Origin: Bacteroidota bacterium
Lineage (GTDB): Bacteria; Bacteroidota; Ignavibacteria; Ignavibacteriales; Melioribacteraceae
Length of the DNA stretch: 50,139 nt
NCBI GenBank assembly: GCA_018818165.1
Contig: JAHISP010000055.1
Location: forward strand, 1-50,139
Direction: 5' to 3'
This document shows, piece by piece, positions 1-50,139 of this stretch (positions within the stretch are counted from its first letter, which is position 1; every line of letters begins with the position of its first letter). The position numbers and the translations under genes are program-made. Below the pieces are notes generated by a model. That model saw nothing but the letters and a program-made list of their open reading frames with translations. It did no database searches and was not told where the DNA came from.

Positions 1-1687
1 CCTCAAGTACTAACTGAGCTTTTTCATTTTCAAAAAGGCTAACTTCAACATTTCCTTTTGAAGTGTATTTAATTGCGTTATCTATAAGATTAGCAATAAT
101 TTGTGTTACACAATATTCGTCGCAATAAAGTGTTGAGTTATTAGCAATTGATTTAAAATTGAAATTAATGTTTTTATTTTTTGCTAAAATTGAATGTTCT
201 TTAACAAGTGGAGTAATTATTTGGGAAACTAAATCTACATTATTCTTCCAAAGATTAAAAGAACCAGTTTGAATTTCGGACATATTAAGAATTAAATCTA
301 CAGTTCTTATAATTCGCTTCGAAGCTATATCCATACTAGTGAAACAAAATTGAAAATTCTCATTGAGTGATTCTTTTAGTTCTTGTTTTAAATATGAAGA
401 GTTACTAATAATAATGTTAAGTGGCGTTCTAATTTCGTGCGACATTTGCGCAAGAAACTCTGTTTTTAGTTTTTCTGATTCTTCTGCTTTTTCTTTTGAT
501 TGTATTATTTCTTTCTCAAATTGTTTGCGCTCAGTTATATCCCTAAAAACACTTAATGAAACTGTTGGTTGATTAGCAATATTTAGAAAAGTATTTGATA
601 GATCAAGATGAAGCTTTTCTCCATTCCAAATTATAATTTCTCTCTCAATATGTTCTGGAATTACACGAGCACGAAATCTTTGTTGATGTTTTTCTAAGAT
701 ATAATCTCTTCTTGATTCTTGATAAACAGCAGACATTGGTTTCCCTTCAATTTCATCATGCGATTTTTTAAACAATTTGCAGTAAGAATCGTTAACCAAT
801 AATGCAATTCCTTCTTCGTTTGTAATTCGCATTCCATCTGTGCTTTTTTCCCAAACTGAACGGAACTTCTTTTCGCTTTCTTTAAGCGCTTCCTCTGCAT
901 TTTTACGTGTTGTAATATCAAACAAGTAACCAGTAAGTTGAACTAAATCTCCATTTTCGTTAAAATCACCTATGATATTTCCAATTACAGTAATTATTTT
1001 GCCGTTACGAAGAATGAATTGTTGTTCGTACTCTTCAGCTTTTTTCTTTTCGCGTATTAAATTAATAAATATATCTCTAGCCTGTGGGTTTAAATAAAGT
1101 TCAGAAATGTTAGTTTTCATAATTTCGCTAACAGAACTAAAACCAAATATTTTAGCAAAAGAATTATTACATAATAAAATTGTTCCATCAACAGCAGTAA
1201 TAAAATCACCAGTAAGATCATTCTCGAATAATCGTTTATATTTTAATTCACTTTGTCTCAAATCTTCAATTGCTTGTTTTCGTTGAACTCTTATTTTAGC
1301 TTCTTGTAATTCACGTTCAATTGCTGGAATTAATCGTTTTAATTGTCCTTTCATTAAATAGTCTTGCGCTCCAGCTCTCATTGCATTTACAGCAACATCT
1401 TCCCCAATTGTTCCAGATATAATAATGAAAGGTATATCTATTTCTCTACTTTTTATGATATTTAGCGCTGCTAAACCATCGAAATTAGGCATAGAGTAAT
1501 CACTTAGAATAATATCCCAAGTTTGTCTATCAAGGGCGTAGTTTAGTTCTTCGCTTGTTTCAACAACAATATAATCAGGATTATAACCACCGCGTATAAG
1601 CTCTAAGAGTAACAATTCTTTATCATCATTTGAGTCCTCAATTATAAGCACTCTAATTGGAATTTTAATTTTCTCATTTAAATTCAT
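1..1687 (-). CDS. REC-PAS-PAS hybrid histidine kinase (3' part cut by window edge)
   Basis: Cytoplasmic sensor kinase, read from ATG at 1687 and open to the left edge, so the C-terminus is missing. Translation shows an N-terminal receiver domain (about residues 10-130; RVLIIEDSNDD acidic pocket, phospho-acceptor Asp in LSDYSMP, conserved Lys in YLMKG), a coiled linker, two PAS domains (each followed by an 'ITxRK' end motif), a HisKA domain with the phospho-acceptor His in MSHEIRTPL, and the start of an HATPase domain with an intact N-box (NLIDNAIKYT). No membrane segment is seen. The start overlaps the stop of the upstream response regulator by 14 bp, so the genes are translationally coupled. 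The receiver-first order suggests that it takes phosphate or a signal from the upstream sensor kinase (inference). The ligand of the PAS domains is unknown. Confidence 0.88.
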   Translation of the reverse strand, partial: MNLNEKIKIPIRVLIIEDSNDDKELLLLELIRGGYNPDYIVVETSEELNYALDRQTWDIILSDYSMPNFDGLAALNIIKSREIDIPFIIISGTIGEDVAVNAMRAGAQDYLMKGQLKRLIPAIERELQEAKIRVQRKQAIEDLRQSELKYKRLFENDLTGDFITAVDGTILLCNNSFAKIFGFSSVSEIMKTNISELYLNPQARDIFINLIREKKKAEEYEQQFILRNGKIITVIGNIIGDFNENGDLVQLTGYLFDITTRKNAEEALKESEKKFRSVWEKSTDGMRITNEEGIALLVNDSYCKLFKKSHDEIEGKPMSAVYQESRRDYILEKHQQRFRARVIPEHIEREIIIWNGEKLHLDLSNTFLNIANQPTVSLSVFRDITERKQFEKEIIQSKEKAEESEKLKTEFLAQMSHEIRTPLNIIISNSSYLKQELKESLNENFQFCFTSMDIASKRIIRTVDLILNMSEIQTGSFNLWKNNVDLVSQIITPLVKEHSILAKNKNINFNFKSIANNSTLYCDEYCVTQIIANLIDNAIKYTSKGNVEVSLFENEKAQLVLE

Positions 1688-2135
1688 TGTTTTCTTCATT
1701 GTTTTTAGGGAATTCATTCATTGCCAGCCAATATACACCTATACTACTGGCTACTTCAACAAACTTATTAAAATCAACAGGTTTTCTTATAAAACTGTTA
1801 GCCCCAAATCCATAACTTGCAATTACATCTTGTTGTTCTTTAGATGATGTAAGCACAACTACAGGAATAAGTTTTGTGTGTTCTTCATTACGTATTCTCT
1901 TTAAAACTTCAAGTCCGTCAATTTTGGGTAGTTTAAGATCAAGAATTATCAGAGTAGGTAAAGGGTTTTTCAGTTTGTCATCAGTATTTTTGCCAAGCAG
2001 ATAATCTAATGCTTCAGCTCCATCGCGAACAACAATAATATCATTTACAAGGTGATTCTTTTTTAGTGCTCTAATTGTTAACAACTCATCGTCCGAATTA
2101 TCTTCTACAAGAAGAATAGTTTTCTTCATTGTCAT
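1674..2135 (-). CDS. Single-domain response regulator, Rcp1-type
   Basis: A stand-alone CheY-like receiver of 153 residues without an output domain. The visible motifs are ILLVEDNSDDELL (acidic pocket), LIILDLKLPKIDG (phospho-acceptor Asp), VVVLTSS (conserved Thr/Ser) and FIRKPVDF (Lys-Pro). The segment between strands 1 and 3, with ALDYLLG, is typical of the Rcp1 family that partners with bacteriophytochrome-like or PAS/GAF kinases. The ATG directly follows the TAA of the sensor kinase gene; a GCGAGG ribosome-binding site lies inside the end of that gene. A second ATG two codons in is an alternative start. It probably shuttles phosphate between the two flanking kinases or acts through protein contacts (inference). 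Confidence 0.9.
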   Translation of the reverse strand: MTMKKTILLVEDNSDDELLTIRALKKNHLVNDIIVVRDGAEALDYLLGKNTDDKLKNPLPTLIILDLKLPKIDGLEVLKRIRNEEHTKLIPVVVLTSSKEQQDVIASYGFGANSFIRKPVDFNKFVEVASSIGVYWLAMNEFPKNNEENNEFK

Positions 2136-5099
2136 TTATACCTCGCTTTGTGAATTTAGTGTAAAATAAAATGTTGCGCCACTATCAACATTTCCTTCAG
2201 CCCATACTTTACCATAATGTCGGTGGATTATTCGTTGAACAGTTGCTAACCCAATACCTGTTCCAGCAAATTCATTTTGTTGATGAAGTCGTTGAAAAGG
2301 CGAAAACAATTTATTTGAATATTTCATATTAAATCCAGCTCCATTATCACTTATAAAATAAGAACTCTTGCCATTAGAATCAATTTTTCCAAATTCTATT
2401 TTAGATTCATTTTTCTTTGAAGTAAACTTCCAAGCGTTTTCCAAAATGTTGTAAATGGCTGCTCTAATTAGATTTGGGTCAGCAATATCAATCATATTTG
2501 GAGCTATAATAAACTGGATTTTTCGATCAATATCTTGAACTTGTAACTCATTTTTAATCGATTCTGCAATTTCTGATAGATTTACTTTAGCAAAATTTAT
2601 TGAACTTCTTGTAACTCGAGAAAGTTTGAGCATATCATCGATTAATCTTGCCATCATTTGAGCAGAAGAACGAATTCTGTTTAAGAAATTTTTGCCTTGT
2701 GTGTCAAGCAAATCGTAATAATCTTCCAAAATTGCTTGGCTAAATCCGTCAATGCTACGCAAAGGTGCGCGTAAATCATGCGAAATTGAATAAGAAAATG
2801 ATTCAAGTTCTTTATTTGTTGCTTCTAATTGTGCGGTTCGTTCAATTACACGAAGTTCAAGTTCTTCATTTAGATTTCGAATTTCTTCTTCAACTCGTTT
2901 GCGCTCAGTTATATCAATTAAATGTGTAATAAAATAAAGTTGGTTATTATTTTTATCACTCAAAAGGGAAGATGAAACTTCAGCCAAAATTATATCACCA
3001 TTTTTTTTCAAATACCTTTTTTCAAAATTTATTGATTCATTTTGATTTTTAAGCAGACCAATTATAAAATCGCTGCTCACTGAAATATCATCCGGGTGAG
3101 TTATTTGTTGAAAAGTGAGAGAAAGCAATTCGGGTGCATAATATCCTAAAATTTGGCACATTTTTGCATTTACTTGCAAAAACTGACCGTCAGTTCCTGT
3201 TAAACACATTCCAACTGCCGAATTTTCAAATGCTGTTCGAAAGCGTATTTCACTTATCCTTAATTCATTTTGGGCTTTTTTAATTTCGGTGATATTTCTA
3301 GTAATGGATAAAATATGAAGCACATTATTTAAGGAAATAATAGAAGAAGACATTAATCCAGTAATTATCCTTCCATCTTTCATTCTAAACTTTACTTCCA
3401 AATTTGGATAGATACCATGAGTTTTTAATCCAGCTACTAATTTTGCTCTGTCTTCAGCATTTTCCCAAATGTTTATTTCTAAAGAAGATTTTCCAATTAC
3501 ATCTTCTCTATTATATCCAGTAATTGAAGTAAACCCATCATTAATTTCAACAAAAATACCATCTTCTAATCTGTTAATATTAATTGAATCGGGACTTGTA
3601 TGAAAAGCCAATTTAAATTTTTCTTCACTTGCTTTTAAGGTTTCTTCAGCTTTTTGTCGCGAAGCAATATGCTCAATTAGTAATTCCTTTTGTTTAGTAT
3701 TTTGCTCAAAAAGCGTTGAGTTTTCAATAGAAATTGCAATCTGATTTGCAACAATTTGTAGATGTTCTAAATCAATTTCAGAAAATTCATATTCTATTTT
3801 TTCAGAATAAATACCAATTATTCCAATTATTTTATCTTCAATAAATAGGGGAGCACCAGCATAAGATACAAATTCATATAAATTAGGATAAAATTTAGCT
3901 GAATCAGCATGGGATTTTTCTTTAATAATGTTCTTAATTCTAATTGCTTTTTTTGTACTAATTATTTTGCCACCAACTCCTTCATTTATGGCAAATGACT
4001 CAATTAAATTTTTCTTTTTAATTCCTACGCTGCCCCAAAGTTTAAGCTCTTTGCCTTCTATTATTCGCACAATGCAGGCATTTACTTTAAAAGTATCTTT
4101 AATATAATTGAGTAGCTCTGCTATTTGTTCTTGTGCAGAATATTTATCAATTCTTGCAGCTTTTACGTTTGAGATTAATTTTAATCGTGAATTAGCAAAT
4201 TCAAGTTCTTTTGTCTTTCTTCTAACTAAAGCACGTAGTGAAATATTGATTATTACAAATAAAATAACTATTCCAACAAGGATTGAGATTATTAAAACTA
4301 AATTATTCGAAATCCAAGATTCCTTTTGTGTAGTAAACCAATTTTTATGAAGTTCATTAAACTTACCATTTTCTTTTAAACGAACCATTCCAACATTAAT
4401 TAGTTTTAATAATCTATTATTTCCTTTTTTAACAACAAAAGAAAACTCACGGGGAAATAATGGTCTGCCGATAACAATTAAATTATTATTTTTAAGCTTA
4501 CTAATACCTTCATTCTGAATAATGTCAGAAACAATTGCGGCATCACAATTACCTTCTGAAAGTAAGATTAAGGCATCTTGTTCACTTGGCACAGAGATTA
4601 AATTTATTTTTGGATAATTTGTAATTAAGTATTCTTCTAAAGTGGAAGAAGCGTAAACAGCAACATTTTTGTTTGCTAAATCTGAAATGGAGAAAATTTC
4701 TCTATTTCCTTTGTGGATAAATATTTTATCGTAAGTTACTTCGTGGGGAATTGCATAATCAAATTTCATGTCGCGTTCTGCCGAATAAAACATATCTGAA
4801 ACATGAATTGTCTCTTTATTTTCGAATTCATTTTTTATATCAGCCCAACTACCTAATTTGAATTCTACCTTAAACTCCATTTCATCAGCAATAGCTTTCA
4901 TCAAATCAATATTAAATCCTGCTGGTTTACCATTTTCGTCTAAAAATTCGTATGGAGGAAAATTTGAATCACTTCCAAAAACAACTGGATTTGGTACTTC
5001 AGTTTGTGAATATTGTGGCTTGGAAAACAAAATTAATAAAAAAACCACAAATAGCAGCGTTATTACATTAGCATTAATCCAATCATTAACTGATTTCAT
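2136..5099 (-). CDS. Sensor histidine kinase with periplasmic solute-binding domain (SBP_bac_3-GAF-PAS-PAS-HisKA-HATPase)
   Basis: A 987-residue membrane kinase. After a signal/anchor at about 10-28 comes a family 3 extracellular solute-binding domain (about 35-258; FGSDSNFPPYEF and GFNIDLMKAIADEM are typical of amino-acid-binding proteins), then one transmembrane helix (about 265-290), a GAF domain (about 325-460), two PAS domains (about 490-735), a HisKA domain with SISHDLRAPLRS, and an HATPase domain with N-box (ILENAWKF), DNGAGF and GTGIGLATV. All kinase motifs are intact. The solute-binding domain should sense an amino acid or similar small ligand in the periplasm (family knowledge); the real ligand cannot be told. 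First gene of the three-gene operon; a 200-bp region separates it from a divergent lipoprotein gene. Confidence 0.93.
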   Translation of the reverse strand: MKSVNDWINANVITLLFVVFLLILFSKPQYSQTEVPNPVVFGSDSNFPPYEFLDENGKPAGFNIDLMKAIADEMEFKVEFKLGSWADIKNEFENKETIHVSDMFYSAERDMKFDYAIPHEVTYDKIFIHKGNREIFSISDLANKNVAVYASSTLEEYLITNYPKINLISVPSEQDALILLSEGNCDAAIVSDIIQNEGISKLKNNNLIVIGRPLFPREFSFVVKKGNNRLLKLINVGMVRLKENGKFNELHKNWFTTQKESWISNNLVLIISILVGIVILFVIINISLRALVRRKTKELEFANSRLKLISNVKAARIDKYSAQEQIAELLNYIKDTFKVNACIVRIIEGKELKLWGSVGIKKKNLIESFAINEGVGGKIISTKKAIRIKNIIKEKSHADSAKFYPNLYEFVSYAGAPLFIEDKIIGIIGIYSEKIEYEFSEIDLEHLQIVANQIAISIENSTLFEQNTKQKELLIEHIASRQKAEETLKASEEKFKLAFHTSPDSININRLEDGIFVEINDGFTSITGYNREDVIGKSSLEINIWENAEDRAKLVAGLKTHGIYPNLEVKFRMKDGRIITGLMSSSIISLNNVLHILSITRNITEIKKAQNELRISEIRFRTAFENSAVGMCLTGTDGQFLQVNAKMCQILGYYAPELLSLTFQQITHPDDISVSSDFIIGLLKNQNESINFEKRYLKKNGDIILAEVSSSLLSDKNNNQLYFITHLIDITERKRVEEEIRNLNEELELRVIERTAQLEATNKELESFSYSISHDLRAPLRSIDGFSQAILEDYYDLLDTQGKNFLNRIRSSAQMMARLIDDMLKLSRVTRSSINFAKVNLSEIAESIKNELQVQDIDRKIQFIIAPNMIDIADPNLIRAAIYNILENAWKFTSKKNESKIEFGKIDSNGKSSYFISDNGAGFNMKYSNKLFSPFQRLHQQNEFAGTGIGLATVQRIIHRHYGKVWAEGNVDSGATFYFTLNSQSEV

Positions 5100-5299
5100 A
5101 ACAAATCTCTGTTTGTAAAAAATACAATTTTAGACTTACTCGGTTGTTTAAATTACTAATATTTTTAATTAGTATACATACAAAGATTAATTAATAGATG
5201 AATATTGTTTTATGTAACTAAAATATATGTTGTAAAATTAAGACTATTCTGTTTTTTTTTATAAATTTAGGACATAAATTTTAACTATTGGAGGAAAAA

Positions 5300-5824
5300 A
5301 TGCGTACTAGATTTTTACTAATTTCTTTTTTATTTATAGCAATATTTTTTATAGGTTGCGATGAAGATTCACCTACTGAACCAAGTTCAAGTTCAAATTC
5401 TGTAACAATAACTGGTGATATTACAAAATCATTTGATGCTGACTGTATGGCTGCACTAGTTACTGAAGATACTGTTTCAGCTTTTACTGTAATTCTGCAA
5501 CCCAAAGGTTCGGATATTAGTTCTGGTTTTTATTCTAATAATATGTTAACATTTAGCAAGTATTCTAATACATTACCAGCAGTTGGTAAATACAATATTG
5601 GAACTGAGATGGAAGGTGATGAAAAATTCTATTCATTGTTTTTTGCAAATGATTCAACTTTTTATTTTATGTATAGTGGAACCGTTGAAATTACAAAATC
5701 AAGCAGTGAAAATATTTCTGGTAAGTTTGATGTACAAGGCTCCATTTTTGATTATACAAACCCTGACCCAACTAGAATAATTAATGTAAAGGGACAGTTT
5801 TCCACAAAACCAATGAACTTATAG
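5300..5824 (+). CDS. Small lipoprotein of unknown function
   Basis: A 174-residue protein with a lipoprotein signal peptide: basic start MRTRF, hydrophobic stretch, lipobox FFIGC with the lipidated Cys near residue 20, then an acidic, Ser/Pro-rich linker (DEDSPTEPSSSS) that is common in Bacteroidota lipoproteins. The rest is rich in beta-strand-forming residues and has no recognised motif. The start at 5300 is chosen because a GGAGG ribosome-binding site sits at 5290-5294; an in-frame TTG at 5288 lies on top of that site. It stands alone on the plus strand between a divergent kinase gene and a convergent TonB receptor gene. Function not recognised. Confidence 0.8.
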   Translation: MRTRFLLISFLFIAIFFIGCDEDSPTEPSSSSNSVTITGDITKSFDADCMAALVTEDTVSAFTVILQPKGSDISSGFYSNNMLTFSKYSNTLPAVGKYNIGTEMEGDEKFYSLFFANDSTFYFMYSGTVEITKSSSENISGKFDVQGSIFDYTNPDPTRIINVKGQFSTKPMNL

Positions 5825-5832
5825 AAATAATT

Positions 5833-5859
5833 GGAGCTAATAAATAATTTATTAGCTCC
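5833..5859. terminator. Bidirectional hairpin terminator
   Basis: A perfect 12-bp stem GGAGCTAATAAA / TTTATTAGCTCC with a 3-nt loop lies between two convergent genes and is followed by a T-rich run on the plus strand. It can serve both the lipoprotein gene and the TonB receptor gene. Confidence 0.75.
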
Positions 5860-5865
5860 TAATTT

Positions 5866-8085
5866 TTAATGAAAATACAATTTATAAGTCAATCTAAAAT
5901 TTCTGCCAGCCTCTGGAAGTATCGATTTTACACGCGATAAGTGATTTCGATATTCCTTATTTAGCATATTATCAAACGAAAATGAAAATGTGTGAATAAG
6001 TTCTGACTGCGAAATTGAGTATTGAGCAAAAGAATTTAGCACAAAATATCCATTCGTTGGTTCTTCAAATTCATCAACTCTGTCTTGTGATAATGCCCAT
6101 TCTCCGTTAATTCCAAAGGATAAAATATCGTTTGAAAAACTAATTCCAACAATTCCCTTAAAAGGTGGAATTTGTGGAAGCGGTTTTCCTGTATCTTTAA
6201 AGTTACCTTTTGTATAACTTGCGGACGATTCAAAAGTAAAATTATTCAAAAATTCCCACTCAAATTGTCCTTCACCACCGATAAATAAAGCTCCAGTTCC
6301 GCTACTTGCATAAATTGGCAAAAAAGTACTCCAATCGGTTTCGCCAGTATTTCGTGGAATAATGTAATAACTTAAGTCATTTCGGAAAAGATTGAAATTG
6401 AAAAATAAATTATCAAATTTGTGATAGATAAAAAGTTCAGTTCCAAATCCACTTTCATCTTGCAAATCGGGATTTCCAATTTCGTAGGAATATGCAGCTA
6501 AATGCGGACCTTCCGAAAATAGTTCCTCAATTGTAGGCACGCGGGAAGATTTACTAATATTCAATCCAACATGGACATTTTCACTAATTGAGTAAAGTGA
6601 TGAAAAACTTAGCGAATAAGTATTAAAAATCCTTTCTCTAATTGCACCAATTTTTGCGTTTGGATTTTCATTTTGGGGTGAAATTTTATCAAAATTTAGT
6701 CTGGCAGAAAACTCAAAATTGATTTTATTAAAATTTGTTGATTCATATAAATATGCAGCTAAATTAAGTGATTTTGATGGGGGAGTAAAGACAAAGCCTC
6801 CAACCACAAAATCTCTTGCTTCAAAAGACAATCCAATATTACCTACAGATGGAAAAAGAACGTTTTTATGGTCAAGATTTACATAACCAATATAATTTGT
6901 AATTTCAAACTCGGAGCCAATTGCCCCATTTTTTTCAAATTCTTTGTGGCGGTAATAAATTCTGCTTATTTGCGTTTCAATGTGTTCCAAATAATTTCCG
7001 TGAAGATTTATTCGCGATTTTGCATTCCACTGAAATCGTTTCATAGTTATATCAACACCTTTAGGATGCGCTCCTAAAAATCCACCAGGAACGCCATAAT
7101 CTAATTCATAACCACGGAATGAGCTTCCCAAAAATCCAAAATCACCAACATAACTTCCACCAAAACTATAATTCAAATTATCGGAATATGAGTTTTTCAA
7201 AATTCCATTTGGTGTATTTATGTCATCAGCTTTTCTTTTGCTAAATTCACCTCTAAAAGCAATTGGATTAAAAGGAATTTCAACAATTGCCGAGCCTAAA
7301 TATCCATTATTTACCGTTTCTGTGTAAGCGCCAATTGTTCCAGTAATAGAATTGTGAATTTCCTCTGGAATTTCCTTTCTAATTACATTAACAACACCGC
7401 CAATTGTGGTTGAAGTTTGCTGTAAAACTCGCGGTCCACGAATAACTTCAATTCTATCAACAGTAAATGGTTCAATTGTAACTGCGTGGTCGGGCGAAGA
7501 AGATGATAAATCGGTTGTTTTATTTCCATCTTCACTCATTAAAACTCTATCGCCACCCAAACCTCTAATAACTGGTCGCGAAGGAGCTGGTCCCATTGAA
7601 CGCATTGCAATACCAGCCTCATTTTTAAGTGTTGAAGCCAGCGTAATTCCCAAATCTTTTTGAAGTTCTTTTCCTTTAATTACGTTAGAAAGCTCGTGCA
7701 AATCGTCAAATTTAGATTGTGTATTGTGTGCTGTAACCGTAACTGTTGAGATATTTATCAATTTTGGTTCGAGCATGTAAAATCTATTTGTGGGATTATT
7801 TTCACATTTTAGCGAAAACAAGCCTTCTTTGTAAGCAATGTGAGTAATTCTGACTTTAAATGCACCTTCTGGAATATTTTTAAATGTGAATTTTCCATTT
7901 AAATCGGCAATTTCATATCGTTCCAATTCAAGAATTTGAACTGCTGCGTTTATAACAGGCTCGTTTGTTTCGGAATCATAAACAAATCCAACAAAATCGT
8001 TAGTTTGTGCAAAAGAACTTATTGATAGAAAAATGACGATAATGGGAATTATCGTCATTTTATTTAAATATTTACTAATTAACAT
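5866..8085 (-). CDS. TonB-dependent outer-membrane receptor, ZnuD-like
   Basis: About 739 residues: signal peptide ending SSFAQ, a carboxypeptidase-regulatory-like beta domain (about 25-105), a plug domain, and a 22-strand-type barrel ending in an aromatic/basic C-terminus (LTYKLYFH). The plug has PVIRGLGGDRVLM, SSSSPDHAVTIEP, IEVIRGPRVL and GGVVNVI; the S-P-D-H-A run followed by the IEV-RGP block is characteristic of the ZnuD family of zinc (and haem) receptors (established family feature). The ATG at 8085 overlaps the stop of the upstream lipoprotein gene by 11 bp; an ATG at 8058 is the alternative. The neighbours (His-rich lipoprotein, small HFHP protein and, further upstream, a Fur-family regulator) fit a metal-uptake cluster. 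Zinc as substrate is inferred. Confidence 0.85.
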   Translation of the reverse strand: MLISKYLNKMTIIPIIVIFLSISSFAQTNDFVGFVYDSETNEPVINAAVQILELERYEIADLNGKFTFKNIPEGAFKVRITHIAYKEGLFSLKCENNPTNRFYMLEPKLINISTVTVTAHNTQSKFDDLHELSNVIKGKELQKDLGITLASTLKNEAGIAMRSMGPAPSRPVIRGLGGDRVLMSEDGNKTTDLSSSSPDHAVTIEPFTVDRIEVIRGPRVLQQTSTTIGGVVNVIRKEIPEEIHNSITGTIGAYTETVNNGYLGSAIVEIPFNPIAFRGEFSKRKADDINTPNGILKNSYSDNLNYSFGGSYVGDFGFLGSSFRGYELDYGVPGGFLGAHPKGVDITMKRFQWNAKSRINLHGNYLEHIETQISRIYYRHKEFEKNGAIGSEFEITNYIGYVNLDHKNVLFPSVGNIGLSFEARDFVVGGFVFTPPSKSLNLAAYLYESTNFNKINFEFSARLNFDKISPQNENPNAKIGAIRERIFNTYSLSFSSLYSISENVHVGLNISKSSRVPTIEELFSEGPHLAAYSYEIGNPDLQDESGFGTELFIYHKFDNLFFNFNLFRNDLSYYIIPRNTGETDWSTFLPIYASSGTGALFIGGEGQFEWEFLNNFTFESSASYTKGNFKDTGKPLPQIPPFKGIVGISFSNDILSFGINGEWALSQDRVDEFEEPTNGYFVLNSFAQYSISQSELIHTFSFSFDNMLNKEYRNHLSRVKSILPEAGRNFRLTYKLYFH

Positions 8086-8917
8086 TAACTGTGATTGGTG
8101 CAAAAGTGACTCCTACATTTCCATCGTGTAAAATTTTAATAGTAATTGTTGTGGAACCAGATTTTAATCCAGCAACTTTAAAAGCCCAAGGTTCATCAGC
8201 TTCTTGTCCAACAATTTGAACAATACTTATGTCACCAACTTCGACAAGCAAACTATGAGGAGGCACCACTGGAACGAAGTGAACATTATTTGCATCAAAA
8301 AATTCGACTTCAAAATGGTCTGTTGTCTCATTAGTTTTAACTGATAATTGCCCAATAACTTGGCTATTATTAATTGCAACAAGAATATTACCAGTTTCTT
8401 CGTCACTTAGTTCTAAACCAATAGCTATGCCATGAGTTCCAGTTTCGTTAATAACTTTAACAGGAATTTTACCAGAGCGATAATCATTATGATCATTGTG
8501 TTTTACAAAAAACTCAATACTAGTTTTACCAACAAGCAAACCTTGTAAATGGAAAGCAAAAGAACCATCTTCGCCTTCGTGTTGCCAAATATCAGCAATT
8601 GCTGCATCTGCAAATTCCCAAGCCAAAGTTTGAGTTTCGGTTGAAGGTGGGTCAAATTCATTTTCGTTTTCGTCAATAAATTTTATATCATAATGCTCAG
8701 ATAAACCGCCTAAAGGAGCTTTTAAAGTATCAGAAGTTACACCGCGTATAATTCGGGCAACTTCAATTCCTGAATCATAAAAAACCATTCCAATGGCTTT
8801 TAAATGCTCTTCTTGAGGAGCAACTGGGTCATCTTCACAAGCTGTTGCAAAGATGAAAATAGTTAATAAAGAGAATAGCAGAACAATTCTCTTTAAAAGA
8901 AATAAATTCTTTTTCAT
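8075..8917 (-). CDS. His-rich two-domain lipoprotein, probable partner of the TonB receptor
   Basis: A 280-residue protein with a lipoprotein signal (lipobox FATAC, Cys near residue 27) followed by DDPVAPQEEHLKAIG. The mature part looks like two related beta-sandwich units: the pattern W-x-F-x-hydrophobic-x-G-L-x-x-G-x-T-x-I occurs near residues 115-135 and again near 245-265, each after a short 'DI' segment. Acidic and His-containing stretches (WQHEGEDG, VKHNDHNDYR, ILHDGN) could bind divalent metal. The start has a GGAG site 8 nt upstream. Located between the small HFHP protein and the receptor and overlapping the latter, so co-expressed. I do not recognise a named family; a metal-capture role is an inference from composition and context. 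Confidence 0.78.
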   Translation of the reverse strand: MKKNLFLLKRIVLLFSLLTIFIFATACEDDPVAPQEEHLKAIGMVFYDSGIEVARIIRGVTSDTLKAPLGGLSEHYDIKFIDENENEFDPPSTETQTLAWEFADAAIADIWQHEGEDGSFAFHLQGLLVGKTSIEFFVKHNDHNDYRSGKIPVKVINETGTHGIAIGLELSDEETGNILVAINNSQVIGQLSVKTNETTDHFEVEFFDANNVHFVPVVPPHSLLVEVGDISIVQIVGQEADEPWAFKVAGLKSGSTTITIKILHDGNVGVTFAPITVNVN

Positions 8918-8967
8918 AAGATTTTCTCCGATTAGTTTAATTTTAAAAGTGATAATTCCAAATAAAA

Positions 8968-9324
8968 CTAAAGAGAAGGAGGACCTCGAAGGTGAAAAGA
9001 GTAACTAAAATTCTTTTCAAAGTAAAAATTTGTGGTTGGAAATATTAGTTGAGTAGTTTCTAAATCTACTTTTGTAGCATTAGTAATAAAATTTGTGCTG
9101 TTAAATCCATTTTGTGCAAAATTAAGTATTGGACAGTCTTTTGCCGTGTAACTGTGCTCGCTTTTTTCAACTGGAGCTTTATTCAATAATGATTTAGAAT
9201 TTCCAAAATCTACTGGGTGAAAGTGGAAAGATGTGATTAGTAATAAAAACACATAAATTGCCACTAAGGAAATAGATTCGGTTTTGTGGAAAGTTTTAAT
9301 ATTTTTATTTAGAATTTTAGTCAT
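8968..9324 (-). CDS. Small membrane-anchored protein with HFHP and C-terminal RGPP motifs
   Basis: 118 residues with one hydrophobic helix (about 19-35), then TSFHFHPVDF, a single Cys in KDCPILNF, and a C-terminus YSFHLRGPPSL. The layout (one helix, His cluster, CP motif, C-terminal RGPP/RAPP) recalls the small DUF2946-like proteins that sit beside metal TonB receptors in other bacteria; this likeness is by eye. The ATG lies only 15 nt after the 3' end of tRNA-Gln on the same strand, so the mRNA probably starts upstream of, or within, the tRNA gene. First protein gene of the receptor cluster. Function unknown; a role in metal binding is inferred. Confidence 0.65.
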   Translation of the reverse strand: MTKILNKNIKTFHKTESISLVAIYVFLLLITSFHFHPVDFGNSKSLLNKAPVEKSEHSYTAKDCPILNFAQNGFNSTNFITNATKVDLETTQLIFPTTNFYFEKNFSYSFHLRGPPSL

Positions 9325-9338
9325 TTTTCATCTTTTTG

Positions 9339-9409
9339 CTGCCCTACTAGGATTCGAACCCAGAACCAAGGCTCCAGAGGCCTCTGTGTTACCGTTACAC
9401 CATAGGGCA
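9339..9409 (-). tRNA. tRNA-Gln (anticodon CTG)
   Basis: A 71-nt cloverleaf on the minus strand: a perfect 7-bp acceptor stem TGCCCTA / TAGGGCA, D arm with GTAACGGTAAC, anticodon stem GAGGC / GCCTT (one G-T pair), loop CTCTGGA with anticodon CTG at 9375-9377, and T arm with the canonical GGTTCGAATCC-type loop (GTTCGAAT). The discriminator base is G at 9339. CCA is not encoded. It reads CAG codons. Confidence 0.95.
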
Positions 9410-9485
9410 ATGTGTATATATAAATTATTAATAGTTGAAAAAAGCGACCCGAAAAATATGAAATTACAGAACAATAATCATAATA

Positions 9486-10205
9486 TTATTCATTGATATG
9501 GACTAGAAAATATTCATTAGCAGTTTCGCCAACTGATTCGGCTTGTTTAATTGTCATATGAGTTGAATCATTCTCCGATTTTCCTCCCGCTTCAATTATA
9601 GCAAGATCACTTCCAGTAGTCATCTTTACTAAATTTTCACAATAAGCCGTATCACCACCATATACAATTGATTTGCCTTTATAAACAAATTTATATCCAA
9701 GTGCCGGTACTTTTTGTGATGTAGTTCCAAGAACTTCATCATCAAAATGTTCCACTTCAAACGGGTATATTTTTACATTCTTTCGGCTAAAAATTTTATT
9801 ATCTATTATTGCTTGTAGATTTATTTTATACGTTAAATCGTTTTTGTAAACATCCGCAAAAGCTTTTAAAACGGTTGAAATTTCAATGCTTCCAAGCGGA
9901 TAATGAATATTTAAAGCTGTTTTCTTTTTCATAACAAAAAGATATGTGAGTAATCCCCAAAGTCCTCCAATGTGGTCGTGATGACCATGACTAATAAAAA
10001 TATCAGAAATATTTAGAATTTCAGTTTTGGGAAAATTTTTATATAAATCTCTTAAGATACCGTCACCAGGATCAATTACGAAAATGGAATTATCGGTTGA
10101 AAGAACAATTCCGGTTGCAATATTTGGAATAGAGCAATAAATCTCTAAATACAAATCATCCTTTTGCCAAACCATTGGATATTTATTTGAAAATTTTTTC
10201 TTCAT
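9486..10205 (-). CDS. Metallo-beta-lactamase-fold hydrolase, RNase Z/arylsulfatase-like
   Basis: 239 residues of the MBL superfamily. Metal ligands visible: ISHGHHDHIGG (HxHxDH), a His at EVEHFDDE, the Asp of YGGDTAYCE, STHMT and the final His of LVHINE. The protein stops two residues after that His, shorter than typical RNase Z-like chains, which run on for another short helix. Lacks the long RNase Z exosite arm, so a small-molecule hydrolase is more likely than tRNA processing (inference). It begins 8 bp after the Fur-family gene and is surely co-transcribed with it. The substrate is unknown. ATG start preceded by an A/T-rich leader with AGGTAAA. Confidence 0.85.
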   Translation of the reverse strand: MKKKFSNKYPMVWQKDDLYLEIYCSIPNIATGIVLSTDNSIFVIDPGDGILRDLYKNFPKTEILNISDIFISHGHHDHIGGLWGLLTYLFVMKKKTALNIHYPLGSIEISTVLKAFADVYKNDLTYKINLQAIIDNKIFSRKNVKIYPFEVEHFDDEVLGTTSQKVPALGYKFVYKGKSIVYGGDTAYCENLVKMTTGSDLAIIEAGGKSENDSTHMTIKQAESVGETANEYFLVHINE

Positions 10206-10213
10206 ATTTACCT

Positions 10214-10648
10214 TTATTTGGAATGCTTATTACAAGTTCCAAAAATATTAAACTGGAATGAATCCGCTTTGAAATTATTCTTTAACACAATATTGTCAAC
10301 AATTTCAGACACTTTTGGATTGTTAAACTCAATAATACCACCACAAACTTTGCAAATTAAATGTCCATGGTTTTGTATGTTATAGGAAGATTCGTAAAAA
10401 GTTTTATTTTCACCAAAATTTCTTTTAGCTAATATTTCGCATTTAACTAATAATTCTAGTGTATTATAAACTGTGGCTCTCGATACATTAGACTTTCCAG
10501 TTTTCATTTCCACATAAAGATCATCTGCAGTAAAATGGTCACCGCTTTCTATTGCAAAATCAAGAACTTCGAAACGCTCTGGAGTTATTCTATGCTTGCC
10601 GTTTCTTAGAAAAACCTTAAATTTTTCGTGTGCTTTTTCTTTTTTCAT
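10214..10648 (-). CDS. Fur-family metal/peroxide-responsive repressor
   Basis: 144 residues with the family layout: winged helix (about 15-85; RITPERFEVLDF, HFTADDLYVEM, SRATVYNTLELL) and a dimerisation/metal domain with NHGHLICKVCGGIIEF. The first structural zinc pair CxxC is intact; at the C-terminus the usual second CxxC appears as CNKH, i.e. CxxH. Which member it is (Fur, Zur or PerR) cannot be decided from sequence by eye. The gene lies 98 bp after the prephenate dehydrogenase gene; a perfect Fur-type palindrome is in that gap. Downstream lie an MBL hydrolase and, past tRNA-Gln, a ZnuD-like receptor, which makes a zinc or peroxide role plausible. Confidence 0.9.
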   Translation of the reverse strand: MKKEKAHEKFKVFLRNGKHRITPERFEVLDFAIESGDHFTADDLYVEMKTGKSNVSRATVYNTLELLVKCEILAKRNFGENKTFYESSYNIQNHGHLICKVCGGIIEFNNPKVSEIVDNIVLKNNFKADSFQFNIFGTCNKHSK

Positions 10649-10726
10649 ATTTATCGTAAATCTTTCTAGTTCTTGTAAATAACTTATTCAAATATATGTA
10701 ATTTTCTTTTCGGGCTACTTTTTTTC

Positions 10727-10749
10727 TAATTATAAATCATTTATAATTA
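10727..10749. promoter_or_regulatory. Perfect Fur-family-type palindrome upstream of the fur-like gene
   Basis: Arms TAATTATAAA and TTTATAATTA flank TCA. Its core TATAAAT-C-ATTTATA has the 7-1-7 symmetry known for Fur/PerR/Zur operators. It is centred about 90 bp upstream of the regulator start and overlaps the stop codon of the upstream tyrA-like gene. A role in autoregulation is inferred. Confidence 0.5.
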
Positions 10750-11826
10750 TGCCGTTTCAAATCCAATATTCTTTAATATAATAGAGGCTTTTTCAACCAC
10801 TTCTGAAGATTCAAATGAAAGTCTAAAAGTTCCGCCAGAACCTTCGCGAATTTTTAATAATTCCATATCTTTGATGTTAATGCTAGCATTAAAAAGAGCT
10901 GTTGATATTTTACTTATTGCACCAGGTTCATCAGTTACAAAAACAAATAAATCAAATAAAGGATGTAAAAACCCTTTTGTTTGTTGTGGAACTTCATCCC
11001 TATGAATGCGAGCATTTTCAAAATAAGCTTCAATTGCCTTATAATTATCATTGTTAATTTGCTTACTTAATAATGATAAATCGTAAGAAAATTTATCAAG
11101 AGCAGTTAAAATATGGTTTTTGTTGTTCGCAATAATAGATTCCCATATTTTAAAATCGCTGGAAGCAATTCTTGTCATATCTCGGAAACCACCGGCTGCC
11201 AAATCGAGAAAATTGTATGAATCAGTTTTAAGAGAAGCGGCATTTACCAAAGCAACAGAAACAAGTTGAGGAAGATGACTAACGCTTGCGGCAATAATAT
11301 CGTGTTGCTGGGCTGGAATGTGTAAAATATTAGATCCAAAAGATGTTATAATTTTCTGCAAATCAGCAAAAAGTGGATTGTCATTTTCATTTTCTGTTAA
11401 AATATAAACCGAATTTTCAAAGAGTAATGAATCAGAATTATCAAATCCACCTTTTTCTTTTCCTGTCATTGGATGTCCGCCAATGTATATTCCATTACTT
11501 TTTATTTTATCCCATTTTTCTTTGAACACATTTTTGACGCTGCAAACATCAGTAAGAATTGTGTCCTTACTAAGTTTTGGAGCAATATTATCAAATACTT
11601 CTAACGATTTTGCAACTGGCAAACAAAGAAAAATTAAATCGGAATTTAAAGAATCTTGATAGGAATTTAATTTTGAATGAATAATATTTTCATCAAAGGC
11701 TTTGGATAAAACTTCTGGTTTATCAAATGCAGAAATTACAAAATCAAATTTAGATTTTTGTAATGCTTTTGCAATTGAACCTCCAATTAAGCCTAATCCA
11801 ATTATAGAAATATTTTTGACTCTCAA
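10747..11826 (-). CDS. tyrA: Prephenate dehydrogenase with ACT domain
   Basis: Oxidises prephenate to 4-hydroxyphenylpyruvate with NAD(P) in tyrosine synthesis. 359 residues: Rossmann motif IIGLGLIGGSIAKAL at the N-terminus, GGHPMTGKEKGG around residue 117 (catalytic His region), the helical dimer domain, and a C-terminal ACT domain (about 285-355; FVFVTDEPGAISKI) expected to give feedback control by tyrosine. The start is TTG at 11826 with a GGAG site 8 nt upstream. It follows the DAHP synthase gene by 70 bp, so the two probably form an aromatic amino-acid operon. Confidence 0.95.
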   Translation of the reverse strand: MRVKNISIIGLGLIGGSIAKALQKSKFDFVISAFDKPEVLSKAFDENIIHSKLNSYQDSLNSDLIFLCLPVAKSLEVFDNIAPKLSKDTILTDVCSVKNVFKEKWDKIKSNGIYIGGHPMTGKEKGGFDNSDSLLFENSVYILTENENDNPLFADLQKIITSFGSNILHIPAQQHDIIAASVSHLPQLVSVALVNAASLKTDSYNFLDLAAGGFRDMTRIASSDFKIWESIIANNKNHILTALDKFSYDLSLLSKQINNDNYKAIEAYFENARIHRDEVPQQTKGFLHPLFDLFVFVTDEPGAISKISTALFNASINIKDMELLKIREGSGGTFRLSFESSEVVEKASIILKNIGFETA

Positions 11827-11896
11827 AATAACTCCAATTGTTTATCCTTATTACAAATGAATCGTAGAGGTCGCATACAATACGACCTCTACAAAA

Positions 11897-12910
11897 TTAA
11901 AGAGTTCTTCCTATTGCATGAGCAATTACTTTTAATTCTTGAACTAAACTTAAATAATCCACTGGTAGAAGTGCCTGTGGTCCATCTGAAAGCGCTTCTT
12001 CTGGTTTATCATGTATTTCTATCATTAATGAATCTGCGCCAGCAGCAACAGCTGCACGTGCCATAGGAGCAACTTGCTTTCTATATCCGGTTGCGTGTGA
12101 AGGATCCGCGACAACTGGCAAATGGCTTCTTTCGTGAACTACAGGAATTGCAGATAAATCAAAAGTATTTCTTGTATAAGTTTCAAAAGTTCTAATTCCT
12201 CTTTCACAAAGCATAACTTCTGAGTTTCCATTAGCCAAAATATACTCAGCCGACATAAGCCAATCCTCTATTGTAGCAGCTAAACCCCGCTTTAACATAA
12301 CTGGAGTTTTAGTATCACCAAGCTCTTTAAGCAAACCAAAATTCTGCATATTTCTAGCACCTACTTGAAAAATATCTGTAAATGGCTCAATTATTTCAAT
12401 TTGACTGATTTGCATAACTTCTGTAACCATTAGCAAACCATATTCATCAGCAGCAGCTCGCATAATTTTTAATCCTTCTAATCCCATTCCTTGAAAAGAA
12501 TAAGGTGAAGTGCGTGGTTTAAAAGCACCACCACGAAGAACTTTTGAGCCAGATTCTGCAACAACTTTTGCCAACCTAAATATTTGATCTTCGCTTTCTA
12601 TAGAACAAGGTCCAGCCATTAAAATTATCTCATTTGAGCCAATTTCAACATTCCCAATTTTTATAATAGTATCATCTTCTTTGAAATTTCTACTTGCCAT
12701 TTTGTATGGAGCGGTTACTCTATAAACATCGGTAACGCCATCAAGGATTTTTATTTTTCTTATATCAAACCCAGGATTTACACCAATTGCACCAAGAATT
12801 GTTTTAGCTTCACCTCTTGATTCGTGCACTTGAAAGCCATAATCTTCAAGGTGCTTTTTTATGTCAGCTATTTGTAATTCTGTTGCATTATTTTTTAATA
12901 TTACTACCAC
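11897..12910 (-). CDS. aroF: 3-deoxy-7-phosphoheptulonate (DAHP) synthase, type I-beta with regulatory FL domain
   Basis: First step of the shikimate pathway: phosphoenolpyruvate plus erythrose 4-phosphate. 337 residues with a ferredoxin-like N-terminal domain (about 1-70; binds tyrosine/phenylalanine for feedback in the Thermotoga type), then a TIM barrel carrying MAGPCSIES, LRGGAFKPRTSPYSFQG, VMLKRGL, MLCERGIR and VADPSHATGYR, all substrate or metal-site signatures. GTG start at 12910. Upstream is a 166-bp spacer with a tandem repeat; downstream is prephenate dehydrogenase. Confidence 0.95.
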   Translation of the reverse strand: MVVILKNNATELQIADIKKHLEDYGFQVHESRGEAKTILGAIGVNPGFDIRKIKILDGVTDVYRVTAPYKMASRNFKEDDTIIKIGNVEIGSNEIILMAGPCSIESEDQIFRLAKVVAESGSKVLRGGAFKPRTSPYSFQGMGLEGLKIMRAAADEYGLLMVTEVMQISQIEIIEPFTDIFQVGARNMQNFGLLKELGDTKTPVMLKRGLAATIEDWLMSAEYILANGNSEVMLCERGIRTFETYTRNTFDLSAIPVVHERSHLPVVADPSHATGYRKQVAPMARAAVAAGADSLMIEIHDKPEEALSDGPQALLPVDYLSLVQELKVIAHAIGRTL

Positions 12911-13016
12911 TTTATTTACCTATATTTTTTAATTTATAATTTTATTTAATTACGTCTCTCTCTTCAAAGAGAGTTGTTAAAATTGATTGTTACATTGTTT
13001 AATTGCTAAATTGTTA

Positions 13017-13056
13017 AAAACAATAAAACAATAAAACAATAAAACAATAAAACAAT
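13017..13056. repeat. Five tandem copies of an 8-bp unit (AAAACAAT)
   Basis: Five exact head-to-tail copies of AAAACAAT lie in the spacer between the DUF1684 gene and the DAHP synthase gene. The flanks repeat related words (TTGTTA, ATTGTTT). Could change length by slippage. Confidence 0.9.
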
Positions 13057-13076
13057 GTAGCAATTAACAATCTTTT

Positions 13077-13715
13077 CTATTCATGAAATTTTTTCTCGCC
13101 TGCTTCAATAGCAATGTCGAGGTAATCTTCTTTTGTTGGAATTGCACAAGAATATTCTGAACTATACGCACAGTATGGATTATAAGCAAAATTAAAATCA
13201 ATAGTATAAATAAATTCTGGATTTTCATTTAGCTCAAAGTTTAAATATCTTCCAACTCCATATGTTTCTTCGTTTGTTGTTTTATCAGTGAACCAAATGC
13301 TGTAATATTTAGTTACACCATCTTTTGCTAATGTTTCGTATAATTTTAAATCCAATTTGTGCTTTTCGTTTTGCAATTTTAGAACACCAAAACGAACAGA
13401 TTTCCTTTCTTCGCCTTTAGTTCCAAAGACTTTTACTGTATCTTTAATTTCGTTTTCAACTAATTTGCCAGTAAAAATAAAATCAAAATTCGCATCAAAA
13501 TAATTTAATGAATGAAATTCAACTTTACTTTTATAATTAAAAGGGGAGTAGGAACTATCACGGAATTCAATATCATTTTTAGCTCTGTATTCTTCCAATT
13601 CTTTGATGTATTTTTTTTGTTCTTCAGTATGATTTCCACCACTAATAATCCAAAAAACAATAGCGAATATTGGAATTAACATTAGAGGGAAAATTTTATG
13701 TTTTTTCTTATCCAT
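13077..13715 (-). CDS. DUF1684 family protein
   Basis: About 212 residues: an N-terminal hydrophobic anchor (about 7-24; FPLMLIPIFAIVFWII), a short linker, then the DUF1684 core. Family signatures are a GVGRYLNFEL segment and the C-terminal block DFNFAYNPYCAYSSEYSC, IPTKED and EAGEKKF, which is the best conserved part of this family. The function of the family is not known. ATG at 13715 is chosen because it has an AAGGA site 10 nt upstream and overlaps the mutS stop by 8 bp, so it is coupled to mutS. Probably a lipid-anchored or membrane-tethered periplasmic protein (inference). Confidence 0.88.
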   Translation of the reverse strand: MDKKKHKIFPLMLIPIFAIVFWIISGGNHTEEQKKYIKELEEYRAKNDIEFRDSSYSPFNYKSKVEFHSLNYFDANFDFIFTGKLVENEIKDTVKVFGTKGEERKSVRFGVLKLQNEKHKLDLKLYETLAKDGVTKYYSIWFTDKTTNEETYGVGRYLNFELNENPEFIYTIDFNFAYNPYCAYSSEYSCAIPTKEDYLDIAIEAGEKKFHE

Positions 13716-16329
13716 TAAATTTGTCCTTATCAATTTTACTTTTTAGTGAATTCAATTTATTCAGTGCTTCCATTGGAGTAATTTCATTTATTGATAAATC
13801 AGAAATTTCTTTTCTAATTTCGTCATCCTTTAATTCAAATAGTGAAAACTGCTTATCGTCTTTAGCTTTGTTTTTTTCTAACTTAGCTTTTTTAAGTTCG
13901 TAAGGAGTTAGTTCTTTTCCCTCAAGATTAATAAGAATTTCTTTTGCTCTGTTAATTACAAATAGTGGAAGTCCAGCCATTTGTGCAACTTGAATACCAT
14001 AACTATGGTCAGCACCGCCTTGTGTAACTTTGTGAAGAAAAATTACTTTATCGCCATATTCACGAACATCAACTTTGTAATTTTTGATTCGTGTAAATAA
14101 TTCAGCCATTTCATTTAGTTCGTGATAATGAGTTGCAAAAAGTGTTTTTGCCGCCACATTAGGATTTTCGTGCAGATATTCTGTAATAGACCATGCAATT
14201 GAAATCCCATCAAAAGTGCTTGTTCCACGACCAATTTCATCAAATAAAATTAGGCTTTTGCTTGTGGCGTTATTCAAAATATTTGCAGCTTCTTGCATTT
14301 CAACAAGAAATGTAGATTCACCAGCGGTAATATTATCACTTGCACCAACGCGCGTGTATATTCTGTCAACTAATCCAAGTGTTGCACTTTCAACTGGAAT
14401 AAATGAACCAATTTGTGAAAGCAAAACTAATAATCCAATTTGACGGAGATAAACTGATTTTCCAGCCATGTTTGGTCCAGTTAACACAATTATTTGAGTT
14501 TCATCATTTGAAAGATGGCAATCATTTGGTGTAAATTTATTCCCGTGCGATAAAATCTGCTCAACAACTGGATGTCGTCCATTTACGATATTAATATTAT
14601 CTAACTCATTTACAATTGGTTTTACATAATTATACTCATCCGCACATTGAGCAAACGAAAGATATGTATCGAGCATAGCAATCAGTTTTGCATTTTCTTG
14701 AATTGCCTCTGTTTCGGCAGCAACATAATTTCTAATTTCGTTAAATAGATTATACTCTAGGTCAGAAATATTCTCTTCCGCATTTAAAATTTTGTCTTCA
14801 TAAACTTTAAGCTCGGGAGTAATGTAACGCTCGCTACTAACAAGAGTTTGCTTGCGGATATAATTTTCTGGAATTTTATTTTTATGTGTGTTGCTAATTT
14901 CAATGTAATATCCAAAAACTCTGTTAAAGCTAATTTTAAGTGATGGAATATTGCTTCGCTCACGTTCCACCTTTTGCAGATTGGCAATCCATGTTTTTGC
15001 GTTGGATGAAATATCACGAATTTCATCAAGCTCTGGGCTGTAGCCTTTCCGAATTATTCCACCATCAGTAATTGAAAGCGGGGGATTATCAGAAATTGAT
15101 AGCTCCAATTTCTCAACAATATTGTCTAAATCATTTAATCGTTTATTGATTGTCTGAATATTGCTTGATTCAGCCTGATCGAGCAATTGTTTAAGTAAAG
15201 GAATTTTCTTTAACGAAGTTTTAAGATTTACTAACTCACGTGGATTTGCTCTGCCTGTGCAGACTTTTGAAATCAGCCGCTCAATATCACCAATTTCTTT
15301 TAATTCGTTTTTAAGATTTTCTCTTAGTTTTTTACTATTTACAAATTCTTCAATACTTTCTTGCCTTTCCAAAATTGGTTTCAATTTTCGTAAAGGTGCG
15401 TTAATCCACTTCTTTAAAAGTCTTGCTCCCATTGCGGTTTCGGTTTTATCAAGTATTGAAATTAGCGAACCTTCACGTTTTCCATCCTGCATTGTAAAAG
15501 AAATTTCAAGATTTCTTCGTGTTGATGCATCAAGCATCATATAATCGGATGGATTGTAAAGCGATATTTTATTTAAATGATCAAGCTTTCCTTTTTGAGT
15601 TTCTTTAAGATAATTTAGAACAGCACCAGCAGCTATTTTCCCAGAATTAAGTGTTTCAATTCCAAAACCTTTTAACGTTTTTGTTTTGAACTGTTCTAAT
15701 AAAATATCATTTGCATAATCAAAATCAAAAATCCATTCATCAACTTTTGTTATACGCACTGGTAGATTCTGTGCTTCAATTATTGGTTCAAGAATTCCTT
15801 TTTGTTCTTTGGAAATAAGAATTTCTGCTGCGTTTATATGATGAATTTGTTCTTCTAAAAACGATTGATGAACTTCATAAGCATAGAACTCACCAGTAGA
15901 AATATCCGAAAATGAAATTCCTACATTTTCATTTTGTAAAAATATGGATGCTAAATAATTGTTGTTTTTATGATCGAGCAGTTTTTCCGAGAACGCAACA
16001 CCTGGAGTTATTACTTCAACAACTTCTCGTTTTACAATGCCTTTTGCGAACTTAGGATTTTCAACTTGCTCGCAAACTGCAACTCTAAATCCAGCACGGA
16101 CTAACTTTGGTAGGTAAGTATCAATTGCGTGATGCGGAAATCCTGCAAGTGCAACATGAGTTGCTTTGCCATTTGCCCGTTTAGTTAAAGTTATTCCTAA
16201 AACTTTGGATGCAGTTTTTGCATCTTCAGCAAAAGTTTCAAAGAAATCGCCAACTCGAAATAATAAAATTGTATCTGGGTTTTCTTCTTTAATCTTGTAA
16301 AATTGTGTCATTAATGGTGTTTCAGCCAT
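13708..16329 (-). CDS. mutS: DNA mismatch repair protein MutS
   Basis: Recognises mismatches and starts repair with MutL. 873 residues, usual full length. N-terminal mismatch-binding domain with the Phe-x-Glu motif in GDFFETF, a connector, lever and clamp domains, and a C-terminal ABC-type ATPase with Walker A TGPNMAGKSVYLRQ, the signature region ESTFLVEM, Walker B LILFDEIGRGTSTFDG and the His switch ATHYHEL. The ATG at 16329 has GGAAA upstream. A 391-bp gap separates it from the divergent proline dehydrogenase gene. Confidence 0.98.
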   Translation of the reverse strand: MAETPLMTQFYKIKEENPDTILLFRVGDFFETFAEDAKTASKVLGITLTKRANGKATHVALAGFPHHAIDTYLPKLVRAGFRVAVCEQVENPKFAKGIVKREVVEVITPGVAFSEKLLDHKNNNYLASIFLQNENVGISFSDISTGEFYAYEVHQSFLEEQIHHINAAEILISKEQKGILEPIIEAQNLPVRITKVDEWIFDFDYANDILLEQFKTKTLKGFGIETLNSGKIAAGAVLNYLKETQKGKLDHLNKISLYNPSDYMMLDASTRRNLEISFTMQDGKREGSLISILDKTETAMGARLLKKWINAPLRKLKPILERQESIEEFVNSKKLRENLKNELKEIGDIERLISKVCTGRANPRELVNLKTSLKKIPLLKQLLDQAESSNIQTINKRLNDLDNIVEKLELSISDNPPLSITDGGIIRKGYSPELDEIRDISSNAKTWIANLQKVERERSNIPSLKISFNRVFGYYIEISNTHKNKIPENYIRKQTLVSSERYITPELKVYEDKILNAEENISDLEYNLFNEIRNYVAAETEAIQENAKLIAMLDTYLSFAQCADEYNYVKPIVNELDNINIVNGRHPVVEQILSHGNKFTPNDCHLSNDETQIIVLTGPNMAGKSVYLRQIGLLVLLSQIGSFIPVESATLGLVDRIYTRVGASDNITAGESTFLVEMQEAANILNNATSKSLILFDEIGRGTSTFDGISIAWSITEYLHENPNVAAKTLFATHYHELNEMAELFTRIKNYKVDVREYGDKVIFLHKVTQGGADHSYGIQVAQMAGLPLFVINRAKEILINLEGKELTPYELKKAKLEKNKAKDDKQFSLFELKDDEIRKEISDLSINEITPMEALNKLNSLKSKIDKDKFNG

Positions 16330-16720
16330 TTATATTTCCAACAATCCAATAAATTTAGGAATAATTATTTAACTTGAAAATATACTCTTATGATGAGCTA
16401 AATTCAATGGATAAAAAATCTTATTTTTTTTGTTTGTATGATTATTACTTATTTTCAAATAAAATAGAGAAACAGAAAAAAGACTTTAGTTTTTATTTCC
16501 ATCCTAAAAGTTTACAATCGAAATCAATTGAGCAATAAAATTGTTTTGAAACACATTAACATAATTTAGTACATATTTTGATTAATTCAGTCTATTTCAT
16601 GTAGTTATATTGGCAAATTACAAAAGAAGAGATTAAAATATTTTTATAATAGTATTATAATCTTGCATAATTATTTAAGTGAAACTAAATTTGATTATTG
16701 AAAAATAATTTGGTGAAAAC
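16330..16720. other. 391-bp intergenic region between divergent genes
   Basis: Very AT-rich. It must hold the promoters of mutS and of the proline dehydrogenase gene. I see no open frame with a convincing start, no RNA gene and no strong palindrome. Confidence 0.7.
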
Positions 16721-17626
16721 TTGAACCCACTACACAATTTAATCGTACAAACAGTAAAAATACTGCCAAAATCACTTATTTATCTATTTGCAAAAAAATA
16801 TATTGCAGGTAAAACACTTTCTGAAGGTGTTGCAGCGGCAAAGAAATTGAATTCCAGAGGAATTTTAGCTACTATGGATGTTCTTGGTGAATCCGTTAGT
16901 AAAAAAGAAGATGCTATCAATTTTGTAAATGAATTTTTGGAACTTCTAGATACCATTGAGCATGAAAAAATAAATGCGAACATATCTACAAAACCAACTC
17001 AGTTTGGATTAAATATTGATTTTGATTTCTGTTATGAACAATATGAAAAAATAATTGAGCGTGCAAAAAAATATAATAACTTTGTCCGTATTGATATGGA
17101 GGATTCTTCCACAACTGATAGCATAATTAAGCTTTATACAAAATTATATGAAAAATATCCTCAAAATGTTGGTATAGTTGTGCAAGCATATTTACATCGT
17201 ACTCTGGAAGATGTGCGAGATATGGATAAAATTGGAACAAACTACCGTCTTTGCAAAGGTATTTATATTGAGCCAAAGGAGATTGCTTACAAAGGAAAAG
17301 ATGAAGTACGCAATAACTTTATTGATACCCTTAACCAAATGTTTGATGATGGATGCTATGTTGGAATAGCCACACACGATAAGCCAATTGTTGATAAAGC
17401 TTATGAAATAATAAAAAAACGTAATCTTTCAAAAGATAAATATGAATTTCAAATGCTTTTTGGTGTTACAGAAAATCTGCGCCAGCAAATTTTGGAAAGT
17501 GGTCACACAATGAGAGTTTATGTCCCTTTTGGAAATCAGTGGTATTTTTATGCTACGCGTCGTTTACAAGAAAATCCACAAGTAGCATGGACTATTTTCA
17601 AAAGCTTTTTACCGTTTACAGATTAA
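16721..17626 (+). CDS. Proline dehydrogenase (monofunctional)
   Basis: FAD enzyme oxidising proline to pyrroline-5-carboxylate and passing electrons to the membrane quinone pool. 301 residues, the length of the monofunctional Bacillus/Thermus-type enzymes. TIM-barrel signatures: RIDMEDSS, VVQAYLHRT, YRLCKGIYIEPKEIAYK, IATHDKPIV, FQMLFGV, and the proline-binding helix with YATRRLQENP (paired Arg). The start is TTG at 16721: the GTG 8 bp upstream is in another frame and closes at once. Upstream is the 391-bp spacer; tsaD follows 12 bp downstream. No P5C dehydrogenase is nearby. Confidence 0.92.
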   Translation: MNPLHNLIVQTVKILPKSLIYLFAKKYIAGKTLSEGVAAAKKLNSRGILATMDVLGESVSKKEDAINFVNEFLELLDTIEHEKINANISTKPTQFGLNIDFDFCYEQYEKIIERAKKYNNFVRIDMEDSSTTDSIIKLYTKLYEKYPQNVGIVVQAYLHRTLEDVRDMDKIGTNYRLCKGIYIEPKEIAYKGKDEVRNNFIDTLNQMFDDGCYVGIATHDKPIVDKAYEIIKKRNLSKDKYEFQMLFGVTENLRQQILESGHTMRVYVPFGNQWYFYATRRLQENPQVAWTIFKSFLPFTD

Positions 17627-17638
17627 TTTAAGGACTTA

Positions 17639-18664
17639 ATGACTGTTCTAGGCCTCGAATCTTCGTGTGATGAAACTTCTGTTTCAATTATCAGAGATGA
17701 TAAGATATTAGCAAATTTAATTTCTTCGCAACATTTTCACTTGAAATATGGTGGAGTGGTACCTGAGCTATCTAGCAGAGCCCATTTGCAAATGATTACT
17801 CCATTATTTAAAGAAGCATTGATTAAAGCTAAAATACCAAAAGAGGAAATTGATGTTGTTTCTGCAACTGCAGGTCCTGGTTTAATTGGCGCACTGCTTG
17901 TTGGTCTAAATTTTGGAAAGGCACTTTCATATTCATTAAATAAACCTTTTGTTGCAGTTAATCATATTGAAGGACATATATTTTCCGGTTTTTTGATGAA
18001 AGATAAACCTGAATTTCCAATATTAACACTCGTTGTTTCTGGGGGTCACACACTTTTATTATTGGTTAAAGATGATTTAAATATTGTAAAGCTTGGAACA
18101 ACCATTGACGATGCGGCAGGAGAGGCTTTTGATAAAGTTGCAAAAATGATTGGTCTTGGTTATCCTGGTGGTCCTAAAGTTCAGGAATATGCTCAAAAAG
18201 GAAATGCAAATGCAATTAAATTTCCTATTGCTAACTTAAAAGGGGATTACGATTATTCTTTTAGCGGATTAAAAACATCTGTTCTGCGCTATGTTCAAAA
18301 GGAGTATGTTAATTCAGAAAATATTCCAGAAAATGATAAGTCAGATATAGCGGCATCATTTCAGAATGCGGTTGTAAAAGCGTTAAGTCAAAATGTTGAA
18401 AAAGCTATTATCCAATATAATGTTAAAACACTTTCATTAGTTGGTGGAGTTGCGGCAAATATGGCAATAAGAGAAAAAATATCTGAACTAGCTTGGAAGT
18501 ACAATAAAAAACTAGTAATTCCCGATATAGAATTTTGTGGAGATAATGCAGCTATGATTGCTTATCGCGCAAGTAAACTTTTTGAAAATAATATAGTATC
18601 AGGTTTAACTGCAAATGCATTTCCTTCGTTACCAAAAGATGCATTTCAATCTATCGAAATTTAA
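17639..18664 (+). CDS. tsaD: tRNA N6-threonylcarbamoyladenosine transferase TsaD
   Basis: Transfers threonylcarbamoyl to A37 of ANN-decoding tRNAs with TsaB/TsaE. 341 residues, with the ASKHA fold start GLESSCDETSVSI, metal ligands in VNHIEGHIFSG (HxxxH), VVSGGHTLL, GEAFDKVAKMIGLGYPGGP, SFSGLKTSV and the Asp in FCGDNAAMIAY. ATG start with an AAGGA site. Probably co-transcribed with the proline dehydrogenase gene. No tsaB or tsaE in view. Confidence 0.97.
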   Translation: MTVLGLESSCDETSVSIIRDDKILANLISSQHFHLKYGGVVPELSSRAHLQMITPLFKEALIKAKIPKEEIDVVSATAGPGLIGALLVGLNFGKALSYSLNKPFVAVNHIEGHIFSGFLMKDKPEFPILTLVVSGGHTLLLLVKDDLNIVKLGTTIDDAAGEAFDKVAKMIGLGYPGGPKVQEYAQKGNANAIKFPIANLKGDYDYSFSGLKTSVLRYVQKEYVNSENIPENDKSDIAASFQNAVVKALSQNVEKAIIQYNVKTLSLVGGVAANMAIREKISELAWKYNKKLVIPDIEFCGDNAAMIAYRASKLFENNIVSGLTANAFPSLPKDAFQSIEI

Positions 18665-18778
18665 TAAGTTAAAAATGTTTGAAATAATATTTCATAAAAT
18701 GTAAAAAATTATATTTATTTGTTTAATTATTCTTTTATATTAATAAATAACTAAATCATTTATTCTTGAGTTTTCTAA

Positions 18779-19528
18779 ATGTCAAAATTATTAGTAATAC
18801 CATCAATTGATATAAAAGATGGCAGAACTGTAAGAGTTGTGCAAGGTATTCCAGAATTACACTGCAACGATTATGGAAATGACCCTGTTGAAATGGCTAT
18901 GATTTGGCGAACAGAAAATGCCAAGTTCCTGCATATCGTTGATTTTGATCATTCACAATTGCACTCAACCAAAAATTATGAAATTGTAAAAGAAATTTGT
19001 CAATCAGTTGTAATTCCTGTAGAATTTGGCGGAGGAATTAGTTCATTTGACGAAGCGCAAGAAGCAATGGATTTAGGAGTAACAAGACTAGTAATTGGGT
19101 CACTTGCTTACACGAATCCTATTGAATTTGATAAAATTATTAAACAATTTGGAAGTTCAAGACTTTCGGCAGCAATTGATATTATAAATAACAAAGTTGC
19201 AATTCACGGAAGACGTGAAATTATTGATTTAACTCCATTAGAATATGCCAAAAGGCTCGAAGATGTGGGCATTAAACGTGTTGTTGTAACTGATGTTTCA
19301 AAAAACGGAATGTTGCAGGGGGCAAATATTGCACTATCAAAATTGATTGCCGAAAATACAAATCTTAAAGTAACTCATTCTGGTGGAGTTACGAGAAGGG
19401 AAGACTTGTTTGAACTTGATTTATTAACAAATATCGGAATAGATTCGGTTATTATTGGAAGAGCGCTTTATGAAAATAAATTTGCTTGTCAAAAAATTTG
19501 GCGATTAGCCGAATCTGGGATTTTTTAA
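18779..19528 (+). CDS. hisA: HisA-family isomerase (ProFAR isomerase-like), outside a his operon
   Basis: 249-residue TIM barrel of the HisA/HisF family. HisA-like features: the first-strand Asp in IPSIDIKDGRTVRVVQG, PVEFGGGIS phosphate loop, VVTDVSKNGMLQG with the second catalytic Asp, and the second phosphate loop HSGGVTRREDL / IIGRALYENK. HisA isomerises ProFAR in histidine synthesis. The segment VDFDHSQLHSTKNY differs from the usual VDLDGA-x-x-G-x-x-x-N block, so substrate use may be altered. No other histidine gene is within the window. It starts 114 bp after tsaD; the universal stress gene follows after 40 bp. Confidence 0.85.
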   Translation: MSKLLVIPSIDIKDGRTVRVVQGIPELHCNDYGNDPVEMAMIWRTENAKFLHIVDFDHSQLHSTKNYEIVKEICQSVVIPVEFGGGISSFDEAQEAMDLGVTRLVIGSLAYTNPIEFDKIIKQFGSSRLSAAIDIINNKVAIHGRREIIDLTPLEYAKRLEDVGIKRVVVTDVSKNGMLQGANIALSKLIAENTNLKVTHSGGVTRREDLFELDLLTNIGIDSVIIGRALYENKFACQKIWRLAESGIF

Positions 19529-19568
19529 TTGATTTAATAATTTAATAATAAACAATATAGGAGGTTTT

Positions 19569-20036
19569 ATGGAACTTATAAAAAAAATATTAGTGCCTAT
19601 CGATTTCTCTGATTATTCTAAAAAAGCTCTTCAATACACAGTTGCTTTTGCAAAACAATTTAGTGCCGAAGTGAACCTAGTTTACGTAATTGAACCAGTT
19701 GTTTATCCTGCTGATTTAAGTATGGGACAAATGGTAATTCCACAAGTTGAAGTTGATTTAAGTATTAAATCTAAAGAAGAACTTGAACAACTTGCTAAAA
19801 CTGAAATAGGAAGTACCCTTAAGTATAATATTATTATTAAAAGTGGTAAACCGTTTATGGAAATTATTGAAGCTGCTTCCGAAATAGATGCTGATTTAAT
19901 AATAATAGCAACTCATGGGCATACTGGTGTTGAGCATTTACTTTTTGGAAGTACCGCGGAAAAGGTTGTGAGAAAAGCTCCTTGTCCCGTACTAACAATA
20001 AGGGAGCCAATGAAAGGTTTCAGATTTAAAGCCTAA
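19569..20036 (+). CDS. Universal stress protein UspA family
   Basis: 155-residue cytosolic Rossmann-like protein. The ATP-binding type motif is visible: ILVPIDFSDYSKKAL at the N-terminus and ATHGHTGVEHLLFGSTAEKVV (G-2x-G-9x-G-S/T) followed by APCPVLTIR at the C-terminus. So it belongs to the nucleotide-binding class. A strong TAGGAGG site precedes the ATG. Role in stress survival is family knowledge; the exact task is unknown. Confidence 0.94.
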   Translation: MELIKKILVPIDFSDYSKKALQYTVAFAKQFSAEVNLVYVIEPVVYPADLSMGQMVIPQVEVDLSIKSKEELEQLAKTEIGSTLKYNIIIKSGKPFMEIIEAASEIDADLIIIATHGHTGVEHLLFGSTAEKVVRKAPCPVLTIREPMKGFRFKA

Positions 20037-20250
20037 AAGTATATTTTCTAGAAAAAAAAATAGTATTTTTGTAATTATAAATCTTTAATAGTTATATTAT
20101 TCAACTATTATGGTTCTAATAATTGCGTAAAATTTTCCATTTCTGTAAAGAAGTAGAAATATTTTAGTTATTATAATTAAACTAATAACTAAGTATAAAT
20201 AATTTTGTAAATTAGAAATATAAATTAAAATTTATTTTAAAGGATATAAG

Positions 20251-22623
20251 ATGGATAAAAAGAAGAATGTTAAACCAGTAAAAAATCAGCTTTCTTCAAG
20301 CGTTGAACAGTTCTATTTAACTAAGTCAAATAAAGAACTTCAATATAAACCAACTGAGAAGATTCCAATAATTCAGGTTGATAATTTCCCAGAATTAGGT
20401 AAACTTACTGCCCTAAGATTTGTGGAATGGTTGCAAGCAAATCCAAAAGGTGTTGTTTCACTTCCTACTGGAAAAACACCAGAACATTTTATTAAATGGG
20501 TTTCTAGAATTATAAATCAATGGGATACAAAATTTGTTCAAAATGTTTTAGCGGAAGTTGGTATCGATGTTTCTAAAAAACCATCACTTGTTAATGTTAC
20601 TTTTGTTCAAATTGATGAATTCTATCCAATAGATTCTGCTCAGCACAACAGTTTTTATTATTATATAAATAAATACTATTTCAAAAATCTAGGTTTTGAT
20701 AAATCAAAAGCTTTGATGATGAATATAAATGAAATACCAACTGCCGAAAATTTACCATTAGAAACAATTTTCCCAAATAATATTGTTGATTTATCGCTTA
20801 GAACAAGATGGGCTAGTAACAGACTTGAACGGTTGCAAAAAACAACTATTGAACTACTTGATGAATTTTGTACTAATTATGAAAAAAAAATAAGAGATTT
20901 AGGTGGAATAGGATTTTTCCTTGGTGGTATTGGTCCAGATGGTCATATTGGTTTTAATGTTCAAGGAAGTGATCATTATTCAACCACAAGATTAATTCAA
21001 ACAAATTATGAAACGCAAGCTGCTGCTTCAAGTGATTTAGGTGGAATTGAAATAGCAAAAAATAGACTTGTAATTACAATTGGTTTAGATACAATTACAT
21101 ATAATGAAAATGCAACTGCAATAATTATTGCTGCTGGTGAAGCTAAATCAAATATTATTCGTGATTCTGTTCAAAATAGTGCTTCAAATAAATATCCAGC
21201 AACTGTTTTACAAAAATTAGAAAACGGACGTTTCTATTTAACAAATGGTGCTGCACTTCGCTTAGTTGAAAGAAGATATACTGATATTCTTGCTGAAGAG
21301 CCATTAAGCAAAGCCACCATTGAACGTGGCATTTTTAATCTTGTTGTTGAAAAGAAAAAAACTCTTTTGGAATTGACTAAGGAAGATTATCAATCAAATA
21401 AAATTGCAAATTTAATTTTAACAAAAACAAAAAAAACACCAAAAGAGTTGGGTGAAATAATACGTCAAGATTTATTGTCAAGATTTGAAAAAGGTTTAAG
21501 TCCAGTAGAAAACCAAACAATTCTTCACACTGCTCCACATCATGATGATATTATGCTTGGTTATCTTCCATATATAAATCATTTAGTTCGTACTCCTTCA
21601 AATCACCATCATTTCACTTATTTAACTAGTGGATTTACAGCTGTTACAAATATTTATATGCTTGAATTATTCAGAAATCTTTTAGAAAATCTTAACAACG
21701 AACAGTTTTTAAGTCGTTTTGAAAAAGGATATTTTGACCCATCAAATATTGAAGGCAAAAATAAAGATGTTGCTTTATATTCTGATGGAATTGCAGAACA
21801 TTCTACCACCCTTAAAATTGAAGCTGTTTCAAGAAGATTAGTTAGAAACATGATCGAAATTTATGAGGAAGATAATCCTGTTTATCTAAAAGATAGAGTT
21901 GAGGAATTAATAAATTATTTTGAAACACAATATCCTGGCAAAAAGGATATTCAGCATGTTCAAAAACTAAAAGGAATGCAACGAGAATGGGAAGTTGAGA
22001 TACTTTGGGCATATTATGGATTTTCAGTTGATGATATTTCTCATTTAAGATTAGGGTTTTATCAAGGTGATATTTTTACCGAAAATCCAGAAATGGGAAG
22101 AGACGTAGTACCTGTTGTAAATTTATTAAAGAAAATTAAACCAACAATTGTTACTGTTGCTTTAGATCCTGAAGGAAGTGGACCAGACACTCATTACAAA
22201 GTTCTTCAAGCTGTTTCTGAAGCATTAAAAATTTATGAGAAAGAAACTGGAAACTCAAACATAAAAGTTTGGGGATATAGAAATGTTTGGTTTCGTTTTC
22301 ACCCAGCAGAAGCAAATATTTATTTGCCAGTTAGTCTTGGTTCATTTGCAATTACTGAGAATACATTTATGAAAAGTTTTGGTTCTCAGAGTAATGCAAG
22401 CTTTCCAAGTTGGGAATACGATGGTCCTTTTCATCGTTTAGCACAACGCATTCAAGTTGACCAATATAATATTATTAGAACATCACTTGGAAAAGAATAT
22501 TTCTTAAATCATGATTATAAAAGAGTTTGCGCAGCAAAAGGAATGATATTCCTAAAAGAGCTGACACTTGAAGAGTTCTACAAACATTCAATTGAATTGA
22601 AAAAATTAACAGAAAATGCTTAA
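20251..22623 (+). CDS. Glucosamine-6-phosphate deaminase fused to LmbE/PIG-L-type deacetylase
   Basis: 790 residues. N-terminal NagB-like domain (about 40-370): VVSLPTGKTPEHF phosphate loop, FVQIDEFYPID (catalytic Asp region), FLGGIGPDGHIGFNVQGS (catalytic Asp-His), TIGLDTI. C-terminal LmbE-like zinc deacetylase domain (about 425-780): LHTAPHHDDIMLGY (a PHHDD version of the PHPDD metal motif) and VALDPEGSGPDTHYKVLQ with the third metal His. Together these can act on N-acetylglucosamine-type substrates, deacetylating and then deaminating/isomerising toward fructose 6-phosphate (inference). This fusion is known in Bacteroidota. It stands alone, with a 214-bp leader and a strong terminator behind it. 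Confidence 0.9.
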   Translation: MDKKKNVKPVKNQLSSSVEQFYLTKSNKELQYKPTEKIPIIQVDNFPELGKLTALRFVEWLQANPKGVVSLPTGKTPEHFIKWVSRIINQWDTKFVQNVLAEVGIDVSKKPSLVNVTFVQIDEFYPIDSAQHNSFYYYINKYYFKNLGFDKSKALMMNINEIPTAENLPLETIFPNNIVDLSLRTRWASNRLERLQKTTIELLDEFCTNYEKKIRDLGGIGFFLGGIGPDGHIGFNVQGSDHYSTTRLIQTNYETQAAASSDLGGIEIAKNRLVITIGLDTITYNENATAIIIAAGEAKSNIIRDSVQNSASNKYPATVLQKLENGRFYLTNGAALRLVERRYTDILAEEPLSKATIERGIFNLVVEKKKTLLELTKEDYQSNKIANLILTKTKKTPKELGEIIRQDLLSRFEKGLSPVENQTILHTAPHHDDIMLGYLPYINHLVRTPSNHHHFTYLTSGFTAVTNIYMLELFRNLLENLNNEQFLSRFEKGYFDPSNIEGKNKDVALYSDGIAEHSTTLKIEAVSRRLVRNMIEIYEEDNPVYLKDRVEELINYFETQYPGKKDIQHVQKLKGMQREWEVEILWAYYGFSVDDISHLRLGFYQGDIFTENPEMGRDVVPVVNLLKKIKPTIVTVALDPEGSGPDTHYKVLQAVSEALKIYEKETGNSNIKVWGYRNVWFRFHPAEANIYLPVSLGSFAITENTFMKSFGSQSNASFPSWEYDGPFHRLAQRIQVDQYNIIRTSLGKEYFLNHDYKRVCAAKGMIFLKELTLEEFYKHSIELKKLTENA

Positions 22624-22637
22624 TTGTTTCTAAAAAT

Positions 22638-22662
22638 GGCTCTCAACTTGAGAGCCATTTTT
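22638..22662 (+). terminator. Rho-independent terminator of the NagB-LmbE gene
   Basis: Stem GGCTCTCAA / TTGAGAGCC followed by ATTTTTATTT, 14 bp after the stop codon. Confidence 0.85.
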
Positions 22663-22889
22663 ATTTCTTCTACAATTAGTCCCCATTATCTCAAGAACTT
22701 TTGATATTATTTTAAATTCCTTTCATATATCGACATCACCGACGAATTATCCGACTGTACTTCTTTTATAAACAAATATTAAATAATGAAAGTTAGTAAA
22801 TAAGCTTATAATCAAAGCTTTCCAAATTGGCACGATAATTTATTAACCACTGCAACAAACTATTTAACAACAAAACAAAAGGTAAGAAA

Positions 22890-23231
22890 ATGAAAAACTT
22901 AATGAATGTAGCAATCGTACTTTTCACAGTAGCATTATTAACTAGCACAATGTTTGCTCAACAAGGTAATGGTGGTAAAAATATTGATTCACCAAAAATA
23001 AATTGGGTTGATGCCGATGGTGATGGAATTTGTGATAATGTTGGAAGTGATTTAGGTGGTGAAAAAGTATTTTTAGGAAAATTGAAAGGCAATGGCGGCA
23101 CAGGTTTAGGTGATGGTTCAGGAATTAAACCTCAAGATGGCAGCGGTTTTGGGAAAAAAACTGGTGACGGAATTTGCATTGATGGTACTTCAGCTTTAGA
23201 AAAATATACCAATCAAAAAATTAGAAACTAG
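22890..23231 (+). CDS. Small secreted Gly/Asp-rich protein with DxDxDG motif
   Basis: 113 residues: signal peptide (about 1-24, ending MFAQ), then a mature chain of about 90 residues rich in Gly, Asp and Lys. It contains VDADGDGICDN, a calcium-loop-like DxDxDG sequence, and a second GDGICID; the paired 'DGIC' words give two Cys in the mature protein that could form a disulfide. Between them are GNGGTGLGDGSG and DGSGFGKK repeats. An AAGG site precedes the ATG. Monocistronic, with its own terminator. No named family recognised; probably a calcium-stabilised periplasmic or secreted peptide-like protein (inference). Confidence 0.72.
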   Translation: MKNLMNVAIVLFTVALLTSTMFAQQGNGGKNIDSPKINWVDADGDGICDNVGSDLGGEKVFLGKLKGNGGTGLGDGSGIKPQDGSGFGKKTGDGICIDGTSALEKYTNQKIRN

Positions 23232-23256
23232 TTATAATGAAAGTCAATATTTATAA

Positions 23257-23280
23257 GGGAGTGTTTATCACTCCTTTTTT
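23257..23280 (+). terminator. Rho-independent terminator of the small secreted protein gene
   Basis: Stem GGAGTG / CACTCC with loop TTTAT and a run of six T. Confidence 0.85.
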
Positions 23281-23368
23281 ATTTTTAAATACTAATCAAT
23301 TGAATCCTTTTATATTAACAACCATCTTACTATAAACAATTATAAATTATAATCATAAAGGATACAAA

Positions 23369-23737
23369 ATGACTGAAATGTTAACTAAAGCGGACTTTTT
23401 AACTAAAGTATTTGATTACGAAAATAAAAAAGATTGGGATTACCAAGGTGAAGTTCCAGCACTAATTGATTTTTATGCCGATTGGTGCCAGCCTTGCAAA
23501 ATGGTTGCTCCAATTCTTGAGGATTTAAGTGTTGAATATGATGGCAAATTAAAAATATATAAAATTGATACAGAAGCTGAGCAAGAGTTAGCCGGAATAT
23601 TTGGAATTAGATCAATTCCTTCACTTTTGTTTATTCCAAAAGATGGAAAACCACAAATGGCGCAAGGTGCTTTACCAAAACCTCAATTAAAAGAAGCAAT
23701 TGAAAATGTATTATTTTCTGTTGATAAAAGTGCCTAA
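23369..23737 (+). CDS. trxA: Thioredoxin
   Basis: 122-residue cytosolic thioredoxin. Active site FYADWCQPCKMVAP (WCxPC with Gln in place of the usual Gly), cis-Pro in RSIPSLLF, and the usual fold length plus an N-terminal extension of about 15 residues. It reduces protein disulfides with electrons from thioredoxin reductase. AAAGGA site upstream, terminator downstream. Confidence 0.95.
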   Translation: MTEMLTKADFLTKVFDYENKKDWDYQGEVPALIDFYADWCQPCKMVAPILEDLSVEYDGKLKIYKIDTEAEQELAGIFGIRSIPSLLFIPKDGKPQMAQGALPKPQLKEAIENVLFSVDKSA

Positions 23738-23751
23738 TTTCCTTATATTTG
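23721..23751 (+). promoter_or_regulatory. Bacteroidota-type promoter-like pair (TTG-N20-TATATTTG)
   Basis: TTG at 23721-23723 and TATATTTG at 23744-23751 match the -33 TTG / -7 TAnnTTTG layout with 20-bp spacing. It lies over the end of the thioredoxin gene and 23 bp before its terminator hairpin, so it may be chance, or an rpoD promoter with a hairpin leader. Confidence 0.3.
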
Positions 23752-23773
23752 TAAGTTAGATATTAGCTGTTTT

Positions 23774-23803
23774 AAACTGATCAATTTATTGATCAGTTTT
23801 TTT
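23774..23803 (+). terminator. Rho-independent terminator of trxA
   Basis: Perfect 11-bp stem AAACTGATCAA / TTGATCAGTTT with loop TTTA and a run of seven T. Confidence 0.85.
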
Positions 23804-23887
23804 ATTTATTTAAACTAATGGGAACATAAGTTTAAAAATATTTGTATAGGCACTACATTTTTTTATATACTTGGTGGGAGTGATATT

Positions 23888-24748
23888 TTGAAAATAACAA
23901 AACAATTTACAAACCGTGAGAGCCAAAGTCTAGATAGGTATCTACAAGAAATTGGTAAAGTAGATCTTATTACTGCCGATCAAGAAATTGAATTAGCAAT
24001 TAAAATTAGATCTGGTGATCAAGCGGCATTAGAAACACTTACTAAAGCAAATTTAAGATTTGTTGTTAGTGTTGCTAAACAATTCCAAAATAAAGGTTTA
24101 CCACTAAGTGATTTAATTAACGAAGGTAATATTGGGTTAATTAAAGCTGCTAAAAAATTTGATGAAACTCGTGGTTTTAAATTCATTTCTTATGCTGTTT
24201 GGTGGATTAAACAATCGATAATGCAAGCTATTGCTGATCAATCTAGGATGGTTCGTTTGCCACTTAACCGAGTAGGTGCATTAACTAAAATTTCAAAAAT
24301 AGCTTCAGTTCTTGAGCAAGAATTTGAAAGAGCACCATCAACTGAAGAAATTGCTAAAGAATTAGAAATGGATGTTAATGACGTTGCCTATGCTTTAAAA
24401 GTATCAGGTCGTCATGTTTCTGTTGATGCTCCATTTTCTCAGAGTGATAATGACAAAAGTAGTTTGCTTGATGTAATTTCAAACAATGAGCAACCAGATC
24501 CTGATTATGATTTAATGACAAACTCATTAAAAAATGATATTGAAAGTTCTCTTGGAACTTTAACTGATAGGGAAGCTGAGGTAATTAGATTATATTTTGG
24601 AATTAATAGCGAATACTCTGCAACACTTGAAGAAATTGGTGAAATGTTGAACCTAACACGTGAAAGAGTTCGTCAAATAAAAGAAAAAGCACTTGGCAGA
24701 TTAAGACACTCTTCCAGAAGTAAAAATCTAAAGGTTTATTTAGGCTAA
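23888..24748 (+). CDS. rpoD: Primary sigma factor RpoD, short Bacteroidota/Chlorobi type
   Basis: Housekeeping sigma-70 of 286 residues lacking region 1.1, as usual in Bacteroidota and relatives. Region 1.2: [16 protein letters not shown]; region 2: [50 protein letters not shown] split over regions 2.1-2.4; region 3: [10 protein letters not shown]; region 4: [13 protein letters not shown] and [24 protein letters not shown] (helix-turn-helix). The start is TTG at 23888 after GGTGGGAG; no ATG fits upstream. This sigma fixes the -7 TAnnTTTG type promoter expected in this organism. Followed by its own terminator. Confidence 0.96.
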
Positions 24749-24770
24749 ATAATAAGTCTAATTATTTTGA

Positions 24771-24803
24771 AAAGGCGATTAGAATTTCTAATCGCCTTTT
24801 TTA
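24771..24803 (+). terminator. Rho-independent terminator of rpoD
   Basis: Long stem AAAGGCGATTAGAA / TTCTAATCGCCTTT followed by a T run. Confidence 0.9.
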
Positions 24804-24905
24804 TTTTAAAAATACTTTGGGTTATTTGTAATGTGATAATAACCTTTGAATAAATTTATTTAATTATTATTTTTATAGTCATAACATTCACAAATTAGAA
24901 TTGGT

Positions 24906-26099
24906 ATGAAAAAAATCATTTTAGTATTAGCATTATTTGCAATATCTATCCCAATAAATGCACAGGATGGTAGTATGGAAAATCTCCAAACAATTATTGA
25001 TGAAATTAAATTAGAATATGCTCCAGATAAAAGAGTTGCACTTTTTGATATTTCTTACAAAAACAATGATTCTGGTTTTATATTGGCAGGGGAAACTACA
25101 GAACTATTGGCAAAAGATGAGTTGTTAAAAAAACTCGAATTGGCAAAAATAAGTGTTCAAGATTCAATTAAACTTCTTCCCGATGCTGAATTAAAAGATA
25201 AAGTTTATGGAATAATATATAATTCCGTAGCAAATTTGCGCGCGACTCCAACACACTCAGCTGAATTGGTTACTCAGGCAATTTTAGGAACCCCAGTTAG
25301 AGTTTTAAAACAAGAAGATGGATTCTATTTAATTCAAACTCCAGATAAATACATTGCTTGGGTTGATGATGGATTAGAAAGGATGACAAAGGCAGAATAT
25401 ATATCTTGGTATAATGCAGATAAAATAATTTATACAAAGGAATATGGATTCTCATATTCAGAACCTGATGAAAAATCAGAAAGAGTTTCGGATTTAGTAC
25501 TTGCAAATATTATAGAAAAAATTGGCGAACAAGGAAAGTTCACTAAAGTTAAATATCCTAATGGAGTTGAAGCATTTGTTTTAACTAGCGAAACAGCAGA
25601 TTACAAAACATGGCTTGAAAATGCTTATCCTACAAAAGAAAATATTGTGGAAACAGCAAAATTATTTAAAGGTAATCCTTACATGTGGGGTGGAACTTCC
25701 GCAAAAGCATTGGATTGTAGTGGCTTTACAAAAACAGTATTCTTCCAACATGGAGTAATACTTGATAGAGATGCTTCTCAACAAGTTCATAAGGGAATTT
25801 TAGTTGATACAGAAAATGGTTTTGATAAACTAGAAACTGGAGATCTTCTGTTTTTTGGAAGAAAGGCTAGAGATGGTAAGAGAGAGAAAGTAACTCACGT
25901 AGGAATTTATCTTAAAGACAATGAATATATACACGAAGCTGGTCAAGTTAAGTATAATAGTTTTAATAAATCTGCTTCAAACTTTAGCGAGCATCGTTTA
26001 AATGGATTTATTCGTGCAAGAAGAATTATCACATCGGTTGGTGAAAATGGAATTGAATTAGTTAAAGACAACAAATTTTACAACGGGGAATTAAAATGA
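24906..26099 (+). CDS. SH3b-NlpC/P60 endopeptidase (YkfC-like gamma-D-Glu-diamino acid endopeptidase)
   Basis: 397 residues: signal peptide (about 1-20, ending INAQ), an N-terminal helical region, two bacterial SH3 domains (about 95-230; NLRATPTHSAEL and YSEPDEKSERV), then NlpC/P60 (about 250-375) with the catalytic Cys in ALDCSGFTK, the His in THVGIYL and a third polar residue in IHEAGQ. YkfC-type enzymes cut L-Ala-gamma-D-Glu from murein peptides (family knowledge). The 4-bp overlap with an L-Ala-D/L-Glu epimerase gene mirrors the Bacillus ykfBC arrangement and supports a muropeptide-salvage role. Likely periplasmic. Confidence 0.92.
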   Translation: MKKIILVLALFAISIPINAQDGSMENLQTIIDEIKLEYAPDKRVALFDISYKNNDSGFILAGETTELLAKDELLKKLELAKISVQDSIKLLPDAELKDKVYGIIYNSVANLRATPTHSAELVTQAILGTPVRVLKQEDGFYLIQTPDKYIAWVDDGLERMTKAEYISWYNADKIIYTKEYGFSYSEPDEKSERVSDLVLANIIEKIGEQGKFTKVKYPNGVEAFVLTSETADYKTWLENAYPTKENIVETAKLFKGNPYMWGGTSAKALDCSGFTKTVFFQHGVILDRDASQQVHKGILVDTENGFDKLETGDLLFFGRKARDGKREKVTHVGIYLKDNEYIHEAGQVKYNSFNKSASNFSEHRLNGFIRARRIITSVGENGIELVKDNKFYNGELK

Positions 26100-27241
26100 A
26101 ACAAAATAGACGAAATTTTATTAGAACTACTGGTTTAATAAGTGGTGCAGTTTTAACTCCAGGTTTATTTACTAACACTTTTGGAAAGAATATTAATATT
26201 ATAGGTGATAATAAAAAAATGAAATTTACATTCAAACCTTACACTTTAGAGCTAAAGCACGTTTTTACAATTGCTACAAGTTCGCGTTCAACAACTCCAG
26301 TGATGCTAACTCAAATTGAATATGATGGAGTAATTGGATATGGTGAAGCTTCAATGCCGCCATATTTAGGTGAATCACACGAAACCGCTGCAAAATTTTT
26401 ATCAAAAGTAGATTTATCGCAATTTAATGATCCATTTAAAATGGAAGAAATTCTTGATTATGTTGATGGAATTGAAGAGAAAAATCCAGCGGCAAAGGCA
26501 GCAGTTGATATTGCACTTCATGATTTGGTTGGAAAATTGATTGGACAACCTTGGTATAAAGTTTGGGGATATGATAAAGTAAAAACTCCAAATACTTCGT
26601 TTACAATTGGAATTGATACTCCAGAAGTTGTTAAGCAAAAAGTTAAAGAAGCAGCAGCTTATAATATTTTAAAAGTAAAACTCGGTCGCGAAACTGATAA
26701 AGAAATGATTGAAACTATCCGTTCTGTAACTGATAAACCACTCGTTGTGGATGTAAATCAAGGTTGGACAGACAAGCATTTTGCTCTTGATATGATTCAC
26801 TGGTTGAATGAAAAAGGTGTAAAAATGGTTGAACAACCAATGCCAAAAACCCAATTGGATGATAACGCTTGGTTAACTGAAAACTCACCACTTCCAACAT
26901 TTGGTGATGAATCTGTTCAAAGAATTCCAGATGTTTTAAAAGCTCACGGAATTTATACTGGAATTAACATAAAATTGATGAAATGTACTGGATTAAGAGA
27001 AGCTCACAAAATGGTAGATCTTGCAAAATCACTTAATTTGCAAGTAATGTTAGGTTGCATGACGGAAACATCGTGCGCAATTTCTGCAATTTCTCAACTT
27101 GCTCCAGAAGCAACTTGGGCGGATATTGATGGAAATTTATTGATTAGTAACGACCCATTTGATGGCATTTTAATCGTTGATGGGAAAGTTACATTAAACG
27201 AATCTCCTGGTATTGGAATTACATCGGTAAGACCATATTAA
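26096..27241 (+). CDS. L-Ala-D/L-Glu epimerase (enolase superfamily) with Tat-like signal
   Basis: 381-residue muconate-lactonizing subgroup member. Capping domain at the N-terminus (YGEASMPPYLGE), barrel with the KxK base in ILKVKLGR, metal ligands in VDVNQGW (Asp), EQPMP (Glu) and FGDESV (Asp), and the second base Lys in NIKLMKCTG. Converts L-Ala-D-Glu, released from murein, to L-Ala-L-Glu. The N-terminus is odd: QNRRNFIRTTGLISGAVLTP reads as a twin-arginine signal, placing the enzyme in the periplasm, whereas classical YcjG/YkfB are cytosolic. Overlaps the endopeptidase gene by 4 bp, so both would act in the same compartment. Confidence 0.92.
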   Translation: MKQNRRNFIRTTGLISGAVLTPGLFTNTFGKNINIIGDNKKMKFTFKPYTLELKHVFTIATSSRSTTPVMLTQIEYDGVIGYGEASMPPYLGESHETAAKFLSKVDLSQFNDPFKMEEILDYVDGIEEKNPAAKAAVDIALHDLVGKLIGQPWYKVWGYDKVKTPNTSFTIGIDTPEVVKQKVKEAAAYNILKVKLGRETDKEMIETIRSVTDKPLVVDVNQGWTDKHFALDMIHWLNEKGVKMVEQPMPKTQLDDNAWLTENSPLPTFGDESVQRIPDVLKAHGIYTGINIKLMKCTGLREAHKMVDLAKSLNLQVMLGCMTETSCAISAISQLAPEATWADIDGNLLISNDPFDGILIVDGKVTLNESPGIGITSVRPY

Positions 27242-27246
27242 TATTA

Positions 27247-27286
27247 AAAAAGCATACTCAAATATTTTGGGTATGCTTTTGTTTTT
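27247..27286. terminator. Bidirectional hairpin terminator
   Basis: Stem AAAAGCATAC / GTATGCTTTT with T/A runs on both sides, between the convergent epimerase and lipoprotein genes. Confidence 0.85.
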
Positions 27287-27302
27287 CAAATCCTCAAAAA
27301 AT

Positions 27303-27962
27303 CTATAAAATAACACCCCATTCCATAACGTAAAAACCCTCTCGTTTTCCAGTTTCAATTTTTGGTTCAGTTAATTTTATATCGTTTTTATATCGTCCTT
27401 TTATGTAATAAAATAGGCGAAAAATATTATCTGGATTTTGAGAGAAATTTAGAACAATCGTCTTTTCAATATCATAATTATATTGTGGATAAATTTCGTA
27501 ATAATTAGAATCGGTTAATTTAGGAATCCAATAATCAATAAAATCCTTTTTTTCGCTGGCATTAAATCCAGTTAATGATAAATTACTATCAAAAAAAGTG
27601 AATAAATCTTCGCGTTTAATTATCCAACCGTTTTCTTTTTGAAATAAATTAGGAATACTGCATTCATAAAATAAATATCCAAACTCATTATTTATCACTC
27701 CATTTGGTTCAACAGAAACATTCCATCCATTTCCATATTCTGGAATTGATTTAATAATATTTCCACCAACAGGAAACTGGATATTAACAGATAAATTTGT
27801 ATCTGAAGCTGGATAAATATAAATATTTGGTTTATAGGCAACTACATCAGATGTATCTTCACAATTTGGTGGGTTAGGTGGAGTTGGTAAACTATCACAA
27901 CCAGTATGTAAATAGATTAAAAATATTCCAGATAAGAATAACATAACGTATTTAATTTTCAT
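27303..27962 (-). CDS. Lipoprotein with KPNIYIYP motif, function unknown
   Basis: 219 residues. Lipoprotein signal with lipobox IYLHTGC (Cys near residue 22), a Pro-rich linker (PTPPNPPN), then a core beginning AYKPNIYIYPASD and containing GNGWNVSVEPNG and YLFYEC, and ending in GKREGFYVMEWGVIL. This pattern (KPxIYLYP, then GW.V.A.P.G, then YLFWE) recurs in uncharacterised secreted proteins of Bacteroidota and Firmicutes; I know of no assigned function. Monocistronic, convergent with the epimerase gene and divergent from the GH9 gene. Confidence 0.82.
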   Translation of the reverse strand: MKIKYVMLFLSGIFLIYLHTGCDSLPTPPNPPNCEDTSDVVAYKPNIYIYPASDTNLSVNIQFPVGGNIIKSIPEYGNGWNVSVEPNGVINNEFGYLFYECSIPNLFQKENGWIIKREDLFTFFDSNLSLTGFNASEKKDFIDYWIPKLTDSNYYEIYPQYNYDIEKTIVLNFSQNPDNIFRLFYYIKGRYKNDIKLTEPKIETGKREGFYVMEWGVIL

Positions 27963-28138
27963 AAGTTACCTCAAAAAAATGTTTTCGTTTAAAGAAAATA
28001 GTTGAGTGAAATACTCTGCCAGCCCAAACCTACAAAAAGTTTTATTAAATGAATATGTAAAAATTTGGGCAAAATTATTTCTAATTTTTGACTTTAATCT
28101 TATTCTTTATATCTTTAATTTCATAAAAATGGAATTCG

Positions 28139-29773
28139 ATGAAACATCTTTTAATAATATTGTTGTTAATTACTTCAAATCTATTTGCAAAAAGTGAAAT
28201 ATTTATTAGACTATCCCAAGTTGGATTTTTGCCAAATGATATTAAATCTGGAATAATTCTTTCTAATATTCAGCTAAAGGGTTCTAATTTTAAAATATAT
28301 AATACATCCGATAACACTTTTGAGTATGAAGGTGTAATTGAAGAAAGCGAAGGGGAATTTGGAAATTTCAAATATTCCTATAAGTTCTTTTTTTCAAAAT
28401 TGAATAAATTAGGAAAATTTAGAATTAACATAAAATCATATCAGTCGTTTGAATTTGAAATAGGAAATGCAATTTATTCGCCAGTAGTTAAAGAGTTGAT
28501 GCGATTTTTCCCTATTCAAAGATGTGGTTATACAAACCCAGTTGGACATGAAGTATGTCACATTGCTGATGCAACAAGCATAATTGATGGCGACAAAACG
28601 CTAAATAAAACTATTGATGTTACAGGTGGCTGGCATGATGCTGGCGATTATGTGAAATTTTTAAATACAACTGCTTTAACTACTTATACTTTACTTTTTG
28701 CTTATGATTTTGATGAGGTAAAATTTGGATTTGATTATGATAAAAATAATGTCCCAGACATTTTAGAAGAAGCAAAAGTGGGTCTTGACTGGATGCTTAG
28801 AGCTCAAACTGACGATAATCGATTCATAACTCAAGTCCAAAATTTGCAAGATCACACTGTAGGTTGGCGATTACCTGAGAATGATTCGCTCACTTTTAAT
28901 AGACCAGCGTATATTGGAATTGGTAAAAATCTTATTGGAATTTATTCTGCAACTATGGCATTAGCAAGTAGAATATGGAAAGAAAAATTTTGTAATGTTG
29001 AATTTTCTGAAGAATGCTTAAATGTTTCTGAAAAATATTACAATTTAAAAGATTCTGTACCAGATGTAGATAGTTCAGGAACTGGTCAATATCTTGATTC
29101 TAATTATGAAGGTAAATTGGCGTTAGCTGCTATTGAATTGTATATATCAACGAAAAATAGAAGTTATCTTAAAGATGCAAAAAAATGTGGAATTTTAGCA
29201 GGGGCAGAATATTGGTGGAGTTATGGAAATATTTCAACTTTTGCCCATTATAGACTTGCAAAATATGATAGACATTTTGTTGAAATAATTAAACTAAGTT
29301 TAAACACATTTAACAAAACAAGAAATTCAAAATTATTTGGAGAATCAGTTTCACTTGGTTGGGGTTCAAATTTTACTCAAATTGGAACTGCAATTCAAGC
29401 AATACTCTATGAAGATATTTCGCATAATAATGAGTTTGATTCCCTAAAAATTTCGGTTAGAGATTATCTTTTAGGTAAAAATCAGTGGGGAATTAGTTTT
29501 ATTTCAAATATTGGTACAAATTATTCAAAAAACTTACATCATCAAGTTAGTTTTAAGAATAAAATAATTCTTCCAGGTGGGTTTGCTGCTGGACCAATTT
29601 TGAAAAATTCTATTAAACAATATAATCTTCCTTTTGCCCAAAGAGATAGATTTGCAAAATTTCAGACTGATTCAGCATATTATAGAGATGACAGAATGGA
29701 CTATGTTTCAAACGAACCTACAATTATTAGTAATGCAATGGCAATATTTTTATTCGGATATTTTATCTATTGA
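28139..29773 (+). CDS. Glycoside hydrolase family 9 (cellulase-type) with N-terminal Ig-like domain
   Basis: 544 residues: signal peptide (about 1-17), E-set/Ig-like domain typical of GH9 (about 20-105; RLSQVGFLPNDIK), and an (alpha/alpha)6 catalytic domain. GGWHDAGDYVKF carries the nucleophile-activating Asp pair and YVSNEPTIISNAMA carries the catalytic acid Glu; both are intact. Expected to cut beta-1,4-glucan or a similar beta-glycan outside the inner membrane. It sits 142 bp ahead of a polysaccharide-export locus on the same strand, so it may trim the exported polymer like BcsZ in cellulose operons, or feed on plant or algal glucan (inference). ATG with weak GGAA site. Confidence 0.93.
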   Translation: MKHLLIILLLITSNLFAKSEIFIRLSQVGFLPNDIKSGIILSNIQLKGSNFKIYNTSDNTFEYEGVIEESEGEFGNFKYSYKFFFSKLNKLGKFRINIKSYQSFEFEIGNAIYSPVVKELMRFFPIQRCGYTNPVGHEVCHIADATSIIDGDKTLNKTIDVTGGWHDAGDYVKFLNTTALTTYTLLFAYDFDEVKFGFDYDKNNVPDILEEAKVGLDWMLRAQTDDNRFITQVQNLQDHTVGWRLPENDSLTFNRPAYIGIGKNLIGIYSATMALASRIWKEKFCNVEFSEECLNVSEKYYNLKDSVPDVDSSGTGQYLDSNYEGKLALAAIELYISTKNRSYLKDAKKCGILAGAEYWWSYGNISTFAHYRLAKYDRHFVEIIKLSLNTFNKTRNSKLFGESVSLGWGSNFTQIGTAIQAILYEDISHNNEFDSLKISVRDYLLGKNQWGISFISNIGTNYSKNLHHQVSFKNKIILPGGFAAGPILKNSIKQYNLPFAQRDRFAKFQTDSAYYRDDRMDYVSNEPTIISNAMAIFLFGYFIY

Positions 29774-29915
29774 GACAAAAAAATGAATATATTCTCATTA
29801 TGAAACATAAAATTTATTATTCACTCTGTTATATGCCCTAAATAAAGTATTTTTACGGCATGAATATTGTTTAATAACTTTAACTATAATATGTATTTGA
29901 GGATTAATAAAAACC

Positions 29916-31196
29916 ATGAATAATGGAGTAAATTTAATAAAATCGGGTTTTGCTTTAATAGAGCAAAAATGGGGTGGTGTTTACAGAGGTGGCAGTTACC
30001 TTGTTGTTGGTCCCCGGAAATCTGGTAGAACCCTTTTAAGTCTTCAGTTTGCGTTAGAGTCCGCCGAGGAAAATGAAACATGTGTTTATTTTACTACTAT
30101 GCGTCCTCGCGATTTAATGATTCATTCTGCCTCATTAAATATTGATTTACAAAAATACATGAACAAAAATAAAATTATTGTTGTTAGAGTTACACCACCT
30201 AATGATATTTATGACATGTACAACCCTGATGATTTTTTGATTGAGTATATGAATGATATTATTACTGTTGTAAGCCAATATAAACCTTCCAGATTAGTCT
30301 TTGATGAATTAACACCATATATCGGATTCCGAAATATGGATCTTTTAGACGATGTTTTTGCACATCTTCTTGAAACAATTGAAGAAAAAAATATTACAAG
30401 TATGTTTATTGTTGGTGAACCAGCAACTCAAAAAACAGAACAAATAATAAATATTTTAAAAGATAATGTTACTGGAGTTATTAGTCTACACAAAATAAGC
30501 GAAAAAATTCATGGTAAATACCATGGTGGCATTGTTTGTATAACACCTAATGTTGGGCACACAGAAGGGGAGTTTGAATCTGAATTTTGGATTGAGCCTA
30601 AAATTGGGGTTTTGGTGCCACCATCCGAAAAAAAAGAAATGATTGTTCCTGAAAAAATTGATGACTTAAATAAAGAAGTTTCAAAATTAACAGAAGAAAA
30701 TAACACTGATGTTACATTTCAACTTAATTCTGAAGAAAAAGATATTCAACTTTCCAATCTTTATAGTTATAACGATTTTCAATTAATATTAAATAATCAA
30801 ATTGCACTTTTCCAAAGTACTGGGCAAAAATTTAATTTTATTGCTTTTAAGTTAGATCAAACTGCTCATGTTCAAGGTTTGCTTTCAATTAACCAGCTTA
30901 AAAATGCAATAGGATTATCAATTAGCAAGAGAGATAAATTTTGTGTTGTTGATAATAATATTATGCTTTTATTAATTAGAAGCACCGTTGAACACAAAAA
31001 AGATATTTTTAGTACTATTAAAACTCACCTTCCGAGCATTGACCCGAAATATTTAGAAGCAATTTCAAAATTTATATTTGGAACTGAATTTGAACTAGAT
31101 GATTCAATTACAAATGCTGAAACTTTATTAACGCCAGTAACTAATAACGATAACAAATTAAAATATATTTCGTTTAATCAATTCATTCAAAAATGA
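29916..31196 (+). CDS. KaiC/RAD55-like protein with degenerate ATPase motifs and a GGDEF-like C-terminal region
   Basis: 426 residues. Residues 1-235 follow the KaiC/RAD55 RecA-like fold: VVGPRKSGRTLLSLQFA at the P-loop (Arg38 where the invariant Lys should be), YFTTMRPRDLMIHSA where KaiC has its catalytic Glu pair, and Walker B RLVFDELTPYIG. After an acidic linker, residues about 275-400 resemble a GGDEF fold by predicted strand order, but the signature loop reads CVVDNNIMLLLI, so no cyclase activity is expected. The GGDEF-like call is tentative. Soluble, no signal peptide. The stop overlaps the start of the TPR-barrel gene by 4 bp, tying it to the export locus; a nucleotide or c-di-GMP-type control role is an inference. 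Confidence 0.75.
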   Translation: MNNGVNLIKSGFALIEQKWGGVYRGGSYLVVGPRKSGRTLLSLQFALESAEENETCVYFTTMRPRDLMIHSASLNIDLQKYMNKNKIIVVRVTPPNDIYDMYNPDDFLIEYMNDIITVVSQYKPSRLVFDELTPYIGFRNMDLLDDVFAHLLETIEEKNITSMFIVGEPATQKTEQIINILKDNVTGVISLHKISEKIHGKYHGGIVCITPNVGHTEGEFESEFWIEPKIGVLVPPSEKKEMIVPEKIDDLNKEVSKLTEENNTDVTFQLNSEEKDIQLSNLYSYNDFQLILNNQIALFQSTGQKFNFIAFKLDQTAHVQGLLSINQLKNAIGLSISKRDKFCVVDNNIMLLLIRSTVEHKKDIFSTIKTHLPSIDPKYLEAISKFIFGTEFELDDSITNAETLLTPVTNNDNKLKYISFNQFIQK

Positions 31197-34100
31197 GTTT
31201 CCCCATTAAAATAGCAATATTTATATTATTATTTGTTTCTTCGGTTTATGCTCAAAAAAATTCCTTTGAAGCAATGAAACGACAAGGTATTATCCATATG
31301 GAAAATGGGAAATATGGTGAAGCAATTGATTTATTTAACAAATATATTACAGCTAATCCACAAGAAGCAGAGGGGTATAATTTAAGAGCACTTTCCTATG
31401 AAAAACGAAAAATTTACGAATATGCTGTGCTTGATTTTAGAAGAGCAATAAATTTAACACCTAATAACAGCGAATATAAAGAAAATTTAAATAGAGTAAT
31501 TTCTATTTGGTATCCTATCCTTTATAAAAAAATAGAAGGGCACAAAAGAGAAATTGCAATTGATCCATTGTCAGCCTTTGATTATCTAGAAATAGGAAAA
31601 TCTTATAGGTGGTTAGAGGAATGGAAATTAGCTGAATTATGGTATGATAAATATTTAGCTTTAGATGATGATGCTTCTCCAGATGAAATTATCAGATATT
31701 CAATAATTCTAGCAAAAACTGGTTCAATTAAAAAAGGTGAGCGTGTTCTTAAAAAATGGGTTGATAGATATCCTGATGATTGGAGGCTTTGGAGTAGATA
31801 TGGTTATTTTACTCTTTGGTTAGGAAATAGAGATAATGCCGCTAATGCTTTTAGAAGTTCATTAAGTTTTAAGCCGTTTTTTAAGGAAGCACAAGATGGA
31901 TTAGATATTGCAACTGAAAAAGGCTATATGGTTAAAAATGAACCAAGGGCTTATGATAGGGAATATCCGATTGATGCTAAGTATAAAAAACTCAATAAGA
32001 ATCCAGGAAATTCTGAAACTCGCTTTGAATTGGTTGGGTTATTAATTGAAGCTAATAGAATTGAGGAAGCAAGAGAGCAATTAAATATTCTCAAATCAGA
32101 TTATGAAAATACCGACGAATATAAAGAATTAGAAGCAAGATTAACTCCATTAATGGTAGAAAAATATACATCTTTACTTGAAGAAAGTTTAGCTAAGTTA
32201 AAGCAAGATCCAAACGATAAAACTATTGTTAAAAACGTAGCCGATTACTTTGTAAGGTTACAAAAATATGATGAAGCAAATGAAATAATGCAAGAATATC
32301 TTGCTCTTCAGCCAAATGATTATGAAATGAAAGAATATTATGCTGATATACTTGCTTATTCTGGTGACTTTGACGGTGCGGCAAAAATATTGTTAGAATT
32401 AATTGAAAATGGATACTCTTCAAATGAAATAATTCAAAAAGCAGCTAGTTATTATGGAAATGACTTTGATTATGATAGTTCAATTAATGTAATTGAAAAT
32501 TACATTAAAGATAAGCCAATAGAGTCAATAAAAGATATGAAATTCCAATTAGCACAATATTATGCTTGGAACTATCAATGGGATGATGCACGAGACCAAG
32601 TTGATGAACTTTTGGAAGTATATCCTAATAACAACAAATATAAATTGTTTGCTTCGCAGCTTATTGTCTGGACTGTGGATGATTCTGAGTTTGAAACTGC
32701 AGAGGTTAATTTTAAAGATGTTCTACTTGAAGATCCAAATAGTCTTGAAGGGTTGCTTGGTTTAGCAACAATTTACTCTTGGAAAAGGGATTATCCAACT
32801 GCAAAACAATATATTGATACTGTAAAAAAACTATATCCAGATAATTCTGAAATTACAACGGTTGAAAGTTTTTATAATGCACAATTATCTTTGGAAGATG
32901 GAAGAAAAAGATTAGAAAAACGTGCTGAAATTGGTAAGCTTGTGGCTGCAGAAGATTATAACGGCGCCTTGGAGCTTTTTTTAGAATATTTTGATATGGA
33001 TCCGGAACCTTCACCACAAGTTTATAAAGAATATGCTCAAATTAATATTGCTGCCGAAAGATATGATACAGCAATAGAAACATATGATAATCTTTTGGCT
33101 AATGAATATGATGAACAGATTGCATATGAACGAGCAAGTGCATATTTGTGGAAAGGGGATTCATTAAATGCTTTAAACCAATTTCTAGAATTATCAAAAA
33201 ATAATCCCGAAAACTATGATTTTAAACTAGGATTAGCAGAATCTTATATAATGAATCAAGAATATGGAAATGCCGACGATGTTTATGACGAACTATTAGA
33301 CATTGTCCAAGATACAGTTCAAGAAAATTATATTATACGAAGAAAAGATATGCTGCCAATGTATGGTATTTCGGCTGGATTAAATTCCGCTTTTCAATAT
33401 ATGATTCCTCAGAATATAAGCTTTGTGCCAATGTTTACATTTTATGACGATAATCAAGAATTAACTTATTACCAATATGGCTTACGAGCAGAGATTGGTC
33501 TTTTTAGATATTTCACAGTTGGTGGCACATGGTTACGAACAGATATTTTTTCGCTAACAAATAATCAAACACTAACTGAGCTATCAGGGCAATTATATTT
33601 TCATCCATTTACAAATTTTGCAATTGGTGGAAGTTTAGGAAGACTTAATATTGAAAGAGAAATTAAAAAGAATATAGGTTCACTTGAAGCTCGCTGGTAT
33701 TCTAGCGATTTAATATTAAGCGTTGGGTATAAAGACACAGATGCACGACTTGTTCTTTTTTCACCTAAACTTATAAATATTAGTGCTGACATTTATTTAT
33801 ATTATTTTTCTGGAAATTATCGATATAAAAACAAATACAAATTCTTGTTGTTTTACCAATATTTTAATATATCGGATGGAAATCTTGCTAACGATTTTAG
33901 ATTTAGATTAGGCAAGGCATTTCAAGAAAACATATTTTGGGGTTATGAATATTTCTTTTCTGATTTTGGTTTTAGTTCAGTTACTTATTACTCGCCACAA
34001 GAATTTAGTACTCATTCCATTTGGCTTGATTACGAGTACAAAAAAGTTAAAAATTTAGATTTAATTTTTGGTGGTGAAATTGGTTATGCTCCTTCAGTTG

Positions 34101-34255
34101 ATTTTATAGTTGGAAACATTTATGCTGATGCCAGTTATAAAGTTTTAGAAAATCTCTTAATAAACGGAAGAGCTACTTATGGTAATTCTTATAGGTTCAA
34201 TAGCAGTTATCAATTTATCTCAATATTTATCTCAGCATATTGGAGTATCTGGTAA
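31193..34255 (+). CDS. TPR-repeat protein with C-terminal outer-membrane beta-barrel (PgaA/BcsC/YaiO-like export protein)
   Basis: 1020 residues: signal peptide (about 1-20, ending VYAQ), a long superhelix of TPR repeats (about 25-700; e.g. EAIDLFNKYITANPQEAEGY, YDEANEIMQEYLALQPND), then about 300 residues of alternating amphipathic strands ending FISAYWSIW, with an aromatic C-terminus as in outer-membrane barrels. The layout matches export porins of synthase-dependent polysaccharide systems (PgaA, BcsC, AlgK/E) and the YaiO family. It should guide the polymer through the periplasm and across the outer membrane (inference). Overlaps the KaiC-like gene by 4 bp; SGNH gene follows 70 bp on. Confidence 0.85.
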   Translation: MSFPIKIAIFILLFVSSVYAQKNSFEAMKRQGIIHMENGKYGEAIDLFNKYITANPQEAEGYNLRALSYEKRKIYEYAVLDFRRAINLTPNNSEYKENLNRVISIWYPILYKKIEGHKREIAIDPLSAFDYLEIGKSYRWLEEWKLAELWYDKYLALDDDASPDEIIRYSIILAKTGSIKKGERVLKKWVDRYPDDWRLWSRYGYFTLWLGNRDNAANAFRSSLSFKPFFKEAQDGLDIATEKGYMVKNEPRAYDREYPIDAKYKKLNKNPGNSETRFELVGLLIEANRIEEAREQLNILKSDYENTDEYKELEARLTPLMVEKYTSLLEESLAKLKQDPNDKTIVKNVADYFVRLQKYDEANEIMQEYLALQPNDYEMKEYYADILAYSGDFDGAAKILLELIENGYSSNEIIQKAASYYGNDFDYDSSINVIENYIKDKPIESIKDMKFQLAQYYAWNYQWDDARDQVDELLEVYPNNNKYKLFASQLIVWTVDDSEFETAEVNFKDVLLEDPNSLEGLLGLATIYSWKRDYPTAKQYIDTVKKLYPDNSEITTVESFYNAQLSLEDGRKRLEKRAEIGKLVAAEDYNGALELFLEYFDMDPEPSPQVYKEYAQINIAAERYDTAIETYDNLLANEYDEQIAYERASAYLWKGDSLNALNQFLELSKNNPENYDFKLGLAESYIMNQEYGNADDVYDELLDIVQDTVQENYIIRRKDMLPMYGISAGLNSAFQYMIPQNISFVPMFTFYDDNQELTYYQYGLRAEIGLFRYFTVGGTWLRTDIFSLTNNQTLTELSGQLYFHPFTNFAIGGSLGRLNIEREIKKNIGSLEARWYSSDLILSVGYKDTDARLVLFSPKLINISADIYLYYFSGNYRYKNKYKFLLFYQYFNISDGNLANDFRFRLGKAFQENIFWGYEYFFSDFGFSSVTYYSPQEFSTHSIWLDYEYKKVKNLDLIFGGEIGYAPSVDFIVGNIYADASYKVLENLLINGRATYGNSYRFNSSYQFISIFISAYWSIW

Positions 34256-34325
34256 AATCTATTATATTGTATTTTAGTTTTTTAGTATTTAATTATTCAC
34301 AAATAAATTAGAAAGTAGATGTAAA

Positions 34326-35543
34326 ATGAATATATTGAGTAAAATTTCCTTAATTATAGTAACAAATTTCTTTGTGCTTAATTTTTCAATCTCTTATGCT
34401 TTGCCACCTGCAAAATCTGGAGATTCAATTGGTAATCGAGTACCAATAACTGGAGATATTCAGCAATTAAAATATTTTTTTAATGCCTTAGAAAAAACAA
34501 ATTCCGAGAAAATTAGAATTGCACATTTTGGTGATTCAATTATTTGGGGTGATGTAATTTCGGATAATTTGCGAGTTAATTTGCAAAAAAAATATGGTGG
34601 TCATGGTATTGGATTTATATCAATTTGTAATGATGATTTAGCAGCTAGAAAAACAATTGCTCATGAATTTTCTGACGATTGGGATTGGGCTTCTGTTTTT
34701 ACAAAAAATAGGGATAGGTATCCAATTGGAATTGCAGGAACTGTTGCAAAAGCTTCTTCAAAAAGTACTGTTTCTTATAAAACCAATAATAATTCACCAG
34801 CTGCAAACTCATTTTCAGATGCAACTTTGTTTTATTCAAATGCAAATTCAAATTCTTCAGTCAGCTTCAAAATTAACAATGAAGTTGCTAACAATACTAG
34901 TCTATCTGGTGGTAAAAGTTTAAATAAAACAGAATTAAACTTTAAAAAAGATGTTAAAGAGATTGAACTAGAATTTAGCCAATGCAAAGATGCATATTTT
35001 TATGGAATCACCTTAGATTCTGGGAATGGAGTATATGTTGATAATTTCCCATTTAGAGGCAACTCTGGTGTTTCAATGCGTGATTTGGATGATGATTTAT
35101 TAGCTGGATTTTCAAAAGAACTTAATTATAAATTAATTATACTTCAGTTTGGAGTTAATATTGCAGCTTCTGGAAACATTAAATACAAGTGGTATTCAAA
35201 CATGATGCTACATGTAATTAAAAAGCTAAAAAAGTATTTTCCAGGGACATCAATTTTGATGATTTCACCTGGCGATTTAGGACAAAAACAAGGTAGAAAA
35301 ATTATAACTCATCCCGAAATTGAAAAATTTGTTAAGGTTCAAGAGGAGATTGCTAATACAGGAGGGGTCGCATTTTGGAATATGTTTGAAGCTATGGGTG
35401 GTGAAAATTCAATTGCAAATTGGGTTGAAGCTACTCCGCCATTAGCTTTTAAAGACTTTTGCCATCTTACAGGTGAAGGTGGTGAGATAATATCAGATAA
35501 ATTAGTTGTAGCGTTAATGGAAATTAAATCAAAGATAAAGTGA
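34326..35543 (+). CDS. Periplasmic SGNH/GDSL-type esterase or acetyltransferase-like protein
   Basis: 405 residues with signal peptide (about 1-26, ending SYA). SGNH blocks: block I IAHFGDSIIWGD with the nucleophile Ser, a Gly-containing block II, block III LQFGVNIAASG (Gly-x-Asn kept), and block V DFCHLTGEG with the Asp-x-x-His pair. A beta-sandwich-like insert (about 140-240) lies between blocks I and III, as in peptidoglycan or polysaccharide O-acetyl esterases of the Ape/PatB kind. Likely adds or removes O-acetyl groups on the exported glycan (inference from context). A hairpin terminator follows. Confidence 0.82.
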   Translation: MNILSKISLIIVTNFFVLNFSISYALPPAKSGDSIGNRVPITGDIQQLKYFFNALEKTNSEKIRIAHFGDSIIWGDVISDNLRVNLQKKYGGHGIGFISICNDDLAARKTIAHEFSDDWDWASVFTKNRDRYPIGIAGTVAKASSKSTVSYKTNNNSPAANSFSDATLFYSNANSNSSVSFKINNEVANNTSLSGGKSLNKTELNFKKDVKEIELEFSQCKDAYFYGITLDSGNGVYVDNFPFRGNSGVSMRDLDDDLLAGFSKELNYKLIILQFGVNIAASGNIKYKWYSNMMLHVIKKLKKYFPGTSILMISPGDLGQKQGRKIITHPEIEKFVKVQEEIANTGGVAFWNMFEAMGGENSIANWVEATPPLAFKDFCHLTGEGGEIISDKLVVALMEIKSKIK

Positions 35544-35639
35544 TATTAAACTATTAAATTAATTGTGTATCATATTGAGTCATAGTTTGTTAATATAAAT
35601 TAAAAAAATAAAATATCACATAATATTGTGTTAAATTTA

Positions 35640-35680
35640 GCCAATTAAATGTTTATTGATTGGCATTATTTTTGTTCTTT
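35640..35680 (+). terminator. Possible hairpin terminator or attenuator ahead of the synthase gene
   Basis: Stem GCCAAT / ATTGGC, extendable through the AT-rich loop, followed by ATTATTTTTGTTCTTTT. It lies 22 bp before the GT2 gene and may split the export locus into two transcripts. Confidence 0.5.
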
Positions 35681-35701
35681 TATAAAAAAAAGTGTAATTA
35701 A

Positions 35702-37102
35702 ATGACAACTGAAAAAAATCATACATATAAAATTGAATTAGATAATAGAGAAGTTACACCACCTCAAAGAAATGAAAGGTGGGAAAAACTTAGAACTATT
35801 ATCATCTCTGGATTATTGTCAGTATTTTTAATAGCTGTTATTTTTATCACATTACCATTAACCATCCTAACTTGGGAAGGATTAATGGTTTATGCTTCAA
35901 TAGTTGCATTAGTGATTTTTTTGTTTATCCTTCTCTTTAGATACTTTGCAATTTTGTTTTTTGCCTACTTTTATATAACAAAATATACTGTTGAAAGTCA
36001 GTCAAATTATTCACCATTTATTTCTATAATTATACCTGCATATAACGAAGGTATAAATCTTAAAGCTTCTGTAGAATCTCTTCTAAAATTAAATTATTCT
36101 AATTATGAACTAATTATAGTTAATGATGGTTCAAAAGATAATACAAGAGAAGTAGGAGAGGCACTTGTTGGAATGAGAAATGGAAACACTTCAAAAGTAA
36201 AAGTTTCACTAATAAATAAACCAAACGGTGGAAAAGCAAAAGCGTTAAATGCGGGAATTCAATATTCAGAAGCTGAATTTGTAGTTTGCATGGATGGTGA
36301 TTCGGTATTAACACCAAACACGCTAAAAACTGCAGTAAGTCATTTTCAAGACCCTAATGTTGGTGCAGTTGCCGGCAATGTAAAAATTGCAAATAGAAAC
36401 AAATGGCTTACAGATCTTCAAGCATTAGAATATGTTGAAGGTCTAAATTTAGCTCGTTCTGCACAAGGTCATTTACGTATGGTTAATATTATTCCTGGAC
36501 CCATTGGAATGTTTAGAAAAGAAGCTCTTAAAGATGTTGGATTTTATGCAAGCGATACTTTTGCGGAAGATGCAGATCTAACTTTGAAAATATTAGCAGT
36601 AGGTTGGAAAGTTAATTATGAACCTAATGCTCAAGCCCTAACTGAAGCACCTATAAAACTTCACCAATTATTAAAACAAAGATATCGTTGGACTCGTGGT
36701 ATTTTACAAGCTATTAGAAAACATAAGAAACATTTGTTAAATCCTACATTAAATTTTAATAATACCATTGTTCTCTGGGGAATGTTATACGAAGCCTTAA
36801 TATGGCCAGCAATGAATATTTTTGCAAATATATTTTTTATAGCTGTTGCTTTGTTAAACGGTATGTCAAGTTTAATATTTTATTGGTGGATAAGCATTGC
36901 ACTCTTGGATTTTATGTCCGCAGTATATTGTATTGCGGTTGAAAAGGAAGAATTTAGGCTTGTACCTTGGGCTTTAGTTTATAGAATGGTTTTTGTACTT
37001 GTTATAGATATTACAAAAGCAATGGCAACCGTTGAAGAATTTTTAGGCTTTGAAATGGAATGGGGCCATTTAGAAAGAAGTGGAATTGCAAATAAAAAAT
37101 AA
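35702..37102 (+). CDS. Processive GT2 family polysaccharide synthase
   Basis: 466-residue inner-membrane glycosyltransferase of the PgaC/hyaluronan synthase/chitin synthase type. Two N-terminal membrane helices (about 31-55 and 62-95), a GT-A domain with IIIPAYNEG, VNDGS (Asp142), CMDGD (DxD at 198-200), TFAED (catalytic base region near 290) and QRYRW (QxxRW at 326-330), then three or more C-terminal helices (about 358-435). QxxRW marks processive synthases that make and extrude beta-linked polymers. No PilZ domain. It heads a tight run of five genes. Sugar specificity cannot be read from the sequence. Confidence 0.93.
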   Translation: MTTEKNHTYKIELDNREVTPPQRNERWEKLRTIIISGLLSVFLIAVIFITLPLTILTWEGLMVYASIVALVIFLFILLFRYFAILFFAYFYITKYTVESQSNYSPFISIIIPAYNEGINLKASVESLLKLNYSNYELIIVNDGSKDNTREVGEALVGMRNGNTSKVKVSLINKPNGGKAKALNAGIQYSEAEFVVCMDGDSVLTPNTLKTAVSHFQDPNVGAVAGNVKIANRNKWLTDLQALEYVEGLNLARSAQGHLRMVNIIPGPIGMFRKEALKDVGFYASDTFAEDADLTLKILAVGWKVNYEPNAQALTEAPIKLHQLLKQRYRWTRGILQAIRKHKKHLLNPTLNFNNTIVLWGMLYEALIWPAMNIFANIFFIAVALLNGMSSLIFYWWISIALLDFMSAVYCIAVEKEEFRLVPWALVYRMVFVLVIDITKAMATVEEFLGFEMEWGHLERSGIANKK

Positions 37103-37126
37103 AAATTTAATATGTGAGGAAAGAAA

Positions 37127-37600
37127 ATGGAACTAATTCCAATTTTATCATTAATCATACTTGTAGCAACAATATCCACCTTTATACTAGCTGTTGGTGC
37201 TTACATTCTATATAAAATTAGAGAAAGAAAAGGCAAGGGAGGTGTTGCTCAGCAACCATCATCTATTGAAGCTGAACTTATTACACCATCAAGAGTTGTT
37301 GCAGATGTGCAATCTTCGAGAACTACAGGAACTGGTGAGCAAATATATACCAGAAACACCAAAGGTGAATCTATTTACACAAACGAAGAGGAACGCGAAC
37401 CACACATGAGACCAACATTTGTTGCGCCTCGTGAAACAAGGGCAACTCGAACAAATGCTACAAGATATTCAGTTCCTTTAACACGTGAAACTAATGAAGG
37501 AGAAAGATATACTTCTGCTCAAAAGTTTAAAAGATATGGCAATACTTCAGATACCCAAACTAAAGAAGTAAAAAAAGAGGAAAGCCTTAAATGGCGTTAA
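37127..37600 (+). CDS. Small single-span membrane protein with disordered charged tail
   Basis: 157 residues: one membrane helix (about 5-30; ILSLIILVATISTFILAVGA) followed by YKIRERKGKGG and a long Thr/Arg/Glu-rich tail without predicted fold. Positive residues after the helix place the tail in the cytoplasm. Starts 24 bp after the synthase with a GAGGAAAG site; its end overlaps the next gene by 10 bp. The position and topology recall accessory subunits such as PgaD that partner the synthase, though no sequence likeness is claimed. Confidence 0.75.
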   Translation: MELIPILSLIILVATISTFILAVGAYILYKIRERKGKGGVAQQPSSIEAELITPSRVVADVQSSRTTGTGEQIYTRNTKGESIYTNEEEREPHMRPTFVAPRETRATRTNATRYSVPLTRETNEGERYTSAQKFKRYGNTSDTQTKEVKKEESLKWR

Positions 37601-39585
37601 AAGAGAAAAAATATAGCAGTGATAAGCAAAAAAAGGTAAGATCTAGTGCTGAAGCTAATGAAGCTATAAAAGGATTACGCGTTAATTATCCTATTATTTT
37701 CTTAAGCGGATTACTTATTCTTATTGCTTCAATACTTACTTTTCTTTTAATCATTAAAAATATTTATGGCAATTATGAATTATCAGAAGTGCTTCCAACA
37801 AAGGAAAATTTACAAGAATACCGCTATTCCGATAGAATTGGTATATTGTATTCAAATTACACAGCTAATATGCTTGGAAGTGATGTAACTTGGGTGCAAG
37901 ATAATATTGATACGTGGAAAGAATTTCTAAAAAATATGAAGATTAAATATGAAGTATTTTCCGATTTAGACCTTGAAGAAGCTAAACACCAGAATTACAA
38001 TTTAATTATTTTAGCTGGTTCAAAATCAATGAGTGATAGAGAAGTAATGGAAATTAAAAGATATATTGATGCGGGTGGTTCTGTGCTTGCAACCGGTGGT
38101 GTAGCTACTTTTTCGGATGAGGCAAAATGGAGAGGTTGGGATTTCTTTAAAGAAACTTTTGGAATGAAGTTTACAAAGGAACTTTCACCAGCTGAAGCAC
38201 TTAAAAAAAATCACACATTAAGAGGAAATTTACCACTAACTGCTGGAATTCCAACAGGTTATATATTAAAAATTGCAACTTGGGATAGACCAGTTTATGC
38301 TGAAATATTAGAGCAAAGGACTACTCAAGTAAGCTATTGGTTCGACTATCGTGGTGAGAAAGGTTTAGTTGATGAGCAGATTCGAAAAAGCGCTGGTATT
38401 GCAAATGGAACATACGGAAAAGGACGCTTTGTTTGGTATGGTTTTGAACTCAACTCTGTTGTAGGTAACAATGAGGATTACACAAATTTAGCTAAATTAG
38501 TAAAGAATAGTGTTAATTGGTTAACTTACAATCCAACATCATTTGTTAAAGATTGGCCAGAACCATATGATGCTGCATCAATTTATTTACCAACAATTGA
38601 AGAAAATATTAATAATATAAGTGCTGTAAAAAGTACAATTGAAATTTATAAAAAGGATGTTTCAATTATTGTAGATGGGGAATTATCACTAAAACATGTG
38701 AAAGAAATGTCAAATTTGGCTAATTATGGAGATATTATTCCAATTATTGATTTGGGGGCATTAGAAGAATTATCAACTAATGAAGCAGATTTAGGTTCAA
38801 AGGAAATACAAAGGGCAGACATAACTTATATTAGAGATTCGCTAAATAAAATTACTGGTAGACCAATAAAAGGCATTACGCCATATTATGGTTTTTATAA
38901 CCAAACAACTCTTGACGTGTTGGCGGAAGAAAATATTAGTTATATTATAACAGATTCTTTGACTGATAGATCTGTACCAAATAAAATTATATTAAATGGC
39001 AAAGATGTTTTTATAATTACAAATACTTCGCGAGATGATATTAGAATTATGAAAGATTTTGGATTGACTGATCTAGAATTTCAGAAATACACTTATTTTG
39101 AAGATATTGATAGAATTATTTTCGAAGGTGGTTTGTATGTATTAAAGTTACATAATAATTATCAATTAAGACCAGAATTCCATAGAATATTTGGGGATAT
39201 TTCCAAATATATGGCGTCTCAAAATATTTGGATTACGTCTTTACCTGAGTTATTAAAATGGTGGGAATCGAAAAGTGGTGTCGAATTAAAATACGAAACA
39301 AGAGGAAAAAGAAGAATTTCTGTTGAGGTTTCAAATCATAAAAAAACTAGAGAAGATGAATTTACAGTTGAAGTGAATTTTAATAAAGCAGTAAAAAATA
39401 TAGAAATATCAGCTGAATTAATAAATACTCCAATACCAGAATTTGATTTTAATGAAGATACTCAGATTATGTATTTATATGTAAAGAATCTTAAAGAAGA
39501 CGAATCAAGAACATATTTAATAGATTTTGAAAATGTAAATGAATTTAATGCAAATGAAAAAATACTTTTTAGGAAAACCAATTAA
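37591..39585 (+). CDS. Membrane-anchored amidotransferase-like / degenerate polysaccharide-deacetylase-like protein
   Basis: 664 residues. Cytoplasmic N-tail, one membrane helix (about 34-56), then a periplasmic chain: a class I glutamine-amidotransferase-like or ThuA-like domain (about 80-310; LIILAGSKSMSDREV, IDAGGSVLATGG, GRFVWYGFELNSV), a NodB/CE4-like barrel (about 325-560; RPIKGITPYYGFYNQTTLDV matches motif 3), and a C-terminal Ig-like domain (about 575-660). The CE4 metal site looks lost: where TFDDG is expected the chain reads YLPTIEEN, and no His pair of motif 2 is seen. So it may bind the glycan rather than deacetylate it (inference). Part of the synthase operon. Confidence 0.75.
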   Translation: MALKEKKYSSDKQKKVRSSAEANEAIKGLRVNYPIIFLSGLLILIASILTFLLIIKNIYGNYELSEVLPTKENLQEYRYSDRIGILYSNYTANMLGSDVTWVQDNIDTWKEFLKNMKIKYEVFSDLDLEEAKHQNYNLIILAGSKSMSDREVMEIKRYIDAGGSVLATGGVATFSDEAKWRGWDFFKETFGMKFTKELSPAEALKKNHTLRGNLPLTAGIPTGYILKIATWDRPVYAEILEQRTTQVSYWFDYRGEKGLVDEQIRKSAGIANGTYGKGRFVWYGFELNSVVGNNEDYTNLAKLVKNSVNWLTYNPTSFVKDWPEPYDAASIYLPTIEENINNISAVKSTIEIYKKDVSIIVDGELSLKHVKEMSNLANYGDIIPIIDLGALEELSTNEADLGSKEIQRADITYIRDSLNKITGRPIKGITPYYGFYNQTTLDVLAEENISYIITDSLTDRSVPNKIILNGKDVFIITNTSRDDIRIMKDFGLTDLEFQKYTYFEDIDRIIFEGGLYVLKLHNNYQLRPEFHRIFGDISKYMASQNIWITSLPELLKWWESKSGVELKYETRGKRRISVEVSNHKKTREDEFTVEVNFNKAVKNIEISAELINTPIPEFDFNEDTQIMYLYVKNLKEDESRTYLIDFENVNEFNANEKILFRKTN

Positions 39586-39589
39586 GACA

Positions 39590-41443
39590 ATGACAAGTAA
39601 ATTAAAAAAATATTTCGCACTATTATTCCTAGGTTTATTCCTAATTGGATGTGTGCAATCTGTCGAAAATCCTTATTCAGGTGGTACAACTCCTGCTGAC
39701 AATAAACCAGTAATTAATATCTTATATCCGGTTTCAGGCGATTCAATTTTTATGGGCTATACTTCAATAATCTATCAAGCAACAGATTATAAGGGTGGTC
39801 CAGGTTTATCCTTGTATAATTTATTTGTAGATGGTGTTTTAGTACAAAGTTTCCCTCAAAACGCTGATGGTTCAAACCCATTTCTATTTTTTAGCACAGA
39901 TACATTAGAAAAAAAGTTGGGTATTATTCCATCTTCATGGCCTGCAGAATTATCTTTTGCAATGACAATTGTAAACGAAGATGGCGATTTTGGCGAAACA
40001 ACACTTATTGATAGCATTTATGTTAGCAGAAGACCAGTTGCTCCTAGTAATTTAGCTTTAACAAGAATTTCTGATAAATCGTTTAATCTTTTTTGGGATG
40101 ATAAAGCTTCAAATGAAACCAAATATGAGGTATGGCGACAAGACGGAAGTAATAACACTTTTTTACGCATAAAAGATTTGCCTATCAATACAATTAGCAC
40201 AAATGATTTAGTTAATTCTGATTATATAAATTATGGTTACAAAGTAAGAGCCGCAAACGGATTTGGGTATTCTGCTTTTAGCAATATTGTCTATTCAAGC
40301 GGTGTTCCTGGTGGCGATGCTCCAACAAACTTAAAAGGCGAAGCACTTGGTGCTTCAACTATTCAACTTTCGTGGGATGATAATTCGGATACTGAAGATG
40401 GTTTTGTACTTGAACGCACAAATCTCGCAACAGGAGTTTTTGAGCGATTAGCCGTTTTACCAAAAAATACACTTGAGTATTTTGATTACGATCTTTATCC
40501 ACTAACAACTTATAAATTCAGAGTTGCATCGTTCAAAAGTTCTTCAATTTCTGCATATTCAAATATTGTTACAATTTCAACATACGGAGTTGATATTTCG
40601 GCTCCTGATAATTTAATTGCTACTTTCAATCCAATTGATAAAAAAGTAAATGTAACTTGGAATGATAACACATTTTTCGAAGAAGGTACAATTTTAGAAC
40701 GAAAAGAAACAATTAATGGCGAATATTCAATTATTGGAACAACAATAACTGATGTTAATTATTTTTCGGATGGCAATATTTTAGAAAATCAGATTTATTA
40801 CTATCGCGCAAAATTTAAGACAACTGAAGGATTTAATACTACATATTCAAATGTTGATACTGCTTATGTTTATGATGCACCTCCAATTAGTCCTTCTAAT
40901 TTGCAAATAACTAAATTTACTGACACAACTTATAGTTTGTGGTGGAATGACAATTCGGATGATGAGGAAGGTTTCGAAATTTGGAGGAAAGCTGGAAGTA
41001 CTGGTACGTATTATTTATATCAAGAACTTCTTTCAAATACTACAGGATATAATGATAAAGTTACAAGTGGGGTTGTTTATTATTACAAAGTTCGTGCGTT
41101 CAGAAATCCAACATATTCAATATTTACAAATGAAGTAAGTACCGAAAGTATTGGGGGTAAATTTCCATCACCTACAAATATGTCATTTTCAATAGTAAAC
41201 TCAACACAGGTTAAAATAAATTGGACTAACAATTCATCAGATGCATTACAAATAATAGTTGAAAGAAAATTACAAACGGAAGTGGATTTTAGCGAAATAA
41301 CAAGGGTAGCTCCTGGAACAACAACTTGGACAGATGATTCAGCTGTTTTAGCCAAAAATATGACAATTTATTACAGATTAAAAGCTAAGTATGCACAAGG
41401 GGAATCAGAATATTCTTCTGAATTAATAGTGTATATACCTTAA
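39590..41443 (+). CDS. Lipoprotein with five fibronectin type III domains
   Basis: 617 residues. ATG at 39590 is chosen, 4 bp after the previous stop, because it gives a clean lipoprotein signal (KKYFALLFLGLFLIGC, Cys near residue 21). Mature part: one Ig-like domain (about 35-140), then five FnIII repeats, each starting with a SPSNL-type strand and carrying a W-[ND]-D-N-x-x-[DE]-E-x-G-x-x-[IL]-x-R motif, the fifth (near residue 525) more divergent. Such repeats usually bind carbohydrate or act as spacers. As a lipid-anchored member of the operon it may hold the exopolysaccharide at the cell surface (inference). Confidence 0.88.
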   Translation: MTSKLKKYFALLFLGLFLIGCVQSVENPYSGGTTPADNKPVINILYPVSGDSIFMGYTSIIYQATDYKGGPGLSLYNLFVDGVLVQSFPQNADGSNPFLFFSTDTLEKKLGIIPSSWPAELSFAMTIVNEDGDFGETTLIDSIYVSRRPVAPSNLALTRISDKSFNLFWDDKASNETKYEVWRQDGSNNTFLRIKDLPINTISTNDLVNSDYINYGYKVRAANGFGYSAFSNIVYSSGVPGGDAPTNLKGEALGASTIQLSWDDNSDTEDGFVLERTNLATGVFERLAVLPKNTLEYFDYDLYPLTTYKFRVASFKSSSISAYSNIVTISTYGVDISAPDNLIATFNPIDKKVNVTWNDNTFFEEGTILERKETINGEYSIIGTTITDVNYFSDGNILENQIYYYRAKFKTTEGFNTTYSNVDTAYVYDAPPISPSNLQITKFTDTTYSLWWNDNSDDEEGFEIWRKAGSTGTYYLYQELLSNTTGYNDKVTSGVVYYYKVRAFRNPTYSIFTNEVSTESIGGKFPSPTNMSFSIVNSTQVKINWTNNSSDALQIIVERKLQTEVDFSEITRVAPGTTTWTDDSAVLAKNMTIYYRLKAKYAQGESEYSSELIVYIP

Positions 41444-41458
41444 GAATTAGGTACAATT

Positions 41459-44422
41459 ATGGAAAACAATAAAGAAAATAGCATTACTAAAGTAAATGAT
41501 AAATTAGTATCGCATCTAAGAATTAATACTGACGAAGTGTATGAATTTATTGAGGATAAAGCAATTCTTGAAATTATAGAAATTGTGAAGCAATCTTATC
41601 CTTTTACATTTATTGGTCGCCAAAAATTTAGAAGAAAAATTGAGCAATTGGATTTTGCGTTTTGGATAAAAGATGCAGATGAAAAAATTATAATTGTAAA
41701 TGATTTATTTGCAAAATCGCGCAATCATAAAACTTCTGAAATTGAAGGTAAATTACTTGTTGATTTATATGATGAACACGAATATCTTCTTGTTAAAAAT
41801 ATCACTAATTATATTGTTTCAACTTCTAATTCAGTTATTTATGAAACTTACTCAAAAATGAGTGAGGAAGATTTAATTCAAGTAGTTGAATTTCCTATTT
41901 GTGATATTAATGATAAAGTTGTTGCAATTATTGGTTTTATGCAAAAAGCATTTAAATTGGAAAATTTAATAAAAGATGATACAAATTCATTATTAAATAT
42001 TGAAGATATTCCTGCAGTTGTGGTTTTAGTTTCAAGCGATTTTATTGTAAAGAGTTTTTCAAATAAGTTTTATCGGGAATTTAATCTAAATCCTGCTTCT
42101 ATTAAAAATCAAAATCTACAATCAATATTTAGCATTGACTTTGCAAAGTTAATGCTGAAAGAATCTGGAACAAATATTAAGATTGGAAAAAGCGAGTATT
42201 TATTTGATTATAAAAAAACAAAAATCAATGAAGATGAGTGGTTTTATTTTTCATTTATTCAGTTGCTACAAAAAGATAACAACAGTAATACAAGTGAAAA
42301 AATGTTTGATATGGTTATGTACACTAGCCCTGAGCCAATGTTCATATATGGAATTGATAATCTTAAATTCTTAAAGGTTAATGATGCTGCCTTAAAATTT
42401 TATGGCTATAGTGAAACAGAATTTCTGGGAATGGATCTTACCGATTTATATGCACCAGAAGATATTCAAACTTTGGTGAATTCTTCCTCTAACAATACTA
42501 CCGCAAGGGGTTTTACGGGTCCTTGGAGACAAAAGAAAAAAGATGGTTCAACTGTTGAAGTTGAAGTTAGTAAATCGGGAGTTGAATTTGAAAATAACAA
42601 AGCACATTTTAATATAATTAGAGATATATCAAAAAATTTGCAAAGTGATAAAATTATTAGTCAATTTAACACAGTTTTTGAAAATACTAGTGATGTTATA
42701 TTATTAACTGATGCCGATGGTTTTATTAGAAAAACAAATACGGCTATTAAAAAAATATTGGGTTATGAAGTTACTTCACTTTCTGAGCGACCATTTTTAT
42801 CATTGGTTATAGATGAATTTAGAGCAAAAATAAATACATCTATATTTCATAGTTCACTGCCAAAAAAAATAGAAATTAATTGCGAACTAAAAAAAGATAA
42901 TGGAAATGCCCTAAAAGTAAAAATAATTTCAACTCCACTATTTGGTTCCAATCGTGAAGTTGAATCTTATTTGATTATTATTCAATCTGAAAAGGATGTA
43001 GTAGTTAAAACTGTTGTTAAAAAAGAATTTATAAAGGAGAATTCTACTACTACAAATGGTGGAAAAATGGAAGCAGATTTTTTAGGACACCTTTTCCATG
43101 AATTATTAACTCCTGTAAATGTAATTATTGGATTTTCGCAAGAACTTGCCGAAAGTGCTGATTCATCAAATGAGGATGTTAAAGAAGCAACAGATATTAT
43201 TAAGCAAAACCAACGGATTCTTCTACAATTAATGGATAATGCTGTTCAATATTCTGAGTTGGAACAAAATAGAATTAAAATTAATCCAACTAATGTTCAC
43301 TTTGTTGAGTTGATTGATCAAATTGAAACAGATGTTAAAAAAACTACTGCTAACTTTAACAAAGAACTTAAATATGGTAAAATATCTTCTTCATTAATTA
43401 TTGAAACAGATAAAACTAAAATAGAAGTGCTTACAGCAATGCTGGTTGAGTTTGCAATTCGTGCATCTAAAAATGATAAAATATTTCTTTCAGCCTACCA
43501 AACTGACCCTGGTCATTGTGTTATTGCTGTTAAAGATGACAGAAATGCAATTTCAAAAGAATTGGCAGATGCGTTGGAAGAAATATTTACAGGCGATGAA
43601 GATAATATTCGGCATAAATATGGGATATCTAGATTTACTAGAAGATTTGCACTTAAACTTTCAAAAATTCTTGCGGATAGTAACGAAATAATTCCAAAAT
43701 ATGGTAAAGAATATGAATATGGTTTTATTTTTCCTATTAGATTTGATAGTGAAAAGTTATCCAAAATTTTAAAATCTTCTAAATATTCCAATGACATTAC
43801 TAAAGAGAAACCAAAAAGCGAAGAAGTATTGGAAAAAACTTTAAAAGAAGAAAAGGAAACTGACCCAATTTTGAAACCTGATAAAGAAGAGAAGAGAGAG
43901 CCAATTACAGTTCATGTTAATGTAAATACTCAGTCTAATTCTCAACAAAATATCCAACAAGCACCTTTAACTAAAGAGCCAGTATTTGAAGAAATAAGGT
44001 CGTTAAAAGTTGATGAAGTTGCCGCTGAAGTAACTGAAGTTATTGAAGAACGGAGTTTTGAAACATTAACTTGTCTTTATGTTGAGGATCAAATTGATTC
44101 GCAGATTCTATTTAAAGTGCAAATGAAAGGATTAAAATCGGTTGATTTTGCAAACAGCTTCGAAAAAGCAATTCCATTGCTACAATCAAAAAGATTTGAT
44201 TTTATAATTATGGACATAAATCTACAAGGCGAATATAATGGTTTAGATGCTTTACGAGCTATTCAGAAAATGCCAGAATATGTTGGTGTTCCAATTGTTG
44301 CCGTTACTGCATACGTGCTTCCGGGTGATAGAGAACGCTTTATTACAGCTGGATTTAACGACTTTATTTCAAAACCTATTTTACGCGATAAATTAGAAAC
44401 AGTACTAGCTAATATATTTTAG
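41459..44422 (+). CDS. Four-PAS sensor protein with degenerate histidine-kinase core and C-terminal receiver
   Basis: 987-residue cytosolic protein without membrane spans. Four PAS domains (about 60-165, 180-275, 282-395, 402-510), a HisKA-like segment with GHLFHELLTPVN (His kept, the usual Arg is Leu), an HATPase-like region (about 640-765) in which the N-box Asn and the D-x-G-x-G motif are replaced (AMLVEFAIRA and VKDDRNAIS), a long charged linker with low complexity (about 770-865), and a receiver (about 867-985) with YVEDQ, IIMDINLQG, AVTAY and FISKPI intact. Probably cannot autophosphorylate but its receiver can be phosphorylated by another kinase (inference). Starts 15 bp after the FnIII gene and ends at a strong terminator, closing the locus. 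Confidence 0.85.
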   Translation: MENNKENSITKVNDKLVSHLRINTDEVYEFIEDKAILEIIEIVKQSYPFTFIGRQKFRRKIEQLDFAFWIKDADEKIIIVNDLFAKSRNHKTSEIEGKLLVDLYDEHEYLLVKNITNYIVSTSNSVIYETYSKMSEEDLIQVVEFPICDINDKVVAIIGFMQKAFKLENLIKDDTNSLLNIEDIPAVVVLVSSDFIVKSFSNKFYREFNLNPASIKNQNLQSIFSIDFAKLMLKESGTNIKIGKSEYLFDYKKTKINEDEWFYFSFIQLLQKDNNSNTSEKMFDMVMYTSPEPMFIYGIDNLKFLKVNDAALKFYGYSETEFLGMDLTDLYAPEDIQTLVNSSSNNTTARGFTGPWRQKKKDGSTVEVEVSKSGVEFENNKAHFNIIRDISKNLQSDKIISQFNTVFENTSDVILLTDADGFIRKTNTAIKKILGYEVTSLSERPFLSLVIDEFRAKINTSIFHSSLPKKIEINCELKKDNGNALKVKIISTPLFGSNREVESYLIIIQSEKDVVVKTVVKKEFIKENSTTTNGGKMEADFLGHLFHELLTPVNVIIGFSQELAESADSSNEDVKEATDIIKQNQRILLQLMDNAVQYSELEQNRIKINPTNVHFVELIDQIETDVKKTTANFNKELKYGKISSSLIIETDKTKIEVLTAMLVEFAIRASKNDKIFLSAYQTDPGHCVIAVKDDRNAISKELADALEEIFTGDEDNIRHKYGISRFTRRFALKLSKILADSNEIIPKYGKEYEYGFIFPIRFDSEKLSKILKSSKYSNDITKEKPKSEEVLEKTLKEEKETDPILKPDKEEKREPITVHVNVNTQSNSQQNIQQAPLTKEPVFEEIRSLKVDEVAAEVTEVIEERSFETLTCLYVEDQIDSQILFKVQMKGLKSVDFANSFEKAIPLLQSKRFDFIIMDINLQGEYNGLDALRAIQKMPEYVGVPIVAVTAYVLPGDRERFITAGFNDFISKPILRDKLETVLANIF

Positions 44423-44440
44423 GTTTCCTCATTTAATATA

Positions 44441-44482
44441 AATCCAACTTCATAAATCTATTTTTGAAGTTGGATTTTTTTT
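44441..44482 (+). terminator. Rho-independent terminator closing the export locus
   Basis: Perfect 12-bp stem AATCCAACTTCA / TGAAGTTGGATT followed by eight T. Confidence 0.9.
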
Positions 44483-44574
44483 ATTGTACCAATCAGCTCA
44501 TCATTTATAATTCTATCAACTTATTTTTTGTTAAAATATTTTCTTGTGGAATTATTATTTTATTCATAAATTGC

Positions 44575-44592
44575 ACCATACAAATGTATGGT
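44575..44592. promoter_or_regulatory. Candidate LexA operator (palindrome ACCATAC-N4-GTATGGT)
   Basis: A perfect 7-bp inverted repeat with spacer AAAT lies 45 bp upstream of the lexA start, where an autoregulatory SOS box is expected. It matches neither the E. coli nor the Bacillus box, so a lineage-specific site is proposed. Confidence 0.45.
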
Positions 44593-44636
44593 ATTTATAA
44601 ATGTAAAAATATAATTTAAGTAGTAAAGGTGTAGCA

Positions 44637-45257
44637 ATGCAAAAAGGACTTACAAAAATTCAACAAGATATTCTGGATTATGTAATTGAATTACGGAGCA
44701 AAAGTTTAATTCCAACGCTTGCAGAAATTGCAAAGCATTTTGGATATAAAAATCGTTCTACAGTTCAGCAGCATTTACAATCAATTGAAAAAAAAGGATT
44801 TATTAAACGTAATCCTAAAATATCTGGAGGTATTGAATTGACTTTTGATAACAATTATTTTATTCCTCGTCCAGTACTTGGTGAAGTTGCAGCCGGAAAT
44901 CCACTTACAATTTATCCAGATTCTATAGACACTGTAGATTTACCAACAATTGCACATGTTCCTAACGACTCATTTCTGTTAAAAGTAAAAGGGGATAGCT
45001 TAAAGGATGCATATATTTTTACTGGCGATATTGTTATTGTAAATCCAAACTTGCAAGCAGAAAACGGACAATTTGTTGTTGCTGTTTTAGATAATGAAGC
45101 AGTTGTAAAGCGGTTAGTTAAAAAGAAAGATGTGATTGAACTTCATTCAGAAAACCCAGAATATGAGCCAATAATTATTGAAAGTACACATCCAAATTTT
45201 CAGTTAGTTGGTGTTGTAATTGGAGTTTATAGAACAATGGCAAAAAAAGTTGGTTAA
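44637..45257 (+). CDS. lexA: SOS repressor LexA
   Basis: 206 residues. N-terminal winged helix (LTKIQQDILDYV, TLAEIAKHFGYKNRSTVQQHLQSI) and S24 peptidase domain: Ala-Gly cleavage site in GEVAAGNP, nucleophile Ser in VKGDSLKDAYIFTGD, general-base Lys in AVVKRLVKK. RecA filaments on single-stranded DNA trigger its self-cleavage and release SOS genes (family knowledge). ATG at 44637 after GGTGTAGC. Likely first gene of a cluster with a GyrI-like gene and ogt. Confidence 0.97.
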   Translation: MQKGLTKIQQDILDYVIELRSKSLIPTLAEIAKHFGYKNRSTVQQHLQSIEKKGFIKRNPKISGGIELTFDNNYFIPRPVLGEVAAGNPLTIYPDSIDTVDLPTIAHVPNDSFLLKVKGDSLKDAYIFTGDIVIVNPNLQAENGQFVVAVLDNEAVVKRLVKKKDVIELHSENPEYEPIIIESTHPNFQLVGVVIGVYRTMAKKVG

Positions 45258-45317
45258 AAAAACAAGTGATTTCGCGCTGTGCGAGCAAAGGAAAAATAAA
45301 TAATAAGGAAAAATAAA

Positions 45318-45776
45318 ATGGAAAAAATATATTTAGAAAATTTTGACGTTATTGGTATTTCGGTTAGAACAACTAATAATAATGGACAATCGGCAAAGGA
45401 CATAGGCGAATTATGGGGTAAATTTATGTCAGAAAATTATATTGATAAAATTCCAAATAAGGTAGATACTTCAATTTATTCAATCTACACAGATTATGAA
45501 GGGGACTACACACAACCTTATACAACAATACTTGGCTGTAAAGTTGAAAACTTAAAAACAATTCCAGAAGGAATGGTTGCTAAAACTATAAGCAGTGGTG
45601 GTTACACAAAATTTGTAGCGAAAGGTGATTTATCAAAAAGTGCAGTCTTTGTTGAATGGACAAGAATTTGGGAAATGGATTTACCAAGACTTTATAGTGC
45701 TGATTTTGAAGTGTATGGGGAAAAAGCTCAGAACCCAAATGATGCTGAAGTAGATATTTTTATAGCAACAAGATAA
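45318..45776 (+). CDS. GyrI-like / effector-binding-domain protein
   Basis: 152 residues forming one GyrI-like (AraC effector-binding, SHS2-duplicated) domain without a DNA-binding part: starts with DVIGISVRTTNNN, LWGKFM, YSIYTDYEGDYTQPYTTILGC, PEGMVAKTISSGGYTKF and the closing ADFEVYG. Family members bind hydrophobic small molecules or, as E. coli SbmC/GyrI, shield DNA gyrase and are SOS-induced. AAGGAAAA site upstream. It lies between lexA (60 bp) and ogt (11 bp), which fits a DNA-damage role, but ligand binding is equally possible. Confidence 0.88.
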   Translation: MEKIYLENFDVIGISVRTTNNNGQSAKDIGELWGKFMSENYIDKIPNKVDTSIYSIYTDYEGDYTQPYTTILGCKVENLKTIPEGMVAKTISSGGYTKFVAKGDLSKSAVFVEWTRIWEMDLPRLYSADFEVYGEKAQNPNDAEVDIFIATR

Positions 45777-45787
45777 GATTTTAATAA

Positions 45788-46288
45788 ATGTTAAATAAAT
45801 ATATCACATATCTTAAATCTCCAATTGGACAGTTAAAAATAACAGCAGATATTAATTATGTTAATTCCATTTTATTTGTATTTGATAATACAAAAATGGA
45901 AGTTGAAAACAGTAACGAAGTACTTGAAATATGTAAAAAACAATTAAATGAATATTTTTCAGGTGAAAGAAAAGAATTTAATGTAAACATCAATCAAGAA
46001 GGAACAGAATTTCAACAAAGAGTTTGGGAGGAATTGGAAAAAATTCCCCATGGCAAAACTGTAAGCTACAATTATATTGCAGAAAGAGTTGGTGGAAAAA
46101 ATATGATGCGTGCAGTTGGTTCAGCAAACGGGAAAAATCAAATATCTATCATCGTTCCTTGCCACAGAGTCATTGGAAGTAATGGAAGTTTAACCGGCTA
46201 CGCTGGCGGAATGTGGCGAAAAGAGTGGCTTCTAAAACATGAGGATAAATATTCGAATGAGGAAAGACAACTTGGATTGGAATTTTAA
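45788..46288 (+). CDS. ogt: Methylated-DNA-protein-cysteine S-methyltransferase
   Basis: 166 residues. Removes alkyl groups from O6 of guanine by suicidal transfer to Cys. The active-site motif IIVPCHRVIGSNG is intact, preceded by the DNA-binding helix with RAVGSANGKN and TEFQQRVWEELEKIPHGKTVSYNYIA split around the helix-turn-helix; GYAGG closes the site. Starts 11 bp after the GyrI-like gene. No Ada regulatory domain, so the Ogt type. Confidence 0.95.
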   Translation: MLNKYITYLKSPIGQLKITADINYVNSILFVFDNTKMEVENSNEVLEICKKQLNEYFSGERKEFNVNINQEGTEFQQRVWEELEKIPHGKTVSYNYIAERVGGKNMMRAVGSANGKNQISIIVPCHRVIGSNGSLTGYAGGMWRKEWLLKHEDKYSNEERQLGLEF

Positions 46289-46552
46289 TTACGGAAATAA
46301 ATTCTTAATTAATAAAGTAATTAATAATTAATATCGTAATTCCTAATAATTCCTTCCAAAGGCTTTTTAACTTAAAGAGAATCCCAAAACAAATAAAATA
46401 TAAATTGTTAAATATTCATTTTTGTTTTTGAAATATTCAAAATGCAAATCAAATTAAAAAAATATTCAAAAATTGTGAAACCTTTTAAACATGTTATTCG
46501 TCTTTAATATCAATTAACAAAATTATTAATCATTTTTTCTGGGGGGAATAAA

Positions 46553-46990
46553 ATGAAAAATATAATTAAAGTTATTGTAATTGTTTCATTTGTTTTGTCT
46601 TCTTCTTCTCAAATAATTGCTAAGGATTCGCCATTAAAAACAAAGAAAATTAGTTATGAACAGATTGAAGAATCACTATTAACAGGATTAAATTCTGATA
46701 ATATGGGTCTTAAAATAAGCTGTTCATATATGCTTGGTGAGATTAAATCAAAAAAAGCTATTTCTGATTTAACAGCAATTGTTAATAATGGTGATAATGA
46801 TAAAGCAAAATTGACAGCAATTCTTGCTTTATTAAAAATTGCATCTAGTGAGTGCGTTGCTTTGCTAAATCAAAATGAGCAAAATGATGAAATTCGTCAA
46901 ATTTGTGAAAATTTAACAAATTGTCATTCATGTTTAACCAAAATTTTGGATCCTCATAGCAATGAGGAAGTCTCTGCTGTAAGTGAATAA
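46553..46990 (+). CDS. Small secreted HEAT-like protein
   Basis: 145 residues: signal peptide (about 1-24, ending IIAKD), then a helical pair resembling one to two HEAT repeats (LGEIKSKKAISDLTAIVNNG, DKAKLTAILALLKI), and a C-terminal tail with CENLTNCHSC, giving several Cys that could form disulfides in the periplasm. A strong GGGGGA site stands before the ATG, suggesting high expression. Monocistronic with its own terminator. A scaffold or binding role is possible; function is unknown. Confidence 0.75.
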   Translation: MKNIIKVIVIVSFVLSSSSQIIAKDSPLKTKKISYEQIEESLLTGLNSDNMGLKISCSYMLGEIKSKKAISDLTAIVNNGDNDKAKLTAILALLKIASSECVALLNQNEQNDEIRQICENLTNCHSCLTKILDPHSNEEVSAVSE

Positions 46991-47010
46991 TTGGTGTTAT
47001 TTCACGTACT

Positions 47011-47038
47011 AAAGCCAGATTTATTTCTGGCTTTTTTT
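47011..47038 (+). terminator. Rho-independent terminator of the HEAT-like gene
   Basis: Stem AAAGCCAGA / TCTGGCTTT followed by a T run. Confidence 0.88.
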
Positions 47039-47129
47039 GAAATCAAAATTATTCTATAACAAATTAACACATCTCAAAAGACCAAAATAAACCTTATCTT
47101 TGTACTTTCGAAAAATTATAATAGTTAAA

Positions 47130-47768
47130 ATGTACGAAACAGAAAGACAAGAGTTAATAAAAGTCCTAATTGGAAAAGGCATTACAGATGAAAACGTATT
47201 AAAAGCTTTTTTTAGAGTTGAAAGACATTTATTTGTACCAGAAATAATTAAACCACATGCATATTCTGATGTTGCTCTTCCAATTGGACATGAGCAAACA
47301 ATATCGCAGCCTTATACTGTTGCATTTATGACTCAAGCTCTTGAGTTGGACGAAAGATGCAAAATTCTTGAAATTGGAACTGGTTCGGGATTTCAAGCAG
47401 CAATTTTAGTTGATATGGGAATGAAAGTTTATTCAATTGAACGTAATTATGAAATTCATCAAAGAACACAAAAACTATTTGATGATCTCGGCATACGCGC
47501 CGCATTAATTTATGGCGATGGAACAATTGGCTGGGAAGAAGCAGCACCTTATGACAGAATAATTGTTACAGCTGGAGGCCCAGAAGTTCCTAAACGGTTA
47601 TTAAAACAACTTGCCGTTGGTGGAAAAATGGTAATTCCTGTTGGCGATAGAAATTCTCAAACCATGCAAATAATTACTAAAATATCCGAAACAGAATTGC
47701 TAAAAAAAGAAATTCCAAACTTTAAATTTGTTCCATTAATTGGGAAAGAAGGTTGGAAAAACGAGTAA
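47130..47768 (+). CDS. pcm: Protein-L-isoaspartate O-methyltransferase
   Basis: 212 residues; the ATG at 47130 gives the normal family N-terminus. Methylates isoaspartyl residues in aged proteins to start their repair. Motifs: HEQTISQPYTVAFMT (substrate loop), ILEIGTGSGFQAAIL (SAM motif I), YSIERNYEI (acidic end of strand 2), YGDGTIGW and IIVTAGGPEVP, and LKQLAVGGKMVIPVG. The last bases overlap the miaA start by 16 bp. A TATCTTTG word 28 bp upstream resembles the Bacteroidota -7 box but lacks a matching -33 element. Confidence 0.95.
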   Translation: MYETERQELIKVLIGKGITDENVLKAFFRVERHLFVPEIIKPHAYSDVALPIGHEQTISQPYTVAFMTQALELDERCKILEIGTGSGFQAAILVDMGMKVYSIERNYEIHQRTQKLFDDLGIRAALIYGDGTIGWEEAAPYDRIIVTAGGPEVPKRLLKQLAVGGKMVIPVGDRNSQTMQIITKISETELLKKEIPNFKFVPLIGKEGWKNE

Positions 47769-48673
47769 TTGTTATATTAGGTCCAACTTGTTCTGGTAAA
47801 ACTTCGCTTTCACTTTTGCTTGCAAAGTCGCTTAATTCGGAGGTTATTTCGGCTGATAGTCGTCAAATTTATAAAGTTCTTTCAATTGGAACTGCAAAAC
47901 CAACAGAATTGGAACTTAAAATTGCAAAGCATCATTTTGTCGATTTATTAAACCCAGATGAAGATTATAATGTAAGCAGGTTTGAAATTGAAGCATTAAA
48001 AATTATTGATGAAATACACAAACTCAATAAAATACCAATTGTTGTTGGCGGTTCGGGACTTTATATAAAAGCTATTGTGGAAGGTTTGTGGAATGATGTT
48101 GATACAGATTCTGCTTTTCGTCAAAAACTGATGGAAGAAAAAGAAGAATTTGGAAATCAATTTCTTTATGATAAATTAGTGAAAGTCGATTCAAAAAGTG
48201 CGGAAACGATGTTGCCCCAAAATTATAAGAGAGTAATACGAGCGCTTGAAGTTTTTCATCTAACAGGAAAATCACTCGTTGATTTTCATCAAGAACACAA
48301 AAGAAAAAGTGATTATGTTTTTTATCAATTTGGATTAGATTGGAAAAGAGAAGTTCTTTACAATAATATTGACAAACGAGTTGATGAAATGATTCAAGAT
48401 GGATTGGTTGATGAAGTTAAATCAATTTTGGAAATGGGGTATTCTCCAGAATTAAATTCGCTTAATACAGTTGGCTATAAGGAAATTATTTCCTATTTGA
48501 ATGGCGAATATGATATAGAACGTGCTATTGAATTAATTAAACGAAATACTCGTCGTTTTGCAAAACGCCAACTCACTTGGTTCAGGAAGGATGAAAATAT
48601 TAAGTGGTTCGCAATAAATGATAAAAATGAAATTCCACTAATTGCAGATGCTATTATTGGGAATTTTCGATAA
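47753..48673 (+). CDS. miaA: tRNA dimethylallyltransferase
   Basis: 306 residues. Adds dimethylallyl to N6 of A37 in tRNAs reading UNN codons. P-loop VILGPTCSGKTSLSLLLA, SADSRQIYKVLSIGTAKP, HHFVDLLNPDEDYNV, VVGGSGLYIKAI, the insertion domain, and NTRRFAKRQLTWFR near the C-terminus. The start is TTG at 47753, inside the end of pcm, with an AAGAAGG site directly upstream. Confidence 0.96.
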   Translation: MEKRVIVILGPTCSGKTSLSLLLAKSLNSEVISADSRQIYKVLSIGTAKPTELELKIAKHHFVDLLNPDEDYNVSRFEIEALKIIDEIHKLNKIPIVVGGSGLYIKAIVEGLWNDVDTDSAFRQKLMEEKEEFGNQFLYDKLVKVDSKSAETMLPQNYKRVIRALEVFHLTGKSLVDFHQEHKRKSDYVFYQFGLDWKREVLYNNIDKRVDEMIQDGLVDEVKSILEMGYSPELNSLNTVGYKEIISYLNGEYDIERAIELIKRNTRRFAKRQLTWFRKDENIKWFAINDKNEIPLIADAIIGNFR

Positions 48674-48711
48674 ATTCAGATATGTAATACGTTAATATAT
48701 TTAGGAATTGA

Positions 48712-49812
48712 ATGTTTGAAGATGATTTAAAAATATTAAAAAAATATTCTGCTAAGGTTGAAGCATTAAAAGTTACTCTCAAAATTGATGAAAAAGAGAA
48801 TAGAGTTCAAATATTAAAAGATGTTAGTGAAGCAGATGGTTTTTGGGATAAACAGCAAAAAGCACAAGAAGTTTTATCAGAAATAAAGCAAAATCAAGAA
48901 TGGATTGATCTCTGGAATTGTGAAAATGAAAAGATTTACCATCTTAAAGATTTAATTGAATTAGCTCAATTAGAAGAGGACGAATCACTTGCTGAGGATA
49001 TAACAATTGAGTTGGAATCAATAGATCAATCAATTTCTGATTTAGAATTTAAGAGCATGTTAAGTGGACCAGATGATAATCTCGATTGTATTTTAACAAT
49101 CCATTCTGGAGCTGGTGGAACAGAATCGCAAGATTGGGCAGATATGCTTTTAAGAATGTATTTGCGTTGGGGTGAGCAAAATAATCAAACCATGAAAATT
49201 ATGGATAGAATAGATGGTGACGGTGCTGGAATTAAAAGTGTTACAATTGAAGTTACCGGCGAATTTGCATATGGTTATATGAAAGCAGAAAATGGTGTTC
49301 ACCGTTTGGTTCGTATTTCTCCATTTGATGCAGCAAAAAGGCGACATACTTCATTTGCATCTGTTTTTGTATATCCAATTGTGGATGATTCAATTGTGAT
49401 TGATATTAATCCTTCCGATTTAAGAATTGATACTTATCGTTCTGGTGGAAAAGGTGGGCAAAATGTGAACAAGGTTGAAACCGCGGTACGAATTACTCAT
49501 ATTCCAACTGGATTTGTTGCTGCTTGCCAAAGTGAGCGGTCTCAAGGACAAAATAAATTAAATGCAATGAAAATGCTAAAAGCAAAAATGTATCAAGCGG
49601 AATTAGAGAAAGCTCAAGCTGAAAAAAATGAGACTGAAAAAGGCAAAATGAAAATAGAGTGGGGAAGTCAAATACGCTCATATGTTTTCCACCCCTACAA
49701 CATGGTAAAAGATCATCGTACAAACACCGAAACATCCAATGTTCAATCAGTAATGGACGGAAATATAAATCAATTTATTAAATCTTTTTTGCTTAAGTTT
49801 TCAGAAAATTAA
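48712..49812 (+). CDS. prfB: Peptide chain release factor 2, without programmed frameshift
   Basis: 366 residues. Ends translation at UGA and UAA. Stop-codon recognition tripeptide SPF in [13 protein letters not shown], and the catalytic GGQ in [15 protein letters not shown]. The reading frame runs unbroken from ATG at 48712: around codon 25, where most prfB genes have an in-frame UGA in CUUUGAC with a Shine-Dalgarno-like stretch, it reads ACTCTCAAAATTGAT. So the usual autoregulatory +1 frameshift is absent here. Confidence 0.97.
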
Positions 49813-49842
49813 ATTATTTCTACTGTTAAGCAATATAAAAAT

Positions 49843-49878
49843 AGCTTGTGATTTATTTGAAATAGAAAGTCACAAGCT
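49843..49878 (+). terminator. Possible hairpin terminator of prfB
   Basis: Stem AGCTTGTGA / TCACAAGCT with an 18-nt loop, 30 bp after the prfB stop; the following tract is only moderately T-rich. Confidence 0.5.
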
Positions 49879-49954
49879 GATTTCTTCCTTATTTTATTCC
49901 TTTTTAACCCCAATTAATTAACACCATAAACTAATAGAATTTGCCTACATAACT

Positions 49955-49985
49955 ATTTTTATTTAGATTGAATCTAAATAAAAAT
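49955..49985. repeat. Perfect 31-bp palindrome ahead of the last gene
   Basis: Arms ATTTTTATTTAGATT and AATCTAAATAAAAAT with a single G between. It ends 35 bp before the ATG of the secreted-protein gene; may be an operator or an AT-rich terminator hairpin. Confidence 0.7.
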
Positions 49986-50020
49986 AAAATTGTTTAATAT
50001 TAATAAAAAAAAGGAACAAA

Positions 50021-50139
50021 ATGAACTTAAATAAATTGAATATCTTGATTTTACTACTTGCTTTCAGCTTTGTGGAATGTTATGGTCAGTTCGATTTTTT
50101 TGAATCAAAAGCAACTATTGGTGGTTATGGAGAAATGCA
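50021..50139 (+). CDS. Secreted, probably outer-membrane protein (5' part only)
   Basis: The first 39 codons before the right edge. ATG with AAGGA 6 nt upstream. Signal peptide (LNILILLLAFSFVECYGQ) followed by FDFFESKATIGGYGEM. A start of the mature chain with TIGGYGE is typical of first strands of outer-membrane porins, but the fragment is too short to assign a family. The Cys in VECYG might make it a lipoprotein, though the context fits a signal peptidase I site after CYGQ better. Confidence 0.65.
   Translation, partial: MNLNKLNILILLLAFSFVECYGQFDFFESKATIGGYGEM

Follow-up and report, generated by a model that had tools for sequence, protein, structure and literature searches.

It was found that a small upstream ORF (uORF) lies ahead of a lipoprotein gene and a ZnuD-like TonB-dependent receptor gene in a Bacteroidota genome, and that this uORF is probably a regulatory stalling leader of a zinc-uptake operon, which would be on when zinc is scarce. 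The window, meaning the whole stretch of 50,139 nucleotides that was analysed, carries the three genes in this order on the minus strand (Table 1), just where the initial annotation had placed three ORFs. The length of the receptor is counted from a TTG, although translation more likely begins at an ATG, either 8085 or 8058. The comparison of sequences on which this reading is built concerns gene order, invariant residues, motif spacing, a link to znuABC, codon bias and pairing at the group level, and the ZnuD ligands of the receptor.

Table 1. Features of the uORF-lipoprotein-receptor unit, in positions of the window
Feature	Position	Strand	Description
Small upstream ORF (uORF)	9324-8968	-	candidate arrest peptide/metal sensor of 118 aa, with a hydrophobic segment near its N-terminus, an HxH, a Cys, and RGPP near its C-terminus
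Hydrophobic segment of uORF, about residues 15-33	9226..9282	-	signal anchor candidate, from hydrophobicity and predicted helix
H34-x-H36 (F-H34-F-H36-P)	9217..9225	-	invariant metal-ligand candidate; 79 residues before Arg of RGPP
C64	9133..9135	-	invariant in alignments; 49 residues before Arg of RGPP
Codons of R113-G-P-P116, CGA GGT CCT CCT	8977..8988	-	predicted site of the stall; its CCTCC resembles an anti-SD sequence
Predicted hairpin, 8977-8965 with 8938-8932 and 8929-8924	8924..8977	-	includes the lipoprotein gene's ribosome-binding site
GGAG	8926..8929	-	ribosome-binding site presumed for the lipoprotein gene; paired in predicted hairpin
Lipoprotein	8917-8075	-	280 aa; two Ig-like domains; lipobox Cys27 then EDD
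H140-x-x-H143-x-D145 of lipoprotein	8483..8500	-	metal-site candidate, invariant residues
ZnuD-like TonB-dependent receptor	8103-5866	-	745 aa from TTG 8103
S-P-D205-H206-A of plug	7483..7497	-	aligns with ZnuD zinc ligands Asp99, His100
H534 of receptor	6502..6504	-	aligns with ZnuD zinc ligand His499

Is this gene order a matter of chance? The lipoprotein is present in 24 of 58 searched genomes, its own genome counted, and an ORF with R[AG]PP lies ahead of it in all 23 accepted loci, a set of the window and near relatives that was not chosen by the uORF. Thus, as judged from these sequences, the order of small ORF, lipoprotein, and receptor is not due to chance. A receptor of the ZnuD-like type follows the lipoprotein in 22 of the 23 loci, and the remaining locus stops with its contig. 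The R[AG]PP ORF was also found ahead of the lipoprotein in named genomes (13 of 15 loci, six of them also in the first set) and in 32 of 40 phylum-wide loci, which are non-random, being those fetched from 92 lipoprotein genomes and not seen in full before. The other eight comprise four loci without such an ORF, two with KAPP, one with RAPP further from the end, and one cut by its contig. The receptor follows in 39 of the 40, the exception (L181) having the uORF and the lipoprotein with no receptor next. The uORF heads the lipoprotein-receptor unit, and one relative (L051) has genes closely upstream of it. The locus sets not chosen by the uORF overlap in part. In six loci (L043, L052, L161, L165, L198, and L214), the lipoprotein was hidden by an overlap in the first reading and was recovered by a rescan. 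Two rows of a single locus, L038 (E 8.6e-4, located after a SusC-like ORF) and L039, were dropped from the lipoprotein set, and L007, a fragment of a contig that has no R[AG]PP ORF, was dropped from the small-ORF search. Homologues of the small ORF turned up in only 12 of 58 genomes when its single sequence was the query; in another sample, profile A1 found them in 88 of 294 genomes.

In alignment A1, which holds 22 of the 23 uORFs, the window included (one near copy was omitted), only H34, H36, C64, R113, P115, and P116 are invariant, and most of the remaining chain varies freely. Identity to the window uORF is 12-29% for 20 of the aligned sequences and 90% for one. The same six residues are invariant in 14 sequences from a separate scan, seven of which are absent from the first set. 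The R[AG]PP arrest motif lies 2-5 residues from the C-terminal end in the 22 aligned uORFs, and in the window R113-G-P-P116 is followed by two residues. This C-terminal R-G-P-P, the most telling feature of the small protein, had been missed in the initial annotation. Among 1245 other ORFs of comparable size, none ends in R[AGS]PP. The spacing upstream of the motif is also regular: among 81 uORFs, mostly selected by the profile, 74 have a Cys 47-50 residues before the Arg (5.7 expected) and 74 have an HxH 73-84 residues before it (2.6 expected). The Cys is missing at its usual place in 6 of 91 uORFs of the class. A hydrophobic stretch directly precedes the HxH in all 77 class uORFs with an HxH in the examined range. 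The predicted model of the window uORF has a helix at residues 2-32 and is of low confidence beyond it (mean pLDDT 57.5), too uncertain for a reliable fold, which was set aside; such low confidence does not alone prove disorder.

The uORF is not tied to the lipoprotein. An R[AGS]PP ORF precedes 27 of the 30 closest receptors, the window included, and only 7 of 19 readable remote ones; the best 30 of 78 receptor places were read, plus 20 of the other 48, from which a region without upstream DNA (L291) was dropped. Loci of an outer-membrane-like protein (OMP) have an R[AGS]PP ORF ahead in 18 of 21 cases (one is without any, and two have HAPP), and ZnuA comes directly after the OMP in 20 of the 21. 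Thus, the uORF follows zinc uptake rather than one partner, since it heads three kinds of operons: lipoprotein-receptor, receptor-only, and OMP-ZnuA-ZnuC-ZnuB without a lipoprotein. One genome has the order znuA-znuC-znuB-fur-uORF-lipoprotein-receptor. Two of 60 uORF loci, which were fetched out of 74 uORF places outside the model, precede a gene set resembling RND efflux as judged by eye. The lipoprotein and OMP389 are two families without a Pfam or NCBIfam model.

The receptor had been called ZnuD-like for an S-P-D-H-A signature in its plug, and alignment of this motif to ZnuD supports the call. It has Pfam plug and barrel domains, and among solved structures ZnuD (4rdr, E 2.9e-31) is the closest to it; against the NCBIfam ZnuD model NF038289 it scores 223.5 bits, below the cut-off of 950. 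In the ZnuD of Neisseria meningitidis, zinc is bound by an Asp and a His of the plug and a His of the barrel (PMC4557270). Three of the four ligands are kept (D205, H206, and H534 for D99, H100, and H499), and the stretch of the fourth, Glu340, fell outside the receptor-ZnuD alignment. The receptor resembles the ZnuD family overall but differs by a CarboxypepD_reg-like domain in front and by its lipoprotein partner. To describe this lipoprotein as His-rich was an overstatement, as it has 11 His in 280 residues. Of the two partners with His and Asp clusters proposed to pass metal, the lipoprotein is conserved with invariant His and Asp, while the small protein did not hold up in this role. Across 15 of the 23 lipoproteins (alignment A2), H38, H140, H143, and D145 are invariant and H123 is nearly so. 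The lipobox Cys of the window protein is followed by an acidic export signal (C-E-D-D-P), and at least two Asp or Glu stand at +2 to +6 in 44 of 63 lipoproteins with a lipobox; such an acidic signal marks surface lipoproteins for export in Bacteroidota (PMC5080379). Fold comparison of the lipoprotein gives matches of the Ig-like type to domains of S-layer proteins and adhesins; this arrangement is common and uninformative about function. A role as a surface metal-binding partner is plausible for the lipoprotein. A TonB receptor with a co-encoded surface lipoprotein is also known from BtuB-BtuG of Bacteroidota, whose ligand is vitamin B12 (PMC10404256); the window lipoprotein has Ig-like domains.

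I then turn to the RNA. The window hairpin alone is unremarkable (z -0.63 against shuffles; 54 of 200 shuffles fold as well). At the group level, after removal of near-duplicate uORFs (111 to 100) and with the start codons of the next genes assigned by rule as the first ATG of the frame, the native Pro-Pro codons pair better with the ribosome-binding site of the next gene than synonymous codons do (mean z -0.96, p 2e-8, n=100), although the p values are too small because the loci are related. CCTCC occurs in the Pro-Pro codons of 60 of 100 uORFs versus 29.9% of 388 other Pro-Pro pairs, and it is tied to GGAG-type sites (odds ratio 6.9), an association also present within the class. The use of CCT for these prolines may also owe something to the stall itself. 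No intrinsic terminator was found in 8850-9600, and among known RNA families tRNA alone matched in 5000-10800.

Three known systems bear on the uORF. Of the RAPP-like motifs, RAPP and RGPP arrest translation most robustly, and they occur close to the C-terminal end of small exported proteins encoded ahead of TonB receptors (PMC10951233, PMC12992588); ApdA and ApdP are such arrest peptides (PMC10951233), and a survey of small ORFs of this kind describes the class as universal in Gram-negatives (PMC12992588). The window uORF, small, predicted to be exported, with R-G-P-P near its C-terminus, and located before a TonB-related gene, is alike. The main text of the survey contains "zinc", "znu", and "ABC transporter" 0 times and names no zinc class (PMC12992588), and pairing of the arrest codons with a ribosome-binding site, found here at the group level, is not noted in the cited passages on these peptides. 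CruR, a DUF2946 uORF of bfrG/crtA in Bordetella pertussis, senses copper by a CXXC and acts through Rho (PMC9426467). Much as predicted for the window uORF, it is a small exported uORF that comes as the first gene, ahead of a TonB receptor, with R-A-P-P a few residues from its end, and the first Cys of its CXXC lies 49 residues before the Arg, the distance of C64. CruR has 45 residues between CXXC and RAPP and a 162-bp spacer, whereas the window uORF has HxH with one Cys, and a 50-nt spacer with a hairpin predicted over the ribosome-binding site; unlike the copper link of CruR, zinc genes lie behind it. The CruR operon is expressed without metal and off with metal, and the same is expected for the window operon. 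Its authors state that no riboswitch has been described for copper or zinc (PMC9426467). Membership of the window uORF in DUF2946 (PF11162) was rejected, as no Pfam match was obtained. CutF, the uORF of cutO in Rhodobacter capsulatus, is also an exported nascent sensor with a C-terminal Pro-Pro motif; it senses copper by CxxxC, and a stem-loop hides the Shine-Dalgarno sequence of the next gene (PMC9973294), and the hairpin predicted in the window would do likewise. CutF-like proteins, listed from Bacteroidota as well, were filtered by length (<150 aa), PP among the final 15 residues, an N-terminal signal, and a same-strand gene within 1000 nt (PMC9973294). The window uORF passes these filters, its signal being judged by hydrophobicity only. 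The words zinc, znu, and Zn2+ are absent from the main text of that paper.

I infer the following course of events. The nascent uORF chain would begin its export via the N-terminal hydrophobic segment. When zinc is scarce, the ribosome translating the uORF would stall and switch on the zinc-uptake genes behind it: it would sit over the Pro-Pro codons and the stop codon, which at other times would pair with the ribosome-binding site ahead of the lipoprotein gene, and the lipoprotein and the receptor would thus be made. When zinc is sufficient, it would bind the set of HxH, His, and Cys, by then outside the ribosome tunnel (49-79 residues from the Arg), and the zinc-bound chain would fold or be pulled, ending the stall. 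The hairpin would then close, or Rho would act as in CruR, and the operon would be off. The receptor would import zinc, helped by the lipoprotein, which would bind zinc at the surface. The direction of the switch is not fixed by the anatomy, since CutF, of similar layout, turns its gene on with its metal.

Could the small protein instead be a working periplasmic or membrane metal chaperone, handing zinc to the receptor or the lipoprotein? Its conserved HxH and Cys and its co-encoding with a zinc receptor would suit such a role, but the same ORF also heads operons without the lipoprotein or this receptor, such as OMP-ZnuABC, its R[AG]PP near the C-terminus shows the same conservation as the His and Cys in a mostly variable chain, its model is poor beyond one N-terminal helix, and CruR and CutF, which resemble it in size and layout, are cis-acting. 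I consider this quite improbable, and the metal relay to the receptor suggested in the initial annotation was rejected as the best reading, given these other operons and the arrest motif. Relatives in which the partners sit beside non-metal receptors were not seen for the lipoprotein, while the small protein also precedes "TBDRc" receptors, of unknown ligand, and the efflux-like gene sets at two of the 60 uORF loci. An arrest peptide of the SecM/VemP kind, which would report secretion load rather than metal, would explain the hydrophobic stretch before the HxH, and RAPP peptides were first found ahead of sec and yidC genes; the downstream genes here are for metal uptake, not sec, and I know of no export purpose for an invariant HxH and Cys, so that an export monitor is highly improbable.

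A stalling leader for a metal other than zinc, be it copper as in CruR and CutF, iron, cobalt, manganese, or a metal complex, is unlikely. The tested metal-responsive uORFs cited here respond to copper, and a CxxC, at about the distance of CruR, is carried by 12 of 22 uORFs outside the class (17 of 91 within it have a CxxC; the window uORF has a single Cys and none). One of the 22 aligned uORFs weakly matches DUF2946 (E 3.4e-4), and the receptors of unknown ligand noted above fit as well. Against this stand the ZnuA genes of the OMP loci, the genome joining znuABC, a Fur-family gene, the uORF, and this receptor, and the ZnuD ligands. The argument from ZnuA is strong but not final, as ZnuA-type proteins can carry manganese too; their NCBIfam matches include both zinc and manganese kinds.

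The common view is that Zur-type repressors govern zinc-uptake genes. A stalling leader of this kind has already been described for copper; one for zinc would be new, and the open-licence papers searched yielded no arrest peptide that answers to zinc. The chances seem evenly balanced that the zinc-responsive leader proposed here represents the first zinc-sensing arrest-peptide family, made of HxH/Cys chains that, in Ignavibacteria and related Bacteroidota, head operons of the ZnuD type and of ZnuABC, and whose two Pro codons both stall the ribosome and form an anti-Shine-Dalgarno strand (CCUCC), so that the stall unlocks the next gene. If this is true, zinc import would be timed by metal binding to a protein that the ribosome has not yet released, and many ORFs of about 110 aa that now lack annotation would gain a function. 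A rule open to testing would also follow, namely that the codons of an arrest motif can serve at the same time as an anti-Shine-Dalgarno strand, and the lipoprotein and OMP389 families would be named as likely zinc parts.

In the first search of relatives, the query was the lipoprotein and the small ORF played no part in the selection; it matched 24 of 58 genomes, the window's own included; with L038 set aside and two rows of one locus merged, 23 loci remained, the window among them. All 23 have an upstream small ORF of 105-141 aa that ends in R[AG]PP plus 2-5 residues, and the receptor gene comes next in 22, the remaining locus lying at a contig end. A lipoprotein scan of named genomes gave matches in Melioribacter roseus, Melioribacteraceae, Ignavibacteriales, Ignavibacterium, candidate division GN15 and Caldithrix, among others; the window is taken to come from Ignavibacteria, which GTDB places in phylum Bacteroidota. 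In a phylum-wide set of lipoprotein loci, the R[AG]PP ORF is present in 32 of 40; two have KAPP, one has RAPP farther from the end, one lies at a contig end, and none of these ORFs was found in four. A receptor of the same type lies within 300 nt after the lipoprotein in 39 of the 40, L181 being the exception. Named-genome lipoprotein loci have the ORF in 13 of 15 cases; of the other two, one is cut by its contig and one has KAPP. Among the closest receptors (the best 30 of 78 places in the class, window included), an R[AGS]PP ORF lies upstream in 27 and a KAPP ORF in 2; no such ORF was found at L278, which has little sequence before its lipoprotein. More distant receptors have an upstream R[AGS]PP ORF in 7 of 19 readable cases. 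These locus sets, not selected by the small ORF, have genomes in common. For comparison, 1245 other complete ORFs of 80-290 aa, from every frame of the loci examined up to that stage, include not one with such an ending.

Features of the locus and its surroundings in the window
Feature	Positions	Strand	Length or remark
Small ORF, lipoprotein-like, convergent with the receptor gene	5288-5824	+	
Receptor	8103-5866	-	745 aa counted from TTG
Lipoprotein	8917-8075	-	280 aa
Spacer, small ORF to lipoprotein gene		-	50 nt
Small ORF	9324-8968	-	118 aa
tRNA-Gln(CTG)	9338-9409	-	ends 13 nt before the small ORF start
RNase Z-like metallo-beta-lactamase-fold gene and Fur-family gene	9486-10648	-	upstream of the tRNA

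For the small ORF and the lipoprotein, no Pfam model reached its cut-off and NCBIfam gave no match. In the receptor, Pfam finds a plug and a barrel domain as well as CarboxypepD_reg; its top NCBIfam score is ZnuD, well under the cut-off (223.5 vs 950), and among solved structures the best match is ZnuD 4rdr. Receptor residues D205, H206 and H534 align with 4rdr chain residues 113, 114 and 513, which correspond to ZnuD Asp99, His100 and His499 after a shift of 14 by my own count. ZnuD has four zinc ligands, including these three and Glu340, according to PMC4557270. Three of the four are matched, the Glu340 stretch lying outside the alignment. The convergent ORF behind the receptor scores 30.7 bits with NCBIfam Riean_0653, below the cut-off of 57.

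The lipoprotein has one, two (window) or three domain copies, three being seen at L222 6001-7227; the window's domains are predicted to be Ig-like. Across 15 aligned lipoproteins, H38, H140, H143 and D145 are invariant and H123 nearly so. The lipid-end C-E-D-D resembles the surface-export signal of Bacteroidota lipoproteins described in PMC5080379. The lipoprotein is likely a surface zinc-binding partner.

In the alignment of 22 small ORFs, window included (20 members 12-29% identical to the window's, one 90%), no columns are invariant except H34, H36, C64, R113, P115 and P116. The same six are invariant in 14 small ORFs from the named-genome scan, 7 of them shared with the first alignment. 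At lipoprotein loci, the Cys lies 47-50 residues and the HxH 73-84 residues before the Arg. Among 81 small ORFs of the class, mostly found by a profile that itself contains these residues, 74 have the Cys at the usual distance vs 5.7 expected by shuffling, and 74 the HxH vs 2.6 expected. A hydrophobic stretch directly precedes the HxH in all 77 class members with an HxH in the examined range. When the Arg reaches the vicinity of the peptidyl centre, 49 to 79 residues would separate it from C64 and H34/H36, placing these beyond the ribosome tunnel.

Of the RAPP-like motifs, RAPP and RGPP arrest most robustly, and both occur close to the C-terminal end of small exported proteins preceding TonB-related and metal genes (PMC12992588). 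An arrest-motif leader is used for copper in CruR, where 49 and 46 residues separate C90 and C93 of the CXXC from the downstream R139 (PMC9426467). Window C64 is likewise 49 residues before R113; in contrast to the CXXC of CruR, the window ORF has an HxH and a single Cys. A CxxC near CruR's distance occurs in 12 of 22 small ORFs outside the class and in 13 of 20 linked to OMP389, an outer-membrane-like protein gene before znuA. Thus, HxH with CxxC is probably the older sensor, of which the window form retained one Cys.

A profile of the aligned small ORFs matches 88 of 294 class genomes, many without the lipoprotein. Of 74 places outside the model, 60 were fetched, and 58 have an R[AGS]PP ORF. 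The next genes, as first called, are type b (14) and type c (12) receptors, lipoprotein with ZnuD-like receptor (12), OMP389-ZnuABC (10), a ZnuD-like receptor alone (5, the lipoprotein being present in 2 on rescan), small or none (3) and, by eye, an RND-efflux-like set (2). Type b receptors keep the plug D-H in 10 of 14, and the one tested scored best with ZnuD, under the cut-off; in type c receptors the plug D-H motif was not seen. OMP389 is about 389 aa long, outer-membrane-barrel-like and placed between the small ORF and znuA (e.g. L122 2802-3971, with homologues L235-L255); it ends in GPHKAHPF in several and has no match in Pfam or NCBIfam. Searched alone, it was found in 21 of 197 class genomes, with an R[AG]PP ORF at 18 loci, HAPP at 2 and none at 1, and ZnuA is adjacent in 20 of 21 (ZnuA and permease identities by Pfam PF01297 and PF00950, checked on representatives). 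In the genome G018, whose locus is the one of Melioribacteraceae SCALA702, znuA, ABC ATPase, permease, Fur-family gene, small ORF, lipoprotein and receptor form one run in which no gap exceeds about 42 nt. This variety of operons indicates that the constant companion of the small ORF is zinc uptake, not any single physical partner. The earlier proposal that the small protein could pass metal to the receptor is not supported, since the ORF also heads operons without the lipoprotein, including OMP389-ZnuABC.

A Fur-family gene occupies L051 2529-2948 (= L227), flanked by the ABC permease gene and the small ORF; NCBIfam scores do not separate Zur from Fur for it. The two sets that by eye resemble RND metal efflux belong to L173 and L176, whose RAPP ORFs have the HxH and no Cys at the usual place and stand ahead of genes for proteins of 496, about 1043 and 394 aa; such a set would need the opposite response. 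L181 1098-2512 holds the small ORF and lipoprotein without an adjoining receptor. Another contig of that genome (L288) has a ZnuD-like receptor preceded by a lipoprotein-sized ORF, and no R[AGS]PP ORF was seen there. At L135 2350-3558 (= L228), a 402-aa ORF, transposase-like by eye, separates lipoprotein and receptor and may have cut the receptor off from its leader. The near relative L040 has the tRNA in the same place (2933-3004), whereas 15 further loci tested have no tRNA at that position; leader and tRNA may be transcribed together, or the leader may be freed from the tRNA. In L040, a single 355-aa frame covers both the RNase Z-like and Fur-family parts. Small ORFs ending in L-T-P-P-P plus a few residues (L050 7799-8347, L058 968-1345) precede large outer-membrane-receptor-like ORFs, perhaps as a second, PPP-type leader family.

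A stalled ribosome would cover CCT-CCT-TCT-CTT-TAG, which would otherwise be partly paired with GGAGAA; this pairing, seen in a predicted hairpin, involves what is presumably the lipoprotein gene's ribosome-binding site. The window hairpin alone is no stronger than chance (z -0.63). Across 100 loci with near-duplicates removed, pairing with the site of the next gene is better for the native codons than for synonymous recodings (mean z -0.96, p 2e-8), and the native codons also fit their own site better than those of other loci (mean z -0.68, p 2e-6). The Pro-Pro codons are CCTCC in 60 of the 100, compared with 29.9% among 388 other Pro-Pro pairs; a downstream GGAG or GAGG site accompanies 38 of 60 loci with CCTCC vs 8 of 40 without (inside the class 34/50 vs 8/28; outside it, weakly, 4/10 vs 0/12). 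Kinship among loci makes the pairing and codon p values too small; both groups and both controls agree. Control of a stem over the next gene's ribosome-binding site by stalling is known from CutF, where, as a difference, metal turns the gene on (PMC9973294).

Arrest-peptide metal leaders are not new as a kind, since CruR and CutF are known and a survey has already described a class that precedes TonB receptors. Neither PMC12992588 nor PMC9973294 has the word "zinc" in its main text, and no zinc-answering arrest peptide was found in the open-licence literature. As far as the searches show, what is new is the link to zinc, the HxH/Cys type of sensor, the range of operons headed (receptor as well as ABC), and the dual role of the Pro codons.
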